Assembly: GCF_024300625.1 (NCBI RefSeq)
Contig: NZ_CP101322.1
Span: 1,997,992 to 2,061,991, forward strand
From: Halovivax gelatinilyticus
GTDB taxonomy: Archaea; Halobacteriota; Halobacteria; Halobacteriales; Natrialbaceae
Direction: 5' to 3'
Length of the DNA stretch: 64,000 nt
This document shows, piece after piece, positions 1 through 64,000 of the stretch (position 1 is the first letter of the stretch; every line of letters starts with the position of its first letter). A program made the position numbers and the translations under genes. The notes beneath the pieces are model-generated. The model ran no database searches. It was not told the DNA's origin and saw only the letters and a list, made by a program, of their open reading frames with translations.

Positions 1-1621
1 GTCCGAGGACGAGCCCGATCATCTCGCGCTCGCTCTCGGCTAAGTGTTCGAGTCGATCCTCGCGGACGGCGCCGTCGACGGTCCGGGCGATCACGACGTC
101 GAAGTCGCCGTCGAGCCAGACCCGCTCGACCCGCTCGAACGAGAGCGCCCCGAGGAGGTCGTCCATCGCGTCGTTGAACGCCTCGCGCAGCTCGCGCTCG
201 CGGCTCTCGATCCGCTCGGTCAGCGTCGCGATCTCCGAAGAGAGCGTTTCGATCGCCTCACGCGCCTCTTCGAGGCGATCCTGGTCGCCCTCCAGGTCGG
301 TAATTCGGTCCTCGAGCCGGTCGATCTCGTGGCGAGCGGTTTCGCGCTCGATCCGGGCCCGTTCGAGCTCGCCGTCCGCCTCGGCGTCCGTCTCCGCCTC
401 CCGGTCGGCGATCTCGGCGTCGAGTTCGTCGACCCGATTTCGAACGGTTTCGAGCCGTTCGCGTTGACTCTCGAGCGACGACCGGCGCTCGTCGCGCGTG
501 CGCTCGGCGTCGGCGAGTTCCTCCCGGCAGCGCTCGACGCGACGCCGGGCGCGTTCTGCGTCATCGATGGCGTCGGTGACCGCGTCGAGCTCGGGCGTGA
601 ACTCGCGACGGCGCTCCTTTTCGGCTTCGACGAGATCGGCCACCTCGTCGGTCGTCTCCTCGATCGTTTCGACCGGAACGTCCGAGCCGCACGTCCAGCA
701 AGTGAGTGCGTCGCCCGAGAGGGAGGCCTCGTACCCGAGCGAGCCGCGGGCGCCGGATTCGAGCATCTCCCGATTCGTCGAGAGTACCGACTGGAGGACC
801 TCGAGGCGCTCGTCGATCGTCTCGAGTTCGGCTTCGAGGCGCTCGCGCTCGCGCGTCAGTTCGTCGAGGTCTTCGGTTTCGACCGCGGCCTCGGCCTCGG
901 TGAGCTCCTCGGCCCGCTCGTCGACGCGCTCGTCGAGACGGTCGACGGACCCTTCGAGTTCTCGAACGCGCTCGCGGAGTCGATCACGCTCTGCGATTCG
1001 GTCGGCGCGCTCTTCTCGGAGCGATTCGAGTTCGTCGTCGGTCGATCGCTGTGTCGCGGCGAGGCGTTCGATCTCCTCGTCGAGTTCGTCGCGTCGCTCG
1101 ATGGCGCGCTCGCGCTCGTCCCGAACCCGTTCGATCTCGTCCGTCGTTCCCTCGAGTTCGCCGATCGTCCGTTCGAGTTCGCGCTTTCGGTCGAGCTTCT
1201 CGTGGCGCTCGCGTTCGAGCGTCTCGACGTCGAGTGGCTCGGTCAACAGGTTCTCGACGTCGTCCCCGCGGTCTATCGCTCGACGGAGCGCGTTCGTCGC
1301 GGTGAGCCCGGCGAAGCGTTCGAGAAGCAGCGTTTCGCGGTCGTCGGTGACGTGGCCCGCTCCCTCGATTGACAGGCCGTGCCGGGTCCGCTCGGCGACT
1401 CGTTCGACGCGATCACCGTCGATCTCGAGTTCGACGCGGGCCCGGTCGGCGTTCGTCCGAACGGTGACGTCGTCGGCCCCGACGCCGAAGAGGACGGCGC
1501 GAAGCAGTGAGCTCTTGTTCGTCGCGTTCGGCCCGGCGACGAGCGTGACGCCGGTGCCCGTCCGGAACGTGAGCCGATCGATGCCGCCGACGTCCTCGAC
1601 GGTCAGTTCGAGGTCACTCAC
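1..1621 (-). CDS. sph3: Archaea-specific SMC-related ATPase (Sph3-like), partial
   Basis: About 540 N-terminal codons are visible and the gene runs off the left edge. A P-loop (GPNATNKSS, residues 30-38, Asn where Walker A usually has Gly) is followed by a long Glu/Arg/Leu-rich coiled coil, a CxxC pair (Cys308 and Cys311, read CWTC) near the middle, and a second coiled coil. This is the SMC/Rad50 plan with a Rad50-like zinc hook. The start is GTG, overlapping the rdfA stop as GTGA, so the two genes are probably translationally coupled. In Haloferax volcanii the RdfA neighbour Sph3 is an SMC-like protein linked to cell shape. That order and the domain plan support the name; the role is inferred. 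The C-terminal ATPase half lies outside the window. Confidence 0.85.
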   Translation of the reverse strand, partial: MSDLELTVEDVGGIDRLTFRTGTGVTLVAGPNATNKSSLLRAVLFGVGADDVTVRTNADRARVELEIDGDRVERVAERTRHGLSIEGAGHVTDDRETLLLERFAGLTATNALRRAIDRGDDVENLLTEPLDVETLERERHEKLDRKRELERTIGELEGTTDEIERVRDERERAIERRDELDEEIERLAATQRSTDDELESLREERADRIAERDRLRERVRELEGSVDRLDERVDERAEELTEAEAAVETEDLDELTRERERLEAELETIDERLEVLQSVLSTNREMLESGARGSLGYEASLSGDALTCWTCGSDVPVETIEETTDEVADLVEAEKERRREFTPELDAVTDAIDDAERARRRVERCREELADAERTRDERRSSLESQRERLETVRNRVDELDAEIADREAETDAEADGELERARIERETARHEIDRLEDRITDLEGDQDRLEEAREAIETLSSEIATLTERIESRERELREAFNDAMDDLLGALSFERVERVWLDGDFDVVIARTVDGAVREDRLEHLAESEREMIGLVLG

Positions 1622-2256
1622 GAGCCGTCACCTCCCGTCGAGACGCTCGCCTCCAGGTCGGCGCTGTCTGACTCCGGCCGGCTGATGTAGCCGCGACGGA
1701 GCGCTCGTTCTAGCGCCACTGTCCGGTGGGTCTCGGCGCACTCGAGTTCGAAGGTGACGTTGACCGAGATGTCACCGACTGCTTCGAGTTCGCCTTTGTT
1801 TTCGAGCGATCGGATCGCTTCTGCCGCCTTCGTCTCGGCGTGCTGGCGCGTGATCGAGAGGGCGTCTCGTTCCCAATCGGAGTCGGGTTCCGGGTCGCGT
1901 TCGGCTCCGAGACACTCGGTGAGGTGGGTTCGAACGACGCCGTAGGAGACGAAATCGGCTTCCAGTTCGTCGATCGGAACCCCGTCGGTCCGGAGCGACG
2001 ACCGAACCTCGGCGGAAACGGTGTCGTCGTCCGCCGTGAGCCGATCGTACTTCGAGGCCGCTTCGTCGCCGAGTGTCGTGAGGCCGGCCATGTCCATCTC
2101 TCGACGGAGCATCGTCGTGTTGAGCCACCGGGCCAGCGCGCGATAGCCCATACGACCCGGACCGTCGGCGAGCCACCGATCGAGTAACGTTTCGTCGTAT
2201 CCCTCTAGCTCGCGTTCGTCCAGCACGCGACACACCTTGCAGCCGTAGTCGGTCAT
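1618..2256 (-). CDS. rdfA: Rod-determining factor RdfA family protein
   Basis: A 212-residue acidic protein beginning MTDYGCKVCRV, the N-terminal signature of the haloarchaeal RdfA family, which promotes the rod form in Haloferax volcanii. The reading frame is open further upstream to 2331, with other Met codons at 2268 and beyond. A TATA-like element (tataaata, 2280-2287) sits about 28 nt from the ATG at 2256, which fits a leaderless transcript starting there. The stop overlaps the GTG of the downstream SMC-like gene. Family assignment is from the conserved N-terminus and the operon partner; the biochemical mechanism is not known from sequence. Confidence 0.8.
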   Translation of the reverse strand: MTDYGCKVCRVLDERELEGYDETLLDRWLADGPGRMGYRALARWLNTTMLRREMDMAGLTTLGDEAASKYDRLTADDDTVSAEVRSSLRTDGVPIDELEADFVSYGVVRTHLTECLGAERDPEPDSDWERDALSITRQHAETKAAEAIRSLENKGELEAVGDISVNVTFELECAETHRTVALERALRRGYISRPESDSADLEASVSTGGDGS

Positions 2257-2279
2257 TGGCCGAGTCATGTCGTTGTGGA

Positions 2280-2287
2280 TATAAATA
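2280..2287 (-). promoter_or_regulatory. TATA-like box of rdfA-sph3
   Basis: The AT-only octamer tataaata is centred about 28 nt upstream of the rdfA ATG at 2256, the spacing of haloarchaeal leaderless promoters. It is the main reason for choosing 2256 over upstream Met codons. Confidence 0.5.
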
Positions 2288-2368
2288 GTGTCCGCTTCGG
2301 TCGATTCGGGCATACGAACTGGGCTCAGCACGAGCCTCCCGTCAACTCGGAGCTACCACTCTCGTTCG

Positions 2369-2614
2369 TCACCCTACGTTCCCGGTGACGGAAGCTATCG
2401 CTCGGTCGCCGCCCAGGGGGACGAGGTCGAACTCCGACCCCCGGTCTTTCACGGCGACGCTCTGCGCGTCGAGACCGGAGAACGCGAGAACCGGCGCTTC
2501 GCCGACCGACGCGGGCGGCCAGTCCAGCCCGACGACATCGTGGGCGTCGGGATAACCGGTCTCGACCAGCGTGGCGATGCCATCTCCCGTTTCGAACGGC
2601 CGGTCCACGATCAT
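2369..2614 (-). CDS. Small hypothetical haloarchaeal protein
   Basis: An 81-residue acidic protein (MIVDRPFETGDGIATL...) with GC-rich third positions and no membrane segment or cysteines. I do not recognise the family. The amino-acid composition (Asp/Glu/Gly/Val rich) looks like real haloarchaeal protein, unlike the Arg/Ser-rich antisense frames. It is co-directional with rdfA, with a 112-nt gap that includes the rdfA promoter, so it is probably a separate unit. The start ATG at 2614 is the first in frame. Moderate confidence that it is coding. Confidence 0.5.
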   Translation of the reverse strand: MIVDRPFETGDGIATLVETGYPDAHDVVGLDWPPASVGEAPVLAFSGLDAQSVAVKDRGSEFDLVPLGGDRAIASVTGNVG

Positions 2615-3016
2615 AAACGGGGCGGTTGAACCTGCGAGGATGGCTTATCGGTCGTACGGGTTTCGATACCCGACCCCACGCCACCGTCGACTGGTTTGGT
2701 ATATCTTCGCACGTTTGCCGACGTCCGTCACTGTGATCAGGACTCTGCCAAGTGAAATAACGAACTTAGGGTGTTATAGACTGGCCGGGCGTAGTTGATT
2801 TTCTGCCGATCAAAGACCGGGAGTTGGATTTCGTGCTGGCGGATCTGGCCGAGCCATCGAATCCGGATTGAGCCACCGGATCAACTCTCCTGTGAAGTGG
2901 TGCTCGACCGATGGACCGCTCGAACATCGGATCGAGGCGAGTGGTTCGGCGTGGACCACGGGCTATTCGCTCGGCGACGAGTCGATCCTCGATCCGATCG
3001 AGTAAAACGAGAGCCG
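2615..3016. other. Intergenic region without a convincing gene
   Basis: Roughly 400 bp between the small hypothetical gene and livK. On the plus strand a short open stretch (about 2777-2870) translates to a protein-like segment ending at a TGA, but it has no start codon and follows a stop closely, so it looks like at most a gene remnant. Base composition is less GC-rich than the neighbours. No RNA gene or clear terminator seen. Confidence 0.4.
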
Positions 3017-4237
3017 TTAGAGCTGCAGTTCGGACGTCGCGTACTCCTCGGGCGAGACGATCTCGCTGTTCATGTCCTGGATCTGGTTGACGGGCGTCAG
3101 CGCGTTCTCGTTCTCGCCGTCATCGTTGAATTCGATCGGCGGCATCGCGAGGAGGTGATCTTCCACGCGTATGTTCGAGAGCGCCTCGTTCACGTCGTCC
3201 GGATCGGTGCTTCCCGCCTCCTCGATCGCGGCGATCGCGACTTCCGTCGCCGCATACGAGATCCCCCCGACCATGCCGATCTGATCGCCCGTCTCCTCCA
3301 GGTAGTCGTCCGAGATTTCGCCGTAGCGATCGAGCGAGTGGTCGACGGTGGTGATCGTGTTGGTGAGTCCGTTGACCGAATCGCCGAGTTCCTGGAAGAT
3401 GTCGTCGTCGGCGAACGTTGTCGAGGTGCAACAGGCGATGTGGTCCGGCCAGTAGTCCTGTTCTTCCATCGCCTGGATGGCGAGTTGACCGCCCGGGACG
3501 TACGACGTGATGCTGATGGCGTCCGGATCGGCCTGTTCGAGTGCGGTAATCTGCGTATCGAGACTCGCCGGGCCGAACGGGTAGGACTGCTCTTCGACGA
3601 TCTCGACGCCTGCGTCGGGGAGGTGGTCGCGAAGCCCATCGGCGGTCTCCTGTCCGAACGTGTTGTCGACGTACAGCAGGCCGATGGTATCGAACGTACC
3701 GCCGGCGTTTCGGATGGCCTCGGGGTGCAACTCGGCGAAGTCGACCGCCTGACCGTACTGGTGAGGCTGCGGTCGGTAGGCGTACTCGAGCCCGCGACCG
3801 GTCAGAATGTCTCGATCGGAGCCGACCGTCACGACGAACGGAACCTGTTCACGGTCTGCCTGCTGGGTCGCCGACATCGTCGCCGGCGAGGTGACGGCTC
3901 CGAGGACGATGTCCGCGCCGTCGTTTACCAGCTCGGTGGTGATCTCGGCGCCGAGTTCCTGTGCGCCCTGATTGTCGCCTTCGACGACTTCGATCTCCGC
4001 GCCGTCGAGCGATTCGATCCCGCCGTTTTCGTTCTTGTGTTTGGCGGCGAGCTTAACGGCCTCATTCGCGTGATTGCCGTCGCGGGCGACGTCTCCCGTT
4101 AACGGATGATTCGAACCGATGACTACCGCGTCGGAGTCGTCTTCGCCCATGCAGCCGGCGAGTGCAGCTATCGACGCCGCCCCTGCGGTCGCGGCGAGAT
4201 ATGTACGTCTGGTTGTGTGAGGTGTGCGATCACTCAT
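3017..4237 (-). CDS. livK: ABC transporter substrate-binding lipoprotein, LivK/Peripla_BP_6 type
   Basis: 406 residues. Twin-arginine signal (Arg10-Arg11) and lipobox with Cys29 (LAGC), so it is expected to be Tat-exported and lipid-anchored. The mature part is a type I periplasmic-binding fold of the LivK family, starting VVIGSNHPLTGDVARDG, the usual motif of branched-chain amino acid and aromatic/carboxylic acid binding proteins. It is separated from livHMGF (10.16-13.7 kb) by a block of acyl-CoA catabolic genes and transcribed away from them, which suggests it feeds that pathway rather than general amino acid uptake. A TATA-like box lies about 33 nt upstream. The ligand is unknown. Confidence 0.9.
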   Translation of the reverse strand: MSDRTPHTTRRTYLAATAGAASIAALAGCMGEDDSDAVVIGSNHPLTGDVARDGNHANEAVKLAAKHKNENGGIESLDGAEIEVVEGDNQGAQELGAEITTELVNDGADIVLGAVTSPATMSATQQADREQVPFVVTVGSDRDILTGRGLEYAYRPQPHQYGQAVDFAELHPEAIRNAGGTFDTIGLLYVDNTFGQETADGLRDHLPDAGVEIVEEQSYPFGPASLDTQITALEQADPDAISITSYVPGGQLAIQAMEEQDYWPDHIACCTSTTFADDDIFQELGDSVNGLTNTITTVDHSLDRYGEISDDYLEETGDQIGMVGGISYAATEVAIAAIEEAGSTDPDDVNEALSNIRVEDHLLAMPPIEFNDDGENENALTPVNQIQDMNSEIVSPEEYATSELQL

Positions 4238-4267
4238 CTTCAGGTGTGTGCTAACGAGTATGAGGGG

Positions 4268-4273
4268 ATAAAA
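4268..4273 (-). promoter_or_regulatory. TATA-like box of livK
   Basis: The plus-strand ataaaa (TTTTAT on the transcribed direction) lies about 33 nt before the livK ATG at 4237. The 4238-4415 spacer is a divergent promoter region shared with the maoC operon. Confidence 0.45.
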
Positions 4274-4382
4274 CTTTTGTCAAATCGACAGATAACCGTC
4301 TCGACAGCATACAGTCACGGGACTTCGTTCGCTCGCAGATCCGGTCTCCCCGCGGTGGATCGAACGTTCCGCGGACTGAACG

Positions 4383-4392
4383 CTTATGTAAG
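4383..4392 (+). promoter_or_regulatory. TATA-like box of the maoC operon
   Basis: cttatgtaag is centred about 28 nt before the ATG at 4416, consistent with a leaderless transcript that begins the MaoC-thiolase-DUF35 operon. Confidence 0.45.
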
Positions 4393-4415
4393 TACCAGCC
4401 AATGGTCAACCCAGA

Positions 4416-4889
4416 ATGACACGGCGTGAACCCACGGCCGAGCAGTGGTACTTCGAAGAGATCGAGGTCGGAGAGACGTTCGCGATCCCTTCGAAGACGA
4501 TCACGAACACACACTTCGTCACGTTCGCCGGCCTCACCGGCGACTTCCACCCGATCCACCTAGACGAACACTACGCACGCGAAGAAACCCCGTTCGACAG
4601 CCGGGTCGCCCACGGCATGATGATCACGATGTTCACCATCGTCGGTGCCTCTTCGCTCTCGGACCATCTCCACGAGTCGGCGATCGCGTTTCTCAACCAG
4701 TCCTCGGGCTTTCTGAATCCGGTATTCGAAGGTGACACGATCTATCCCGAACTCGAAGTGAGCGAGAAAGAAGACAAGGGTGGAAAGGGGATCGTCACCC
4801 TCGCCTCTCGCGTCTTCAACCAGAACGACGAACAGGTTCTCGAGGGCGAACTCGAGATCCTGGTAAAAAAGCGCAAGGGTGGCGACTGA
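4416..4889 (+). CDS. MaoC family (R)-specific enoyl-CoA hydratase
   Basis: 157 residues, a single hotdog domain. The hydratase motif GDFHPIHLD (residues 42-50) supplies the expected catalytic Asp43 and His48, and AHGMM follows. Predicted to add water to an enoyl-CoA in the cytosol. It opens an operon with a thiolase-like protein (one base away from the chosen start) and a DUF35 protein. In actinobacterial steroid degradation a MaoC hydratase, a DUF35 domain and an Ltp2-type aldolase form one complex; the same three parts occur here in order. Substrate not predictable. Confidence 0.88.
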   Translation: MTRREPTAEQWYFEEIEVGETFAIPSKTITNTHFVTFAGLTGDFHPIHLDEHYAREETPFDSRVAHGMMITMFTIVGASSLSDHLHESAIAFLNQSSGFLNPVFEGDTIYPELEVSEKEDKGGKGIVTLASRVFNQNDEQVLEGELEILVKKRKGGD

Positions 4890-4890
4890 G

Positions 4891-6060
4891 ATGGGCGCTG
4901 ACGCCTACATCGCCGGGGCGTACGAACACCCGACACGCGAGGCGCCGGAGACGTCGACGATGCAACTGCACGCGGCGGTCGCTCGCGGAGCCCTCGACGA
5001 CGCCGGCCTCTCGCTCGTCGACGTTGACGGCTACCTGACGGCGGGCGTCCCGGAGTACACCTTCGCGCTCCAGCCGCTGACGATGGCCGACTACCTCGGA
5101 CTCGACGTCTCGTTCGTCGATTCGACCGACGTCGGTGGCTCGTCCTACCTGAGCCACGTCGGCCACGCGGTCTCGGCGATCCGAGACGGCACGTGCGACG
5201 TCGCGCTGATCACTCTCGCAGGTCGACCGCGCTCGCGGGCGCAAGCCACCGGTTCCGGCGTTCGGGAACTCCGGACGATGCAAGATAGTTTCGAGCGCAT
5301 CTACGGCTCGACGCCCATCTCACAGTACGCGATGACCGCGCGTCGCCACGCTCACGAGTACGGAACGACGCGCGAGCAACTGGCGGCGATCCGCGTCGCT
5401 GCGTCCCGCCACGCCCAGTACAACGACGACGCGATGTACCCCGACCCGGTCACCGTCGAGGACGTCATCGACTCGCCGCCGGTGGCCGAGCCGCTCCACC
5501 TCCTCGACTGTTGTGTCATCTCGGACGGCGGCGGTGCCCTGGTCGTCGTCTCCGAAGAGGTCGCCTCACAGCTAGACCGGGAGGCGGTTCCCGTTCTGGG
5601 CCACGGCGAGGCGATCGGCCACCGCGACGGCGGGCGCGCCGACGTGACGCGGACGGCCGCACGCGAGTCGGGATCGCGGGCGTTCGAGGAGGCCGGACTG
5701 GAGCCGGCCGACGTCGACTACGTCTCGATCTACGACTCGTTCACCATCACCGTCTTGCTCGCACTCGAGGATCTGGGATTCTGCGAGAAGGGTGCCGGCG
5801 GCGAGTTCGTCGAAGGCGGGACGCTCGAAGCGCCCGACGGCGACCTCCCGTTCAACACCGACGGCGGCAGCCTCTGTTCGAACCATCCCGGTAACCGCGG
5901 TGGCATGACGAAGGTCATCGAGGCGGTCCGCCAACTGCGTGGCGAGGCGGCCACGCCGGTGCAAGTCGACGCGGACGTGGCGCTCGCCCACGGCACCGGC
6001 GGCGTCCTGGGGACGAGACACAGCGCGTCGACGCTCGTGCTCGGGGGGACCGAACCGTGA
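4891..6060 (+). CDS. Thiolase-superfamily protein (SCP-x/Ltp-like, probable aldolase or acyltransferase)
   Basis: 389 residues of thiolase fold. Family marks are DVALITLAGRPRS, LDCCVISDGGGALVV, and a C-terminal CSNHPGNRGG and HGTGG. Where a biosynthetic or degradative thiolase has its nucleophilic Cys, this protein reads VDSTDVGGSSYLSHVG, so the N-terminal Cys is missing, as in Ltp-type thiolase homologues that work as retro-aldolases with DUF35 partners. Start chosen at ATG 4891, one base after the MaoC stop; an in-frame GTG at 4879 would overlap MaoC. The stop overlaps the DUF35 start (GTGA). It may cleave a beta-hydroxyacyl-CoA aldolically, or act as an unusual thiolase. Confidence 0.85.
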   Translation: MGADAYIAGAYEHPTREAPETSTMQLHAAVARGALDDAGLSLVDVDGYLTAGVPEYTFALQPLTMADYLGLDVSFVDSTDVGGSSYLSHVGHAVSAIRDGTCDVALITLAGRPRSRAQATGSGVRELRTMQDSFERIYGSTPISQYAMTARRHAHEYGTTREQLAAIRVAASRHAQYNDDAMYPDPVTVEDVIDSPPVAEPLHLLDCCVISDGGGALVVVSEEVASQLDREAVPVLGHGEAIGHRDGGRADVTRTAARESGSRAFEEAGLEPADVDYVSIYDSFTITVLLALEDLGFCEKGAGGEFVEGGTLEAPDGDLPFNTDGGSLCSNHPGNRGGMTKVIEAVRQLRGEAATPVQVDADVALAHGTGGVLGTRHSASTLVLGGTEP

Positions 6061-6473
6061 GCGACGCGTGGGAGCCCCGCCCGGTGCCGGACGTGACGCC
6101 GGAGACTGCCGAATACTGGGCGGCCGCCGCCGACGGTGATCTGCTCGTCGGCACCTGTGAGGCGTGCGAGGCCGTATTTCACTACCCGCGGGCCCACTGC
6201 CCTGATTGCTTCTCTGAAGCTGTATCGACGACCACGGCCGCGGGCACGGCCCGGCTCTACACGTTCGCTTCACCCGAACGCATCGAGGGCTGGCCAGACG
6301 AACATCGACCGCTGATCGTCGCCCAGGTCGAACTCGACGAGGGTCCGCGACTGATCACCAACGTCGTCGATGCCGACCCGTCGGCGCTCTCGATCGGCGA
6401 CCGAGTCGCGGTCCGGTTCGTCCCGACCGACCGTGACGACGTGGCGATCCCGGTGTTCGAGCCGGTCGACTGA
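6057..6473 (+). CDS. Zn-ribbon/OB-fold protein, DUF35 family (thiolase/aldolase partner)
   Basis: 138 residues. An N-terminal rubredoxin-like zinc ribbon has Cys34, Cys37, Cys48 and Cys51 (CEAC...CPDC), followed by an OB-fold with RLYTFASPERI and GDRVAVRFVP. DUF35 proteins bind thiolase-family enzymes and help channel acyl-CoA substrates. The GTG start overlaps the preceding thiolase stop by four bases, strongly suggesting stoichiometric expression with it. Confidence 0.9.
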   Translation: MSDAWEPRPVPDVTPETAEYWAAAADGDLLVGTCEACEAVFHYPRAHCPDCFSEAVSTTTAAGTARLYTFASPERIEGWPDEHRPLIVAQVELDEGPRLITNVVDADPSALSIGDRVAVRFVPTDRDDVAIPVFEPVD

Positions 6474-6598
6474 GCGGTTCGTTCGGGTGGCCGACCGGCC
6501 CGACTTCGTCCCGAAACTGACGGCTGCCTGACGTCGATTCGTTCGAGCGTAGCCGGGAGGCGTACACTTTTGTGAGTCGCTCGCTTTGAAGCGGCTGT

Positions 6599-7135
6599 AT
6601 GCCACAAGTCGTAGGTATCGACCACGTCGGTATCGCGGTTACCGATCTGGACGAAGCGGTCGAGACGTTCGAGTCGCTGCTCGGCGACGACGCCGAGGTC
6701 CACCGAATCGATCCGGGCAAAGAGTACGACGACGACGGAAACGTCGTCGAGGAGATTCGATTCGCCTACCTCGATTCCGGTAACGGCGTCATGCTCGAAC
6801 TCATGCAGCCGGGGACGGTCGGCGAAGGTGCGATCGGACGCTACCTCGAACAAAACGGCGAGGGGATCCACCACGTGAGCATGTGGGTCGAACCGAAGAG
6901 CGAGTTCGCCCAGTTCTTCGAGGTGCTCTCGGAACTCGGCTTCGCGACCGTCGGCGACGAACCCTGGCGATCGGATCCGCGCGCAGAGCGCGACAACGTC
7001 TACACCTACCTCCACCCGAAGTCCGCCCACGGTACCCTGATCGAACTCATCTCGCCGTACGAGGTCGAAGACGGCGTCATGCAGACCCGGGAGACGGCCG
7101 AAGACGCCGGGCGCGACTGGCCGATCGATGGCTGA
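6599..7135 (+). CDS. VOC (glyoxalase/methylmalonyl-CoA epimerase-like) protein
   Basis: 178 residues with two VOC half-modules, IDHVGIAVTDLDEA (His9 a likely metal ligand) and GIHHVSMWV, then TLIELISP. This is the layout of methylmalonyl-CoA epimerase and related acyl-CoA-acting VOC metalloenzymes. Length is somewhat greater than the usual epimerase and the middle is acidic. It follows the hydratase-aldolase operon after 125 bp and precedes a thioesterase gene. If the aldolase releases propionyl-CoA, an epimerase would be a logical downstream step, but no mutase is seen here. Confidence 0.75.
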   Translation: MPQVVGIDHVGIAVTDLDEAVETFESLLGDDAEVHRIDPGKEYDDDGNVVEEIRFAYLDSGNGVMLELMQPGTVGEGAIGRYLEQNGEGIHHVSMWVEPKSEFAQFFEVLSELGFATVGDEPWRSDPRAERDNVYTYLHPKSAHGTLIELISPYEVEDGVMQTRETAEDAGRDWPIDG

Positions 7136-7156
7136 ATCGACGCGACCTGCTCGCCG

Positions 7157-7561
7157 ATGAGCCTCGAACACGAGTGGACGGTTCGCTTCGGCGACGTCGA
7201 CCTCGCGGGCGTGATCTACTATCCTGGACTCTTCGATCGCTTCGTCCGGACCGTCGAGGACGCCATGGCCGCGGCCGGCTACCCGTTCGCGACGATGCTC
7301 GAAGACGCCGTCGGGATGCCGATCGTCCACGCAGAGGCCGACCTCCATCGGCCGATCCGACTCGGCGAGACGGTGACGATCGCGGTGACGCCGACTGTCG
7401 GCGAGACGTCGGTTCGCTTCGCATTCGAGTGTACCGTCGACGGCGACGTCGTCGCCGAGGGCGAGCAGGTCCAGACACTGATCGACCTCGAGTCGTTCGA
7501 CCCGATCGCGGTCCCCGACGACCTCGCCGTCGCGCTCGAAGCGCTCGGGGCGGACGATTGA
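7157..7561 (+). CDS. Acyl-CoA thioesterase, 4HBT hotdog family (YbgC-like)
   Basis: 134 residues, one hotdog domain beginning WTVRFGDVDLAGVIYYPGLF, the YbgC/4-hydroxybenzoyl-CoA thioesterase signature with the catalytic Asp in the DVDLAG segment. It would hydrolyse an acyl-CoA, recycling CoA from a dead-end or end-product thioester. It lies 21 nt after the VOC gene and is probably cotranscribed with it. Confidence 0.85.
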   Translation: MSLEHEWTVRFGDVDLAGVIYYPGLFDRFVRTVEDAMAAAGYPFATMLEDAVGMPIVHAEADLHRPIRLGETVTIAVTPTVGETSVRFAFECTVDGDVVAEGEQVQTLIDLESFDPIAVPDDLAVALEALGADD

Positions 7562-7687
7562 CATCCCGAGGCGCGTACTGTTGACCGACGCGCGCCGATT
7601 CAACCGAGTGGTTCCAACCGCGAGCCCGGAACCGATCGCCTTCGAGTGGTCCAAAGATTCAACACCGTTCGCCACCCAGTCGCGTCA

Positions 7688-8503
7688 ATGACGGCTTCGA
7701 ACGGTGGAACCGTCCGTTACACTGCCGAGGGACCGATCGCGACCATCGTCTTCGACCGTCCGTCGCGTCGAAACGCGCTCACCCGCGAGATGGTAGAGAC
7801 GTTTCTCGCGTCGATTCGGGCGGCCGAGGAGCGACCGGAGATCAGAGCGATCGTCGTCGCCGGTGCCGATGGCGACTTCTGTGCGGGCGGCGACATCGAC
7901 GAGCTGATTCCAGCGTACGTCGACGACATCGACGACGAGTCGTTCGGGCCGGACGACGAACTGTTCGCCTTCGCCCTTCGGTACGAGTCGATTTCGACGC
8001 CGATCGTCGCGGCGGTCACCGGTGCCTGCATCGGGGCCGGGATGGAACTGCTCCACGCGACCGATATCAGGATCGCCGGCGAGTCGGCCGAATTCGGCCA
8101 CCAGGAGCCGCGGTGGGGGCTGTTTCCCGCCGGCGGTGCCACGGTTCGCCTGCCGCGGCAGGTGCCCTACTGTCGAGCGATGGAGTACCTGCTGACCGGC
8201 GATCGATTCGACGCCGAACACGCCCGCCAGGCCGGTCTGGTCAACGAGGTCGTCCCCTCGGCGGACGTCCGAGACCGGGCCCGCACCGTCGCCGAGTCGA
8301 TCGCTGCGAACAGTCCGACAGCCGTCGCAGCGATCAAGTCGTCCGTCGTGGGCGGTCTCGACCGACGGATGACGGACGCGTTCGCCCTCGAAGCTGAACT
8401 GGCCCGGGAAGCCTGGACGAGCGCCGACGCCGCGGAGGGAATCGCCGCGTTCCGCGAGGGGCGACCACCGTCGTTCGACGATGGCTCGTCCGACGCCGAC
8501 TGA
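7688..8503 (+). CDS. Enoyl-CoA hydratase/isomerase family protein
   Basis: 271 residues of crotonase fold: first oxyanion segment DFCAGGDID (about 63-71), second GACIGAGMELLHATDIRIA with Glu, then HQEPRWGLFPAGGAT placing the second acidic catalytic residue. Both Glu positions expected of a hydratase appear to be filled. ATG at 7688 chosen; an upstream in-frame codon at 7646 would add residues with no family similarity. Part of the acyl-CoA island. Confidence 0.88.
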   Translation: MTASNGGTVRYTAEGPIATIVFDRPSRRNALTREMVETFLASIRAAEERPEIRAIVVAGADGDFCAGGDIDELIPAYVDDIDDESFGPDDELFAFALRYESISTPIVAAVTGACIGAGMELLHATDIRIAGESAEFGHQEPRWGLFPAGGATVRLPRQVPYCRAMEYLLTGDRFDAEHARQAGLVNEVVPSADVRDRARTVAESIAANSPTAVAAIKSSVVGGLDRRMTDAFALEAELAREAWTSADAAEGIAAFREGRPPSFDDGSSDAD

Positions 8504-8596
8504 CGCACCGTCGAGCGATCGCTGATACGGACCGTCGAACGACTCACCCAACGCTTAACCCCGGAGGCGTGAATCTGTGTAACGACACCGATACTC

Positions 8597-9766
8597 ATGG
8601 GTTTCGAGCTAACGCCAGAACACGAACTGATTCAACAGACCGTCTCGGAGATCGCCGGCCAGTACGACGAGTCCTACTGGCAGGACGTGCGGATGAACGA
8701 GCGATTCGCCGAGGAACTCTACCAGGATCTGGCCGACGGCGGCTGGCTGGGACTGCCGTTTCCGGAGGAACTGGGCGGCGAGGAGATGGGGCTCACCGAG
8801 GTCGTTCTCGTGATGGAGGCGCTCGCCGAAGAGGGTGCCTGGGAACTCTCCGGGGCGCTCATTCTCAGCCTGATCTTCGGGGGAATCGGCCTCGTCGAAC
8901 ACGGGACGGACGAACAGATTTCCCGTTACGTTCCGGACATCATCGACGGCAAGAGCAAGTGGGCGATCGCCGTCACCGAACCAGACGCCGGGTCGAACAC
9001 GGCGAACATCTCGACCGTCGCCGAGCGAGACGGCGACGAGTTCGTCGTCAACGGCCACAAGCAGTTCATCTCCGGACTCGAACTGGCCGACCGGATGCTG
9101 TTACTCGCCCGAACCGCCCCGCCGGGCGAGGGAGACTCCCCGTTCGACGGGATGACGATGTTCATCGTCGATCCCGAAGCCGACGGCGTCGAGTACAGTG
9201 AGATTCCACTCGACATCTACTATCGCGACCGGACGTTCGACGTACACCTAGACGACGTCCGACTCGCCGAAGACCAGGTTCTGGGGGAGGTTGGCGAGGG
9301 GATGTACCAGATGTTCGCGACGCTCAACACCGAGCGGATCACGGCTGCCGCCGAGGCGTGGGGAATGGGCCGCTGGTCGCTCGACCGGGCGGTAGCGCAG
9401 GCGAACGAACGGGTCGTCTGGGACGAACCGATCGGCGCCCATCAGGCCATCCAGCACCCACTGGCGGACGCGCACGCTGATCTCGTCTCCTCGAAACACC
9501 TCACTCGGGAGGCGGCCTGGCGCTACGACAACGACGTGGGCAACGTCGGCGAAATCTCGAACATCGCGAACCTGCAGGCAGGAAAGGCCGCCTGGGCGGC
9601 GTGCGAGGCCGCGATGACGACGTTCGGAGGGATGTCGGTTGCCGCCGAACTCGGCCTCGGCGCTGCCTGGGGAACAGTCCGTCACTACCGGACGGCCCCG
9701 GTTTCCGAAGAGATGATCAGAAACTACATCGCCCAGCACTCGCTGGGACTTCCCCGGTCGTACTGA
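8597..9766 (+). CDS. Acyl-CoA dehydrogenase
   Basis: 389 residues. Conserved segments are AVTEPDAGSNTANI (FAD/substrate loop), GHKQFISGLELAD, and a C-terminal helical domain with AGKAAWAACEAAMTTFGG. The end reads APVSEEMIRNYIAQ rather than the common EGT motif, so the catalytic Glu is probably at another family-specific place. It would introduce a double bond into an acyl-CoA, feeding the MaoC or crotonase hydratase of this island. Electron acceptor would be ETF, not encoded here. Confidence 0.9.
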   Translation: MGFELTPEHELIQQTVSEIAGQYDESYWQDVRMNERFAEELYQDLADGGWLGLPFPEELGGEEMGLTEVVLVMEALAEEGAWELSGALILSLIFGGIGLVEHGTDEQISRYVPDIIDGKSKWAIAVTEPDAGSNTANISTVAERDGDEFVVNGHKQFISGLELADRMLLLARTAPPGEGDSPFDGMTMFIVDPEADGVEYSEIPLDIYYRDRTFDVHLDDVRLAEDQVLGEVGEGMYQMFATLNTERITAAAEAWGMGRWSLDRAVAQANERVVWDEPIGAHQAIQHPLADAHADLVSSKHLTREAAWRYDNDVGNVGEISNIANLQAGKAAWAACEAAMTTFGGMSVAAELGLGAAWGTVRHYRTAPVSEEMIRNYIAQHSLGLPRSY

Positions 9767-10159
9767 CGTGTTCGGTCGTTCGTCCCCGTCGCGACCGTCT
9801 GCCGACGGTAACTCGTCTTGCAGCGAGACACTCTCGTCGCGTGCCGATGCGAAAACTAATATATACGTGGCTTGCTATCGTTTTTCTGTGTCACGCCATC
9901 GTGGGGCACGGAATCCCGTAATGAGTCACGCGAACACGACCGTCTCTGGAGTGGAATCGAACGGTCTCGCCCGGCGATCTCGGTTCTCGGTCAGCCGACC
10001 GGCCGGGTGCGAACCGAGTTACCGGCGAACGCCGGTCGTCAACCGCACTCGTCGTCGGTCTCTCACCCACCGCTCACGAGCCACTCGTCCGGCCGGCCCG
10101 CCAGCTCACCCACCGACGCCGAACGTCGCGGTCGGTCGACGCCGATCCGGTGAGCCGAC
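9767..10159. other. Intergenic region upstream of livHMGF
   Basis: About 390 bp. It holds an AT-rich TATA-like stretch (aatatata, near 9857-9865) about 300 nt upstream of livH. If used for livH it would give a long leader, or it could serve a short unrecognised transcript. Frames here are Ser/Arg/Pro rich and do not look coding. No stable RNA recognised. Confidence 0.4.
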
Positions 10160-11140
10160 ATGATCGAACTCGCCGTCGCCGTCGATCCGACGACGTTTAC
10201 AACCGCACCGGCTATGACGCTGTGGGAGCGGACGATCGGCCCGCTGGTAGACCTCGGAAGCGACGTCAGAAGCGGGAACACGGTCCTGTTCACCCTGCTC
10301 GTCCAGGGGATCTTGCTGGGTGGCATCTACGGTCTCGTCGCGCTCGGATTGACGATGATCTTCGGTGTGATGGACGTCATCAACTTCGCCCACGGGGCGT
10401 TTCTCGCGATCGGCATGTACTTTTCGTACGTTGTGTTCACGTCGTTCGGTCTCTCACCGCTGGTTTCGCTTCCGCTCGCGTTCGTCGCGCTCTTCGTACT
10501 CGGCATGGCAATCGAGCGCGCGACGATCGAACCCATCATCGACGCGCCCGCCCAGAGCCAGATCATCATCACCCTCGGGCTCTGGTTCATTATCGAAGCG
10601 CTCATCGAAATCGCGTTCTCGCCGAACCCGCAGTCGATTCACGGCTCCTACGGTTCGTTCTCGATCGCCGGCATCTCGATCGCCGAGGGCCGGTTTTACT
10701 CGCTCGTGGTCGCCGTCATCGCGATGGTCGCAACCTGGGGCTTTCTCTACTACACTGACATGGGCCGGATGATCAGAGGGACGGCCGACAACCGCGTCGG
10801 TGCCCGCTACGTCGGCATCGACGTGCGAAAGATCAACTACACCACGTTCGGGATCGGCGCCGCGCTGGCCGGCGTCGCGGGGGCGGCGATCACGATGGTC
10901 AGACCGTTCGACCCGTACACGGGGGAGATCTACCTCATCAACGCGTTCATCGTCGTCGTCCTCGGCGGCCTCGGCTCGCTTCCGGGGGCGATCGTCGCCG
11001 GTCTCATCATCGGCATGGTCGAGGTCTTCGGCTCGTACTACTACCCGCGCACGATGTACCAGATGCTCATCTTCCTGATCTTCATCGCGACGCTGCTGTT
11101 GAAACCGTCCGGTCTCTTCGGGAGTGATCACCATGAGTAG
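10160..11140 (+). CDS. livH: Branched-chain-type ABC transporter permease LivH
   Basis: 326 residues, polytopic. The first half has GLVALGLTMIFGVMDVINFAHGAF, the hallmark of LivH permeases (split here by description only), and the C-terminal half has VVVLGGLGSLPGAIVAGLI. It forms the membrane channel with LivM. The start at 10160 gives a 30-residue N-terminal extension before the first helix; an internal Met (MTLWERT) is an alternative. The stop overlaps livM, so the four genes livHMGF form an operon. Confidence 0.9.
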   Translation: MIELAVAVDPTTFTTAPAMTLWERTIGPLVDLGSDVRSGNTVLFTLLVQGILLGGIYGLVALGLTMIFGVMDVINFAHGAFLAIGMYFSYVVFTSFGLSPLVSLPLAFVALFVLGMAIERATIEPIIDAPAQSQIIITLGLWFIIEALIEIAFSPNPQSIHGSYGSFSIAGISIAEGRFYSLVVAVIAMVATWGFLYYTDMGRMIRGTADNRVGARYVGIDVRKINYTTFGIGAALAGVAGAAITMVRPFDPYTGEIYLINAFIVVVLGGLGSLPGAIVAGLIIGMVEVFGSYYYPRTMYQMLIFLIFIATLLLKPSGLFGSDHHE

Positions 11141-12209
11141 CCCGCTGGCCACGCTGACGGCACGCTATCACGGCCTGAGCGATGGTCGACGTGGATTCGT
11201 CCGCGGCGCTACGGGGATGGGGCTACTCGCCGCGCTCCCGGTGATAATCTCGATTAGCGTTCTCGGCGTCTCGATCGATCAGTGGATCTCGATGCGCATG
11301 CTGGTGTTGACGGTCATCTTCGCGTTCGCCGCCCAGGCATGGAACGTCATGTCGGGGTACACCGGCCTCTTCTCGTTCGGACACGCCGTCTTCTTCGGGA
11401 CCGGCGCCTACGCGACCCAGTTGCTGTTGAACGACTTCGGGATCAATCCGTGGATCGGGATGATCGTCGGTGCGATCATCGCGATGGGGATCGGCCTCCT
11501 GATCGGGTGGCTCACGTTCCGGTTCGAAGTCGAGGGTCACTACTTCGCGTTGACCACCTTCGCGTTCGCCGAACTCGCCCGCCACACCGTCAACAACTCA
11601 CCAGAGCTGAACGGACCGAACGGCTACTTCCTGCCGCTTCCGAACGAGTACGCGTCCGACTACGGGTTGCTCGCCTTCCAGTTCCGGTCGGACACGGAGT
11701 ACTACTACGTCGCGCTCGCGTTCCTGGCGCTGATGACGCTGCTCGCCTGGCAGATCAAGCGCTCGTGGATCGGCCTGTACATGTTCGCGATCAGAGAAGA
11801 CGAGCAGGCGGCCCGAAGTATCGGGGTGCCGACCTACCGGTACAAGATGCTGGGGATCGCCATCAGCGGCTTCTTCACCGCCTGGGCCGGCGCGTTCTGG
11901 AGCATGTACTTTTCGAGCATTCGTCCCGGAACGGTCTTCGACCTCTTCATCAACGTCGAGGTGCTCCTTCCGGCCGTGATCGGCGGACTCGGGACGGTGG
12001 CCGGCCCGATCGTGGGCTCGTTCCTGATAACGCCGCTCTCGGAGGTGCTTCGTCAGACGATCGGCGTTCCCGGCGTCGATCTGATCATCTACGGGATCTT
12101 GCTCGTCTTGATCCCGATCTACACGCCGCGAGGGATCATCTTCTGGCCGGAGAAGATCCGCGGCGTGATTCGCCGTCGCCGAACCCGGGGAGGTGACACC
12201 GATGAGTAA
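11133..12209 (+). CDS. livM: Branched-chain-type ABC transporter permease LivM
   Basis: 358 residues with about eight to ten membrane segments. LivM marks are NVMSGYTGLFSFGHAVFFG, TLAFAELARHT-like LTTFAFAELARH, and EVLLPAVIGGLGTVAGPIVG. ATG at 11133 overlaps the livH stop by eight bases; an in-frame GTG at 11124 is less likely. Pairs with LivH in the membrane. Confidence 0.9.
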   Translation: MSSPLATLTARYHGLSDGRRGFVRGATGMGLLAALPVIISISVLGVSIDQWISMRMLVLTVIFAFAAQAWNVMSGYTGLFSFGHAVFFGTGAYATQLLLNDFGINPWIGMIVGAIIAMGIGLLIGWLTFRFEVEGHYFALTTFAFAELARHTVNNSPELNGPNGYFLPLPNEYASDYGLLAFQFRSDTEYYYVALAFLALMTLLAWQIKRSWIGLYMFAIREDEQAARSIGVPTYRYKMLGIAISGFFTAWAGAFWSMYFSSIRPGTVFDLFINVEVLLPAVIGGLGTVAGPIVGSFLITPLSEVLRQTIGVPGVDLIIYGILLVLIPIYTPRGIIFWPEKIRGVIRRRRTRGGDTDE

Positions 12210-12975
12210 CGGAACAACCGACACGAGAGCCGTATCGAGCGAGGAGACGACCGGCGAGACCATCCTTCGAACGGAGGGGCTTACGAAGCACTTCGGCGGG
12301 CTAACGGCGCTCTCGGACGTCGACGTTCACATCGACGCCGGCGAAATCGTCGGCTTGATCGGACCGAACGGCGCCGGAAAGACGACGCTCTTTCACTGTA
12401 TCAGCGGCGTTCATACGCCCTCCGAGGGACGCGTCTGGCTCCACGGTGAGGAGATCACGACCGCTCCGTCCGAACGCATCGCGAACGCCGGACTGACCCG
12501 GACCTTCCAGCACACACGTCCGATCGAGGAACTGACTGTACTCGAGAACGTGATGATCGGCGCGCACACGAGCGAAAAGCGCCGGTCGAAAGCGAGAGAG
12601 ACAGCGCGTTCGTGGCTCGAATTCGTCGATCTGGCCGACCACGCGGACGAATCGGCCGGCGATCTCACCGTCGGTAGCCAGAAGATCATGGAACTGGCTC
12701 GCGCCCTGGCGACCGAACCCGAACTGATCCTCGTCGACGAGATTATGGCCGGATTGACGCCGAGTGAGAAGAACGACATCCTCGACATCTTCGAGCGGAT
12801 TCGGGCGAACGGGACGAGTCTCGTCGTGATCGAACACGACCTCGCAGCGATGTTCCGGATCAGCGACCGTGTCATCGTTCTCGATCAGGGAGGCGTCCTC
12901 TCGACGGGAACGCCCGAGGAGATTCAGACGGATCAGGCGGTTATCGACAGTTACATCGGTGAGTACGATGCGTGA
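12202..12975 (+). CDS. livG: Branched-chain-type ABC transporter ATPase LivG
   Basis: 257 residues. Walker A GPNGAGKTT, the Q-loop in TRTFQHTRP, signature region LTVGSQKIMELARAL, Walker B ELILVDEIMAG, and switch His in VIEHDL. The signature reads VGSQK rather than the common LSGGQ, and the Walker B Asp-Glu is present. ATG at 12202 overlaps the livM stop. Cytosolic, energises LivH/LivM together with LivF. Confidence 0.92.
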   Translation: MSNGTTDTRAVSSEETTGETILRTEGLTKHFGGLTALSDVDVHIDAGEIVGLIGPNGAGKTTLFHCISGVHTPSEGRVWLHGEEITTAPSERIANAGLTRTFQHTRPIEELTVLENVMIGAHTSEKRRSKARETARSWLEFVDLADHADESAGDLTVGSQKIMELARALATEPELILVDEIMAGLTPSEKNDILDIFERIRANGTSLVVIEHDLAAMFRISDRVIVLDQGGVLSTGTPEEIQTDQAVIDSYIGEYDA

Positions 12976-13723
12976 ACAATCCCAGACCGACGTGGAGAGT
13001 CGCCCCCCAGACCAGTCGCTGCTTTCGATGGAGAACGTCGTCTCCGGCTACGGTGACGTAATGATCCTAGACGAGGTGTCGCTGCGAATCGACGCCGGCG
13101 AGATCGTCGCGCTGATCGGCTCGAACGGCGTCGGTAAGTCGACCACGACCAAGACGATCGGCGGATTCATCCCGACCCGCTCCGGCGAGATCCACTTCGA
13201 CGGTGAGCGCATCGACGGGCTCGACCCGTCGGAGATCGTCGAGCGCGGGATCGTCCAGGTGCCAGAGCGCCGTGAACTGTTCACCGGTATGAGCGTCGAG
13301 GAGAACCTGTTACTCGGCGGTCTCTCTTCGGAGGCGAAAGAAAAACGCGAGGAGACGCTCGAACGCGTCTACGAGATCTTCCCGAAACTCGCAAAGCGGA
13401 CCGACCAGCGAGCGGGCACGATGAGTGGCGGCGAACAGCAGATGCTCGCACTCGCCCGGGCGTTCATGGCACACCCGCGCCTGGTGATCCTCGACGAACC
13501 ATCGATGGGGCTGGCCCCGAAGATCATCGAGGACGTCTTCGACGCCATCAGACAGTTCCACGACGAGGGGATTACCGTCTTCATCATCGAGCAGAACATC
13601 GCTCAGACGTTAGAACTCGCAGAACGCGGCTACGTTATGGAGAACGGCCGCATCGTGATGGAGGGATCCGGCGACGAACTGCTTGAGAACGACGAGGTCG
13701 TCGAGCGCTACCTCGGCATGTGA
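12968..13723 (+). CDS. livF: Branched-chain-type ABC transporter ATPase LivF
   Basis: 251 residues from ATG 12968, which overlaps the livG stop. Walker A GSNGVGKST, FTGMSVEENLLLGG, signature MSGGEQQMLALARAF, Walker B LVILDEPSMGLAP, and switch EQNIAQTLELA are typical of LivF. The frame is open upstream inside livG, but those extra residues are Arg/Ser-rich overlap sequence and not part of the family. Last gene of the livHMGF operon. Confidence 0.92.
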   Translation: MREQSQTDVESRPPDQSLLSMENVVSGYGDVMILDEVSLRIDAGEIVALIGSNGVGKSTTTKTIGGFIPTRSGEIHFDGERIDGLDPSEIVERGIVQVPERRELFTGMSVEENLLLGGLSSEAKEKREETLERVYEIFPKLAKRTDQRAGTMSGGEQQMLALARAFMAHPRLVILDEPSMGLAPKIIEDVFDAIRQFHDEGITVFIIEQNIAQTLELAERGYVMENGRIVMEGSGDELLENDEVVERYLGM

Positions 13724-13746
13724 GCATCGAGTCGGTCCCAGACTCG

Positions 13747-13775
13747 CGTTAGTAAGATATTGATGAATACTAACG
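13747..13775 (+). terminator. Inverted repeat downstream of livF
   Basis: CGTTAGTA at 13747-13754 and TACTAACG at 13768-13775 form a perfect 8-bp inverted repeat around a 13-nt AT-rich loop, 24 nt after the livF stop. Position suggests a transcript 3' end or an operator. Archaeal termination is mostly U-tract driven, so the role is uncertain. Confidence 0.4.
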
Positions 13776-14119
13776 GTCGGCCGGATGCGATGGTTGGCCC
13801 TGGCTCGATGGCCGTCAGTGTGTCATCGATCACAACACCGATCAGGGGCGGACGGCGCAGTCGGCTGCCGTCACCTCGATGAACGCCGGTGTTCGTTGAC
13901 CGTCGCCGGCGGGCGAACGGCCTCGCCGGTCGATCGATTCTCCTGCCGTCCCAATCGATCGATGAGTCGTCTAGCGAGTGGTTCGAGGGCTGATTGGGTC
14001 GATTCCACTCCGACGTCACCGGCCTTGGTAGGTGCTCACTGGTCGGCGCGTCGATGGGTCACGGTCACCGGCCGTTCGGCCACTCTCACCGTGGCTACTG
14101 GCGCGAACTGGTAGTTTCT
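13776..14119. other. Intergenic region, no gene seen
   Basis: About 340 bp between livF and the solo HTH gene, which ends at 14120 on the minus strand. On that strand this is where a transposase catalytic ORF would be expected if the HTH gene were an IS630 OrfA, but no DDE-type sequence is apparent. Repeated gatcgat-like hexamers occur around 13930-13970. Confidence 0.35.
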
Positions 14120-14563
14120 TCAGCAATCGTCGCTATGGCTGGCCTCGCCCGGCAGGAGTTCTCGTCGGAGCTCGTAGACGTACTGTGGGTGATACGAGAC
14201 GCCGAACGCCTCGGCGATGTGGGCCCGAAGCTCCGGGCCCGTCATCGATGGCTCCTCCGCGAGACGCGCCTCGATCTTAGCCCGTTGTCCATCATCGAGC
14301 CTCGGCGGTCGGCCGGGCCGGTCGTCCGGAACGAGTCCGTCCGGCCCGTCCGCGTTCCAGCGCTCGGTCCACCGGCTGGCCGTCGGTTGTGAGGCGCCGA
14401 CGCGAGCCGCTGCTTCGGCGAGCGTATCGCCGTGGTAGAGGTTCTTGACGAAACAGAGTCGGCGAACCAGCTCGGGATCGTCCGCCGCGACCAACCGCGC
14501 GTCGAGGTCGTCCGGCTCGAGGTGACGTTCGATACGTTTCCGACGTGACCGGGTCATACACAC
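14120..14563 (-). CDS. Solo IS630-type helix-turn-helix protein
   Basis: 147 residues. DTLAEAAARVGASQPTASRW is a helix-turn-helix, followed by an RPGRPP linker and a winged-helix part (GPELRAHIAEAFGVSYHPQYVYELRREL). This is the N-terminal DNA-binding region of IS630/Tc1-mariner transposases without the DDE catalytic domain. No catalytic ORF follows and no terminal inverted repeats are evident. In haloarchaea such stand-alone proteins are common and may be regulators. Start is MCM at 14563, with TATA-like sequence upstream. Confidence 0.7.
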   Translation of the reverse strand: MCMTRSRRKRIERHLEPDDLDARLVAADDPELVRRLCFVKNLYHGDTLAEAAARVGASQPTASRWTERWNADGPDGLVPDDRPGRPPRLDDGQRAKIEARLAEEPSMTGPELRAHIAEAFGVSYHPQYVYELRRELLPGEASHSDDC

Positions 14564-14636
14564 GCCACTTAAAATTCAATACTTATCTTACTTTCGCTTT
14601 CACACGCCCCGCACGAGCCCGTCGCGATTCGACCGA

Positions 14637-15575
14637 TCACCGGCGGTCGCTCAGTCCGAACCGTCGAACCTCGCCTATCGCCGCGCCGAGTCTATCCTCG
14701 GTCGGCCGCCGCGACGGCTCGATGTCGGACGGAAGCGCCGTCCACGACCCGGCTGGTTCGGGCGTACAGAGTCCCTCTGCGAGCATCTGGACCTGTGACC
14801 GACCGGTCGCCGGCGTCTCCATCGTCAGCTCTTGCATTCGGGCGAGCAGTCGATGGGCGGCGATCGGAAGCCGAACCGTCCGGGGCTCGCGGTCGATCGC
14901 CCGACCGATTCGCCGGACGAACGTCTCGAGCGTGAGCGTCTCCGGGCCGACGACCGGCACCGTCCGATCGGCCAACCGGCGATCGGAGAGCGCGGCGACG
15001 AGCACGCCGACGACGTCGGAGACCGCCACCGGCCGCATCCGCTTCTCGGAGCGTCCGACGAGGCCGAAGACGGGAACCGTCGCGAGCGTGCGCGAAACCT
15101 GGGTGAGGACGTGATCGCCCGGTCCGTAGGTGAGTCCGATCTTGCAGACGGTGTGTTCGATCGGCGAGGCCCGGATCAGTTGCTCGCTCGCCCACTTCGT
15201 CTCGTGGTACGCCGAGCCGGCGTCCGGTCGCGCCTTCAGAAAACTCGAGAGGGCGAGCCGGTCGACGTCAGTCGCTCGCGCCGCCTCGAGCACCGCCCGC
15301 GTTCCCTCGACGTGGACGCGTTCGAACGTCTGGTCGCCGCGCTCGAACGCGATGCCGGCGAGGTGGGCGACGGCCGAAGCCGCCGAAAACGCCGCCTCCA
15401 GCGCCTCTTGGTCGTCGACGGCCGCCTCGACGAGGGAGATGCCGTCAGCGTCGAGTCGGTCCGGGGCGTCGGTCGCGCCGCGCGAGACGACGATTACCTC
15501 GTGACCGGCGTCCGCGAGACGCCGGCTCAGGTGCGAGCCGATGAATCCCGTTCCGCCGGTGACCGCAACGTGCAT
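14637..15575 (-). CDS. NAD-dependent epimerase/dehydratase family protein (extended SDR, complex I NDUFA9-like)
   Basis: 312 residues from ATG 15575. The Rossmann motif TGGTGFIGSHL (residues 6-16) opens the protein. VAHLAGIAFERG, then SSFLKARPDAGSAYHETKW contains the Tyr-x-x-x-Lys pair (YHETK). The C-terminal half (GPETLTLETFVRRIGRAI) resembles the atypical SDRs related to NDUFA9. Binds NAD(P); substrate unknown, could be structural or a quinone-pathway enzyme. The open frame extends upstream into 16229, but that part is antisense to the LVIVD gene region and lacks similarity. Confidence 0.8.
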   Translation of the reverse strand: MHVAVTGGTGFIGSHLSRRLADAGHEVIVVSRGATDAPDRLDADGISLVEAAVDDQEALEAAFSAASAVAHLAGIAFERGDQTFERVHVEGTRAVLEAARATDVDRLALSSFLKARPDAGSAYHETKWASEQLIRASPIEHTVCKIGLTYGPGDHVLTQVSRTLATVPVFGLVGRSEKRMRPVAVSDVVGVLVAALSDRRLADRTVPVVGPETLTLETFVRRIGRAIDREPRTVRLPIAAHRLLARMQELTMETPATGRSQVQMLAEGLCTPEPAGSWTALPSDIEPSRRPTEDRLGAAIGEVRRFGLSDRR

Positions 15576-15725
15576 GCGTTCACTCCGTCGCCCGGTCACT
15601 TGAAATCGGTCACTCCGTTCACTGGCATCGTCGAACCGGTCTCGAACGGGCGCCGCCCCGCGACGCCGGTCGGGCTTGCACGTCCCGGGTGAGTGATTAG
15701 CCCCATCCGGCTCGACGGACGAGAC

Positions 15726-15950
15726 GTGCCACTCTCGAAACTCCTCGGTTCGAAGACGACTCGTTCGATCACCGTCGTGTCGGTCATCTACCAGGCCGGA
15801 CGGGCGATGAAGCGGGGTCAGCGGACCCGCGCGGCGATCTGGCTCGGCGTGGCCGTGCTCGCCTGGAAGTGGGCCATTATCGGTCTCGCCGCCCAGGGAG
15901 CGCTCTCGATCGTCCGCGGCGGGAAAGACCGTCAGCCGGTCGCGGCCTGA
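15726..15950 (+). CDS. Small single-span membrane protein, unknown
   Basis: 74 residues starting MPLSKLLGSKTT, a basic middle (AGRAMKRGQRTR) and one hydrophobic segment (IWLGVAVLAWKWAIIGLAAQ). I do not recognise a named family, though small proteins of this type are widespread in haloarchaea. The frame begins at GTG 15693; GTG 15726 is preferred because it removes a poorly conserved-looking Arg/Asp lead. Divergent from the epimerase gene and convergent with the LVIVD gene, 25 nt away. Confidence 0.5.
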   Translation: MPLSKLLGSKTTRSITVVSVIYQAGRAMKRGQRTRAAIWLGVAVLAWKWAIIGLAAQGALSIVRGGKDRQPVAA

Positions 15951-15975
15951 CCGTTCCGTTTCCGCGATTCCCCCG

Positions 15976-17412
15976 TCAAAACCCGTGCTCGCCGTTCGCG
16001 ACGGTCTCCAGGTCGTCTTCTTGCACGGCTTCGCTGTCGTAATGGCCGTCGGGGCCGCGACCCTCGGCGCCGCGGGCCTCGTCGTCGGAGAGCGAGAGCG
16101 TGTAGGCGCCGGTGAGGCTGTCGCTGACGAAGACGACGTCGCGCGCCTCGTTGTACGTCGCGCCCCAGGCGAACGGCGGGGAGGCGATGCCGATCGAATT
16201 GTCGGCGTCCCCCGAGAGGTCGCTCGCACCGGAGACGGTGGCGATGCGCTCCGTCGGCGTCGGTTCGCGCGGATCGGTGAGGTTGCAGACCCACGCCCCC
16301 TGGCGGTAGCCGCCGTCGACCAACAGCGTCTCGTCTCCCCTCGGGACGACGTCGTGAAAGTGCGTCGTCCACCAGAACGATTCGTTCGTCGCCATCTCTC
16401 GGGCGTCCGGCGAGTGGGTAAAGCCGATGGGTTGTGGATCCTCTAGCGAGCCCTCGTCCCAGCCGATGTCGAAAACGTGCTTACCGCCGGGCATCCCCGT
16501 CTGCGTCTCGTCGCCGATGACCGCCAGATCGCGTTCCGGGTCGTAACCGGCCTGGTGACAGTGTTCGAACCCCGGTTCGCCGAGGGCCGTGTAATCCGGC
16601 TGGTCGTCGTATTCGAACTGTCCGAGCACCTGCAGGTCGTACGGATCCGACGCGTCGTAGATGACGTACCCCTCGGCCGCCCCGTGGATGTACGCCGCGT
16701 GGACCACGTCGCGAACGGGATCGTACTCGACGTCGTGACAGCCGCCGGTCGGACCGACCTGATCGACGATTTCGGGGGCGTCGGGCGAACTCACGTCGAC
16801 GGTGAACACGCCGGTATCCGTGTTCGACACGTGGTCGACGAGGTAGATGACCGGTTCCGTCGGGTGGGTCGTCAGCCGGTGGACGCCCGTATTCGGCGTC
16901 TCGAGCGAGGCGACGATCTCTGGTTCCTCGGGCGAGCCGTCGCGCCAGCCGAAGTCGACCACTTCGATCCCTTCTATCGATCCTTCCTGAGATCGATAGT
17001 AGAGCCCGTCCTCGTGTGCGTCGAACTCGACGGCGTTCGTCCTGGTGGCCGGATCGGCCGTCTCCAGCCCGTGAGCGATCGCGGGTTCTTCGAGGTCGTC
17101 CAGGTCGACGAGCGTGCTGGCGATGTCGCTCCGATCGGTCGGGAAGCCGCCAAGGACGCCCCATTCGCCGTCGGGGCTGATCGCGCCGTAGGTGTAGAAC
17201 GCGTCCGAACTCCCGGTCGCGTGGCCGAGGGGGTCGATCCGGCCGGCGACGCCCTCGCCGGATCGGGCGTGGTCGGGTCGGTCGGGCGACGGCGTCGAGC
17301 CGCCGTCGTCACCTGTATCGCCATCATCGTTCGCGTCGTCTCCACCGGTACACCCCGCCAGCGCGAGCGAGAGCGCACCGGCGGTCCCGGAGAGCACGCG
17401 TCGTCGGTTCAC
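15976..17412 (-). CDS. Tat-exported LVIVD-repeat lipoprotein (beta-propeller-like)
   Basis: 478 residues from GTG 17412. Arg-rich start NRRRVLSG and lipobox ALAGC (Cys21) mark a Tat lipoprotein. A Gly/Asp-rich linker is followed by repeats such as AYIHGAAEGYVIYDASDP, VISDETQTG-like and YLVDHVSNTDTGVFTVD, the pattern of LVIVD-repeat surface propellers. The upstream frame is open to 17544, but all other Val codons near the start are GTT, so GTG 17412 is the only good start. It overlaps the stop of the upstream membrane-protein gene (GTGA), indicating an operon. Ligand unknown. Confidence 0.8.
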   Translation of the reverse strand: MNRRRVLSGTAGALSLALAGCTGGDDANDDGDTGDDGGSTPSPDRPDHARSGEGVAGRIDPLGHATGSSDAFYTYGAISPDGEWGVLGGFPTDRSDIASTLVDLDDLEEPAIAHGLETADPATRTNAVEFDAHEDGLYYRSQEGSIEGIEVVDFGWRDGSPEEPEIVASLETPNTGVHRLTTHPTEPVIYLVDHVSNTDTGVFTVDVSSPDAPEIVDQVGPTGGCHDVEYDPVRDVVHAAYIHGAAEGYVIYDASDPYDLQVLGQFEYDDQPDYTALGEPGFEHCHQAGYDPERDLAVIGDETQTGMPGGKHVFDIGWDEGSLEDPQPIGFTHSPDAREMATNESFWWTTHFHDVVPRGDETLLVDGGYRQGAWVCNLTDPREPTPTERIATVSGASDLSGDADNSIGIASPPFAWGATYNEARDVVFVSDSLTGAYTLSLSDDEARGAEGRGPDGHYDSEAVQEDDLETVANGEHGF

Positions 17413-18041
17413 AAACTCGATAACCCGAACCGGGAAAATAAGTCTACCCCTCGTTCTCGGAGCTGATCGCTCGACTCGCCGGGATCGCCGTACTCGTACT
17501 CCTCGTCGGGATCCTCGACGCCTTCGGTGCGCGAGCCGACCCACGCGCCCAGCGCGAGCCCGTAGACGAGGTGTGCCGCGTGAAAGAGCGCGAGTTCGTC
17601 CGCGTCGAGTTCGAGGCCGAGCAGCTCCTTTAACATGATCTGTGAGCCGAACGCGGAGAGGCCCATGCCGAACACCGACCCCCAGAGCAGCCCGCGCTGC
17701 TCGGGCTCGATCGCCTCCTCAGCATCTTGGAGCGCGAACAGGCCGCCGAAGACCGCACCCGCGCTCGTCCCGTAGACGAGGTGGAGAGCGATCCCGGCGA
17801 CCTGGTGGTCGTCCGGTTCTCCACCGCCGACGTACCTCGACCAGAAGTGCGCGGAGGGCGGAAGCGAGCGCATGATCGGGAGGCGAAACGCCGTCATGAT
17901 CAGCGTGGCGACGAAGCCCGCCTGTAGCCCGCGGAGACTCGCCGAACGAACGCGAGCCAGCCGCGACGACGAGTCACCAAGGGGTACCTCGTCGCTCGAT
18001 ACTCCAAGCTGACGACGAACGAGATCCGTAACGACGACCAT
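17409..18041 (-). CDS. Polytopic membrane protein of unknown function (DUF6789/YagU-like)
   Basis: 210 residues. About four hydrophobic segments (GFVATLIMTAFRLPIM, GIALHLVYGTSAGAVFGGLFAL, LLWGSVFGMGLSAFGSQIML, AAHLVYGLALGAWVG), with two similar His-x-x-Tyr-Gly motifs (HLVYG) suggesting an internal repeat. The acidic tail carries Glu/Tyr residues. The plan resembles DUF6789 or YagU-like membrane proteins, but I am not certain. Translationally coupled to the LVIVD lipoprotein, so the two may act at the same membrane. Confidence 0.65.
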   Translation of the reverse strand: MVVVTDLVRRQLGVSSDEVPLGDSSSRLARVRSASLRGLQAGFVATLIMTAFRLPIMRSLPPSAHFWSRYVGGGEPDDHQVAGIALHLVYGTSAGAVFGGLFALQDAEEAIEPEQRGLLWGSVFGMGLSAFGSQIMLKELLGLELDADELALFHAAHLVYGLALGAWVGSRTEGVEDPDEEYEYGDPGESSDQLRERGVDLFSRFGLSSL

Positions 18042-18148
18042 ACCGGCGGATCGACGGACGGCCTTCTAACGGTTGTGCCTGCCTATATCACGAGCCCATC
18101 CGGTCTATCGAAACGATCCCATCAGTCGGTCGAGCCCCAGCCGGGGGG

Positions 18149-19309
18149 CTACTCCACGCCGGCCCACTTCAGGACGAGCAGCGTCCCCTCGAAGAGGATG
18201 ATCATGATGACGGCGACGATGCCGGCGGCCATCGCCGTCGGATCGATCGTGAAGATGAACGCCAGCCCGGCGAACGCCGCCCAGAAGTACAGTCGCTTCT
18301 CGGCGAGCCACCGCCGCGTCGTGACGCCCATCATGATCGCCATCATGATGAGCAGCGGAATCTGGAAGACGACGGCGAGAAATGCGGTGAGCGTGATGAC
18401 GAGGTTGAACGTCTCGCCGAGCGCGTAGTGGATCTCGGCGCTGCCTTCCGAGTAGAACGTGAAGTACTCGAACAGGAACGGTAGGACGAGCAGGTACGAC
18501 AGCGCCATTCCGATGGCCGCCAGCACGACGCTCGTCGGGACGGCCGCGAGGTAGTACTTGCGCTCGTGGGGGTACAGCCCCGGCTTCATGAAGCGGTAAC
18601 ACTGGTAGACGAACATCGGCAGGGCGACCATCACTCCGAGCAGGCCGGCCACCTTGATCCGGGTCAGCCACAGCTCCAGCGGGTGGTAGATGTGTGCGGG
18701 CCACTCGTCGGCCTGCGGGATCGCCTGCTCCCAGATGATGGCGATCGCATCCGACGCCCAGAGGATGCCGATGGTCGTTCCGGTCGCCGCGAAGAGGAGG
18801 ACGATCGCGAGCCGCGAGATCATCTCCTCGATGTGGTCGGCCAGCGGCATCTCCTGGTCGTCCGGCGGCTTCGAGATGCCGCCGTCGTCGACCGTCGGAA
18901 GCCCGCCTTCTTTTCGGTCCGGAATGCGCTCGGCGAGTTCCGCCTGCGAGAGATCCGATTCGTCCCGAACTTCGAGGTCGGCTTCTGGTTCGGCCGCATC
19001 GTCTTCTGGTTCGGCCGCCTCGTCTTCTGGTTCGACCTCCTCGTCTTCTGGTTCGGCCGCATCGTCTGACGGTTCCGTCCGCTCGGCTTCGCTGTGATCG
19101 GCCGACGCCGTTGGCGCTTCGTCCGACTCGTTATCCGTGTTGTCGTCCGGAACTCCATCGCCGTCGCTCGCGTCACTCCCGCCGTAGGACAGTCCGTCAC
19201 CGCTGATATCTGGAGATTCGTCTTCGCCTCCGTCGGCTGCGGGCGTCGTCGTCTCCTGCGGCTCGCCGGGGCCGTCGTCGGCCGTCGACTCGTCCCGCTC
19301 GTCCGGCAT
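18149..19309 (-). CDS. tatC: Sec-independent translocase TatC (TatCo type) with long acidic N-terminus
   Basis: 386 residues. The first ~150 are acidic and low complexity, including about four copies of an 8-residue Glu/Pro/Asp repeat. The rest is a six-span TatC core with MPLADHIEEMISRL, a MKPGLYPHERKYY motif carrying the conserved Pro-Gly and Glu, and YLLVLPFLFEYF. TatC recognises twin-arginine precursors in the cytoplasmic membrane. It is divergent from the double-length TatC gene. The window's own lipoproteins (livK, dppA and others) are likely clients. Confidence 0.93.
   Translation of the reverse strand: MPDERDESTADDGPGEPQETTTPAADGGEDESPDISGDGLSYGGSDASDGDGVPDDNTDNESDEAPTASADHSEAERTEPSDDAAEPEDEEVEPEDEAAEPEDDAAEPEADLEVRDESDLSQAELAERIPDRKEGGLPTVDDGGISKPPDDQEMPLADHIEEMISRLAIVLLFAATGTTIGILWASDAIAIIWEQAIPQADEWPAHIYHPLELWLTRIKVAGLLGVMVALPMFVYQCYRFMKPGLYPHERKYYLAAVPTSVVLAAIGMALSYLLVLPFLFEYFTFYSEGSAEIHYALGETFNLVITLTAFLAVVFQIPLLIMMAIMMGVTTRRWLAEKRLYFWAAFAGLAFIFTIDPTAMAAGIVAVIMIILFEGTLLVLKWAGVE
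18979..19074 (-). repeat. 24-bp tandem repeat coding acidic octapeptides in TatC
   Basis: About four degenerate copies of a 24-bp unit (core tcgtcttctggttcg on the plus strand) encode EPEDEAAEPEDD-like octapeptides in the cytoplasmic N-terminal extension of TatC. In-frame length (24 = 8 codons) allows copy-number change without frameshift. Confidence 0.75.
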
Positions 19310-19451
19310 CTACGTGCAATTGTCTCGGGACCGGTTATAGGCCTTTTTCTTACGACGGGCCGTCAGCGGTGAGATTTCCCGAGACCCCGACGGCGACGGC
19401 CGGTTGACTCGAAAGGTTGATAACTGGAAGAAAGGTAGACTCCGACACTTC

Positions 19452-21806
19452 ATGAGTAGCGTCGTCGACGAGGACACCGCCCGTGCCGTCAACTCCGGCC
19501 GGGAGACGATCGGAGGGATGCTGTCTGCGGCCCAGTCCGACCTCCAGAAGATCTTCATCGTCTTCGTGATCGGCTTTATCGGCACCTTCTACGCGCTCCG
19601 CGTCTGGATCTGGGACTTCCTCGAGGCGACGGCGACGGCCCGGATGGGTCCCGAACTCGTCGAGGCGACCGACATCATCACCCGGACGCCGTTCGAGGTC
19701 ATCCTCTTGCAGGCGAAGATCGGCCTCCTCTTCGGCGCGTTACTCGCAATTCCGGCCTTCATCTACTACTCGCGGGACGCGATCAAGCGCCGCGGAATCG
19801 AGAGCGTCGTCCCGCTCTCGCGGTGGTACCTCGTCGGGTTCGTCATCGCCTCGTTCTCCCTGTTCGCCATCGGCGTCTTCTACGCCTACGCCATCTTCTT
19901 TCCCTACGCCTTCCTCTTTCTCGGCGAAGTCGCGCACAACGCCGGCGTCAAACCCAGCTGGGGCATCACGGAGTTCACCGAGTTCGTCGCCCTGCTGACC
20001 ATCTCGTTCGGTCTCGCCGCCCAGCTGCCGCTGTTCATGGGCGCCTTTTCCTACACGGAGATCGTTCCCTACGAGACCTTCCGCGACAAGTGGCGCCACG
20101 CGATCGTCGGGATCACCTGTTTCGGCGCGCTGTTCTCGCCGCCGGACCCGTTCACCCTCATCATGTGGGCCGCCCCGCTCGTGATCCTCTACGCGTTCAG
20201 TCTGGGACTCGCGAAGCTGATCGCCAACACGCGACGCCGCGGGGCGGCCGAGGTGGGAAGCGGCGTCGCCCACGTGAAACGCCGAACGCTCCAGTTTACG
20301 GCGCTGGTCGCCGTCGCCTTCGCGCTCATCGCCGCGGCGCTCGCCGCCGGGGCGCGCGAGTGGCTGGCGACCGAGGTCGGCCCGCAGATGCCCGGCTACC
20401 TCTGGCCGGACGAGCCGACCTATCTCGACGTGCTGGTGATCGAACACGGCACGCTCGGACTCGTCGCCGCGGCGCTGATCATCGCGGTCTCGATCGGCTT
20501 CGCCATCCTGCTGGTGTTGACGTTGCAGGTACTCCGGACGCCGGTCTACCCGCGCGAGAGCCAGCTGCTGATGGCCGAGACCGCAGACGACATCGACTTC
20601 GACGTCCTCGACGCGGCTGACGTCGACCGCGTGCCGGCGCCGGTGTTTACGAGCATGACGGAAGACGAGATGATGGACGTCGCCCGCGACGCGCTCCACG
20701 AGGACCAGCGCGAGAAGGCACAGGCCATCATCGACCGCTTCGACGGCCTGCACGGGGGCGACGACGTCGACGCGGCTGCGAGCGCCGCCGGCACGGCGGC
20801 CGCGACGGCCGAGGCATCCGGCGACGACGAGGGCGGGCTGTTCGCGAGCACGGCCGCCGGCGTCCTCGATCCGTTCACCGAAGAGGAGACGACCGAAGAC
20901 GACATCGGGGGCTACGCCTACGACCTCGCCTTCATTTTCAACAGCCTCACGTCGCGGCTAATCTACCTCGTCGGCCTGTTCATGGCTGTCCTCGCCGGCT
21001 CGTTCTTCTGGCTCTACGCCGGCGGGATCGGCTACATCCTCGCCGTGTTCGTCCGCCGCGTCCCCGATTCGATCCTCTACGAGGTCGCCCAGGAGAACGA
21101 CGCTGACGTCTCTCTCGAAGAGATCCGAGCCGCCGAGACGAATCAGGAACTCATCACCCTCATCCAGGACCTGGACTTCGTCATCGCCTTACACCCCGTC
21201 GAAGTGCTCATCTTCATCGTGAAGGTGTCGACGCTGGCGGCGATCATCGCTGTCCTCCCGCTCGTCCTCTACTACGCCTGGCCGGCCGCGAAGGAGCGTG
21301 GGCTCGTTCGCGGTGACCGCCGGCTGTTCATCGTCTGGGGCGGCTCGCTGTTCGGCGGGTTCGTCCTGGGGACGTTCCTAGGATTCTTCTACATCGCACC
21401 GGGGGTCATCTCGTATCTGATCACCGACGCGGTGAGCAACGACATGGTGGTTTCCTACCGGATCAAGAGCTTCTTCTGGCTCGTCATCTTCACCACCGTC
21501 GGCGTCGGTTTCCTGATGAACATCGTCGTCACGATGGCGCTGTTTCACGTCGGCAACATCGTCTCCTACCGGTCGATGCTTCGCTACTGGCGGCCGGCGG
21601 TCGTCGGCATCTTCGCCTTTGCCGCCGTCGTCAGCCCGCGCGGGCTGCTGACGATGCTCGCGTTCGCGATCCCGATCGCACTCACCTACGTGATCGGCCT
21701 GCTCGTCCTCTACGTCCTCACTGCAGGCGGCCGACTCTTCGGGGGTGGCGGCGGCTCGACCGAAGACGTTTCGGAGCCACCCGCGGGAGCCGAGGTGAGC
21801 GAGTGA
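19452..21806 (+). CDS. tatCt: Fused double TatC translocase (TatCt)
   Basis: 784 residues containing two TatC domains: about 30-290 (AKIGLLFGALLAIPAFIYYSRDA and LFLGEVAHNAGVKPS, with periplasmic loops) and about 490-770 (LHPVEVLIFIVKVSTLAAI, AWPAAKERGLVRGDRR). They are joined by an extra membrane segment and a long acidic cytosolic linker (~370-480). This two-domain, about 14-span form is the haloarchaeal TatCt, essential in Haloferax for Tat export. Start ATG 19452; an earlier TTG at 19404 is unlikely. Divergent from TatCo with a 142-bp shared promoter region. Confidence 0.93.
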   Translation: MSSVVDEDTARAVNSGRETIGGMLSAAQSDLQKIFIVFVIGFIGTFYALRVWIWDFLEATATARMGPELVEATDIITRTPFEVILLQAKIGLLFGALLAIPAFIYYSRDAIKRRGIESVVPLSRWYLVGFVIASFSLFAIGVFYAYAIFFPYAFLFLGEVAHNAGVKPSWGITEFTEFVALLTISFGLAAQLPLFMGAFSYTEIVPYETFRDKWRHAIVGITCFGALFSPPDPFTLIMWAAPLVILYAFSLGLAKLIANTRRRGAAEVGSGVAHVKRRTLQFTALVAVAFALIAAALAAGAREWLATEVGPQMPGYLWPDEPTYLDVLVIEHGTLGLVAAALIIAVSIGFAILLVLTLQVLRTPVYPRESQLLMAETADDIDFDVLDAADVDRVPAPVFTSMTEDEMMDVARDALHEDQREKAQAIIDRFDGLHGGDDVDAAASAAGTAAATAEASGDDEGGLFASTAAGVLDPFTEEETTEDDIGGYAYDLAFIFNSLTSRLIYLVGLFMAVLAGSFFWLYAGGIGYILAVFVRRVPDSILYEVAQENDADVSLEEIRAAETNQELITLIQDLDFVIALHPVEVLIFIVKVSTLAAIIAVLPLVLYYAWPAAKERGLVRGDRRLFIVWGGSLFGGFVLGTFLGFFYIAPGVISYLITDAVSNDMVVSYRIKSFFWLVIFTTVGVGFLMNIVVTMALFHVGNIVSYRSMLRYWRPAVVGIFAFAAVVSPRGLLTMLAFAIPIALTYVIGLLVLYVLTAGGRLFGGGGGSTEDVSEPPAGAEVSE

Positions 21807-21874
21807 CTGCCCCGCCGGCCCTCGGTGTCTGACTGTCAGCACCCTTTAGTACCCACCGTCGACAATCCTGGCGT

Positions 21875-22051
21875 ATGCCCAAGATCAGCGTCGAAATTCC
21901 GGGCGAGTTGCTCGAGGACCTCGACGAACACGTCGGCGACGACGGCAAGTTCGTCAACCGAAGCGACGCCATCAGGGCGTCGATCAGAAAGACCCTCGAC
22001 GTGTTAGACGAGATCGACCAGCGTCACGGGCGCCTGGAAGACGAAGAGTGA
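21875..22051 (+). CDS. CopG-type ribbon-helix-helix protein
   Basis: 58 residues starting MPKISVEIPGELLEDLDEHV: a beta strand (KISVEIP) then two helices (RSDAIRASIRKTL), the ribbon-helix-helix fold of CopG/MetJ transcriptional regulators, which bind DNA as dimers. The stop overlaps the GTG of the following phosphotransferase gene (GTGA). It lies 68 nt after tatCt. Too short to be found by ORF length alone, but the fold signature is clear. Confidence 0.85.
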   Translation: MPKISVEIPGELLEDLDEHVGDDGKFVNRSDAIRASIRKTLDVLDEIDQRHGRLEDEE

Positions 22052-23046
22052 CCGACCAACCGTCACGGCCCGTCGAGACGGCGCTCGCGGCGGCGTTCCC
22101 GAATCGTGAGGTCGCCTCGATCACCGACCCGGGGCCGTCCTGGAACGAGGCGAACGAGACCGTTCGCGTGGCGTTCGCCGACGGCGATACCGCCTACCTG
22201 AAGGTCGCAGCCGACGGCGACGGAACCAGGATCGCGCGCGAACGGGCAGTCTGTGCGTACCTCTCCTCGCGCGGTGACGTCACCGTTCCGCGGATCGTCG
22301 CGGCGGATCCGACCGCTTCAGTTCCGTACCTGGCGACCGAACCGATGGCCGGCGAGGCGCTGTTGTCTCGCTGGGCCGAGGCCGACGCGACCGGGCGCGA
22401 GACGCTCGTCCGCGCCGTCGGCGAGAGCCTCGCCCACCTCCACGACCGCCGGTTCGACGAACACGGCATCGTCGTGGGCGGGTCCGTCGACCGTGACGAA
22501 GGCGACCCCTCGCTCGCGGTGCGGACTGACGACTGGTCGACCGTGCTGGCGGAGACGGTCGAGGAGGTGCGAACGCTCGGGGCGGCCGATCGCTTCGCAC
22601 GCGCCTTCGACGCGGTGTTAGAGGCGATCGACGACCGTCGCGACACGCTGGACGACGCGCCGGCCGCGCTTCTCCACGGGGATCCGGCTCGGCCCAACTG
22701 CGTCGTCACCGGAGACGGTGGGACGCCGATCGGCTTTCTCGACTGGGAACGGGCCCACGTCGGCGACCCGGCCCGCGATCTCCACCGACTCAGAGAACAG
22801 CAACTGGCGACGCTCGACGCGCCGGCGCCGGCCGAGTTCGTCGAGGCCCTCTACGCGGGCTATCGCGACGTGGCCGGATCGCTCCCGGACGGGTTCGAAG
22901 AGCGGGCGCCGATCTACGGGGCGACGTGGACGCTCGGCTACGCGACCGTGCTCGATCGACTGGCCGACTTTCGCGACGAGCCGCGCGAGGCGGTCGCGAC
23001 GCTGATCGACGCTGAGGTCGATCGATACCTCGCTTCACTCTCCTGA
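22048..23046 (+). CDS. Phosphotransferase/kinase, aminoglycoside phosphotransferase (APH) family
   Basis: 332 residues of the APH/choline kinase-like fold. Catalytic loop LLHGDPARPNCVV (HGDxxxxN), metal-binding GFLDWERAHVGDPARDL (Asp in the DFG-equivalent), and a Lys in TAYLKVAADGDGTR. Small-molecule kinases of this family phosphorylate sugars, amines or antibiotics. GTG start overlaps the CopG stop. Its stop abuts the stop of the convergent rlmE gene with no spacer. Substrate unknown; no sign of a resistance gene context. Confidence 0.85.
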   Translation: MTDQPSRPVETALAAAFPNREVASITDPGPSWNEANETVRVAFADGDTAYLKVAADGDGTRIARERAVCAYLSSRGDVTVPRIVAADPTASVPYLATEPMAGEALLSRWAEADATGRETLVRAVGESLAHLHDRRFDEHGIVVGGSVDRDEGDPSLAVRTDDWSTVLAETVEEVRTLGAADRFARAFDAVLEAIDDRRDTLDDAPAALLHGDPARPNCVVTGDGGTPIGFLDWERAHVGDPARDLHRLREQQLATLDAPAPAEFVEALYAGYRDVAGSLPDGFEERAPIYGATWTLGYATVLDRLADFRDEPREAVATLIDAEVDRYLASLS

Positions 23047-23826
23047 TCACTCGTCGAGTCGTTCTGCGAACCCGAATGTAGGTTTGACGTCCTCGACACG
23101 GATGCGGACGCTCTCGCCGGGCTCGGCGTCGGGGACGAACAGCCGAAATCCGTCGACTGCGGCGATGCCATCGCCCTCGCTTCCCGCGTCGACGATCTCG
23201 ACGTCGAGTTCGTCGCCGACGCGCACGGGGGCGGTCAGGCGGTCGATTCCCAGGACGTACAGCTCCGAGGATTCTTTGCGCGTCGCGTCGGGGACCGTCG
23301 CGCGGACGTACCGGAACTCGTCGTCCAGGTCGTCTCGAAAGGCGTCGACGTCGGGGCCTTCGAAGACCTTGGCGGCGAAGTTTCCGCCGGCGTCTAAGAG
23401 TTCGAGGGCCACGTCCGCGGCCGTCCGGGCGAGGTGGAGCGAGCGCGCCTGATCGAGCGAGTACTCGCCGCTGACGTTCGGCGCCATGTCAGAGAGGACG
23501 ACGTCGACCGAGCCGTCCGTCGCCTTCCTGATCCGATCCAGGGTCTTCTCCTCGGTGACGTCGCCGCGCAGCGTCTCGATGCGGTCGTCGATTTCGGGAT
23601 CGAAGTCGTCGATCCGCTGGAAATCGACGCCGACGACGGTCCCGTCCGGACCGACGCGCTCTGCGGCGACCTGAATCCAGCTTCCCGGGGCGGCGCCGAG
23701 GTCGACGACGGTGTCGCCCCGCTCGATCAGCCCCTCCAGTTCGTCTAACTGCTGGAGTTTGTAGGCCGACCGAGCCCGGTAGTCCTGTTGCTTGGCCTTG
23801 TTGTAGTAGTGGTCTTTGCGCGTCAT
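23047..23826 (-). CDS. rlmE: 23S rRNA 2'-O-methyltransferase RlmE (FtsJ) with C-terminal TRAM domain
   Basis: 259 residues. The RrmJ/FtsJ domain (1-190) has SAM motif VVDLGAAPGSW and the K-D-K-E catalytic tetrad, Lys23, Asp in VVLSDMAPN, Lys in AAKVFEG and Glu in SSELYVLG. The last ~65 residues are a TRAM-type beta barrel (VRVGDELDVEIVDAG... ESVRIRVEDV), typical of archaeal members. Methylates the ribose of a uridine in the large-subunit A loop. ATG at 23826 is the start. Confidence 0.93.
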   Translation of the reverse strand: MTRKDHYYNKAKQQDYRARSAYKLQQLDELEGLIERGDTVVDLGAAPGSWIQVAAERVGPDGTVVGVDFQRIDDFDPEIDDRIETLRGDVTEEKTLDRIRKATDGSVDVVLSDMAPNVSGEYSLDQARSLHLARTAADVALELLDAGGNFAAKVFEGPDVDAFRDDLDDEFRYVRATVPDATRKESSELYVLGIDRLTAPVRVGDELDVEIVDAGSEGDGIAAVDGFRLFVPDAEPGESVRIRVEDVKPTFGFAERLDE

Positions 23827-24030
23827 GTGGGACTCACCAGCGGGATCGGCGTGTTCCGGCCGCGAGTCGCGGACGAATTCGCGTTCATACTCGGCGAGAG
23901 GCGGCGGATCCGGAAAGGCTCGTCGGATGCCCGGCTACGTCGAAGCGATAGTCTTCGGTCCGTTCTCCCGTTCGAACGTCCGGTACGTACCGGGGTCGAA
24001 CATCCACTGGCTCAGCGCGCGACGGTCGTC

Positions 24031-25152
24031 TCACTCGCGGTCGTCCGGCGGCCCGGCCGCGAGCACGGGCGGTCCGTCCGGTGAGGCGTGTCGGACGCCG
24101 GCTGCGGGATGGGCGGCGACCGCCGGTTCGGCGCGAACGAGGCGCGGATCGGTGGTTCGATCGGCCTGGGTCCGGAGGGTCCACGCTTCGCCGTCGGAGA
24201 CGGCGACGACGGAGCCGTGAACGGCCGTCCAGTAGGTGGTCACGTCCTGTCGGGCCAACCGCGTCAGCACGTCGTCGTCGGGGTGGCCGAACGGACTGCG
24301 GTAGGCCGAGGAGACGACCGCGATCTCGGGGTCGACGCGTTCGAGCAAGGGGGCGGTCGAGGACGTGTCCGATCCGTGGTGACCCGCCTTGTAGAGGTCC
24401 GCATCCAGGTCGTCGCCGTGTTCCCTGGCCATGCGGTACTCCGCTTCGCCCTCGGCGTCGCCGGGGAGCAACACGCTCGTCTCGCCGTACTCGACGTGGA
24501 AGACGAGGCTCTCGTCGTTCAGCACCTCGGCTCGCTCGTCTTCGGGCGGGTTGAGCACCGAGACGTCGAGCGCCGAATCCCAGTCGATCGGATCGCCCTC
24601 GCGAACGACTCGGAGGGGGACGTCGTGGTCCTCGATGGCGTCCAGGTAGGATCCGTACGTCGACGTCGTGTGGGCGACGCCGGGATCGAGCGCCACCCCG
24701 ATGCCGTCGCGCTCGGTTTCGTACGCCTCGATCACTGCCGGGTGACCGCCGATGTGGTCCCAGTGTGGGTGGGTGGCGACGAGGGCGTCGATCCGGTCGA
24801 TTCCGTGGGCCTCGAGGTACTCGAGAACGTACGCGCCGTCGTCGCGCGAGTGTCCGGTGTCGATCAGGATCGTCTCGTTCGAGGGCGTCACCAGCAGCGT
24901 CGCGTCCGCCTGACCGACGTTGATGAAGTGCACCTGAAACTCGCCGTCGCGGTCGGAATCTATCGTAGACAGGGACGCCGGCGGGCGGTCGTCGGCTTCC
25001 ACCCACGGGGGAAGGTGTTCGTCGTCGGGTGCGCTCTGTGGTCCCGGTGCCAGTTCGATCGGATCCGTCGGCGAACCGACCGAGACGCCTCCGGCGAGCG
25101 CTACCGCGAGGGCGAGCACGATCGCGAGGCAACCGAGGTGCCACCGGTCCAT
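24031..25152 (-). CDS. Exported ComEC-like metallo-beta-lactamase-fold hydrolase
   Basis: 373 residues. An N-terminal hydrophobic segment (LAIVLALAVALAGGVSVG, ~8-26) suggests export or anchoring. From ~90: FHFINVGQADATLLVTP-type start, ILIDTGHSRDD, and metal motif ATHPHWDHIGGH, then LLPGDAEGEAE, LYKAGHHGSDTSS and EIAVVSSAYRSPFGHP. This is the ComEC/Rec2 C-terminal MBL domain found free-standing, which in other species degrades DNA or phosphodiesters outside the cell. Note HPHWDH in place of HxHxDH. No ComEC channel domain is seen in the window. Confidence 0.85.
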   Translation of the reverse strand: MDRWHLGCLAIVLALAVALAGGVSVGSPTDPIELAPGPQSAPDDEHLPPWVEADDRPPASLSTIDSDRDGEFQVHFINVGQADATLLVTPSNETILIDTGHSRDDGAYVLEYLEAHGIDRIDALVATHPHWDHIGGHPAVIEAYETERDGIGVALDPGVAHTTSTYGSYLDAIEDHDVPLRVVREGDPIDWDSALDVSVLNPPEDERAEVLNDESLVFHVEYGETSVLLPGDAEGEAEYRMAREHGDDLDADLYKAGHHGSDTSSTAPLLERVDPEIAVVSSAYRSPFGHPDDDVLTRLARQDVTTYWTAVHGSVVAVSDGEAWTLRTQADRTTDPRLVRAEPAVAAHPAAGVRHASPDGPPVLAAGPPDDRE

Positions 25153-25608
25153 CGTACGGTCTCTCCCGCCAGAACCGACCGGTTCGTGCCCATTGCCGGC
25201 CGACTGGAGACACCTGTAGGGTGGACTGACGGGTAGTAATGAGAAGGCTACACTGTTCGTAATGTAGCGTGTTCAGCCGGGGATACCGGTCTCGCAATCG
25301 ATCGACAGCCAGCAGGGTGTCATCGAACGCCAACGCCACCCGGCGACTGACTCCGCCCGGTCTGAGTCTCTGCACAGACTCGAGGTTTCCAACCCCCGAT
25401 GCACGGGGTGTTTCTGTCCGGGCAGGGGTGTTCCCGTCCTATCAGGTAGGTTTCTGTCCTGTTAGGTGAGCTTCTAAATCCAGCTCGCCATCGGTGGTGA
25501 CCACTGTCGAGATCGAGTCAGAACCGCCCCGCTCGCCCGCCAATTCGATTATAATTAATTACTCGTACTGTGTGTTGAGTTCCTCTCTCAACTCTGGGTG
25601 ATGACACG
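25153..25608. other. Intergenic region with short tandem repeat
   Basis: About 455 bp between the MBL gene and the second solo HTH gene, with no plausible coding frame. It holds three degenerate copies of a 20-bp unit at 25406-25465, an AT-rich 16-mer (25550-25565) found again at 56018, and a small inverted repeat at 25574-25592 that could end the HTH transcript. Confidence 0.5.
25406..25465. repeat. 20-bp tandem repeat, three units
   Basis: Units 25406-25425, 25426-25445 and 25446-25465 share the pattern g-gtg-ttt/ccc-cgtcc-nnncag. The first two units start identically (gggtgtt). Spacing is exact with no intervening sequence. Confidence 0.6.
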
Positions 25609-26109
25609 TCACTCCGGGAGCCAGCGCCCCTCGTCGGACGCCCCGATGCCGTCCGTCTCGCCGGAAACCGCTCGCGACGGCCGTCGGAACCGAAGCCCGG
25701 CGTCGCGCATCAGGCGCCGGCAGCTCGGAATCGAGTACTCGACGTCGTACCGGTCTTCGAGGTAGGTTTTGACGAGTTCTGGCGTCCAGGTCCGAGCGTC
25801 GTAGCCCGCCGCGGTCGGCGGCCGCCGAACGGCGTCCTCGAACGCCGCTCGCTCGTCCTCGGCGAGCTTTCGCGGTCGGCCCGGCCGTCGTTCGTCGGTC
25901 GCGGCGTTCGCGAGCGGCGCGTCGTCCAGACGCGTCAGCCAGTTGTAGATCGTCTTCCGTTCGACGCCGTACCACGACGCCAGCTCCGTCTGCGAGATTC
26001 CGCTCTTGTAGGCGATGGCGGCGATCAGGCGCATCGCCGGTTTCTTCCCCGTCGCCTCATCGAGGGCGACCCGGAGATCGTCGGCGGAAACGTCGTCCAG
26101 GTGATCCAT
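25609..26109 (-). CDS. Solo IS630-type helix-turn-helix protein
   Basis: 166 residues. MRLIAAIAYKSGISQTELASWYGVERKTIYNW is an HTH, then the RRPGRPRKL linker and a winged-helix part ending in SIPSCRRLMRDAGLRFRRPSR. Same architecture as the 14120-14563 protein but clearly diverged: no DDE domain, no partner ORF. A TATA-like taaatag at 26131-26137 lies ~25 nt before the ATG, and a 24-bp tandem array lies just upstream. Could be a DNA-binding regulator derived from a transposase, or an inactive transposon remnant. Confidence 0.7.
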   Translation of the reverse strand: MDHLDDVSADDLRVALDEATGKKPAMRLIAAIAYKSGISQTELASWYGVERKTIYNWLTRLDDAPLANAATDERRPGRPRKLAEDERAAFEDAVRRPPTAAGYDARTWTPELVKTYLEDRYDVEYSIPSCRRLMRDAGLRFRRPSRAVSGETDGIGASDEGRWLPE

Positions 26110-26130
26110 ACCTGTACTTCGATCTATGGG

Positions 26131-26137
26131 TAAATAG
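26131..26137 (-). promoter_or_regulatory. TATA-like box of the solo HTH gene
   Basis: taaatag centred about 25 nt before the ATG at 26109 (minus strand). The 24-bp repeat array begins about 20 bp further upstream. Confidence 0.45.
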
Positions 26138-26154
26138 TTTTAACGGAATGAGTC

Positions 26155-26261
26155 ATTCGACAGTGAGGGAAAGCGTCGTTCGACCGTGACGCGAGGTCGT
26201 TATTCGACCGTGACGAAACGCCGCCGTTCGGCCGTTCCGAAGAGTCGTCGTTCGGCAATAT
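26155..26261. repeat. 24-bp tandem repeat upstream of HTH gene
   Basis: Units begin ttcga/ttcgg at 26156 (23 bp), 26179, 26203, 26227 and a partial one at 26251. Units two and three share ttcgaccgtgacg exactly. No unique spacers lie between copies, so it is not a CRISPR array. It lies between the HTH promoter and the IclR gene 3' end. Confidence 0.7.
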
Positions 26262-26451
26262 GGATCGTCTGTATTTTTTCGAGGCGATCGCTCCGACTCT
26301 CCTGGGCACCGCGCCGGGTGGTAGCTCGACGACGATCCTTCCATTACAGGCGTATGTTTGTAATGACTGTCTCGGCCACCGCTACGATTGCGTTCCTCAG
26401 TACGGAACATGCGCCGATCCAATTCAGCGGTCGGTCGCGGCCAGCGCCGGT
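26262..26451. other. AT-richer spacer after tandem array, no gene seen
   Basis: Between the tandem array and the IclR stop. Lower GC than the surroundings with runs such as attttttc. No coding frame or RNA gene recognised. Confidence 0.3.
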
Positions 26452-27216
26452 TCAGGCGTAGGTCACGTTGATCTCGATCACGTTCGCCGCCTGGGTGACG
26501 AGTTCGGGGATCTCCGTCTTGAAGCGCTCGCCCGTGATGCGGGTCGTCGGGCCGGCGACGCTGATCGCGCCCAGGACGCGGTCGTCCGTACTGAGGATCG
26601 GTGCGGCCACGCACTGCAGCCCCTCGACGCGCTCCTGGCCGCAGTAGGCGATTCCTCGCTCGCGGATGGCGGCGAGTTCGTCGAAGAGGCGGTCCCGATC
26701 GGTAATGGTGTGTTTCGTCTCGCGCGGGAGGCCGTGTCTGTCGAGGATCTCGTGGACCCGCTCGTCGGGGAGGTGCGCCAGAATCGACTTGCCGAGCGCC
26801 GTGTTGTGGAGGTACCGACGCTTGCCAGTGTGCGTATCGAGCGTGACCGCGTTCTCGCCGTGGGCCCGAAAGAGGTAGACGCCCCGACCGTGTTCTTCGA
26901 CCATCAGGTTGGCCACCTCGCCGGTTTCGTCGGCCAGATTCGTGACCTCCGGGCGGGCGATTTCGTAGATCTTTCGCTGGGTTCGTGCGTACTCGCCGAT
27001 CTCGAAGAAGCCGAGGCCGAGATCGTACCCGTCGCCGGTTTTGACCACGTAGTGGTGGGCGCGAAGCGTCGTGAGGTGGTCGTGAACCGTACTCTTCGAC
27101 ATCCCGAGCTCGTCGGCCAGTTCGGTCACTCCCGCGCCCTCCAGTCGCCGCAACGCATCGACGACGGCGAACGCGTTCTCGACCGTTTTCAGCGGTGCGG
27201 TGGACGTCTGTGCCAT
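26452..27216 (-). CDS. IclR family transcriptional regulator
   Basis: 254 residues from ATG 27216. The winged HTH (VTELADELGMSKSTVHDHLTTL, ~25-60) is followed by the IclR effector-binding domain (NTALGKSILAHLPDERV, then AAPILSTDDRVLGAISVAGP). IclR proteins commonly control catabolic operons in response to small acids. It is divergent from the flavoprotein-aminotransferase-dehydrogenase set and is the likely regulator. Upstream Met codons to 27243 exist, but a TATA-like acatatggg near 27240 favours 27216. Confidence 0.9.
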   Translation of the reverse strand: MAQTSTAPLKTVENAFAVVDALRRLEGAGVTELADELGMSKSTVHDHLTTLRAHHYVVKTGDGYDLGLGFFEIGEYARTQRKIYEIARPEVTNLADETGEVANLMVEEHGRGVYLFRAHGENAVTLDTHTGKRRYLHNTALGKSILAHLPDERVHEILDRHGLPRETKHTITDRDRLFDELAAIRERGIAYCGQERVEGLQCVAAPILSTDDRVLGAISVAGPTTRITGERFKTEIPELVTQAANVIEINVTYA

Positions 27217-27460
27217 GCGTCTGCGTATGACGTACGGACCCATATGTGTTCCGCCCTCGGGAACTATTGTTCGGCAAGAACTGACGGATGGCGAACGTAT
27301 CGGGCGTCACCCATCGACGCCGTCTGTCGATTTGGCCCGGGACGTTTCGTTCATCGAAATCGATCGATAGTTCCGCGAACGAGTCCGTGGGATTTCGCGA
27401 CGGGCGTTCTGCACTCCGGAACGCGCTCCTGGCTATGGTGTCGATTTCGCCGTCACCAGT

Positions 27461-27470
27461 CTATTTGTAG
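27461..27470 (+). promoter_or_regulatory. TATA-like box of the flavoprotein gene
   Basis: ctatttgtag is centred about 26 nt before the ATG at 27491, within the 270-bp divergent region shared with the IclR gene. Confidence 0.45.
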
Positions 27471-27490
27471 TCTCCGTCGAATGGGTCTCT

Positions 27491-28642
27491 ATGCACGCTG
27501 TGGTTGTCGGCGGAGGCATCATCGGCCTGGCGAGCGCGTACTACCTGCGCCAGCGGGACGTGGAGGTGACGGTCGTCGAGAAGTCTTCGATCGGCGGGGG
27601 CAGCACTGACCGGGCGAACGGCGGGATCAGAGCGCACTTTTCCTCGCCGGTGAGTTCACAGCTCTCACAGACGAGCATCGAGGTCTGGGAGTCGTTCGAC
27701 GAGGAGTTCGACACGGATCTGGCGTATCGACGACCCGGCTACCTCTTTCTCGCCCGCACGGCGGAGACGGCCGAGCGCTTTCGCGAGAACGTCCGCACGC
27801 AGGAGACACTCGGCGTCGAGAGCGAGTTCGTCACGCCAGAGCGCGCGAGCGAGCTCTGTCCGGCGCTCGACGCCGACGCGTTCGTCGGCGGCGCGTACTC
27901 GCCGAACGACGGGTTCGCCGATCCGCACCTCGGTCTGCAGGGCTTTTCCGTCGCCGCATCCGAGGCCGGCGCGACGATCCGAACCGGCGTCGAGGTGACC
28001 GGTATCGAGCTGGCCGACGGCCACGTCTCGGGCGTCGCGACGACCGAGGGGCCGATCGACGCCGACTTCGTCGTCAACGCCGCCGGGCCGTGGGCGGCTC
28101 GCATCGCAGGCTTCGTCGACCTCGACCTTCCCGTCTCGCCGCGTCGCCGAAAGCTCGTCATCGTCGACCCCGAGGAGCCGGTTCCCGAGGACGTCCCGTT
28201 CACGATCGACGCCGACGCGAGCGTCCACTTCCGGCCGGAACGAAACGGGAACGTCGTCGCTGGCGGCCACTTCGCCGACGCCGATCCGGAGATGGATCCG
28301 GACGACTTCGCCGAACGCGTCTCGCTCGAGTGGTCAGCGCGGGTCGTCGAGCAGGCCGCCCAGTGCGCCGGCTACTTCGGCCCGAAATCGGAGATCAGGC
28401 GAGCGTGGGCGGGCCTGTACGCGGTCACGCCCGACCACCACCCGATCATCGAGGAGACCGTTCCCGGCTTCGTCAACGCCGTCGGTTTCTCCGGCCACGG
28501 ATTCATGCAGGCGCCCGCGACGGGTCAGCTGGTCGCCGAACTCGTCGCCGACGGTGCGGCCTCGTCGATCGACATCTCGATGCTGAGCGCAGACCGGTTC
28601 GAGGGCGGGAGTCCACTCTCCGAGGGGACGGTCATCGATTGA
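27491..28642 (+). CDS. DAO-family FAD-dependent oxidoreductase (sarcosine/proline dehydrogenase-like)
   Basis: 383 residues. GGGIIGLASAYYL dinucleotide fold at 8-20, then the GSTDRANGGIRAHFSS segment, which resembles the GST-R-GIR-F segment of archaeal L-proline dehydrogenase beta subunits and sarcosine-oxidase-like proteins. C-terminal half has AGLYAVTPDHHPIIEETVPGF and GFSGHGFMQAPATGQ, closing the FAD site. It probably oxidises an imino or N-methyl amino acid. A downstream P5C/semialdehyde dehydrogenase supports proline, but sarcosine or dimethylglycine are alternatives. Confidence 0.85.
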   Translation: MHAVVVGGGIIGLASAYYLRQRDVEVTVVEKSSIGGGSTDRANGGIRAHFSSPVSSQLSQTSIEVWESFDEEFDTDLAYRRPGYLFLARTAETAERFRENVRTQETLGVESEFVTPERASELCPALDADAFVGGAYSPNDGFADPHLGLQGFSVAASEAGATIRTGVEVTGIELADGHVSGVATTEGPIDADFVVNAAGPWAARIAGFVDLDLPVSPRRRKLVIVDPEEPVPEDVPFTIDADASVHFRPERNGNVVAGGHFADADPEMDPDDFAERVSLEWSARVVEQAAQCAGYFGPKSEIRRAWAGLYAVTPDHHPIIEETVPGFVNAVGFSGHGFMQAPATGQLVAELVADGAASSIDISMLSADRFEGGSPLSEGTVID

Positions 28643-28684
28643 CGGGAACCGGACGTGGTGTCGGGACTCGCTGGAACGGATGGC

Positions 28685-28693
28685 TTTTTATAA
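28685..28693 (+). promoter_or_regulatory. TATA-like box of the aminotransferase gene
   Basis: tttttataa lies about 26 nt before the ATG at 28715, pointing to a separate leaderless transcript rather than readthrough from the flavoprotein gene. Confidence 0.5.
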
Positions 28694-28714
28694 CTCCTGT
28701 TAGAGGTACCGAGC

Positions 28715-29875
28715 ATGGATTTACACAGCCCGGCCCCGCGGATGGACACCGTCCCGTTTTCCGGAATTCGCGAGATCTTCGAAGAGTGCGACCGACTCGA
28801 AGCCGACGGCGTGGACGTCGTCCACCTGGAAATCGGCCGACCGGATTTCGACACGCCGGAGCCGATCAAGCGCGCGGCGACGGAGGCGCTCGAGGCGGGC
28901 CACGTCCACTACACGTCGAACTACGGCATTGTACCCCTGCGAGAGACGATCGCCGAGAAGTTCGCGACCGAAAACGACGTCTCCTACGATCCGAACGGCG
29001 AGATCGTCGTGACGGCGGGGGCGACCGAGGCGATCTTCGTCTCGATCCTCGCGCTCGTCGACGACGGAGACGAGGTACTGCTGCCCGACCCGGCCTGGAC
29101 GTACGCGGCGCACGTCGAACTCGCCGGCGGGACGCCGGTCGCCTACGACCTCGATCCCGACGACGAATTCCAGCCGGACGTCGACGCGCTCGCCGACGCG
29201 GTGACCGATCGGACGAAACTCCTGATCGTCAACAGTCCGCAGAACCCGACGGGATCGGTCTTACGCCGCGAGCGGGCCGAGGCGATCCGCGACGTCGCCG
29301 TCGAGCACGATCTGCTCGTGCTCTCCGACGAGATCTACGAGCACATCACCTACGACGGGGCCGTCCACCACAGCCTGGCCGCCATGGACGACATGCACGA
29401 GCGGACGATTACGGTCAACGGCGCCTCGAAAGCCTACTCGATGACCGGCTGGCGGCTCGGCTACCTGGGCGCGCCGACCGAACTGATCGACCCGATCGTT
29501 CGGGCCCGCCAGTACACGACGACGTGTGCCCCCTCGCTCTCGCAGTGGGCGGCCGTTCGAGCCGTCGGGAGCGATCTCCACGAGCCGATGGTCGAGGCCT
29601 TCGCCGACCGGCGCGATCGGGTCTCGGCGCGGATCGACGCGATCCCCGGTATGACGTGTCCTGAACCCGCCGGCGCGTTCTACGCGTTCCCGACGATCCC
29701 CGACGGCTTCGACGACGAGGTCGACTTCGCCCGGTCGCTCCTGGCCGAAGCCGGCGTCGCCACCGTTCCCGGAACGGTCTTCGGCGAGGTCGGCGAGGGG
29801 CGGATCCGGATCGCCTACTCGAACTCGCTGGATCGGATCGACGAGGCGTTCGACCGACTCGAAGACTGGCTGTAA
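28715..29875 (+). CDS. PLP-dependent class I/II aminotransferase
   Basis: 386 residues of fold type I. EIGRPDFDTPEPIKRA, VTAGATEAIFVSILALV, LLIVNSPQNPTGSVL, DEIYEHITYDG, and the Schiff-base Lys in NGASKAYSMTGWRLGY. Transfers an amino group between an amino acid and an oxoacid, aspartate/alanine-aminotransferase-like. Lies between an oxidase and a semialdehyde dehydrogenase, so it may remove nitrogen from the same substrate class. Confidence 0.92.
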   Translation: MDLHSPAPRMDTVPFSGIREIFEECDRLEADGVDVVHLEIGRPDFDTPEPIKRAATEALEAGHVHYTSNYGIVPLRETIAEKFATENDVSYDPNGEIVVTAGATEAIFVSILALVDDGDEVLLPDPAWTYAAHVELAGGTPVAYDLDPDDEFQPDVDALADAVTDRTKLLIVNSPQNPTGSVLRRERAEAIRDVAVEHDLLVLSDEIYEHITYDGAVHHSLAAMDDMHERTITVNGASKAYSMTGWRLGYLGAPTELIDPIVRARQYTTTCAPSLSQWAAVRAVGSDLHEPMVEAFADRRDRVSARIDAIPGMTCPEPAGAFYAFPTIPDGFDDEVDFARSLLAEAGVATVPGTVFGEVGEGRIRIAYSNSLDRIDEAFDRLEDWL

Positions 29876-29978
29876 CGCCGGCGATATCGGTGAACCGATC
29901 CGACGCGACCCGGTTCAGGCCGGATCGCTTCGGTTGCCAGGGATACGCGACCCCGTCCATATTTCGGACGATCCCAAT

Positions 29979-29986
29979 CTATAATG
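29979..29986 (+). promoter_or_regulatory. TATA-like box of the semialdehyde dehydrogenase gene
   Basis: ctataatg centred 28 nt before the GTG at 30010, supporting that GTG as a leaderless start. Confidence 0.5.
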
Positions 29987-30009
29987 CCTCTCCTGACCTC
30001 ATCTAGCCT

Positions 30010-31593
30010 GTGCAATCTAGAGAGTACGATAACGAACTGACGTATCTCACACACGACCAGGCGGACTCAGTAGCGGCGTTCCACCGGGCCTACGAGGACG
30101 CCGTCGAGTCGGTCCGTGCCGACCTCGGACAGTCTCACCCGCTTTTGATCGACGGTGAGGACGCCGAAACCGACGACAGCTTCACCGTCTACAACCCCGG
30201 CGACCGGACCGTAGAAATCGGCGAGTTCGCCGCGGGGGGCGAGGCGGACGTCGACGCCGCGGTGAGCGCCGCGACGGCGGCGTCTTCGTCGTGGGAGGCC
30301 ACCGACGTGGACGCGCGCGTCGAGATCTTCCAGGACGCGGCGGAGATCATGCGCGACCGGAAGTTCGAACTCGCGGCGGCGCTCTCGCTGGAGAACGGCA
30401 AGAACCGGACCGAGGCGATGGCCGACGTCGACGAAGCGATCGACTTCCTCGATTTCTACGCGGGTGAGTTAGAGCGGGCGGGCGGCTACGAGTTCGACAC
30501 CGGCGAACCGACGCCCGGCCAGCACACGACGAACCTCCTGCGTCCCTACGGCGTCTTCGGCGTCATCTCCCCCTTTAACTTCCCGATGGCGCTGTTCGTC
30601 GGCATGGCAAGCGGCGCGATGATCGCGGGCAACACGGTCGTCGCGAAGCCCGCGAGCACCACGCCGCTTACGGCCCACCTGTTCGTCGACGTTCTCCACG
30701 AGGCCGGCCTTCCCGACGGCGTCATCAACCTCGTCACGGGCGGCGGCAGCGACGTCGGCCAACCGCTCGTCGAACACGAGGACGTACACGGTGTCGCCTT
30801 CACCGGCTCGCGGAACGTCGGCACGCGCATTCAGGAAACCTTCATGGAACTGGGTAAGCGCGGACCCGTCATCGCCGAGCTCGGCGGCAAGAACCCGGTC
30901 ATCGTCAGCGACACGGCGGACGTCGACGACGCCGTTTCGGGCGTCAAAAACGGCGCCTTCTCCTTTAGCGGCCAGAAGTGTTCGGCGACCTCGCGCGTCT
31001 ACGTCCACGAGGACGTCATCGACGAGTTCACCGACAAACTCGTCGCCCAGACCGAGGAACTCACCATCGGGCAGGCGACCGAGCGCGAGACGTTCGTCTC
31101 GCCGCTGATCGACGACAGCGCGCTAGAGTACTACCAGGAGATCACCGAGCAGGCCCGCGAGGACGGCACCGTTCTCACCGGCGGGAACGTCGTCACGGAC
31201 GGCGAGTACGCCGACGGCCGGTTCGTCGAACCGACGGTGGTCACCGACATCCCTCACGAGCACGACCTCGCTCGCGAGGAACACTTCCTGCCGTTCGTGA
31301 CGATTCACCCGATTTCCGACCTGGAGGAGGGCATCGAGAAGTCCAACGACAGCGAGTACGGTCTCTGTGCGGGACTGTTCTCACAGGACGACGAGGAGAT
31401 CGACCGCTGGTTCGACGAGGTCGAATCCGGCATGACCTACGTCAACCGCACCCAGAGCGCGACGACCGGGGCGCTCGTCCAGGCCCAGCCCTTCGGCGGC
31501 TGGAAGTTCTCCGGCACTACCGGGAAGTTCGCCGGCGGCTACTGGTACCTCCAGCAGTTCATGCGCGAGCAGAGCCGGACGCGCGTCGAATAA
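30010..31593 (+). CDS. Aldehyde dehydrogenase, probable L-glutamate gamma-semialdehyde (P5C) dehydrogenase
   Basis: 527 residues, ALDH superfamily. VFGVISPFNFPMALFVG, GNTVVAKPASTTPLTAH, GFTGSRNVG-like VAFTGSRNVGTRI, catalytic Glu in IAELGGKNPVIV and catalytic Cys in SFSGQKCSATSRVYV. The long N-terminus with a distinct region before the NAD fold and SFSGQKCSA are usual in RocA/PutA-type P5C dehydrogenases, giving glutamate. With the DAO-family oxidase upstream this makes a plausible proline-to-glutamate route. The GTG start is supported by a TATA-like box. Confidence 0.87.
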   Translation: MQSREYDNELTYLTHDQADSVAAFHRAYEDAVESVRADLGQSHPLLIDGEDAETDDSFTVYNPGDRTVEIGEFAAGGEADVDAAVSAATAASSSWEATDVDARVEIFQDAAEIMRDRKFELAAALSLENGKNRTEAMADVDEAIDFLDFYAGELERAGGYEFDTGEPTPGQHTTNLLRPYGVFGVISPFNFPMALFVGMASGAMIAGNTVVAKPASTTPLTAHLFVDVLHEAGLPDGVINLVTGGGSDVGQPLVEHEDVHGVAFTGSRNVGTRIQETFMELGKRGPVIAELGGKNPVIVSDTADVDDAVSGVKNGAFSFSGQKCSATSRVYVHEDVIDEFTDKLVAQTEELTIGQATERETFVSPLIDDSALEYYQEITEQAREDGTVLTGGNVVTDGEYADGRFVEPTVVTDIPHEHDLAREEHFLPFVTIHPISDLEEGIEKSNDSEYGLCAGLFSQDDEEIDRWFDEVESGMTYVNRTQSATTGALVQAQPFGGWKFSGTTGKFAGGYWYLQQFMREQSRTRVE

Positions 31594-31630
31594 TCGGTCG
31601 CACCGACGCGGTTTCTCCGCCGACGACCGG

Positions 31631-31735
31631 ACCACCCGGAACCGAACCGTCCACAATCGAACCACCCGGAACCGAACCACCCGGAACCGAACCGCCCACA
31701 ATCGAACCACCCGGAACTGAACCGCCCACAACCGA
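31631..31735. repeat. 15-bp minisatellite, seven units
   Basis: Seven exact-period 15-bp units between the dehydrogenase stop and the SDR start. Two types alternate: A (accacccggaaccga) and B (accgcccacaatcga), in the order A B A A B A B with single-base changes. On the plus strand an open frame reads through as Pro/Glu/Thr pentapeptides, but it has no start and precedes the SDR ATG. No spacers, so not CRISPR. Confidence 0.8.
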
Positions 31736-31772
31736 ACCATTATGTGGGTGGCCGGCCCGGTACGAGGTACAC

Positions 31773-32564
31773 ATGAGCTTGCAGCTGTCAGGAAACGTCG
31801 CGCTGGTGACCGCCTCGAGCGACGGACTCGGTAAGGCCTCCGCCGAGGTGTTCGCGAGCGAAGACGCGAACGTCGTGGTCAACGGCCGCGACGAGTCGAA
31901 ACTCGACGAGACCGTCTCGGAACTCGACGAACTCGGCGACGGGCGCATCGTCGGCGTTCAGGGCGACCTGACCGATGCCGCCGACATCGAGGCCCTGGTC
32001 GAGACGACCCTGGACGAGTTCGGGACGATCGATCACCTGGTGACGAGCGCGGGCGGCCCGCCGAGCGGGCCGTTCCTCGAGATGGACGACGAGGATTTCT
32101 ACCACGCGTTCGACCTGCTGGTGATGAGCGTCGTCAGACTGGTCCGCGAGGCCGCGGAGCCGCTTCAGGCCGACGGCGGCGGTACCATCGTGACCATCAC
32201 CTCCCGGAGCGTCAAGGAGGCGATCGATTCACTCGTCCTCTCGAACAGCGTGCGGATGAGCGTCATCGGGCTCGAGAAGACGCTTTCGAGCGAACTGGCG
32301 CCCGACGTGCGCGCGAACGCGGTACTGCCCGGTCCCCACGAGACGACGCGCATCCAGGACCTCGTCGAACAGGCCGTCGACCGCGGCGAGTACGACAGCT
32401 ACGAGGCGGGCCTCGACGCCCGCGGCGAGGGGATCCCGCTCGAACGTATCGGCGAACCGCGCGAACTCGGCGAGGTCGTCGCCTTCTTGAGTTCCCCTCG
32501 GTCGAGCTACCTGAACGGCGTAGCCGTCCCGATCGACGGCGGTGCGGGCGCGTCGAACCTGTAG
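31773..32564 (+). CDS. SDR family protein lacking the Tyr-x-x-x-Lys catalytic pair
   Basis: 263 residues, classical SDR fold. Nucleotide motif VTASSDGLGKASA and VTSAGGPPSGPF are present, and VAVPIDGGAGASN closes the fold. Around the expected catalytic helix the protein reads LSNSVRMSVIGLEKTL, putting Ser and Arg where YxxxK should be. Members of this subgroup are common in archaea and may be atypical oxidoreductases. TATA-like cattatg at 31738-31744 sits right after the minisatellite and ~32 nt from the ATG. A large open frame extends upstream through the repeat but is not the gene. Confidence 0.85.
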   Translation: MSLQLSGNVALVTASSDGLGKASAEVFASEDANVVVNGRDESKLDETVSELDELGDGRIVGVQGDLTDAADIEALVETTLDEFGTIDHLVTSAGGPPSGPFLEMDDEDFYHAFDLLVMSVVRLVREAAEPLQADGGGTIVTITSRSVKEAIDSLVLSNSVRMSVIGLEKTLSSELAPDVRANAVLPGPHETTRIQDLVEQAVDRGEYDSYEAGLDARGEGIPLERIGEPRELGEVVAFLSSPRSSYLNGVAVPIDGGAGASNL

Positions 32565-32651
32565 CGACTGACTATCCTTTCTTTCGATACTCGGTCGCTG
32601 TACCGATCCCAAACTACTATGCGGTAGACGTTCGTCCTCCCCGCTACTGCA

Positions 32652-32996
32652 ATGAAACCGGTACGCTTCGATGACGCAGAGACGTACGAGCCGGAGGACG
32701 GATGGAGACGCGTGTCGCTGGCCGGGAGCGATCAGTTCACCTTCGAGTGGTTCGAGAAGCCGCCGGGCCACTCCTCGCCGATGCACGATCACGAGAACGA
32801 GCAGGTCTGTGTCGTCCTCGAGGGCGAACTCACGGTCCACACCGAGGACGATTCCGTGACGCTCGGTCCGAACGATTCGGTCCACCTCGACGCGTGGGAA
32901 CCCCACCGCGTCGAGAACACCGGCGACGAGCTGGCGGTCGCGATCGACGTCTTCGCACCCGGGCGCGGGTTCGACTTCTGGACCGATCGGGAGTAA
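32652..32996 (+). CDS. Cupin-domain protein
   Basis: 114 residues, one beta-barrel cupin. Motif 1 is PMHDHENEQVCVVLEGE, with His-x-His and Glu as metal ligands, and motif 2 is EPHRVENTGDE, supplying the fourth His. Could be a small metalloenzyme or a ligand-binding protein. First of three cupin genes in the window (also 48487 and 58382). Confidence 0.85.
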   Translation: MKPVRFDDAETYEPEDGWRRVSLAGSDQFTFEWFEKPPGHSSPMHDHENEQVCVVLEGELTVHTEDDSVTLGPNDSVHLDAWEPHRVENTGDELAVAIDVFAPGRGFDFWTDRE

Positions 32997-33033
32997 CTCG
33001 GCGGACGACTCTGACGACGATTCCGACGGCGGT

Positions 33034-33825
33034 TCACCGCACGATTAGCCCGGCGTCTTCGGCCGCCCGCTCGGGCGATCGGTCGTCGTGGACGACGCCC
33101 GAGACGGCGCGCGCCATCGCGCCCGGGTCGTCGTGACCGAAGATCGATCGCCCCATCGAGACGCCGGCCGCGCCGGCGTCGACGGCCGCGCGGGCGTTTT
33201 CGAGCATCGATAGATCGTCCCCGGGTGAGCCGCCGGCCATGATGACCGGCAGGCTCGTCGCCCGCGCGACGGTCCGGTAGCTCTCGGCGTCGCCGCTGAA
33301 GGCCGTCTTGGCCACGTCGGCGCCGACTTCCTCGGCCAGTCGGACGGCGTGTGCGAGGCTCTCCGCGTCGTGTTCGTCGATACCCGGCCCGCGCGCGTAG
33401 GTCATCGCCAGGACGGGCATTCCGAAGCGCTCGGCGTCGTCGGTGATCCGTGCGAGCTGTTCGAGCTGTCGCGGCTCCGAGTCGCTCCCGACGTTCATGT
33501 GAAGCGAGACCGCATCGGCGCCGAGGCGGACGGCCTCCTCGACGGTTCCGGTGAGTCGCTTGTCGTTCGCGTCGGGGCCGAGCGTCGTCGAGGCGTTCAG
33601 GTGGACGACGTAGCCGGCGTCGTTCTTGTTCGGGTGGACGCGGTCGGCGAGGCCCTTTTGCGTGAGCACGCTGTCGGCTCCCGCGCGCGTGACGGCGTCG
33701 ATCGTCTCTTCGATCCGGCGAAGTCCCGAAACCGGGCCGATCGTGATGCCGTGATCCATGGGGACGTTCAGAATTCGCCCATCCGTTCCGATCCGTTCGA
33801 GCCGGGCGCGTTTTCCTGTGGTCAT
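33034..33825 (-). CDS. DhnA/FBA class I aldolase-family, probable 2-amino-3,7-dideoxy-threo-hept-6-ulosonate synthase
   Basis: 263 residues, TIM barrel of the DhnA family. ILNVPMDHGITIGPVSGL, SLHMNVGSDSE, then MTYARGPGI, the Schiff-base Lys in DVAKTAFSGDAESY, and VIMAGGSPGDD. These match archaeal ADH synthase, which starts the DKFP route to dehydroquinate in place of DAHP synthase. Fructose-bisphosphate aldolase class I is the main alternative. Convergent with the cupin gene and divergent from hyuA1; no aromatic pathway gene next to it. Confidence 0.8.
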   Translation of the reverse strand: MTTGKRARLERIGTDGRILNVPMDHGITIGPVSGLRRIEETIDAVTRAGADSVLTQKGLADRVHPNKNDAGYVVHLNASTTLGPDANDKRLTGTVEEAVRLGADAVSLHMNVGSDSEPRQLEQLARITDDAERFGMPVLAMTYARGPGIDEHDAESLAHAVRLAEEVGADVAKTAFSGDAESYRTVARATSLPVIMAGGSPGDDLSMLENARAAVDAGAAGVSMGRSIFGHDDPGAMARAVSGVVHDDRSPERAAEDAGLIVR

Positions 33826-34054
33826 ATGGTCTCAACCGGGCGTCGTCGACTAAGGGTTTCTGATTCGTCCCAGATTGGCCGGGAGTTCGGACGTCTCACG
33901 CGCTCGTATTTCCCTTCCGTGGCGGATTGGACGGCGGTGGGCCGTTCGTCCGCCGCCGTTCGGTTCGGCCCTCCTCGTCGGTCCTGGTTGTGACACTTGT
34001 GGCCATGTCAAGCGTTCACGAATCATTAAGGTGGTCGCCGCGAATGGTCTCTCC

Positions 34055-36196
34055 ATGTCGTCCGAAATTTCGACACGGATAGGCGTAGACGTCGGTGGGA
34101 CGTTCACCGATACGGTGTTTCTCGACGAGTCGACGAACGAGTTGACGATCGCGAAGTCCTCGTCGACCCCCGCCGATTACTCGCGGGGGATTTTAGAGTC
34201 GATTCGAGCGATTACGACCGACCTCTCGGACGTACAGTTCTTCAGCCACGGGACGACCGTCGGCGTGAACGCGCTCTTAGAAAACGACCTGTGCGAGATG
34301 GGATTGCTGACGACGGCGGGCTTTCGCGACGTCATAGAAATCGGTCGAAGCAACCGGACCAACATGTACGATCCGTTCTACGAGAAGCCGGACCCGCTCA
34401 TCCCGCGCCGGGCTCGACGCGAGGTGACAGAGCGGATCGATACGAACGGTGACGTGGTCGAACCGCTGGACGAAGCGTCGGTTCGGGCAGCGCTCGATCG
34501 ACTCGTCGACCAGGGCGTCGACGGCGTCTGCGTCTCGTTGCTACACGCCTACGCGAACCCGGTACACGAACGCCGAATCGGCGACCTCATCGACGAGGAC
34601 TACCCCGACCTGTTCTACACGCTCTCTTCGGACCTCTCCAGGGAGTATCGGGAGTACGAGCGGACGTCGACCGCCGCGATCAACCTCGGCATCACCCCGG
34701 TAATGGAAGACTACCTGGACACGCTAGAAGCGGAATTCGACCGAATGGGCTTCGACGACGAACTCTACATCATGCAGTCCAACGGCGGTATCATGACGAC
34801 CGACAGCGCGAAGGGGAATCCGGTGAACACGCTGAAGTCGAGTCTCTCCGGTGGCGTCGCCGGGTTGCTCACCCTCGCCGACGCGCTCGGTCGCGAGAAC
34901 TTCATCGGCGCGGACATGGGCGGGACGAGTTTCGACATCGAGCTCGTCGTCGACGGCGAGGCCCGAACCCGATCGTCCTACGAGGTCGAAACGCCGACGT
35001 CCGGCGACGACGGCTATCCGGTCATGACGCCGACGCTCGACGTCCACTCGATCGGCGCCGGCGGCGGGTCGATCGCCTGGATCGACGACGGTGGCGGGCT
35101 CCACGTCGGTCCGAAGAGCGCCGGCGCCGATCCGGGCCCCATCTGCTACGGGCGGGGCGGGACCGACCCGACCGTCACGGACGCCAACGCCGTTCTCGGT
35201 CGGTTGAATCCGGATCACCTCCTCGGCGGCGACCTCTCGCTCGACCTCGAACCCGCGCGGGCGGCCTTCGACGAACTCGGCGGACGGCTCGATCTCGATC
35301 CGGACGAGGCCGCCGCGGGCATTCTGGAGATCGCGAACGCGAACATGGCTCGGTCGATCAGGACCAACGTGCTCCGAAAGGGAATCGATCCGCGCGACTT
35401 TACGATGGTCGCGTTCGGCGGCGCCGGTCCGACCCACGCCGTCGATATCGCCGGTCAGATCGGCATTCCGGAGGTCCTCGTTCCGAACTCCCCGGGCAAC
35501 TTCTCGGCGTGGGGCATCCTGACGACCGACGTCAAACACGATTACGTCCAGACGTACGTCAACGCCGTCGCCGACGTCGCTCCCGAGACGCTCGCCGACG
35601 AGTTCGAAACGCTCGAGGATCAGGGTGACGCCCAGCTCGCCGACGAGGCGATCCCCGAGTCGGACAGGCGGTTCGTCCGCGCCGTCGACGTCAGGTACGT
35701 CGGCCAGGAACACACGCTGACCGTTCCGATCCCCGACGACCGGATCACCGAGTCGACGCTTTCGGCCGTCACCGAGCGGTTCGACGAGGCCCACCAGCAG
35801 CAGTATCTCCACTCCGCGCCGGCCGAACCGAAGGAGTTCGTCTCGATCAGGCTGACGGCGTTCGGGTCGGTCACGCCGCCGGAGCTGCCGACGATCGAGA
35901 CCGGATCGGAGACGCCGCCCGAGGCGGCGTTCCTCGGCGAACGCGCGGTCCACTTCGACGAGACCGGCTTCGTCGAGACGCCGATCGTCGATCGGTCAGC
36001 ACTGGTGGCGACCAACCGAATCGAGGGACCGGCCGTCGTCGAAGAGCAGACGTCGACGACGGTGGTTCCGCCCTGGAGTACGCTCTCTGTCGACGATTAC
36101 GGCCACCTGCGTCTGACGACGGGAGCCGACGAGGACGGAGCGGAGACGGTACGCATCGACGAGGTCGCCGGCGAGACCGGAGGTGACGGCCGATGA
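34055..36196 (+). CDS. hyuA: Hydantoinase/oxoprolinase subunit A (HyuA1)
   Basis: 713 residues from ATG 34055. N-terminal Hydant_A_N domain with IGVDVGGTFTDTVF (6-18), then Hydantoinase_A: FSHGTTVGVNALLE, ADMGGTSFDIELV (ATP-fold phosphate motif), GAGGGSIAWIDDGG, SAGADPGPICYGRGGTDPTVTDA, and MVAFGGAGPTHA. The family uses ATP to open cyclic amides (5-oxoproline, hydantoin, N-methylhydantoin) or to carboxylate ketones. TATA-like atcattaag near 34025 supports the start. It overlaps hyuB1 by ATGA. Confidence 0.92.
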   Translation: MSSEISTRIGVDVGGTFTDTVFLDESTNELTIAKSSSTPADYSRGILESIRAITTDLSDVQFFSHGTTVGVNALLENDLCEMGLLTTAGFRDVIEIGRSNRTNMYDPFYEKPDPLIPRRARREVTERIDTNGDVVEPLDEASVRAALDRLVDQGVDGVCVSLLHAYANPVHERRIGDLIDEDYPDLFYTLSSDLSREYREYERTSTAAINLGITPVMEDYLDTLEAEFDRMGFDDELYIMQSNGGIMTTDSAKGNPVNTLKSSLSGGVAGLLTLADALGRENFIGADMGGTSFDIELVVDGEARTRSSYEVETPTSGDDGYPVMTPTLDVHSIGAGGGSIAWIDDGGGLHVGPKSAGADPGPICYGRGGTDPTVTDANAVLGRLNPDHLLGGDLSLDLEPARAAFDELGGRLDLDPDEAAAGILEIANANMARSIRTNVLRKGIDPRDFTMVAFGGAGPTHAVDIAGQIGIPEVLVPNSPGNFSAWGILTTDVKHDYVQTYVNAVADVAPETLADEFETLEDQGDAQLADEAIPESDRRFVRAVDVRYVGQEHTLTVPIPDDRITESTLSAVTERFDEAHQQQYLHSAPAEPKEFVSIRLTAFGSVTPPELPTIETGSETPPEAAFLGERAVHFDETGFVETPIVDRSALVATNRIEGPAVVEEQTSTTVVPPWSTLSVDDYGHLRLTTGADEDGAETVRIDEVAGETGGDGR

Positions 36197-37968
36197 CGGC
36201 GATCGATCCGGTCACGGTCGAGGTGCTTCGAAACGCGCTCGCGAACGCCTGCGAGACGATGAAAGTCACCGTCGAGCGGACGGCCTACAGCTCCGTCATC
36301 ACCGAGGTGGTCGACTACAGCGTCGCGATCATCGATCCCGAGGGGAACCTGATCGCGGAGACGGCGGGACTACCGGTCTTCCTGGCGACCCTCTCGCACT
36401 CGGTCCTGGAGGTCGACGACGTGATCGGGTACGAGAACCTGGACGACGGCGACATCATCTTCTGTAACGATCCGTACTCCGGCGGGTTCTCGCACAACCC
36501 GGACGTCACGGTGATGAAACCGGTGTTCGCGGACGGCGAACTGCTCGCGTTCACCTGCTTTCGCGGGCACGTCCTCGACATGGGCTCGCGGACGCCCGGC
36601 GGCTGGCTGAACAACTGCGAAAACGTCTACCAGGACGGCGTCTGCTTCCCGCCGGTGAAGCTGTTCACGGCCGGCTCGGAGAACGAGGACGTCACGCGAC
36701 TGATCCAGCGCTCGACGCGGTATCCGGAGACGGTCATGGGCGACATTCGGGCCATGGTCTCGGCCGTCCGCGTCGGCGACGACCGACTCAGCCAGTTACT
36801 CTCACAGTACGGTCGCGAGACGTACGACGCGGCGACGAGTCGGATGTTAGAAAACGCGGAGGGAATCGCGAGAGAGGCCGTCGCGGCGCTGCCGGACGGA
36901 ACCTACGCCGGCGAGTACGCGGCGGACGGTGACGGTGACGACGACGATCCGATCACCGACGAGATCCGCGTGAAGATGGAGATGACGATCGACGGCGACG
37001 AGATGCACATCGATTTTTCGGGCTCCGACGAGCAGACGAACGGGCCGATGAACTGTCCCGGACCGACGACCGAATCCGTCGTGAGGATGGGCTTTAAAGG
37101 CCTGACGACGCCGAACGACGCCAACAACGAGGGCTACTTCGAACCGTTGACGGTCGAGACGCCGAGTGGCACCGTCGTCGATCCGGAGCCGCCGGCCTCC
37201 TGTGCGCTAAACTGGATCCACGTGGGCGGCATTCCCGACCTGATGCTCAAACTGCTCGAAGACGAGATCCCGGACGACGTGACGGCGAGTCACTTCGGGA
37301 CGCCGTGTGCCAACTTCGTCTACGGCCTCGATCCGCGGACGGAACGCGGGTACATGCTCGTCGAGGGTGACGCCGGCGGCTGGGGCGCCATGCCCGACGC
37401 CGACGGCCAGAGCGCCCTCTTTACGAAGGAACTCGGCGACACCCGAAATACGCCGATCGAGGTGCTCGAATCGCAGTATCCGCTCCGGGCTGAGGCGTTC
37501 ACGCTCGTCGAAGACTCCGGCGGGCCCGGCGAGTACCGCGGCGGCCTCGGCGTCCGGCGCTCGTACACGCCGGTCGACCACGACGCCCAGATCACGGCGA
37601 CGTTCGACCGACAGGAGCGGTCGCCGCCGTGGGGCGTCTGCGGCGGCGAGGAGGCCGGCCGCGTCAACAGCGTCTACGTCGACCGGGCCGACGGCGACCG
37701 GGAGCGCTGGGGCAAGCTCACCGACGTGACCGTCGCCGAAGAAGAGACCATGCACTTCCAGACGGGCGGCGGTGGCGGCTACGGCCATCCGCACGACCGG
37801 GACCCGGAAGCCGTCCGCGCGGACGTCATCGACGGCTACGTCTCCAGGGAACAGGCGGCCGAGCGATACGGGGTCGTCGTCACCGAGGGTGGCGAACTGG
37901 ATCGCGAGGCGACCGCTGATCGCCGCGAGGCCGCAGCGACCGACGGAAGCGAGGCCTCGGGGGACTGA
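36193..37968 (+). CDS. hyuB: Hydantoinase/oxoprolinase subunit B (HyuB1)
   Basis: 591 residues, Hydantoinase_B domain. PVTVEVLRNALANACETMKVT start, NDPYSGGFSHNPDVTVMKPVF, GLTTPNDANNEGYF, EDSGGPGEYRGGLGVRRSY and C-terminal TGGGGGYGHPHDRDPEA. It is the least similar of the five B subunits here (for example NCENVYQDGVCFPPVKLF in place of the DSTDMHQEG form). ATGA overlap with hyuA1 shows a genuine A/B pair. Confidence 0.92.
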   Translation: MTAIDPVTVEVLRNALANACETMKVTVERTAYSSVITEVVDYSVAIIDPEGNLIAETAGLPVFLATLSHSVLEVDDVIGYENLDDGDIIFCNDPYSGGFSHNPDVTVMKPVFADGELLAFTCFRGHVLDMGSRTPGGWLNNCENVYQDGVCFPPVKLFTAGSENEDVTRLIQRSTRYPETVMGDIRAMVSAVRVGDDRLSQLLSQYGRETYDAATSRMLENAEGIAREAVAALPDGTYAGEYAADGDGDDDDPITDEIRVKMEMTIDGDEMHIDFSGSDEQTNGPMNCPGPTTESVVRMGFKGLTTPNDANNEGYFEPLTVETPSGTVVDPEPPASCALNWIHVGGIPDLMLKLLEDEIPDDVTASHFGTPCANFVYGLDPRTERGYMLVEGDAGGWGAMPDADGQSALFTKELGDTRNTPIEVLESQYPLRAEAFTLVEDSGGPGEYRGGLGVRRSYTPVDHDAQITATFDRQERSPPWGVCGGEEAGRVNSVYVDRADGDRERWGKLTDVTVAEEETMHFQTGGGGGYGHPHDRDPEAVRADVIDGYVSREQAAERYGVVVTEGGELDREATADRREAAATDGSEASGD

Positions 37969-37972
37969 CCCG

Positions 37973-38434
37973 ATGGTGACGCCGCCGTCCGCCGATGGAA
38001 CGACGCTCGCCCTCTCGTTCGAAGGAGGTGAGACCGTCCCGGTCGTCCTCCGCGAGGAGCGATCGCCCGAGACGTGCGCGGCGATCTGCGACGCCCTGCC
38101 GATCGAGGAGCTCGCCTACCACTCGCGCTGGTCGGGCCGGGAAGTGAACGTCTCGGTCTCCGTCGACTCGACGATCCCGCCCGAGGATCGAACGGCTCAC
38201 ACCAGCGTCGGCGACGTCGTCTACTGGCGCGACTGGCAACTCCCGACCGAGGAGGCGCCCGAGGCGATCGCGGTCTACTACGGACCCGAGACGACGCGCG
38301 GCCCGCAGGGCCCGCTGTCGGTGACGCCGTTCGGGCACGTCCCGCCGGCCCACTGGGAGCCGCTCGAATCCGTCGGCGAGCGGATCTGGCGGGAGGGTGG
38401 CGAGCGGTTGACGCTGCGAGTGGACGGCGAGTAA
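37973..38434 (+). CDS. DUF3830 family protein (cyclophilin-like fold)
   Basis: 153 residues from ATG 37973, four bases after hyuB1. Beta-rich with AAICDALPIEELAYHSRWSGREV and VYYGPETTRGPQGPL, typical of DUF3830, a cyclophilin-like fold without known enzymatic function. Families of this kind often sit next to hydantoinase or amidase genes. Its close spacing with hyuA1B1 argues that it takes part in the same process, perhaps binding the substrate or ring-opened product. Confidence 0.78.
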   Translation: MVTPPSADGTTLALSFEGGETVPVVLREERSPETCAAICDALPIEELAYHSRWSGREVNVSVSVDSTIPPEDRTAHTSVGDVVYWRDWQLPTEEAPEAIAVYYGPETTRGPQGPLSVTPFGHVPPAHWEPLESVGERIWREGGERLTLRVDGE

Positions 38435-38478
38435 CGCGCGTCACTCGATCGTTCGTCGGCGAAAAATCGTATCGCGAG

Positions 38479-40263
38479 CTACGAGCGCAGCTTCTCAGTC
38501 GCCTCACGGTCCAGTTCGCCCTCGGCGGTGACGACCACGCCGTACGTCTCGCGGGCGGCCTCGCGGGAGACGTAGCCGTCGGCGACGTCTTCGCGGACCG
38601 CCTCGGGGTCGCGCTCCGTCGGATCGCCGTAGCCGCCACCGCCGCCGGTTCGGACCGACAGGGTCTCGCCGGGTTCGAAATCGCCGCGCATCATCCCGGC
38701 GTACCGCTCGCCGCCCTCGGCGTCGTAGAGGTGGTCGTTGTCGACGAGTATCGAGAGGCGCTCTCCATCCGGGTCGTCGGCGTCGACGACGATGACGTTT
38801 CTGGCGCCCGGGCCGCCGCCGGCGAGCCCCCAGCCGGGCGAGCGCGAGCGCTGTAAGATCGAAAGCGCGCCGCTCGGTTCCGTGAACTCGTAGTCGCGAC
38901 GCGTGCCGAGACCGCCGCGCCTCTCGCCCTCGCCGCCGGAATCGTCGCGCAGTTCGAGCCGGTTCAACCGGATCGGCGCCTTGTTCTCGAACACCTCGAT
39001 GGGGACGTTTCGGACCATGGTCTCCGAGATGTGCATCAGGGCGCTCTCGCCGTCCTGGCTGCGCGTCGCGCCCCAGCCGACGGCGTCGTTGTTCGCCTCG
39101 ACGAACATCTCGCCGGTATCGGGGTGTTCGCCGTAGATCTGGATCCCGATCGGTTCGCCGCCCGAGGCGGCCGGCACGCGGTCGGGTAGCGCCTTCGCCA
39201 GCGCCTGGTAGATGACGTCGATGCCGGTGATCGCGGTCCAGACGGTGAACGTCGGCGCGGGGTACTGGGCGTTGAAGACGTTGCCCTCGGGCGCGACGAC
39301 CGACAACGGCTGGTACTGCCCGTCGTTCGAGTCCTCGTCGGGCGTCGTCACCGTCTTGAAACAGAGTTTGCAGATGGTCTCGGTCATCCCGCGGGGGATG
39401 TTAAGCGGCTCTTCGACTTCGTCGGCCGACCCGGAGAGATCCACCGTGAAGTCGCCGCCGTCGATCGTCACGTCGGCCTGTACGCGTATCCCGTCGTCCG
39501 GATCGCGACCGACGCCGTCGGCGTAGTCGACGCCGGTCCAGGTGCCGTCCGGCAGCGCTTCGACGGCCTCTCGCGCCGTCCGTTCGCCGTGGTCGATCAC
39601 GGCGTCGATCGCCGCCTCGACGGCGTCCTCGCCGTACGTCTCGTAGAGCTCGCGCAGCCGGCGATTGCCGGTCTCCAGCGAGGACACCTGTGCGTGTAAG
39701 TCGCCGATGACCTTGTCCGGAATTCGCGAGTTAAAGCGAACGAGGTCGATGATCTCTTCGTCCGGTTCGCCGGCCTCGTAGACCTTCGTGCCGGGAAAGA
39801 CCAGCCCTTCCTGGTGCATGTCGGTCGAGTCGAGCACGTAGCCGGGATCCTTCGCCCCGAGGTCGAGCCAGTGTGCCCGACAAGTCGTGTAGCCGACGAT
39901 TTCGTCGTCGTAGAAGACCGGGGCGATGAGACACATGTCGAGGACGTGCGTCCCGCTCCAGTAGGGATAGTTGAGCATGAGCACGTCGCCCGGCTCCAGA
40001 GCGTCGGTGCCGACGTGCTCGATGGCTCGCTCCAGGGCACCGTCGTTCGCCCCCAGAAAGAGCGCGAGCCCGGGCGAATCGGCGATCAGTCGCATCTCGC
40101 GGTCGTAGACGGAGATGCCGAAGTCGAGGATCTCGTAGACGACGGTGTTGTAGGCCGTCCGAACCAGCGTCCGTTGCATCTCGGCTGCGGCCGACGTGAG
40201 GTAGTTGCGGATCACTTCGACCGTCGCTGCGTCGAGGTCCGATGAGGGGCCAGTCTGTGTCAT
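38479..40263 (-). CDS. hyuB: Hydantoinase subunit B paralogue without adjacent A subunit (HyuB2)
   Basis: 594 residues from ATG 40263 (a GTG 24 bases upstream is less likely). Hydantoinase_B domain with DAATVEVIRNYLTSAAAEMQRTLV-type start, WLDLGAKDPGYVLDSTDMHQEG, RFNSRIPDKVIGDLHAQV, TVTTPDEDSNDGQYQPL and GGGGGYGDPTERDPEAV. Last gene downstream of dppBCDF (125-bp gap) on the minus strand. No hyuA lies beside it. Closely related to HyuB3-5 but more diverged in DNA than they are from one another. Confidence 0.9.
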   Translation of the reverse strand: MTQTGPSSDLDAATVEVIRNYLTSAAAEMQRTLVRTAYNTVVYEILDFGISVYDREMRLIADSPGLALFLGANDGALERAIEHVGTDALEPGDVLMLNYPYWSGTHVLDMCLIAPVFYDDEIVGYTTCRAHWLDLGAKDPGYVLDSTDMHQEGLVFPGTKVYEAGEPDEEIIDLVRFNSRIPDKVIGDLHAQVSSLETGNRRLRELYETYGEDAVEAAIDAVIDHGERTAREAVEALPDGTWTGVDYADGVGRDPDDGIRVQADVTIDGGDFTVDLSGSADEVEEPLNIPRGMTETICKLCFKTVTTPDEDSNDGQYQPLSVVAPEGNVFNAQYPAPTFTVWTAITGIDVIYQALAKALPDRVPAASGGEPIGIQIYGEHPDTGEMFVEANNDAVGWGATRSQDGESALMHISETMVRNVPIEVFENKAPIRLNRLELRDDSGGEGERRGGLGTRRDYEFTEPSGALSILQRSRSPGWGLAGGGPGARNVIVVDADDPDGERLSILVDNDHLYDAEGGERYAGMMRGDFEPGETLSVRTGGGGGYGDPTERDPEAVREDVADGYVSREAARETYGVVVTAEGELDREATEKLRS

Positions 40264-40388
40264 AGATTCTCCGGTCGCCGCGGTCACACCGTGTCGGTGG
40301 CTCTCAGGCGACCCGTTATCAGTATCTCTCAGGCTCAGCTAATCAAGGTGGTGGTCCAAGAAGTCGAATCGGTCGAAGCCGGATCGAC

Positions 40389-41507
40389 CTAGTCGTCGGC
40401 GCCGATGTCGGCTCGCATTCGCCGTCGCTCGTCCTCGTCGGCGTAGGCGTCGACCTGCGCTCGTTTCTCCCCGGGATAGAGCAGACAGCGAACTTCGTGT
40501 CCGGGTTCCCGTTCGACCAGCTCGGGGTCGACGGCCGAACACGCGCCGAAGCGCTTGTGACAGCGCGGGTGGAACGAACAGCCCGACGGCGGATCGATCG
40601 GATCCGGCGGTTCGCCCGTCGTTTTGACCGAATCCGGTTTCATCGCGAGCTCGTCGCTCTCGACGACCGGAATCGCAGAGAGCAGTTGTTCGGTGTACGG
40701 ATTGAGCGGATTCTCGAACAGCTGCTCGCTCGTTCCGACCTCCATGAACTTCCCGAGGTACATGACGGCGATCCGATCGGCGATGTTCTTGACCAGGCTC
40801 AGATCGTGGCTGATGACGACGTACGTGAGATCCAACCGCTCCTGGAGGTCTTCGAGCAGCGAGATGACCTTCGCCTGGACGCTCACGTCCAGCGCGCTCG
40901 TCGGCTCGTCCAAGACGACGAGCTTCGGATTGAGGATCAGCGCCCGCGCGATGGCGACGCGCTGTTTTTGTCCGCCCGAGAGTTCGGTCGGATACCGGTG
41001 GATGAACTCCGGCGGGAGGTCGACGAGCTTCATCATCTCGACGACTCGCTCCCGTCGCTCGGCCTTGGACCCGATGCCGTGGACGACCAGCGGATCGGCG
41101 ACGACGCTTTTGACGCGGCGTCGCGGATTCAACGAGGAGGTCGGGTCCTGATAGACGACCTGTAAGTTGCGCCTGACATCGCGCAGCTGTCGGTTGCTAA
41201 GCGAGGAGATGTCGGTCCCGTCGAAGTGGATCTCGCCCGCGGTCGGTTCTAGCAGGCGGCTGACGATCTTTCCGAGCGTGGTCTTTCCACAGCCGCTCTC
41301 GCCGACGACGGCGAGCGTCTCGCCGGGTTCGACGTCGAAGCTGACGCCGTCGACGGCGCGAACGCGTTTTTCGCGTCGGTTCAACAGTCCGCTCTTGACG
41401 AGAAAGTGCTTCGTTACGTCGCGCACCGAGAGGAGCGGTTCCGTCTCGCCCGTCATCGGTTCGTCTGCCGATTCGCGTTCGATTTCGTGCGTCTCTTCGT
41501 TACTCAT
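40389..41507 (-). CDS. dppF: Oligopeptide/dipeptide ABC transporter ATPase (DppF/OppF)
   Basis: 372 residues. Walker A GESGCGKTTLGK, signature ELSGGQKQRVAIARAL, Walker B LVVLDEPTSALDVS, switch VISHDLSL. A C-terminal oligopeptide-family extension with PSGCSFHPRCHKRFGAC carries the cysteines typical of Opp/Dpp ATPases. ATG 41507 overlaps the dppD stop by eight bases. Paired with DppD to energise the importer. Confidence 0.93.
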   Translation of the reverse strand: MSNEETHEIERESADEPMTGETEPLLSVRDVTKHFLVKSGLLNRREKRVRAVDGVSFDVEPGETLAVVGESGCGKTTLGKIVSRLLEPTAGEIHFDGTDISSLSNRQLRDVRRNLQVVYQDPTSSLNPRRRVKSVVADPLVVHGIGSKAERRERVVEMMKLVDLPPEFIHRYPTELSGGQKQRVAIARALILNPKLVVLDEPTSALDVSVQAKVISLLEDLQERLDLTYVVISHDLSLVKNIADRIAVMYLGKFMEVGTSEQLFENPLNPYTEQLLSAIPVVESDELAMKPDSVKTTGEPPDPIDPPSGCSFHPRCHKRFGACSAVDPELVEREPGHEVRCLLYPGEKRAQVDAYADEDERRRMRADIGADD

Positions 41508-42654
41508 CGTTCTCACCCGCTTCGGCGTGAATCGCTTCCGCGGTAGTCGACGCTACGGCTCGGGCGTCCGCTTCGGACGCGTCGCGCGCCGCGTACTCGA
41601 TCTCGTTCTCGGCGACCGTCGTCGCCTCGGAGAGCGTCATCCCCTCTTCGTACAGGTGACAGTGAACGTCGTGGGCGGCGATGGTGACGTCGGGCGGCGT
41701 TTCGACGTCGCAGGTTCCCTCGATGGCGGCCGGACACCGGGGATGGAACCGACAGCCGGCCGGCGGGTCGGTGTAGTCCGGAATCGTTCCCGGAATGCCC
41801 GATCGATCGAAGTCGGTGAGCTTCGGGATGCTCTCGATCAATCCCTTGGTGTAGGGATGGAGCGGTGAATCGAAGAGCTCCTGGGTTTCGCCCGATTCGA
41901 CGATCGTTCCGGCGTACATCACGTAGATTCGATCCGCCAGTTCGCGGGCGACGCCGAGGTTGTGGGTGATGTACAGCATCGAGAGGTTGTCGCCCAACAG
42001 CCGGTCTTTGAACAGGTCGATGATCTGCTCCTGGACGGTGACGTCGAGCGCGGTGGTCGGCTCGTCGGCGATGAGGAACTCGGGTTCGTTGAGGAGCGCC
42101 ATCGCGATCATCACCCGCTGGCGCATGCCGCCGGAGAGTTCCATCGGGTACCGGTCCAGGACGCCCTCGGGATCCGGGATCTGGAGGCGCTCTAGGAGGT
42201 CGGCGCTGCGATCGCGGATTTCGTCCGCGCGATCCGTATCGCGCCCGAGGTAGTTTCGGACGATCTCGCGCCAGGTGACGTCTCTTTCACCCTGGTAGGT
42301 GAGGATGTCCGACATCATGTCGCCGATCGTAAAGACCGGGCTGAGGTGGCTCATCGGATCCTGGAAGATCATGCTCATCTCGTCGGCCTGGATCTCCTCG
42401 TGTCGGTTCGGATCCGCGAGCACCTCCTCGCCCCGGTAGCGAATTTCGCCCTCGACGATCTCTCCGGGCGGTTGCGGGAGGACGCCGAGGATGGTGTCTG
42501 CGGTCACGCTCTTTCCGCAGCCGGTCTCGCCGACGAGCGCGACCGTTTCACCCTCCTCGATCGTCAGGTCGACGCCGTTTAGCACCCGATGTCGCCCCTC
42601 GTAGGTGTTAAAGTGGACGTGCAGGTCGGAGACGTCGACGAGCGGATCCGCCAT
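41500..42654 (-). CDS. dppD: Oligopeptide/dipeptide ABC transporter ATPase (DppD/OppD)
   Basis: 384 residues. Walker A GETGCGKSV, signature MELSGGMRQRVMIAMALL, Walker B FLIADEPTTALDV, switch YITHNLGV, and the C-terminal PPAGCRFHPRCPAAI Cys motif. The C-terminal tail (~345-384) is an extra acidic stretch. ATG 42654 abuts the dppC stop with no gap. Confidence 0.93.
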   Translation of the reverse strand: MADPLVDVSDLHVHFNTYEGRHRVLNGVDLTIEEGETVALVGETGCGKSVTADTILGVLPQPPGEIVEGEIRYRGEEVLADPNRHEEIQADEMSMIFQDPMSHLSPVFTIGDMMSDILTYQGERDVTWREIVRNYLGRDTDRADEIRDRSADLLERLQIPDPEGVLDRYPMELSGGMRQRVMIAMALLNEPEFLIADEPTTALDVTVQEQIIDLFKDRLLGDNLSMLYITHNLGVARELADRIYVMYAGTIVESGETQELFDSPLHPYTKGLIESIPKLTDFDRSGIPGTIPDYTDPPAGCRFHPRCPAAIEGTCDVETPPDVTIAAHDVHCHLYEEGMTLSEATTVAENEIEYAARDASEADARAVASTTAEAIHAEAGENDE

Positions 42655-43575
42655 CTACTCCACCTCCACGTCGAACATGTCTCGAAGGCCGTCGCCCAGG
42701 AAGTTAAACCCGAGGACGGCGAGGAAGATCGCCAGTCCCGGGAAGGTCGAGTACCACCAGCTCGCCGGCAGGTAGTTGCGCCCTTCGGCCGTCATCGTCC
42801 CCCACTCGGGCGTCGGGGGCTGGGCACCGAGGCCGAGGAATCCGAGGCCCGCGCCGACGAGGATGGCGTACCCCATGTCCAGGCTGAATTTCACGCTGAT
42901 CGGCGCCATGACGTTCGGGAGGATCTCCCGAAAGAGGATGCGGTGGGTTCGAGCACCGATCCCCCGCGCGGCCTCGACGTAGGTCTCTTCTTTCACCGAT
43001 AACACCTCTCCGTAGGTTAACCTGGCGTACCACGGCCACCACACCGCGGCGATGGCGATCATGGCATTCGTTAAGCCGGGTTCCAAGGCGACGATGACGG
43101 TCAACGCCAGTACGAGCGGCGGGACGGCGAGGAAGACGTCCGAGGTGCGCATCGCGATCGTCGCGAACGGCCCGCCCAGGTAGCCGGCGGCGAGCCCGAT
43201 CGGGACGCCGATCCCGATGGCGACGCCGGTGACGAACAGCCCGAGTTGTAACGAGAGTCGGGTCCCGAACATGATCCGCGAGAGGATGTCGCGACCGGCC
43301 TGGTCGGTGCCGAGCGGGTGGTCTAGCGACGGCCCTTCGAGCGATCGGTCGAAGTTCGTCGACGGATCGTCGCCGAACCCGGCGTGACCGGGGTACGGCG
43401 CGAGATACGGCGCGAATATCGCCACGAAGACGAACAGCGCGATGATCGTCAGGCCGACGATCGAGAGGGGATTCTGTCGGAACCGGTAGGCCAGCCGTCG
43501 GAGGTCTTCTCCCCGGCGCTCCATCGTCGCCCGCCAGCCGGTTGCGGCCACGGAGTCGTCCGTTTCGAGGCTCAT
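42655..43575 (-). CDS. dppC: Dipeptide ABC transporter permease DppC
   Basis: 306 residues with six predicted spans. RFRQNPLSIVGLTIIALFVF, GTDQAGRDILSRIMFGTRLS, then the EAA-type loop YVEAARGIGARTHRILFREILPN, and GAGLGFLGLGAQPPTPEWG. The membrane partner of DppB. ATGA overlap with the dppB stop (43572-43575). Confidence 0.93.
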   Translation of the reverse strand: MSLETDDSVAATGWRATMERRGEDLRRLAYRFRQNPLSIVGLTIIALFVFVAIFAPYLAPYPGHAGFGDDPSTNFDRSLEGPSLDHPLGTDQAGRDILSRIMFGTRLSLQLGLFVTGVAIGIGVPIGLAAGYLGGPFATIAMRTSDVFLAVPPLVLALTVIVALEPGLTNAMIAIAAVWWPWYARLTYGEVLSVKEETYVEAARGIGARTHRILFREILPNVMAPISVKFSLDMGYAILVGAGLGFLGLGAQPPTPEWGTMTAEGRNYLPASWWYSTFPGLAIFLAVLGFNFLGDGLRDMFDVEVE

Positions 43576-44591
43576 TGGCGACCACCCGAGACGCGAACGC
43601 GCGGATCGAGGTAGCCGTAGAGGATGTCGACGACGAGGTTTGCGAGCAGGTAGATGATCCCGATGACGAGCGTCACCCCGACGACCGCGTTGATGTCGTT
43701 GGCGAGGATGGCGTCGACGCCGTACCGTGCCATGCCCGGCCAGCCGAAGACGATCTCGACTAAGAACGCCCCACCGATGAGAAAGCCGAAGTCGAGTCCG
43801 GCGATGGTTAACGTCGACGTTGACGATCGTTTGAGGACGTACTTGTAGACGAGGAGTTTCTCCGGGATGCTGTGGGTTCTCAGTCCCTCGACGTACTCTT
43901 TGTTGTACTCTTCGATGAAGCTGGAGCGTGTCATGCGTGTGATGTCTGCCATTGGAGCGAGCGAGAGCGTCAACGCGGGCAGAAAGATGTGTGCGGCCGC
44001 GCTCTGAAACGCAGCGAAGTTGAACGTGATGAGCGAATCGAACAGCAAGAATCCGGTCACCTGGGTGTATCCGACGTCGCCGATTCGGCCGGTCGCGGGG
44101 AGCAGCCCGAGCCAGAAGGCAAAGACGAGCTGGAGCAAAATCGCAGCCCAGAACTGGGGCATCGAGACGCCGACGAACGAGAGCGCTCGACTGGCGTTAT
44201 CTTCGAACTGGTCTTTGTTCTTCGCCGAAATGATCCCGAGTGGCACGCCGACGAGGATGGCGATCAACATCGCGACGACGACCAGTTCGAGCGTCGCCGG
44301 AAAGTAGTAGGCGAGGTCGGCGGAGACGTCGCGACTCGTCGTCAGCGCGACGCCCATCTCTCCCTGGAACAGGCTGGTCATGTACTCGCCGTACTGGACC
44401 CAGATCGGATCGTTGAGCCCCATATCCTCGCGGAGTTGTTCGACGGCTTCCTCGGAGGCGCGCGGTCCGAGCGCCTGTCGTGCCGGATCGCCCGGGACGA
44501 CTCGCGCCAGGAAGAAGATGAGAATCGACAGTCCGAAGAACACCGGAATGACCGACAGGATTCGTTTCAGGAGATAATTTCGATACGACAT
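43572..44591 (-). CDS. dppB: Dipeptide ABC transporter permease DppB
   Basis: 339 residues. Starts YLLKRILSVIPVFFGLSILIFF, with RVVPGDPARQALGPRAS, EYVEGLRTHSIPEKLLVYKYVLKRS (EAA loop region) and VEIVFGWPGMARYG. Six spans, forms the channel with DppC. First gene of the minus-strand dppBCDF-hyuB2 unit; ATG at 44591. The 283-bp region to dppA is a divergent promoter. Confidence 0.93.
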   Translation of the reverse strand: MSYRNYLLKRILSVIPVFFGLSILIFFLARVVPGDPARQALGPRASEEAVEQLREDMGLNDPIWVQYGEYMTSLFQGEMGVALTTSRDVSADLAYYFPATLELVVVAMLIAILVGVPLGIISAKNKDQFEDNASRALSFVGVSMPQFWAAILLQLVFAFWLGLLPATGRIGDVGYTQVTGFLLFDSLITFNFAAFQSAAAHIFLPALTLSLAPMADITRMTRSSFIEEYNKEYVEGLRTHSIPEKLLVYKYVLKRSSTSTLTIAGLDFGFLIGGAFLVEIVFGWPGMARYGVDAILANDINAVVGVTLVIGIIYLLANLVVDILYGYLDPRVRVSGGRQ

Positions 44592-44874
44592 TAGTGTCTG
44601 TAACTACTCGATTTCTGCCCGGCGGTAGCGCTAGGGTGGTCTACGCGCGATCCTACTGGTAGTCCTGCAAGCATGTGAATAGGGAACTCACTTCACGCTA
44701 ATAAACGTTGTCGTTCCGGCGGCTGTGGCGTCTCTCCGGCCCGATCCGGTGACCGCATTCGTCTCGTCGTTCGACGGGGGTCACCGACTGTCGCTCGGAG
44801 ACTGTCTTAAATCGTGATCTATGAGTGCGAAAACATGAGGTATTGTTAAGGTTGCTGCGACGTCATCGCATACC
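44592..44874. promoter_or_regulatory. Divergent promoter region dppB/dppA
   Basis: 283 bp with no gene. A TATA-like tattgttaag at 44841-44850 is ~29 nt before the dppA ATG. An AT-rich ctaataaac near 44697 is a possible element for the opposite direction but is far from dppB. A good place for a regulator to control the importer. Confidence 0.45.
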
Positions 44875-46479
44875 ATGGCAAGGAGCAACGCCAACATTAG
44901 TCGCAGAGACGTCATGAAATACGGGGGTGCTGCGGGTGTCGGAACGGTCATCGCGGGGTGCATCGGTGGCGAGTCACCCGACGACGATGCCGAAGGCGAA
45001 TTCGTCTATCTCACGACCCAGCAACCGAGTTCGATCGACCCTGCGCGTTCACTCGACGAACTGGAGGGGATTTACAACAGCAACGTCTACGACCCGCTCT
45101 TGCGGTACGACGATCAGTTCCCGCCGGAACTGACGGCCGGCGTCGCCGAGGACTGGGACTTAGACGACGACGGTCGGACGTACACGTTCGAACTGCAAGA
45201 CGACCTGGAGTTTCACAACGGCGATCCCGTCACGGCCGACGACGTCGCGTTCTCGATCGAGCGCGTGATGTCGATTCGAGAGGGGCCGTCGTGGATGTGG
45301 GAGGGACTGCTCACGGAAGACAGCGCGACCGTCGTCGACGAGACGACGGTCGAAGTCGAACTCGAAGAGACGTTCGCGCCGTTCACCGCGACGATGCCCT
45401 GGCTGTTCATCGTCAACGAAGACCAGGTCTTAGAACACGAGGACGGAGGCGACCTCGGCGGCGACTGGCTCGAGGACAACTCCGCGGGAAGCGGCCCGTT
45501 CGAACTCGCCGAGTATCAGCGCGGCGAGTCGATCACCCTCGAACGCAACGACGACTGGTGGGGCGAGTTCCCGGACGGCGGGTTCGCCGAGGTGACGATC
45601 GACATCGGCCTCGAGGTGTCGACCAAGATGGGCATGATGCGAAATCACGACGGGCACCTGACCGACCGGTGGCTCGCGTATCCGAACTACATGGAGCTTG
45701 ACGAGGCCGACGGGGTCTCTCTGAGCGAGACGGAGACGTACAACACGTACTACATCTACATGAACATGCTCACCGAGCCGCTAGACGACGTCCACGTCAG
45801 GCGGGCGATCTCGTACGCGTTCGATTACGAGACCGCGATGTCGATCCTCGGGACCGAAGACTCGTTGAACGGTCCGCTCCCCGACGCGATGGAGCACGCG
45901 ACCACCGACGGCGTCCACCAGTACGAACACGATCTGGACGCGGCCGAAGCCGAACTCGAGCAGTCGGACTACGATATCGAGGACATCGAAGTGACGTACG
46001 TCTCCCAGCCCGACATTAGCGCCAATCAGGACATCGGCCTGATGATGGAAGACGAGTTCAGCCAGATCGGTATCACGGTCAACTTAGAGGACGCGCCGTG
46101 GACGCGCATCGTCGAGATGGCGTCCGATCCCGAAACCTCTCCGCAGATGTTCCCGCTGTGGGGGCTCATCGAGTACGACGATCCCGACGCCTTCCTCTGG
46201 AGCATGTGGCACAGCAGCTCCGTCGGCACGTACCTGAACGGATCGAACTACGAGGACGACGAAATCGACGCCCTGCTCCAGGAGGGTCGCCGAACGATCG
46301 ACACCGACGAGCGAGCCGATATCTACGCCGAGATTCAACAGATCATCGCAGAAGACGCCCCGACGCTGTTCGTCGCGAACGACGTGACGCGATTCGGCGT
46401 CAACTCGGACGTCAGCGGCTTCGCCGACAACGGGATCATGGGCTACACGCACCAGTTCCACAACTACTCACAGGAGTGA
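44875..46479 (+). CDS. dppA: ABC transporter substrate-binding lipoprotein, family 5 (DppA/OppA)
   Basis: 534 residues. Tat motif SRRDVMKYGG with Arg10-Arg11 and lipobox IAGC (Cys29), so an exported lipoprotein. Mature protein is SBP family 5: TTQQPSSIDPARSLDE, then FHNGDPVTADDVAFSIERV and DDVHVRRAISYAFDYE. Family 5 binds peptides, nickel, opines or oligosaccharides. Divergent from dppBCDF and convergent with hyuB3. Because it is embedded in a hydantoinase cluster, ligands such as pyroglutamyl peptides or cyclic dipeptides are possible, but unproven. Confidence 0.92.
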   Translation: MARSNANISRRDVMKYGGAAGVGTVIAGCIGGESPDDDAEGEFVYLTTQQPSSIDPARSLDELEGIYNSNVYDPLLRYDDQFPPELTAGVAEDWDLDDDGRTYTFELQDDLEFHNGDPVTADDVAFSIERVMSIREGPSWMWEGLLTEDSATVVDETTVEVELEETFAPFTATMPWLFIVNEDQVLEHEDGGDLGGDWLEDNSAGSGPFELAEYQRGESITLERNDDWWGEFPDGGFAEVTIDIGLEVSTKMGMMRNHDGHLTDRWLAYPNYMELDEADGVSLSETETYNTYYIYMNMLTEPLDDVHVRRAISYAFDYETAMSILGTEDSLNGPLPDAMEHATTDGVHQYEHDLDAAEAELEQSDYDIEDIEVTYVSQPDISANQDIGLMMEDEFSQIGITVNLEDAPWTRIVEMASDPETSPQMFPLWGLIEYDDPDAFLWSMWHSSSVGTYLNGSNYEDDEIDALLQEGRRTIDTDERADIYAEIQQIIAEDAPTLFVANDVTRFGVNSDVSGFADNGIMGYTHQFHNYSQE

Positions 46480-46667
46480 GCCCGGCGCGTCGACGCTCGT
46501 ATCGCCTCTGTACTGCGGTCACCCCACTACCGACGGTTTCGTCGCGATCACGTTTTGTCCTCCGATCACAGGCTCTTCGCAGCTACGATGCGGTCACTCG
46601 TCACGAGCCGTACCTGGCGAACGGCGGCGATCCGGCCGATTCACTTCCTCCGTGGTAGGACCGAAAC

Positions 46668-48443
46668 TCACCGATCCCGGAGCGATCGGGTCGCCTCGCG
46701 GTCGATCTCGCCGCCGTCGTCGATCGCGACGCCGTAGTCTTCGCGAGCGCCCTCGCGAGAGACGTAGCCATCGGCGACGTCCTCGCGGACGGCTTCGGGG
46801 TCGCGATCGAACGGATCGCCGTAGCCTCCGCCGCCGCCCGAGCGGTTCGAGATGATCTCGCCGGACTCGAACGTGCCGCGGAACATGCCGGCGTACTTCA
46901 GATCGTCGTCGACCGCGTCGTACAGGTCGTCGTTGTCGACGAGGATCTGGACCCGGTCGTCCCAGCCGTCGTCGAGATCGAGGCCGACGACGTTCTTCGC
47001 GCCGGGTTCGCCGCCGTCTAGTCCCCAGCCGTCGGTCCTGGTCTTCTGGACGATCGAGAGACCGCCCGTCGGATGGGTGACGAGATAGTCGCGCCGAATT
47101 CCCAGCCCGCCGCGGTTGGTGCCGGGGCCGCCCGAGTCCGGACGGAGCGAGAGCCGGTCGATCTCGACCGGCGCCTTCTGCTCTATCACTTCGATCGGCA
47201 GGTTCTGCACCATCGTCTCGGTGACGTGCATCAGGGCGTTTTGCCCGTCACGCGCGTTCGTCGCCCCCCAGCCGACGGCCTCGTTGTTCGCCTCGACGAA
47301 CGCTCGCCCCGTCTCCGGATCGTTCCCGTAGAGCATGATGCTACAGAGGTCGCCGCCGGAGCTCGCCGGAACGAGATCCGGCATTCCCTTCGCGAGCGCC
47401 TCGTAGACGACGTCGACGGCGAGGATCCCCGTCCAGCCGACGAACGTCGGCGCGGGCTCGGTCGGTTCGAAGATACTCCCCGGTCTGGTTTCGACGGAAA
47501 GCGGCTCGTAGAGGCCGTGATTCGAGTCCTCCTCGGGCGTCGTGACGGTCTTGAAACAGAGCTTTCCGAGCGCGTCGCCGCCGGTGTCGTTGTACGGCGT
47601 CTCGAGCTGGTCGGCCGACTCCGTGAGGTCGATCGCGAACGACTCGCCGTCGATCGTCACCGTGGCGACGATCTCCACGTCGGTCTCGCCGGCGTCGATC
47701 CCGTCCGCGTAGCCCCTCGCCGTCCACGATCCGTCCGGCAGGGCCGCGACCGCCTCGGCGGCCGTCCGCGCGCCGTGGTCGAACAGCCGTTCGATCGCCG
47801 TTTCAACCGTGTCGGTGCCGTAGCGCTCGTGGAGCTCGCCAACCCTGGTCGCGCCGGTTCGCAGCGCGGCGATCTGGGCGTTTAGGTCGCCGATCACCTT
47901 GTCGGGAATCCGGGAGTTAAAGCGGATGATGTCGAGAATCTCCTCGTCGGGTTCTCCCTTCTTGTACACCTTCGTCCCGGGGAAGATGATCCCTTCCTGA
48001 TAGACGTCGGACGAGTCTAAGACGTAGCCTTCGTCCTTGGCGCCCAGATCGAGCCAGTGGGCGCGACACGCCGCGAACCCGACGAGCTCGTCGTCGACGA
48101 AGATCGGCGAAAACACCAGGACGTCGAGCGTGTGCGCCTGGGACCAGTAGGGGTAGTTACACAGCACCACGTCGCCCGGTTCGAGGTTCTCGCGGCCGAC
48201 GTGCTCGACGCCCGCCTCGATCCCTTCGTCGTTCGATCCGAGGAAGATGGCCAGCCCGGGCGAGTCGGCGACCAGCCGAAGCTCCGCGTCGTACAGCGAG
48301 ATGCCGAAGTCCAGAATCTCGTAGACGATCGTGTTGTACGCCGTCCGGACGAGGGTGCGTTGCATCTCTGTCGCCGCCGAGGTGAGGTAGTTCCGGATCA
48401 CCTCGACCGTGGCCGGATCGACGCTCGATCGCGTGGAACTCAT
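46668..48443 (-). CDS. hyuB: Hydantoinase subunit B paralogue (HyuB3)
   Basis: 591 residues from ATG 48443. DPATVEVIRNYLTSAATEMQRT-type start, AHWLDLGAKDEGYVLDSSDVYQEG, RFNSRIPDKVIGDLNAQI, CFKTVTTPEEDSNHGLYEPL, RPDSGGPGTNRGGLGIRRDYL and SGGGGGYGDPFDRDPEAV. Final gene of the minus-strand unit that starts with hyuA2. Near-identical at DNA level to HyuB5 over its 3' end. A spacer of 43 bp separates it from the cupin. Confidence 0.92.
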   Translation of the reverse strand: MSSTRSSVDPATVEVIRNYLTSAATEMQRTLVRTAYNTIVYEILDFGISLYDAELRLVADSPGLAIFLGSNDEGIEAGVEHVGRENLEPGDVVLCNYPYWSQAHTLDVLVFSPIFVDDELVGFAACRAHWLDLGAKDEGYVLDSSDVYQEGIIFPGTKVYKKGEPDEEILDIIRFNSRIPDKVIGDLNAQIAALRTGATRVGELHERYGTDTVETAIERLFDHGARTAAEAVAALPDGSWTARGYADGIDAGETDVEIVATVTIDGESFAIDLTESADQLETPYNDTGGDALGKLCFKTVTTPEEDSNHGLYEPLSVETRPGSIFEPTEPAPTFVGWTGILAVDVVYEALAKGMPDLVPASSGGDLCSIMLYGNDPETGRAFVEANNEAVGWGATNARDGQNALMHVTETMVQNLPIEVIEQKAPVEIDRLSLRPDSGGPGTNRGGLGIRRDYLVTHPTGGLSIVQKTRTDGWGLDGGEPGAKNVVGLDLDDGWDDRVQILVDNDDLYDAVDDDLKYAGMFRGTFESGEIISNRSGGGGGYGDPFDRDPEAVREDVADGYVSREGAREDYGVAIDDGGEIDREATRSLRDR

Positions 48444-48486
48444 CGATCAACCACCGCCCGTCCGGGCGCTGATCGAGCGACTCTCC

Positions 48487-48816
48487 TCATAGCTCTCCGA
48501 GGATCGTGTAGACGAGTCGGACCGGTTCGTCTCCGCGGTTTACCGAGTAGTGCTCGACGCCGGCGGGGATGACCGACAGCGTCTCCGGTCCGACCGTCCG
48601 GGACTCGTCGGTCACCAACTCGAGCTCGCCCGAGAGGATAACCGAGAGTTCGTCCCCCTCGTGGCTCGTCGTTCCCGACGCCGGGACGCGCTCGCCCGGT
48701 TCGATGACGAACGTGCCCGTCTGCGCGGTCGGATCGTCGCTCGTAAACAGCGCGAGGGGTTCGTCGATACTTTCCTCCCAGTTCGATTCGAGGTCGTGAA
48801 TGCGTGCGTCTGTCAT
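48487..48816 (-). CDS. Cupin-domain protein
   Basis: 109 residues from ATG 48816. TTSHEGDELSVILSGELELV (motif 1; His then Glu) and IPAGVEHYSVNRGDE (motif 2, His), a one-barrel cupin. It lies between hyuB3 and hyuB4 in the same direction, so it is probably cotranscribed and could be a ligand-sensing or metal-binding protein of this pathway. A longer frame (to 48864) exists but is less similar to the family. Confidence 0.8.
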   Translation of the reverse strand: MTDARIHDLESNWEESIDEPLALFTSDDPTAQTGTFVIEPGERVPASGTTSHEGDELSVILSGELELVTDESRTVGPETLSVIPAGVEHYSVNRGDEPVRLVYTILGEL

Positions 48817-48900
48817 GGTGCTCGAGAGGTCGCGCCGACGCGACATCGTGTCTCTCGGTACCACATCTCTTCGCCTGATAGGTAGCGTTTTCGCTCGCGG

Positions 48901-50694
48901 TCAGTTCTCCCGCTCGTCGCGCACCGACCGCGTCGCCTCGCGGTCTACCTCGCCGCCGCCGTCGATAACGACGCCGTAGTCTTCGCGAGCGCCTTCGCGA
49001 GAGACGTAGCCATCTGCGACGTCCTCGCGGACGGCTTCGGGGTCCCGATCGAACGGATCGCCGTAGCCCCCGCCGCCGCCAGAGCGGTTCGAGACCACTT
49101 CGCCGGGTTCGAACGATCCTCGCATCATACCGACCCACTCTCTGTCGTCGGCCGGGTAGTCGTCGTTGTTGTCGGCGAACACCTGGATGCGATCCGACCG
49201 ACTCGCGTCCGAATCGTCGAGATCGAGCACGACGACGTTTTTCGCGCCGGGTTCGCCGCCGTCTAGGCCCCAGCCGGCGGTTTTGGTCTTCTTGATGATC
49301 GTGAGGACGTCCGCCGGGTGGGTGAGCCGGTAGTCGCGACGAACCCCGAGCCCGCCGCGGCGTTCGCCCGGCCCGCCCGAGTCTTCGCGAAGCGAGAGCT
49401 GATCGAATTCCACCGGCGCCTTGTTCTCGAACACCTCGATCGGGATGTTCCGGACCATCGTCTGCACGTAGTGCATGAGCGCGCTGGGGCCGTCGCGCTC
49501 GTCGGTCGCCCCCCAGCCGACGGCCTCGTTGTTCGCCTCGACGAACGACCGGCCGGTGTCGGGATCGTCGCCGTAGAGCATCACGCTGCAGATGTCGCCG
49601 CCGGTGCTCGCCGGGATCCGCTCTGGCATCGCCTTCGCGAGCGCCTTGAACACCACGTCCACCGCCAGCATCGACGCCCAGAGCGTGTACGTCGGGGACG
49701 GATACTGCGCGTTGAACAGGTTCCCTTCGGGAACGACGATCTCGATCGGCTCGTAGTGGCCGTGGTTCGTGGTCTCCTCGGGCGTCGTCAGCGTCTTCAG
49801 ACAGAACTTACAGATCGCCTCGGTTCGCCCGAGCGGGACGTTGATCGGCCCCGTCACCTCGTCCGAGGATCCCGAAAAGTCGAACGTGAACGCGTCGCCG
49901 TCGATCGTCACCTCGACTTCGATCCGAACCAGTTCGTCCGTGACGCCGTCGTTGTCGACGTAGTCGACCGCAGACCACGTTCCGTCCGGCAGCGCCTCGA
50001 TTCCCTCCGTCGCCGTCCGCTCTCCGTGCTCGACGATCCGGTCGACGGCCGCGTCGACGGTCTCGGTGCCGTACTTCTCGTGCAGCTCTCGCAGCCGGTC
50101 CGCACCGGTTCGGAGCGCGGCGATCTGGGCGTTCAAGTCGCCGATCACCTTATCGGGAATTCGGGAGTTAAACCGGATGATGTCGAGGATCTCCTCGTCG
50201 GGTTCTCCCTTCTTGTACACCTTCGTGCCGGGGAAGATGAGTCCCTCCTGGTGCATGTCCGTCGAGTCGAGGACGTAGCCCTCGTCCTTGGCACCCAGGT
50301 CGAGCCAGTGGGCGCGACTCGCCGTGTAACCGATCAACTCGTCGTCGAGAAACACGGGCGCGAACAGGCAGACGTCGAGCGTGTGCGAGGAGTTCCAGTA
50401 GGGGTAGTTGAGCACGATGACGTCGCCGGGATCGAGATTCTCCTCGCCGACGTGTTCGACGCCCTTCCGGACGCTGAAGTCGTTCGCCCCGAGAAAGAGC
50501 GACAATCCGGGCGAGTCGGCCAGCAGCCGTAGGTCGGCGTCGTACATCGAGAGGCCGAAGTCGAAGATCTCGTAGATGATGGTGTTGTACGCCGTTCGAG
50601 TCAGCGTCCGCTGCATCTCGGTCGCCGCCGAGTTCAGGTAGTTTCTGACCACGGCGACGGTCGCCGGATCCAGATCGCCGGACGCGCCGGTCAT
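48901..50694 (-). CDS. hyuB: Hydantoinase subunit B paralogue (HyuB4)
   Basis: 597 residues from ATG 50694. LDPATVAVVRNYLNSAATEMQRT-type start, AHWLDLGAKDEGYVLDSTDMHQEG, CLKTLTTPEETTNHGHYEPI, and SGGGGGYGDPFDRDPEAVREDV. Shares long stretches with HyuB3 and HyuB5, especially the RFNSRIPDKVIGDLNAQIAA segment and the C-terminus. Lies downstream of the M24 peptidase gene (152-bp gap). Confidence 0.92.
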   Translation of the reverse strand: MTGASGDLDPATVAVVRNYLNSAATEMQRTLTRTAYNTIIYEIFDFGLSMYDADLRLLADSPGLSLFLGANDFSVRKGVEHVGEENLDPGDVIVLNYPYWNSSHTLDVCLFAPVFLDDELIGYTASRAHWLDLGAKDEGYVLDSTDMHQEGLIFPGTKVYKKGEPDEEILDIIRFNSRIPDKVIGDLNAQIAALRTGADRLRELHEKYGTETVDAAVDRIVEHGERTATEGIEALPDGTWSAVDYVDNDGVTDELVRIEVEVTIDGDAFTFDFSGSSDEVTGPINVPLGRTEAICKFCLKTLTTPEETTNHGHYEPIEIVVPEGNLFNAQYPSPTYTLWASMLAVDVVFKALAKAMPERIPASTGGDICSVMLYGDDPDTGRSFVEANNEAVGWGATDERDGPSALMHYVQTMVRNIPIEVFENKAPVEFDQLSLREDSGGPGERRGGLGVRRDYRLTHPADVLTIIKKTKTAGWGLDGGEPGAKNVVVLDLDDSDASRSDRIQVFADNNDDYPADDREWVGMMRGSFEPGEVVSNRSGGGGGYGDPFDRDPEAVREDVADGYVSREGAREDYGVVIDGGGEVDREATRSVRDEREN

Positions 50695-50846
50695 CGTCGT
50701 GACCCCTGTCGTGTCCGACCGGCGCCTGCATCGTCATCGATCGTGGCTGTTCGTCGAACCCCGGTCGCCGCGTTCGACCGATTCGGCGTCGCTTCGGTCG
50801 CCACCTGATGCGATGTGACACTGTGTATCATGGTCGACACCGTCGA

Positions 50847-51956
50847 TCAGAGCGGCTCCCAGGTTCGGGGGCTGTGGTTGAGTCGCTCGCAGCCGTCTTC
50901 GGTGACGACGACGATGTCCTCGATGCGCGCGCCGAATCGCCCGTCCAGGTAGATCCCCGGCTCGATGCTGTGGACCATTCCCGGCTCGAGAACCGTCTCG
51001 TTACCCTCGACGATGTAGGGTGCCTCGTGGACTTCGAGTCCGAGTCCGTGGCCGGTCCGGTGGAGGAACTGCTCGCCGTAGCCCGCCTCCTCGATCACCG
51101 ACCGCGCGGCTTCGTCTACCGACGCCGCCGTGACGCCGGGTTCGACCGCCTCGACCGCGGCGTCGAGGGCGTCGTGGACGACCGCGTGGATCCGTTCGAA
51201 CTCCTCGGGCGGCTCGCCGTCGAAGACGACCGTCCGCGTCTGGTCGCCCGGATAACCGTCGTAGCGCGTCCCGAAGTCCAGGATGACCGGTTCGCCGGCC
51301 CGTATCTCGCGATCGCCGTGACGGTAGTGAGGCTGGGCGCCTTTGGGCCCGGAGCCGACGATGGGGTCGAACGAGAAGCCGTCGCCGCCGCGGGCCTCCA
51401 TCTCCGCGCCGATCTCGGCGGCGAGTTCGGCTTCTGTCATGCCGACCGCCTCCGCGCCCATCGCGCGGATCGCCTCGGAGGCCTCGTCGGAGATCCGTCC
51501 CGCCTCGCGGAGCGCGTCGAGTTCGCCCTCGTCTTTCCGGATGCGAAGGTCGTCCAGGACGGCGCTGGCGAGTCCAAATTCGGCGTTCGGGAGCGCCGCC
51601 TGCAGGTCGAGGCTGAACAGCGCGAACATGCGGTCGTCGAGGAGGACGCGCCCGCCCTCGACGCCGAGGCGGGACAACACGTCTTCGACGACGGCCATCG
51701 GATCGTCGCCGTCGGCCCAGGCGTCGACGCGCTCGATGTAGGTTTCCTCGATGATCTGGTCTGCGTACATCTCCGGGGCGACGATCGCGAAGTCCCCGGG
51801 CGTGACGAACGCGAGGAGGTGGCGCTCTGCGGGTTCTTCTTCGAACCCCGTGAGATAGAGGAGGTTCGGGCTGGGAAACAGGACGAGCGTTTCGTCGTCG
51901 CTCAGTGCGTCTTGACAGCGGTGCAATCTGGTCTCGAACGGTGATTCTGTCGTCAT
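50847..51956 (-). CDS. M24 family peptidase (Xaa-Pro aminopeptidase/creatinase-like)
   Basis: 369 residues from ATG 51956. N-terminal creatinase-type domain (LFPSPNLLYLTGFEEEPAERH), then pita-bread domain with metal ligands in DFGTRYDGYPGDQTRT, His in HRTGHGLGLEVHEAPY, Glu in HSIEPGIYLDG and Glu in ARIEDIVVV. It removes N-terminal residues before proline, or in creatinase-type members hydrolyses creatine, so it could supply proline or sarcosine to the upstream flavoprotein. Within the hyuA2 unit, between hyuB5 and hyuB4. Preceded by 102 bp. Confidence 0.9.
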   Translation of the reverse strand: MTTESPFETRLHRCQDALSDDETLVLFPSPNLLYLTGFEEEPAERHLLAFVTPGDFAIVAPEMYADQIIEETYIERVDAWADGDDPMAVVEDVLSRLGVEGGRVLLDDRMFALFSLDLQAALPNAEFGLASAVLDDLRIRKDEGELDALREAGRISDEASEAIRAMGAEAVGMTEAELAAEIGAEMEARGGDGFSFDPIVGSGPKGAQPHYRHGDREIRAGEPVILDFGTRYDGYPGDQTRTVVFDGEPPEEFERIHAVVHDALDAAVEAVEPGVTAASVDEAARSVIEEAGYGEQFLHRTGHGLGLEVHEAPYIVEGNETVLEPGMVHSIEPGIYLDGRFGARIEDIVVVTEDGCERLNHSPRTWEPL

Positions 51957-52058
51957 TGTATCTCTGAATGTGTGCGCGATCGATCGCGCGTGACTCGGTT
52001 TCTGCATCTGTACGCCGATGCGGTAGTGGGCTGCGTTGGCCCGGCCCTGGCGGGTCCG

Positions 52059-53858
52059 TCAGCGTTCCGCCCGGAGCGATCGGGTTGCCTCGTGATCGAT
52101 CTCGCCGTCGTCGATGACGACGCCGTAGTCGTCGCGAGCGCCCTCGCGAGAGACGTAGCCATCTGCGACGTCTTCGCGGACGGCTTCGGGGTCGCGCTCG
52201 AACGGATCGCCGTAGCCTCCGCCGCCGCCCGAGCGGTTCGAGATGATCTCGCCGGGCTCGAACGTGCCGCGGAACATGCCGGCGTACTTCAGATCGTCGT
52301 CGACCGCGTCGTACAGTTCGTCGTTGTCGACGAGGATCTGGACGCGATCGTCCCAGCCGTCGTTCAGATCGAGGACGACGACGTTCTTCGCGCCGGGCTC
52401 GCCGCCGTTTAGTCCCCAGCCCTCGGTCTTGGTCTTCTGAATGATCGAGAGGCCGCCCGTCGGGTGGACGAATCGGTAATCGCGCTGGATGCCGAGGCCG
52501 CCGCGGTGGGCGCCGGGGCCGCCCGAATCCTGCCGGAGCGAGAGCTGGTCGAACTCGATCGGCGCCTTGTTCTCGAACACCTCGATCGGGATGTTCTGTA
52601 CCATCGTCTCGGTGATGTGCATCAGCGCGCTGGGGCCGTCGCGTTCGTCGTTCGCCCCCCAGCCGACGCCCTCGTTCAGCGCTTCGACGAACTGGCGGCC
52701 CGTATCTGGGTCCTCGCCGTAGAGCATGATGTCACAGAGGTCGCCGCCGGAACTCGCCGAGACGCGCTCCGGGACCGCCTTCGCGAGCGCCTCGTAGATG
52801 ACGTCGACGGCGAGAAAGGCCGTCCACAGCGTGAACGTCGGTGCGGGGTACTCCGGGTTGAACAGGTTTCCGGGCGGCACCTCGAGCGAGAGCGGGGCGT
52901 ACTGGCCCGCGTTCGAATCCTCGTCCGGCGTCGTGATGCTCTTAAAGACCAGCTTCGCGAGCGTCTGGCTCATGCCGATCGGGACGTTCAACGGGACGTC
53001 GACCTGGTCGGCCGACCCGGAGAGGTCGACCGTGAACGCCTCGCCGTCGATCGTCACCTCGGCTTCGACCCGGATGAGGTCGTCCGTATCGGAGGTGATC
53101 CCGTCTGCGTACCCGACGGCGCTCCACGATCCGTCTGGCAACTCGGCGACCGCCTGCGTCGCCGTCTGCTCGCCGTGGTCGATGACGGAGTCGATCGCCG
53201 TCTCGACCGTCTCGCTGCCGTACTTTCGGTGTAGCTGGCGCATGCGATCGGCGCCGGTCCGCAGCGCGGCGATCTGGGCGTTTAAGTCGCCGATCACTTT
53301 GTCGGGAATCCGGGAGTTAAACCGGATGATGTCGAGGATCTCCTCGTCGGGTTCGCCCTTCTTGTACACCTTCGTGCCGGGGAAGATGATCCCCTCCTGG
53401 TGGACGTCGGTCGAGTCGAGGACGTAGCCCTGGTCTTTCGCTCCCAGGTCGAGCCAGTGGGCGCGACTCGCCGTGTAGCCGATCAGCTCGTCGTCGAGGA
53501 ACACCGGCATGAAGACGAGCACGTCGAGCGTGTGCGTCGAACTCCAGTACGGATAGTTGACGAGTAAGATGTCGCCGGGGTCGAAGTGATCCTCGCCGAG
53601 GTGGGAGACCGTTCGGTCGACGCCGTAGTCGTTCGCGCCGAGAAACATCGAGAGACCGGGCGAGTCGGCGATCAACCGCCGATCGGCGTCGTACATCGAG
53701 ATCCCGAAGTCGAGAATCTCGTAGATGATCGTGTTGTACGCGGTCCGGATGAGCGTCCGCTGCATTTCGGTCGCCGCCGAAGTGAGGTAGTTTCTGACCA
53801 CTTCGATCGTCGCGGCGTCGATCTGCGCTCCCGATCCTGGGGGCGTGGTGGCGCTCAT
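52059..53858 (-). CDS. hyuB: Hydantoinase subunit B (HyuB5), partner of HyuA2
   Basis: 599 residues from ATG 53858. IDAATIEVVRNYLTSAATEMQRT-type start, AHWLDLGAKDQGYVLDSTDVHQEG, KSITTPDEDSNAGQYAPL and SGGGGGYGDPFERDPEAV. Two bases after the hyuA2 stop, so a real A/B operon pair. The open frame continues upstream to 55013 in a frame antisense-like to nothing useful and shifted relative to hyuA2; that extension is not coding. Confidence 0.93.
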   Translation of the reverse strand: MSATTPPGSGAQIDAATIEVVRNYLTSAATEMQRTLIRTAYNTIIYEILDFGISMYDADRRLIADSPGLSMFLGANDYGVDRTVSHLGEDHFDPGDILLVNYPYWSSTHTLDVLVFMPVFLDDELIGYTASRAHWLDLGAKDQGYVLDSTDVHQEGIIFPGTKVYKKGEPDEEILDIIRFNSRIPDKVIGDLNAQIAALRTGADRMRQLHRKYGSETVETAIDSVIDHGEQTATQAVAELPDGSWSAVGYADGITSDTDDLIRVEAEVTIDGEAFTVDLSGSADQVDVPLNVPIGMSQTLAKLVFKSITTPDEDSNAGQYAPLSLEVPPGNLFNPEYPAPTFTLWTAFLAVDVIYEALAKAVPERVSASSGGDLCDIMLYGEDPDTGRQFVEALNEGVGWGANDERDGPSALMHITETMVQNIPIEVFENKAPIEFDQLSLRQDSGGPGAHRGGLGIQRDYRFVHPTGGLSIIQKTKTEGWGLNGGEPGAKNVVVLDLNDGWDDRVQILVDNDELYDAVDDDLKYAGMFRGTFEPGEIISNRSGGGGGYGDPFERDPEAVREDVADGYVSREGARDDYGVVIDDGEIDHEATRSLRAER

Positions 53859-53860
53859 GA

Positions 53861-55900
53861 TCACTCGCCCCCGCTGATGAGGATGTGGCCGTACTCGTCG
53901 ATCTGGGCGACCTGGTCCGAGTGAAAGACGATGGTCGTCGTCGGCTCCTGTACGATCGCCGGGCCCGGGATTTCGTGGCCGGGCTGAAGCTGTGCGCGTT
54001 CGTAGACGCCGAACGTCGTCTCGGCGCGTTCGGCGAAGCAGTACGCCTCGCGTTCGCCGGCCGGTTCGACGGTCGCCTCGTCCGCCGGCTCCCGGGCGTC
54101 GATCGCCGGCTTGTCGTTCTCGCCGATGGCGCGGACGCGCAGGTGGACGACCTCCGGCGGGTCGTCCATTGTGTGCCCGTAGCGAGACTCGTGGCGCGCC
54201 TCGAATCGGTCGCCCAGCTCGTCTAAGTTCGTCAGGTCGTCGGCCGAGACTTCCACCGTGTGCTCCTGCCCGAGATATCGCATCTCGACGAGCCGTTCGA
54301 GGGTCCGATCCTCGGGTCCGTACCCTTCGTCTCCGAGCGTTCGTGCGCCTTCCGACTCGAGTTCGTCGAACTGCTCGTCGAACGCCTCGTACTCGAGTTC
54401 GTCGAGGACGGTGATCGACGTCTGAGCCATGTCGTAGACGACGTCCGCCATCAGCATTCCCCAGGCCGAGAAGACCGAGGGGGCGTGCGGAATCAGCACT
54501 TCGTCCGCGCCGATCTCCCGCGCCAGCAGCGGCACGAAGAGCGAGCCGGCACCGCCGTAGGAGACCATCGTAAAGTCTCGCGGGTCCAGTCCCTTCTCGA
54601 CGGTGATCTCTCGAATCGCGCCGACGGTGTTCGCGAGCGTGACGTCGAAGATGCCGCGGCTGGCCTCGTTTACCGACATGTCGAGCGGATCGGCGATCCG
54701 ATCGCGGATGCCGTCGACCGCGCCCGTCTGGTTCAGATCCATCTCCCCGCCGAGGAACGCGGCCGGATCCATGTACCCGAGCGCGACGGCGGCGTCGGTC
54801 ACCGTCGGTTCCGTTCCGCCGCGGCCGTAACTGATCGGTCCCGGATCGGCCCCGGCGCTCTGCGGGCCGACCTTCAGGAAGTCGCCGTCGAGCCAGGCGA
54901 TGCTCCCGCCGCCGGCGCCGATCGTCCGGATGTCGTAGACGGGGATCATCATCGGCATGTGCCCGAGCGTCGAGTCGTACTCGACGGCGGGGGAGCCGTC
55001 TTCGATGACGCACGCGTCGAGGCTGGTTCCGCCCATGTCGACGGCGATCAGGTTCTCCCTGTCGGTCACGTCACCGACGTGGGAGGCGCCGATGAGTCCG
55101 CCCGCCGGACCGGAGAGGATGGTGTGAACGGGCGCCGTCGTCGCGTTTTCCGCGGTCAAGGTGCCGCCGCCCGAGCGCGTGATGAAGAACGAGCCGTCGA
55201 ACCCGTCGTCTCGCAGCGAGCCGTCGAGCTTCTCGACGTAGGACTCGAAGATCGGTTTGATGTAGGCGTCCAGGACGGCCGTACTGGTCCGTTCGTACTC
55301 GCGGTATTCGCGCGTAATGTCGCTCGATTGCGAGAGCGTGACGTCGGGGATCTCGTCGCGAATAATCTCGGCCGCCTGGCGCTCGTGCGTGGCGTTTCGG
55401 TAGGAGTGTAAAAAGCAGATGGCGATCGCTTCGACGTCGTGGTCGTCGACGAGCTCCCTGGCCGCCTCGCGAACGGCGTCTTCGTCGAGCGGCTCCGATA
55501 CTTCGCCGTTGGCGTCGATGCGTCCGGGGACGCCGATGCGTCGCCGTCGGGGGACGATTAGCTCCGGCTTCTGATAGCGGATGTCGTACATCGACTCTCG
55601 CTGAAGGTTCGTCCGTCCGATCTCGAAGATGTCCTTGAATCCCTCGTTGGTGATGATCCCGGTTCTGGCTCCCTCGCGCTCTAAGAACGCGTTGATGCCG
55701 AGCGTCGTTCCGTGGACGAACGCCTCGACGTCTTCTAGGGTTGCACCCACTTTCTCGATGGCGTTTAGTACCCCTTCGGTCGGATTCGACGGCGTCGTCG
55801 ACGCCTTCCCGACGGTGATCTCTCCGGTGTCTCGATCGAACGTGATCGAGTCGACGAACGTTCCACCGATATCTACTGCTAGGCGGTCTCGCGACTCCAT
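53861..55900 (-). CDS. hyuA: Hydantoinase/oxoprolinase subunit A (HyuA2)
   Basis: 679 residues from ATG 55900. LAVDIGGTFVDSITFD (Hydant_A_N start), FVHGTTLGINAFLE, AVDMGGTSLDACVIE, GAGGGSIAWLDGD, SAGADPGPISYGRGGTEPTVTDA, MVSYGGAGSLF. Compared with HyuA1 it lacks the extra N-terminal Ser-rich lead. TATA-like atata at 55925-55929 is 27 nt upstream, a leaderless promoter for the six-gene minus-strand unit hyuA2-hyuB5-M24-hyuB4-cupin-hyuB3. ATP-dependent ring opening or carboxylation is inferred from the family. Confidence 0.93.
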   Translation of the reverse strand: MESRDRLAVDIGGTFVDSITFDRDTGEITVGKASTTPSNPTEGVLNAIEKVGATLEDVEAFVHGTTLGINAFLEREGARTGIITNEGFKDIFEIGRTNLQRESMYDIRYQKPELIVPRRRRIGVPGRIDANGEVSEPLDEDAVREAARELVDDHDVEAIAICFLHSYRNATHERQAAEIIRDEIPDVTLSQSSDITREYREYERTSTAVLDAYIKPIFESYVEKLDGSLRDDGFDGSFFITRSGGGTLTAENATTAPVHTILSGPAGGLIGASHVGDVTDRENLIAVDMGGTSLDACVIEDGSPAVEYDSTLGHMPMMIPVYDIRTIGAGGGSIAWLDGDFLKVGPQSAGADPGPISYGRGGTEPTVTDAAVALGYMDPAAFLGGEMDLNQTGAVDGIRDRIADPLDMSVNEASRGIFDVTLANTVGAIREITVEKGLDPRDFTMVSYGGAGSLFVPLLAREIGADEVLIPHAPSVFSAWGMLMADVVYDMAQTSITVLDELEYEAFDEQFDELESEGARTLGDEGYGPEDRTLERLVEMRYLGQEHTVEVSADDLTNLDELGDRFEARHESRYGHTMDDPPEVVHLRVRAIGENDKPAIDAREPADEATVEPAGEREAYCFAERAETTFGVYERAQLQPGHEIPGPAIVQEPTTTIVFHSDQVAQIDEYGHILISGGE

Positions 55901-55924
55901 GTGTAACACTTACAAACACAGCCC

Positions 55925-55929
55925 ATATA
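55925..55929 (-). promoter_or_regulatory. TATA-like box of hyuA2 unit
   Basis: atata centred 27 nt before the hyuA2 ATG at 55900. The promoter for six co-directional genes. Confidence 0.5.
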
Positions 55930-56205
55930 GATTGGGGTTTCGGTAGCGTACGGGAGTCTCGTCGGCAAGCACGATGGCGTACTGATTCAACGCACCACCC
56001 ACTCGACGATGTAGAAGTATAATTAATTACTCGAATACGATCGAACCTGGTTACTCGTCCACCTGGTCGGTCGTTTCGACTCGTTCCCTCGACTGGTCGG
56101 TCCCGTCGCGGTCGTTTCTCGGTCGAGTGGCCCGCGTTCAGTACGCCCGAGGTCAGTCAAACGGTTTCGGTGGCGAATCGGACGTGTGCATTCGTGCTAA
56201 CGAAT

Positions 56206-56308
56206 CGAATTGGCACGCTCAAGCACCAATCGCCGAATTGGCACGCTCACGTGCCAAGCACCGAATTCGTACGCTCACGTGCCAAGCACCGAATTCGCAG
56301 CCTCTCAC
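56206..56308. repeat. 28-bp tandem repeat block
   Basis: Units at 56233-56260 and 56261-56288 share ccgaatt-acgctcacgtgccaagca, a partial one begins at 56289, and a degenerate copy (gaattggcacgctcaagcacc) lies before at 56207. Each unit holds a cacgtg palindrome. No unique spacers. Confidence 0.7.
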
Positions 56309-56426
56309 ACCGAGTCGAATTCGTACGGTTTCACGACCAGGAATTGACATCGACGTCCACTCGCCCCCGAATCGAGTGGGTGAGTGGGAGCTGATGAGTC
56401 GAATTTGTCGGGAATCGGTTTCGGGT

Positions 56427-56474
56427 CCGGTTTCTTCTATCGATCGAGTACCGGTTTCTTCTATGGGTCGAGTA
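56427..56474. repeat. 24-bp tandem duplication
   Basis: 56427-56450 and 56451-56474 both read ccggtttcttctat followed by a gatcgagta/gggtcgagta tail; only a few bases differ. Two adjacent copies. Confidence 0.7.
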
Positions 56475-56778
56475 GTGAGACTCGCCGTCACGCCGTGTCA
56501 GTTCTCTTCGTTCGATCTCTCCACTCAGTCCGTCCACCGGCATCCGGACGACAACCGTCACGCGACCGTCGCGAGTGGATCGGTGTTCTGGACGATCTGA
56601 ACGAGTAATTACTTTCAACGCAGATTGGTGCGTCGACGGATCGGGCCTGGTGGGCATCGCCGTATCAGGTGCCGAACGCCCGTCGCAACCACGCCCACCG
56701 GTCGCGAACGACGCGTCGAGACGAATCGTACCTTGTCGTCCACCTACACTTATACCGCTCTCGGATGAACGGTGACGT

Positions 56779-57249
56779 ATGAGCGATCGGCTTCGGGAGT
56801 TCGTCGCCGAGGACCTCTGGCTGTTCGTCGCGATCGTCACGTTCGCTCTCGCTGGACTCGCCGCACTCGCCGGTCTGGGGGTTGGTTCTGCAGTCATCGC
56901 GACGATCGGCTGGTTTCTGTTGACGCCGATCTTGCTGTTCTGGGGCGAGGAGATCGCCGCCGCGCTCTTCGACGAGGCCGAATCGTCTGCTGCCGATTCG
57001 ACCCCGGACGCCTACGAGGAGCTAAAGAACCGGTACGCGACCGGCGAGATCGACGAAGCCGAGTTCGAGCGCCGGCTCGACCGACTCGTCACCGTCGACG
57101 ACGCCCTCGAGGGTGCATTCTCCGGTGATCGAGAGCGGACGGCCGCCGACGCGGATGGTCGGGCGACCGACGACCCGCCGATCGACGCCGCTAGCGACGG
57201 CTCGCTCGACGAACCTGCGTCCACAGAACGCGAACGCGCGTTCGAGTGA
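56779..57249 (+). CDS. SHOCT-domain membrane protein
   Basis: 156 residues. Two hydrophobic segments (LWLFVAIVTFALAGLAALAG and VIATIGWFLLTPILLF), then a short C-terminal oligomerisation domain, DAYEELKNRYATGEIDEAEFERRLDRL, and an acidic tail. SHOCT domains are short oligomerisation motifs, frequent in small haloarchaeal membrane proteins of unknown function. Separated from the Tat lipoprotein gene by ~40 bp (convergent). Confidence 0.8.
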   Translation: MSDRLREFVAEDLWLFVAIVTFALAGLAALAGLGVGSAVIATIGWFLLTPILLFWGEEIAAALFDEAESSAADSTPDAYEELKNRYATGEIDEAEFERRLDRLVTVDDALEGAFSGDRERTAADADGRATDDPPIDAASDGSLDEPASTERERAFE

Positions 57250-57290
57250 CGTAATCGTTCAACGCTCTCGCCACGTTCGGCCAGCGTGCG

Positions 57291-58154
57291 CTACTCGCCC
57301 GTCTCGTCCGGCCGCTCTCCGTCCGGCACGTGCCCCATGAGGACGACGATTCGGTCTTCAACAGAAATCTCGAGATCCTCGACGATGTCGTACCCCGATC
57401 GCATCTCGTCTGCGGCGTTTTCGGCTGCGGTCTGCCCGTCGAATGCGTACACCTCGCGGAGGTCGTAGCTCGGGTCGTCCCCTTCGAAGGTATTGGTGTA
57501 TGCGATTGATTCGGCGTCCAACCGTTCTCCGGGGTGGTGCGCGAAGGTGAGGTGCGAAACGCCCGCTTCGCGGGTCACGAGAGAGAAGTCGCGGTCGGCC
57601 TCGACGAGGCGCGTTCGGTCGCCCTCGTAGGCCTCTCGAGCGGCGTCGAACCACTCAGATCTGCGCGGGCTGAGTATCCGCCCGGCGTCCGCGTCGACCG
57701 CCACGACGGACCGTTCGCCGTCCGGTTCGTCCGCTTCGTCGGGATCGACGTACCGCGCGTAGCCGTCGACGTCGCCGTCGGCCACCAGGCCGTACTGGTC
57801 GCCGGTGAGCGTTTCGGCCAGCTCGTCCGCGTCGAATTCCGCCTCAAGCACGGAGAGCCCGTTCGTGACGCCGTCCGCGGGGAGTGGGGTGTCGACGGAC
57901 AGGTACACGTCGATGTCGGCGATAGAAATACCGAAGAGCTCGTACTCGTCGCTTCCGCCGAGTTCCAATTCGACCGATGGAAGTCGCCGGGTAACCGTCA
58001 ATCGGTCCGACGCCATCGACTCGGCGACCCACTTCGTGTAGTCGGGGTGGTCGTGCTCCTCGTCGCTTCCGAAACCGAAACACCCGGCGACGGCGACACA
58101 GAGTGCGACGGTCGTTCCGGTCAGGTACGATCGCCTGGTTGATAGGGTACTCAT
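57291..58154 (-). CDS. Tat-exported lipoprotein, unknown function
   Basis: 287 residues. MSTLSTRRSYLTG gives the twin-Arg pair and AVAGC the lipobox (Cys25). The mature protein is acidic with repeated Glu/Asp-rich strands (RLVEADRDFSLVTREAGVSH, DADELAETLTGDQYGLVADG) and no recognised domain. TATA-like acaaataaag at 58177-58186, ~27 nt upstream, fits the ATG at 58154. Convergent with the SHOCT gene. Confidence 0.75.
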   Translation of the reverse strand: MSTLSTRRSYLTGTTVALCVAVAGCFGFGSDEEHDHPDYTKWVAESMASDRLTVTRRLPSVELELGGSDEYELFGISIADIDVYLSVDTPLPADGVTNGLSVLEAEFDADELAETLTGDQYGLVADGDVDGYARYVDPDEADEPDGERSVVAVDADAGRILSPRRSEWFDAAREAYEGDRTRLVEADRDFSLVTREAGVSHLTFAHHPGERLDAESIAYTNTFEGDDPSYDLREVYAFDGQTAAENAADEMRSGYDIVEDLEISVEDRIVVLMGHVPDGERPDETGE

Positions 58155-58381
58155 ATGCTACTGTTTAACTACTTGACAAATAAAGATTACCATTGTATAA
58201 CAATCCCATATTATTGTAATAACTTATGGGGTGGATATGTAGTTTGCCCATAGGTGTGCCGATAGGGATGAGTCACACGGCGAACGCGCACACAAATGGA
58301 CGATCGGCGGGCGATTCGATCGGTCGGATCGCCCGGCCCCTGGTCCACACTCAGGCGGTCCAGAGCGCCCGGCCGATATAC

Positions 58382-58723
58382 TCACTCGGTTCGCTTCGCC
58401 AGAACGAGCAGACCAACCGAGTCTTCGATCGCCGTCGGCGAGACGTCCTGATTGCCGTCGAATCGGACGACTTCGCCGGCCTCGACCGCGTGTTCGTCGT
58501 CGCCGAGCGTGACCGACAGTTCTCCGGAGAGCAGGTGGAGGACGATTCGGCGGTCGGGGTGCTGGTGGGCCGGCACCGACTCGCCCTCGGCGAGGGTGAG
58601 CCGGATCGTCATCGGCTCTTCGTCGAAGCAGTGGGCGTGGGGCGTCCCCTCCAGTTCGTCTACGACGACGTTCTCGGTGGGTGCGACCGGGCGGTTCGAC
58701 GCGGTGGTGTCTTGCGATGCCAT
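58382..58723 (-). CDS. Cupin-domain protein
   Basis: 113 residues. VPAHQHPDRRIVLHLLSGELSV (motif 1: His-x-His, later Glu) and VVRFDGNQDVSPTAIEDS (motif 2 weak, the second His is replaced). A small conserved-barrel cupin. It follows the polytopic membrane-protein gene (58850-60130) by 126 bp in the same direction and may be cotranscribed with it. AT-rich spacer 58155-58225 lies beyond its 3' end. Confidence 0.8.
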   Translation of the reverse strand: MASQDTTASNRPVAPTENVVVDELEGTPHAHCFDEEPMTIRLTLAEGESVPAHQHPDRRIVLHLLSGELSVTLGDDEHAVEAGEVVRFDGNQDVSPTAIEDSVGLLVLAKRTE

Positions 58724-58849
58724 ATTCCCGCTTCGGGCTCCGGACAGGTGGGTCGTATCACGAACCTGTTCGGGCGAAGACTCGCCGTCGCCGGACCGCC
58801 CCGCTGACCGGACGCCCTTCGACCGCCCGGCCGTCCCCGATCGAGAGCC

Positions 58850-60130
58850 TCAGCGGCGTTCGACGAAAATCGAGAGGAGGATCCAGGCGTAGCCGATCGA
58901 GCCGATGAGGACGATCACGGCCCCGAGCCGCTCGACGTCGGCATCTGTGAGCCACGTTCCGGCCGCCTCGACGACGAAGCCGGCCGCCAGCGCCAGCGCG
59001 CCGGCGCCGGCGCTCCGGTTTCCGACGCCGACCGTCTCGCCGATCGCCGGCGGGTAGAACTGGTAGGTGACGCCGACGATCGTCAGGCCGAGAAAGCCGC
59101 CGATCGCGAGTCGATAGTGGGCGTCGGCGAGGCCGAGATCGACGTGTCCGAGCCCCATCGCCCAGCCGATCCCGACGGCGACGATCCCGAACGCACCGCC
59201 GACGGCGATGGCGCGGTGACCGACGCGATCGCGCTCGCTGGCGAGGACGAGTTCGACGACGGTGAGCCCGTAGGCGACGATCGCCACGGCGAGCAGCGTC
59301 GCCCCGACGGCGAAGATGGCCCCGCCCTGGAAGTCTGCGACGAGCAGCGCCGGCGCGACCGCGCCAGCCGACAGGGCGATCACTACGAGTGCGAGCCGCG
59401 GCGTGCCGACCAGAAACCGCGGCAGCAGTCGAAAGCCGATCCCGAAGAGCAACAGCGTCGCCGTCCCGGCGGCGAGGACGTGCGACCCGGCCGCCCCGGC
59501 GGGGACGAGCACGAGCGTCGTCGACTCGACCGACAGACTCCCCAGTTCCACCCGCGGAATCGAGATCGTCCCTCGAACGTCCGTCAGGGCGTCGAGAACG
59601 GGGACGAAACTCCCCCAGAGCAGGTAGAGGCCGACGACGGGGACGACGGCGTTGGCCGCCCGGTCGACGGGTTCGCGATGTCGATTCGGCCCCGCCGTCC
59701 CGGTTTCGGCCCCGCTCAAATTGTCTCGAACCGTCCAGGCGAGCGTCCCGACGAAGACGCAGACGCCGGTGAACCACGCGACCGCGCCGATCGCGAGCCA
59801 CTGCGAGCCGGTGAGCCCGACCGTCTCGACCGCCCCGCCGAGCGGGTCAGTCGGGTGCACGCGGGCGGCGACGAGGCCGAGGACGCCGAGTACCGCGAGC
59901 GGCAGGTGGACGAGCGGTGCGGACGGCGCGGCGAGTTGCCGATCGAAGTACGACGGAACGAGCGCGTAGGCCTTCCCGAAGATGACCGAAAAGACGAACC
60001 CGTACAGCCCGAGCACGACGGTCGCGGGCCGACTCACGCCGGCGAGGACCGCGAGGTTCCAGCAGACGAACCAGCCGACGCCGACGGCGACGAACGCGCG
60101 CGCCCCGCGGGTGGTCGCGCCGGCCGTCAC
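58850..60130 (-). CDS. Polytopic membrane protein resembling NnrS/heme-copper oxidase subunit I
   Basis: 426 residues, about eleven to twelve hydrophobic spans. Two matching motifs, AGSHVLAAGTATLLLFGIGFRLLPRFL and ADAHYRLAIGGFLGLTIVGVTYQFYPP, each hold a His near the start of a span followed by a Leu/Phe-Pro turn, as in NnrS and in heme-copper-oxidase-like proteins. Similar families bind heme or copper and act in nitrogen-oxide metabolism. I do not see the full oxidase ligand set, so function is open. Confidence 0.65.
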   Translation of the reverse strand: MTAGATTRGARAFVAVGVGWFVCWNLAVLAGVSRPATVVLGLYGFVFSVIFGKAYALVPSYFDRQLAAPSAPLVHLPLAVLGVLGLVAARVHPTDPLGGAVETVGLTGSQWLAIGAVAWFTGVCVFVGTLAWTVRDNLSGAETGTAGPNRHREPVDRAANAVVPVVGLYLLWGSFVPVLDALTDVRGTISIPRVELGSLSVESTTLVLVPAGAAGSHVLAAGTATLLLFGIGFRLLPRFLVGTPRLALVVIALSAGAVAPALLVADFQGGAIFAVGATLLAVAIVAYGLTVVELVLASERDRVGHRAIAVGGAFGIVAVGIGWAMGLGHVDLGLADAHYRLAIGGFLGLTIVGVTYQFYPPAIGETVGVGNRSAGAGALALAAGFVVEAAGTWLTDADVERLGAVIVLIGSIGYAWILLSIFVERR

Positions 60131-60432
60131 GATCGCTCACGCTCCCGATTCCGACCGACCGGGGTGTCTTCTCTCGCGACCAACCCGTCGGCGGGAGCCG
60201 CTACCGTGCAACACTGAGTCCAGATCATTGGCTCTCCGTTCGAAGCCCATCCCGTTGAATCTAGCCCGAACCGGTTCGGACGAGTCCGGGTATTCGGCCC
60301 AACGGTGGGAGCTGATGCTCGCAGATGCAGCTCACAGGGACGACTCGCCGGATCCGTCGACGCCCTGCCGCGACGAACGAACCGGTCCAGACCGATGGGC
60401 TTTTTATGGGAACCTTCCGTATCCCGACGCAT
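60131..60432. promoter_or_regulatory. Spacer and promoter region upstream of pcn
   Basis: About 300 bp without a gene. Its last part has a TATA-like tttttat at 60401-60407, ~28 nt before the pcn ATG, giving a leaderless PCNA transcript. Frames ahead of the ATG (to 60325) are not family-like. Confidence 0.5.
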
Positions 60433-61176
60433 ATGTTCAAGGCCATTGTGAGTGCGGAGACGCTCTCCAGTGCGCTCGACTCGGTAAGCGTACTGGTCGA
60501 GGAGTGTAAGATCCACCTCGAAGAAGACGGTCTCCGGATCCGGGCGGTCGACCCGGCGAACGTCGGCATGGTCGACCTCTCGCTCGACGCCGACGCGTTC
60601 GAGTCCTACGAGGCCGACGGCGGGCTCATCGGCGTCGATCTCTCGCGACTCGAAGACATCGCCGGGATGGCCGAATCCGGCCAGCTCGTCCAGCTCGAAC
60701 TCGACGAAGAGACGCGGAAACTACACGCCCAGATCGAGGGGCTCGAGTACACGCTCGCGTTGATCGATCCAGACTCCATCCGCCAGGAGCCGGACATCCC
60801 GGACCTCGACCTTCCCGCGCGGGTCGTCCTCGAGGGCAAGGACGTAAACCGCGCGGTGAAGGCGGCCGACATGGTCTCAGACCACATCGCACTCGGCGTC
60901 GACGACGCCGAGGAACTGTTCTACGTCGACGCGGAGGGCGACACCGACGACGTCCACCTCGAACTCACGGCCGACGAGCTGATCGACCTCGAATCGGGAA
61001 GCGCACACTCTCTGTTCAGCCTCGACTACTTGAAGGACATGAACAAAGCCATCCCGGCCGACGCCGAGGTGACCGCAGACCTCGGCGAGGAGTTCCCCAT
61101 CAAGCTCTACTACGGCTTCGCCGAGGGCAAGGGCCAGGTCACCTACATGCTGGCGCCGCGCATCCAGAGCGACTAG
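60433..61176 (+). CDS. pcn: DNA polymerase sliding clamp PCNA
   Basis: 247 residues, matching the known haloarchaeal PCNA length. [18 protein letters not shown] start, [55 protein letters not shown] (interdomain connector region) and C-terminal PRIQSD. A homotrimeric ring that tethers polymerase and repair enzymes. Upstream frame (60325) rejected because the family starts at this Met and the TATA box fits. Confidence 0.95.
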
Positions 61177-61431
61177 TCGGGTCAGACACCTTCTCTCGCC
61201 CGCCGTAACCGCGTCCGTGATTGACCTGTGTTCGCCGATGCGTTCGAGATCAATCTGTAACCGTTGACCGATTCGGTCGTTCAGAACCGGACTCACAGCC
61301 TGCCGCCCTCCGTTCTTCGATGTGATTGTTCGCACGGCAGCTGGTTTCGCTAGTCACGCCGAACCCGAACTGTATACAATCATATCTGGTAGCAAAACAC
61401 CAAAATAAAAGTGTATCCTTCCTATGCGAAT
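61177..61431. other. Intergenic region, no gene seen
   Basis: About 255 bp after pcn and before the surface-protein remnant. AT content rises (aaaataaaag). No RNA or coding frame recognised. Confidence 0.3.
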
Positions 61432-61838
61432 CTCAGGCCGATGGGTTCGATACAAAAGAGATCACGACAGACCCGGACACGTTGGATCTTGGTCTCGATC
61501 ATCAGGTATACTTCGACGTTACCGACTTCGAGGTACTCTCTGACGGTCCGTACGGAAGCGGTGATGAAATCGAACTCTCGTACACGATCACGAACGAGGG
61601 GACACACTCTGCACAGCAGCTCGTCACGTCAGAACTCGGACTTAACGTCGGAGACGCACGGATGGACGAAAGTACGTGGGAACTCAACGCGACGATGATC
61701 GAACTCGATGCCGGTGAGTCCCACGAGTTGTCGGTCACCGGTGAAATTGACGACTTCGTGACGACCGTCGACGGCGATCACTACGTCGGTGTGTTCACGT
61801 ACGATGCGGAAGAAACCGAGTCGATCGAGATCGAATAA
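61432..61838 (+). pseudogene. 5'-truncated remnant of a secreted CARDB-type protein
   Basis: The frame ending at 61838 encodes a beta-rich acidic stretch (VYFDVTDFEVLSD, DEIELSYTITNEGTHSAQ, LDAGESHELSVTG), typical of the CARDB/cell-surface immunoglobulin-like domain. No ATG or GTG starts it in frame after ~61430, and only a TTG at 61326 lies upstream, whose translation is not protein-like. It also lacks a signal peptide. I read it as a decayed fragment of a larger surface protein related to the next gene; a TTG-start functional gene cannot be excluded. Confidence 0.5.
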
Positions 61839-61903
61839 CTGAGAGGTTCGTCCTCTCACCACTCTATACATATGATACGCAACACAACTGAGGTGGCCGC
61901 GAG

Positions 61904-63088
61904 ATGAACGGGCCACGGCGCCGTTGGCTCGCTCTCTCGATAGCGCTACTGGTGGCTCTGTCGGCTGTTGGGTTCGGTGTGGCTGTTTCGCCCGTTTTAG
62001 CTGACGATCCACCGGGTGTTCCGGCAGCCTACTACGGCGACGTCGAGATCGACGGCGAACCGGCGCCGGTCGGAACGCACGTCGCCGCCGTCGTCGACGG
62101 GGAAATCGTTGACGCCATCCACGTCGAAGAACCCGGCGTCTACGGTGGACCGGACCCGGGTGACGACAAGCTTGAGGTTCGTGCGGACGACGGCGACGAG
62201 GTAACGTTTCAGGTCAACGGCAAACCCGTTGAAACCGTTCCCTGGGAATCGGCTTCGACCGAACGGGTCGATTTGAGCGGTGCGGATATCGGACAACCGT
62301 TCGTCGAAGTCGACATCAACGACGATGAATCGACGACGACAATCCAACCGAACGAGAGCGCCACGATCGTGACGTCAGTTACGAACACCGGAGATGCGGC
62401 CGCGTACGACGTCCCGATCGAATTCGTCGTCGACGGTGACGTTCGTGACGTTACAACGGTTTCGCTAGAAGAAGGCGAGACTGCACCCGTAACGTTTGCG
62501 ATCGAACTCGTCGAGGAAGCTGACTACGAGGCGGTGGTGGCTTCGCCCGATGACTCGGACTCCACGACCATCACCGTCGACGAGGATGCGGACGAGACGC
62601 CGCCACCAACACTCCCACCGGCACCGCCGGACCCGGGTGAACCGAACCTGCAAGTGACGAGTGTCGACGTGAGTCCGACCCAAATCGAGGTCGGTGATTC
62701 GGTCGACGTCACCGCGGTGGTCGAGAACTTCGGCGACGCGGCCGGCTCGACGACCCTCTCACTCACTGTCGACGGCGAGGAAGTCGCGACCGAGTCGGTT
62801 TCGCTCGAGGCGGACGAGGAGACGACGGTCGAGTTTACCAAGGCGTTCGACGAAGCCGGCGAGTACAACCTCGCAGTCGACGGCGTCGACGCCGGAACCG
62901 TGACCGTCGAAACTGAAACGGAGCCACCGGACGACGATCCGCCGGATGACGATCCGCCGGACGATGATCCGAGAGACGACGAAGCCGATGATGATCCGGC
63001 TGATGACGACTCGATCTCCGGATTCGGCGTCGTCGCGGCTCTCGGCGCGCTGCTCGGGGCGCTCGCCGTTGCCGGACGTCGGCTGTAG
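61904..63088 (+). CDS. Surface protein with CARDB-like domains and PGF-CTERM-like tail
   Basis: 394 residues. Signal peptide (RRRWLALSIALLVALSAVG, ends near 35), an N-terminal beta-rich domain, CARDB-like repeats (ITVDEDA..., LQVTSVDVSPTQIEVGDSVD) and a Pro/Asp linker (PPDDD repeats, 62929-62970) before the tail SGFGVVAALGALLGALAVAGRRL. That tail is the archaeosortase-recognised PGF-CTERM type with Ser where Pro is usual. Expected to be exported and lipid-anchored. Ligand unknown. Confidence 0.8.
   Translation: MNGPRRRWLALSIALLVALSAVGFGVAVSPVLADDPPGVPAAYYGDVEIDGEPAPVGTHVAAVVDGEIVDAIHVEEPGVYGGPDPGDDKLEVRADDGDEVTFQVNGKPVETVPWESASTERVDLSGADIGQPFVEVDINDDESTTTIQPNESATIVTSVTNTGDAAAYDVPIEFVVDGDVRDVTTVSLEEGETAPVTFAIELVEEADYEAVVASPDDSDSTTITVDEDADETPPPTLPPAPPDPGEPNLQVTSVDVSPTQIEVGDSVDVTAVVENFGDAAGSTTLSLTVDGEEVATESVSLEADEETTVEFTKAFDEAGEYNLAVDGVDAGTVTVETETEPPDDDPPDDDPPDDDPRDDEADDDPADDDSISGFGVVAALGALLGALAVAGRRL
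62929..62970 (+). repeat. 15-bp tandem repeat coding Pro/Asp linker
   Basis: Three units of about 15 bp (ccggacgacgatccg, ccggatgacgatccg, ccggacgatgatccg) encode PDDDP repeats in the linker of the surface protein. Synonymous changes separate the copies. Confidence 0.7.
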
Positions 63089-63257
63089 TCGAAGCCACGA
63101 TTCCATTTTTCGCGACGTCGATAGAGCCATTCCGAGAAGCTGGTCCCCGGTCGTGACGGCGGTCGAGTGTGGGCGTTCACTATCCACCGATTGATCCAGC
63201 TTGGACCCGTTCGGACGTTCGACGTAGAACGGCCACGTGTGATGAAATTGAAACCGG

Positions 63258-63300
<43 letters not shown>

Positions 63301-63325
63301 AGAGGGGTTCTGTCGCGACGGCGAG

Positions 63326-64000
63326 TTATCCCCGGTGGCGCCAGAGTCGGACCAGCGCGAACGCGAACATCGAGACAATCGCGACGCCCAGCCCGAAGCC
63401 GGGGATGCCGTCGTCATCGTCGTCAGGCCGTTCGTAATCATCTCCTTCCTGGACGCTCACGGTCCCCGCATCGACCTCGCCGATCGTGACGTCGAACTCG
63501 CCGTCCGCGTCGATCGTGTGCGAGTAGCTGATCGTCTCGGTGGCGCCCGGATCGAGCGTGAGAGACACTTCGTCAATGACGGTCTCGTCGACGCGTATCT
63601 CGATGGTTTCCTCGACGGCGACGCCCGCCGGGTTCTCGACCGTGGCGGCGATCTCGACCGACTCGCCAGGTTCGATCGTCCGCGGATCGAGTTGGGTGTC
63701 CGTAATTTCGAGCGCGGGTTCGGATACCGAGAGCGTCTCGACTCGCTCGTCGGCGACGAACAACTCGTACTGGCCCGATTCGTCGAACGCGGTCTCGTAG
63801 GTGACGTTCGCCGTCTCGCCGGCGGTGAGTTCGACCGTCACGTTGTCGACGGGTTCGTCGTCCGCGTACAGGGGTATCTCGACCGTCTCGACGACGGTGC
63901 CGGTATTCTCGACGGTCGCCTCGACGGCCACCGCCTCTCCAGCGACGATCTCGCTCTCGTTAACGGCGGTGTCGACCACTTCGATCTCGGCGTCCGGCGG
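63326..64000 (-). CDS. PGF-CTERM surface protein with CARDB-like repeats, partial
   Basis: About 225 C-terminal codons visible; the frame is open to the right edge, so the start is outside the window. Two CARDB-like repeats (EVVDTAVNESEIVAGEAVAV and LEITDTQLDPRTIEPGESVEI), and a classic PGF-CTERM tail with acidic run, IPGFGLGVAIVSMFAFALVRLW and basic end. It is therefore a surface protein cleaved by archaeosortase A. Convergent with and related to the 61904-63088 protein. Confidence 0.85.
   Translation of the reverse strand, partial: PPDAEIEVVDTAVNESEIVAGEAVAVEATVENTGTVVETVEIPLYADDEPVDNVTVELTAGETANVTYETAFDESGQYELFVADERVETLSVSEPALEITDTQLDPRTIEPGESVEIAATVENPAGVAVEETIEIRVDETVIDEVSLTLDPGATETISYSHTIDADGEFDVTIGEVDAGTVSVQEGDDYERPDDDDDGIPGFGLGVAIVSMFAFALVRLWRHRG

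Follow-up and report, generated by a model that had tools for sequence, protein, structure and literature searches.

The gene encoding a MaoC hydratase, the gene encoding a thiolase-fold protein that lacks the nucleophilic cysteine and the gene encoding a DUF35 protein lie side by side at positions 4416-6473 of the window, the 64,000-nucleotide stretch of the Halovivax gelatinilyticus genome analysed here. Our verdict is that this triad is a real, uncharacterised form of the DUF35-paired, Cys-less thiolase-fold lyases and not a steroid metabolon. We give an even chance to the proposal that it acts as a hydratase together with a DUF35-dependent retro-aldol lyase for 3-hydroxyacyl-CoAs. Its interest lies in the enzymology. 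The features of the triad and of its surroundings are as follows.

3017..4237, minus strand: LivK-type substrate-binding lipoprotein, divergent from the triad operon (PF13458, E 3e-47)
4416..4889, plus strand: MaoC (R)-type enoyl-CoA hydratase, single domain (PF01575, E 2e-18)
4891..6060, plus strand: thiolase-fold protein of 389 aa, NF006010/PRK08142 family (PF22691 Thiolase_C_1, E 1e-50)
5128..5142, plus strand: DVGGS around the lost nucleophile (G82-G83, with G83 at the nucleophile site; from alignments)
5731..5742, plus strand: YDSF motif, Y281-D-S283-F284, invariant in 87/87 relatives
5875..5904, plus strand: C329-S-N-H332-P-G-N-R-G-G loop, its His invariant in 87/87 relatives
6057..6473, plus strand: DUF35 protein of 138 aa (PF12172 zinc ribbon and PF01796 OB domain, both about 1e-13)
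6599..7135, plus strand: methylmalonyl-CoA-epimerase-like VOC protein (TIGR03081, 64.9 bits, below the cutoff of 114.95)
7157..7561, plus strand: 4HBT-family acyl-CoA thioesterase (PF13279)
7646..8503, plus strand: crotonase-family enoyl-CoA hydratase/isomerase (PF00378, E 8e-58)
8597..9766, plus strand: acyl-CoA dehydrogenase (PF00441/02771/02770)
10160..13723, plus strand: LivH, LivM, LivG and LivF importer genes (LivH PF02653; LivG PF00005/PF12399; LivM and LivF assigned from gene order and sequence)

Pfam domains and gene spacing bear out the triad of the original prediction as real, adjacent genes. The ATG of the thiolase gene lies 1 nt past the MaoC stop (an alternative start is GTG 4879) and the DUF35 gene overlaps the thiolase gene by 4 nt, so the three genes are very likely co-translated. 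The MaoC protein keeps its Asp/His dyad in the alignment (D43/H48 within GDFHPIH) and aligns with the PhaJ-type hydratases 5cpg and 1iq6. The DUF35 protein, which has a CxxC...CxxC zinc ribbon followed by an OB fold and no fused MaoC, finds its best PDB matches in ChsH2-DUF35 (6ok1_B) and Shy-DUF35 (9myr_B), and it is predicted to be the obligate partner of the thiolase-fold protein.

A structure-anchored alignment shows Gly in the nucleophile column of the window protein; the 87 relatives with 58% identity or more all have Gly there as well, and the acetoacetyl-CoA-type thiolases of the same genome have Cys. The loss of the nucleophile, read earlier from the VGGSS region, is therefore confirmed, and the recovery of a Cys at this position, named beforehand as refuting, was not observed. 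Five of the 87 close relatives have GGCS instead of GGSS, which places a Cys one residue past the lost nucleophile. C329, present in 85 of the 87, was considered as an alternative nucleophile and rejected because the position of the loop Cys shifts between sub-clades: the sister sub-clade carries Ser at this position and its own Cys at C331, and the structure 4u4e has neither.

The YDSF motif is the equivalent of the catalytic YDHF of Ltp2 (Y294) and YDCY of Sal (Y302/C304). Both tyrosines are essential and take the proton from the 3-hydroxyl, the acid in Ltp2 is Tyr344, and Cys304 of Sal is also essential, the C304S variant being inactive (PMC12329534). The Sal-type YDC(Y/F) is absent from the window family, all 87 relatives having YDSF. 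As the third residue of the motif is Ser and C304S is inactive in Sal, the acid of the window family must lie elsewhere. Judged from its residues, the family would thus combine the base of the aldolases and the loss of the nucleophile with another acid, for which His332, at the position of Ltp2 Tyr344 and Sal Gln352, is a candidate. A further histidine, H367 (HGTGG), is also retained.

Signatures were compared at the nucleophile, the first and third YDxx, the HPG and the HGTGG positions. The window family reads G/Y/S/H/H, with Ala at the third place in one divergent member (L034), the Ltp2 clade G/Y/H or C/Y/T, the Sal clade G/Y/C/Q/T or S, and the Cys-thiolases C/H/C or A/H/H or Q. The window family therefore shares the changes from Cys to Gly and from HDxF to YDxF with the two clades of proven aldolases, and the Cys-thiolases have neither. 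Unlike Sal and Ltp2, however, the window family has Ser in the motif and keeps the two thiolase histidines (H332 and H367). The same genome encodes a second Cys-less thiolase-like protein (SASGG, HDMF; L147:8766-10327, about 3.518 Mb), whose DUF35-type partner has the OB domain only, without the zinc-ribbon cysteines. This protein groups in the Cys-thiolase clade with the signature S/H/M/H/C.

The thiolase-fold protein scored 563.6 bits against NF006010 (curated cutoff 462) and is thus a member of this family, which is annotated only as 'thiolase domain-containing protein'. Its best PDB match is 4u4e, a putative thiolase of Sphaerobacter thermophilus, followed by Sal (9myr) and Ltp2 (6ok1). 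The fold of its AlphaFold model is sound (mean pLDDT 80, pTM 0.86), with values below 50 at residues 199-206 and 325-334, the loops of the active site, and Foldseek with this model placed 4u4e first and Sal second, with TbSLP also among the fold neighbours. The maximum-likelihood tree, rebuilt without the long-branch rows of a first tree, united the window family and 4u4e in one clade (100/99), apart from Sal (100/100), Ltp2 with the ibuprofen protein IpfD (100/99) and the Cys-thiolases (100/100). The window protein is therefore neither an acetoacetyl-CoA thiolase nor an Ltp2, and the grouping with archaeal acetoacetyl-CoA thiolases that was to count against the prediction was not seen. Which of the three other clades is nearest is not separated (AU p 0.14 to 0.45), and the tree by itself does not prove that the window protein is an aldolase. 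Our literature search found no reported activity for the NF006010/PRK08142 family or for 4u4e, and nothing useful on haloarchaeal DUF35-thiolase aldolases or haloarchaeal steroid catabolism. The window protein belongs to a large, separate and functionally uncharacterised branch shared with many bacteria.

Bacterial contigs with a member of the family number in the hundreds, and about 6% of the sampled haloarchaeal genomes have one. Matches were found in 26 of 243 haloarchaeal genomes (E 1e-60); 14 of the 243 carry the close form, namely this genome and others at 64-76% identity, and the remaining matches are of a form with 38-50% identity. Bacterial relatives at 59-66% identity came from at least 580 confirmed candidate stretches, the best 80 of which were analysed, and 575 plasmid records had matches of any strength. 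The neighbourhoods of relatives were compared in 98 loci, which are best matches, rich in Acetobacteraceae and non-independent. DUF35 pairing is near-universal, the gene lying at most five genes away in 94 of these loci; within the same distance SDR genes were found in 35, MaoC in 26, ECH in 25, ACAD in 25 and AMP-ligase in 19. MaoC stands directly upstream of the thiolase in three loci only, namely the window, L126 and a Pseudonocardia plasmid. The conserved module is thus thiolase-DUF35, to which MaoC is a facultative addition, so that the three genes do not form a fixed unit. The gene order closest to the window is that of the Pseudonocardia plasmid pBCI1-2 (SDR-MaoC-thiolase-DUF35-ACAD-ACAD-ECH-ligase), and a Variovorax locus reads thiolase-DUF35-MaoC-SDR-ACAD-ACAD. 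Five Natrialbaceae loci (L127-L131) hold a second YDSF thiolase-DUF35 pair, 46-50% identical, in which the HPG loop has a Cys directly before the His; a MaoC-like gene divergently adjoins the pair in 5/5.

The Liv importer ascribed to the triad is present, as a binding protein on the minus strand and LivHMGF on the plus strand. A haloarchaeal version with its own importer, which the original prediction expected to be new, is not unique, since Liv genes also lie near the pair on two Halomarina plasmids and in the haloarchaeal loci L008 and L122. The window MaoC and VOC proteins have no close homologue among the 243 haloarchaeal genomes and the plasmid matches are distant, so that the exact operon looks locally assembled. 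A propionyl-CoA route was also sought: methylmalonyl-CoA mutase and a true epimerase are encoded at 166-170 kb (the epimerase at 166 kb), so the host could use propionyl-CoA, which is suggestive only. The VOC protein of the window is additional to this epimerase and hints, again no more than suggestively, at a 2-methyl-branched substrate and the release of propionyl-CoA.

The roughly 17 kb that adjoin the window on its left (in L145, 20 kb on that side) hold a wider acyl-CoA island with two genes each of the MaoC, ACAD, CaiB-like, AMP-ligase and MmgE/PrpD-like kinds and one amidase, which is possibly the rest of the triad's pathway. The window itself has two other groups of genes. Positions 34055-55900 contain an unusual density of HyuB paralogues, with five hydantoinase B/oxoprolinase genes (36193, 38479, 46668, 48901 and 52059), at least one hydantoinase A and an ABC-type transporter. 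At 1-2313 a gene for RdfA (rod-determining factor A) adjoins an SMC/Rad50-like ATPase gene, and a similar-looking pair occurs elsewhere in the genome (L146:4114-6770), this second copy being judged from sequence alone.

In the proposed pathway the Liv transporter next to the triad would take up an acid, a CoA ligase or transferase with its gene elsewhere would activate it, and the acyl-CoA dehydrogenase of the operon would oxidise the resulting acyl-CoA. The MaoC protein would then hydrate the 2-enoyl-CoA to the 3-hydroxyacyl-CoA, and a complex of the thiolase-fold and DUF35 proteins, which we infer, would cleave the Calpha-Cbeta bond by retro-aldol chemistry, giving an aldehyde or ketone together with acetyl-CoA, or with propionyl-CoA in the case of a 2-methyl-branched substrate. 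Tyr281 is the likely base, taking the 3-hydroxyl proton as in the two known aldolases, His332 the most likely acid, and DUF35 may complete the substrate cleft. Three points favour retro-aldol cleavage: the signature of Gly and Tyr, the pairing with DUF35, and an operon in which neither Pfam domains nor gene content revealed a 3-hydroxyacyl-CoA dehydrogenase, as expected if cleavage skips the oxidation to the 3-oxo form. Moreover, the nearest characterised relatives in sequence and fold, behind the uncharacterised 4u4e, are the Sal-DUF35 and Ltp2-DUF35 aldolases. The motif Ser, the kept H332 and H367, the frequent dehydrogenase neighbours, the unsettled phylogeny and the rarity of an upstream MaoC count against it.

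The main rival, because relatives often adjoin 3-hydroxyacyl-CoA dehydrogenases, is a retro-Claisen reaction, which we consider unlikely but a serious contender. A dehydrogenase encoded elsewhere (MFE2-type SDR or HAD) would oxidise the 3-hydroxyacyl-CoA, and the 3-oxoacyl-CoA would then be cleaved without a Cys, by hydrolysis or direct CoA attack through the retained histidines. Genes for such dehydrogenases hold some of the closest positions to the relatives: by a strict score, 13 or more of 106 loci have an MFE2-type SDR, always at -1, +2 or +3, and a HAD-type gene adjoins the thiolase in several Natrialbaceae. H332 and H367 also match the histidines of the Cys-thiolases, and CaiB-family genes recur near relatives; some CaiB-family proteins are alpha-methylacyl-CoA racemases, and the whole resembles the peroxisomal MFE2/SCPx logic. 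Nevertheless the Cys is missing throughout the relatives, the sub-clades keep no alternative one, the His to Tyr change in YDxF is the signature of aldolases and the window operon is without a dehydrogenase.

Thiolase folds are reversible, and an enzyme of the biosynthetic direction, performing an aldol or Claisen condensation or a malonyl-CoA decarboxylation as occurs weakly in its fold neighbour TbSLP, was therefore weighed as well. TbSLP decarboxylates malonyl-CoA slowly, and in Sal this activity is absent (PMC12329534). The catabolic neighbours (importer, acyl-CoA dehydrogenase, hydratases and ligases) also speak against this direction, which appears improbable.

The steroid side-chain system, to which the original prediction compared the triad, has the identical parts list (MaoC, DUF35 and Cys-less thiolase fold). 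True membership is nonetheless very improbable: the window protein falls outside the Ltp2 and Sal clades, the DUF35 protein has no MaoC fusion, only one MaoC is present, and the genome (about 95.5% complete) has no match to KshA_C (PF19298) and only three Rieske domains. The steroid side-chain reading was rejected on clade, parts and the absent KshA, and a steroid role is unlikely. The idea of a hydratase-retroaldolase metabolon stands as regards the three parts, but MaoC is no fixed partner and the retro-aldol step is a proposal. The archaeal AACT/HMGS/DUF35 (mevalonate) complex follows the same principle of thiolase-DUF35 pairing and can be dismissed, as the window protein is Cys-less and groups elsewhere in the tree, and the genome has a separate Cys-bearing thiolase by an HMG-CoA-synthase-like/DUF35 gene (L146).

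Returning to the lyase reading, the broad kind is recognised by traits that are all present here: no nucleophile Cys, the YDxx Tyr and a DUF35 gene. We put somewhat less than an even bet on the YDSF clade being a third kind of C-C lyase built on the thiolase fold, with its own Tyr/Ser/His site unlike that of Ltp2 or Sal, acting on non-steroid acyl-CoAs, occurring in Proteobacteria, Actinobacteria, Acidobacteria and haloarchaea, and misannotated at present. If confirmed, many genes now labelled 'thiolase' or 'acetyl-CoA acetyltransferase' would in fact encode lyases releasing aldehydes or ketones, and acid-catabolism pathway predictions would change for many soil bacteria and haloarchaea. The site, with the Gly/Tyr of aldolases and the His/His of thiolases, is moreover a natural test of the change from thiolase to aldolase, a question arising from the Sal work.

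Among the known systems, the Shy-Sal bile-acid hydratase/aldolase of Comamonas (9myr; PMC12329534, PMC11321319) shares with the triad a nucleophile-less thiolase fold with Gly and the catalytic YDxx Tyr, a DUF35 partner and a catalytically competent single MaoC. Shy, however, is a MaoC-DUF35 fusion whereas the window DUF35 is separate, the third motif residue is Cys in Sal and Ser here, Sal has Gln352 at the place of His332, and the clades are separate. ChsH1-ChsH2-Ltp2 (6ok1) and the ibuprofen proteins IpfD/IpfE likewise share the Cys-less thiolase fold, YDxF and the DUF35 partner. Tyr294 of Ltp2 is matched by Tyr281, but His332 and Ser stand in place of its acid Tyr344 and its His296; the MaoC fused to DUF35 in ChsH2 is inert, whereas the triad has a stand-alone DUF35 and one MaoC gene, with no second MaoC corresponding to ChsH1. 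The likeness to this system that was predicted earlier therefore stands for the parts, the closest characterised structures and the Gly/Tyr signature, and fails for the clade and for the residues which Ser and His replace. The benzoylsuccinyl-CoA thiolase BbsAB and the archaeal AACT-HMGS-DUF35 complex have a thiolase fold with a DUF35 partner and the HPG histidine in common with the window protein, but their motif is HDAF/HDCF, with His at the place of its Tyr, and in the AACT type the nucleophile Cys is present where it has Gly. The nearest solved structure is 4u4e, which shares the YDSF and HPG active-site set.
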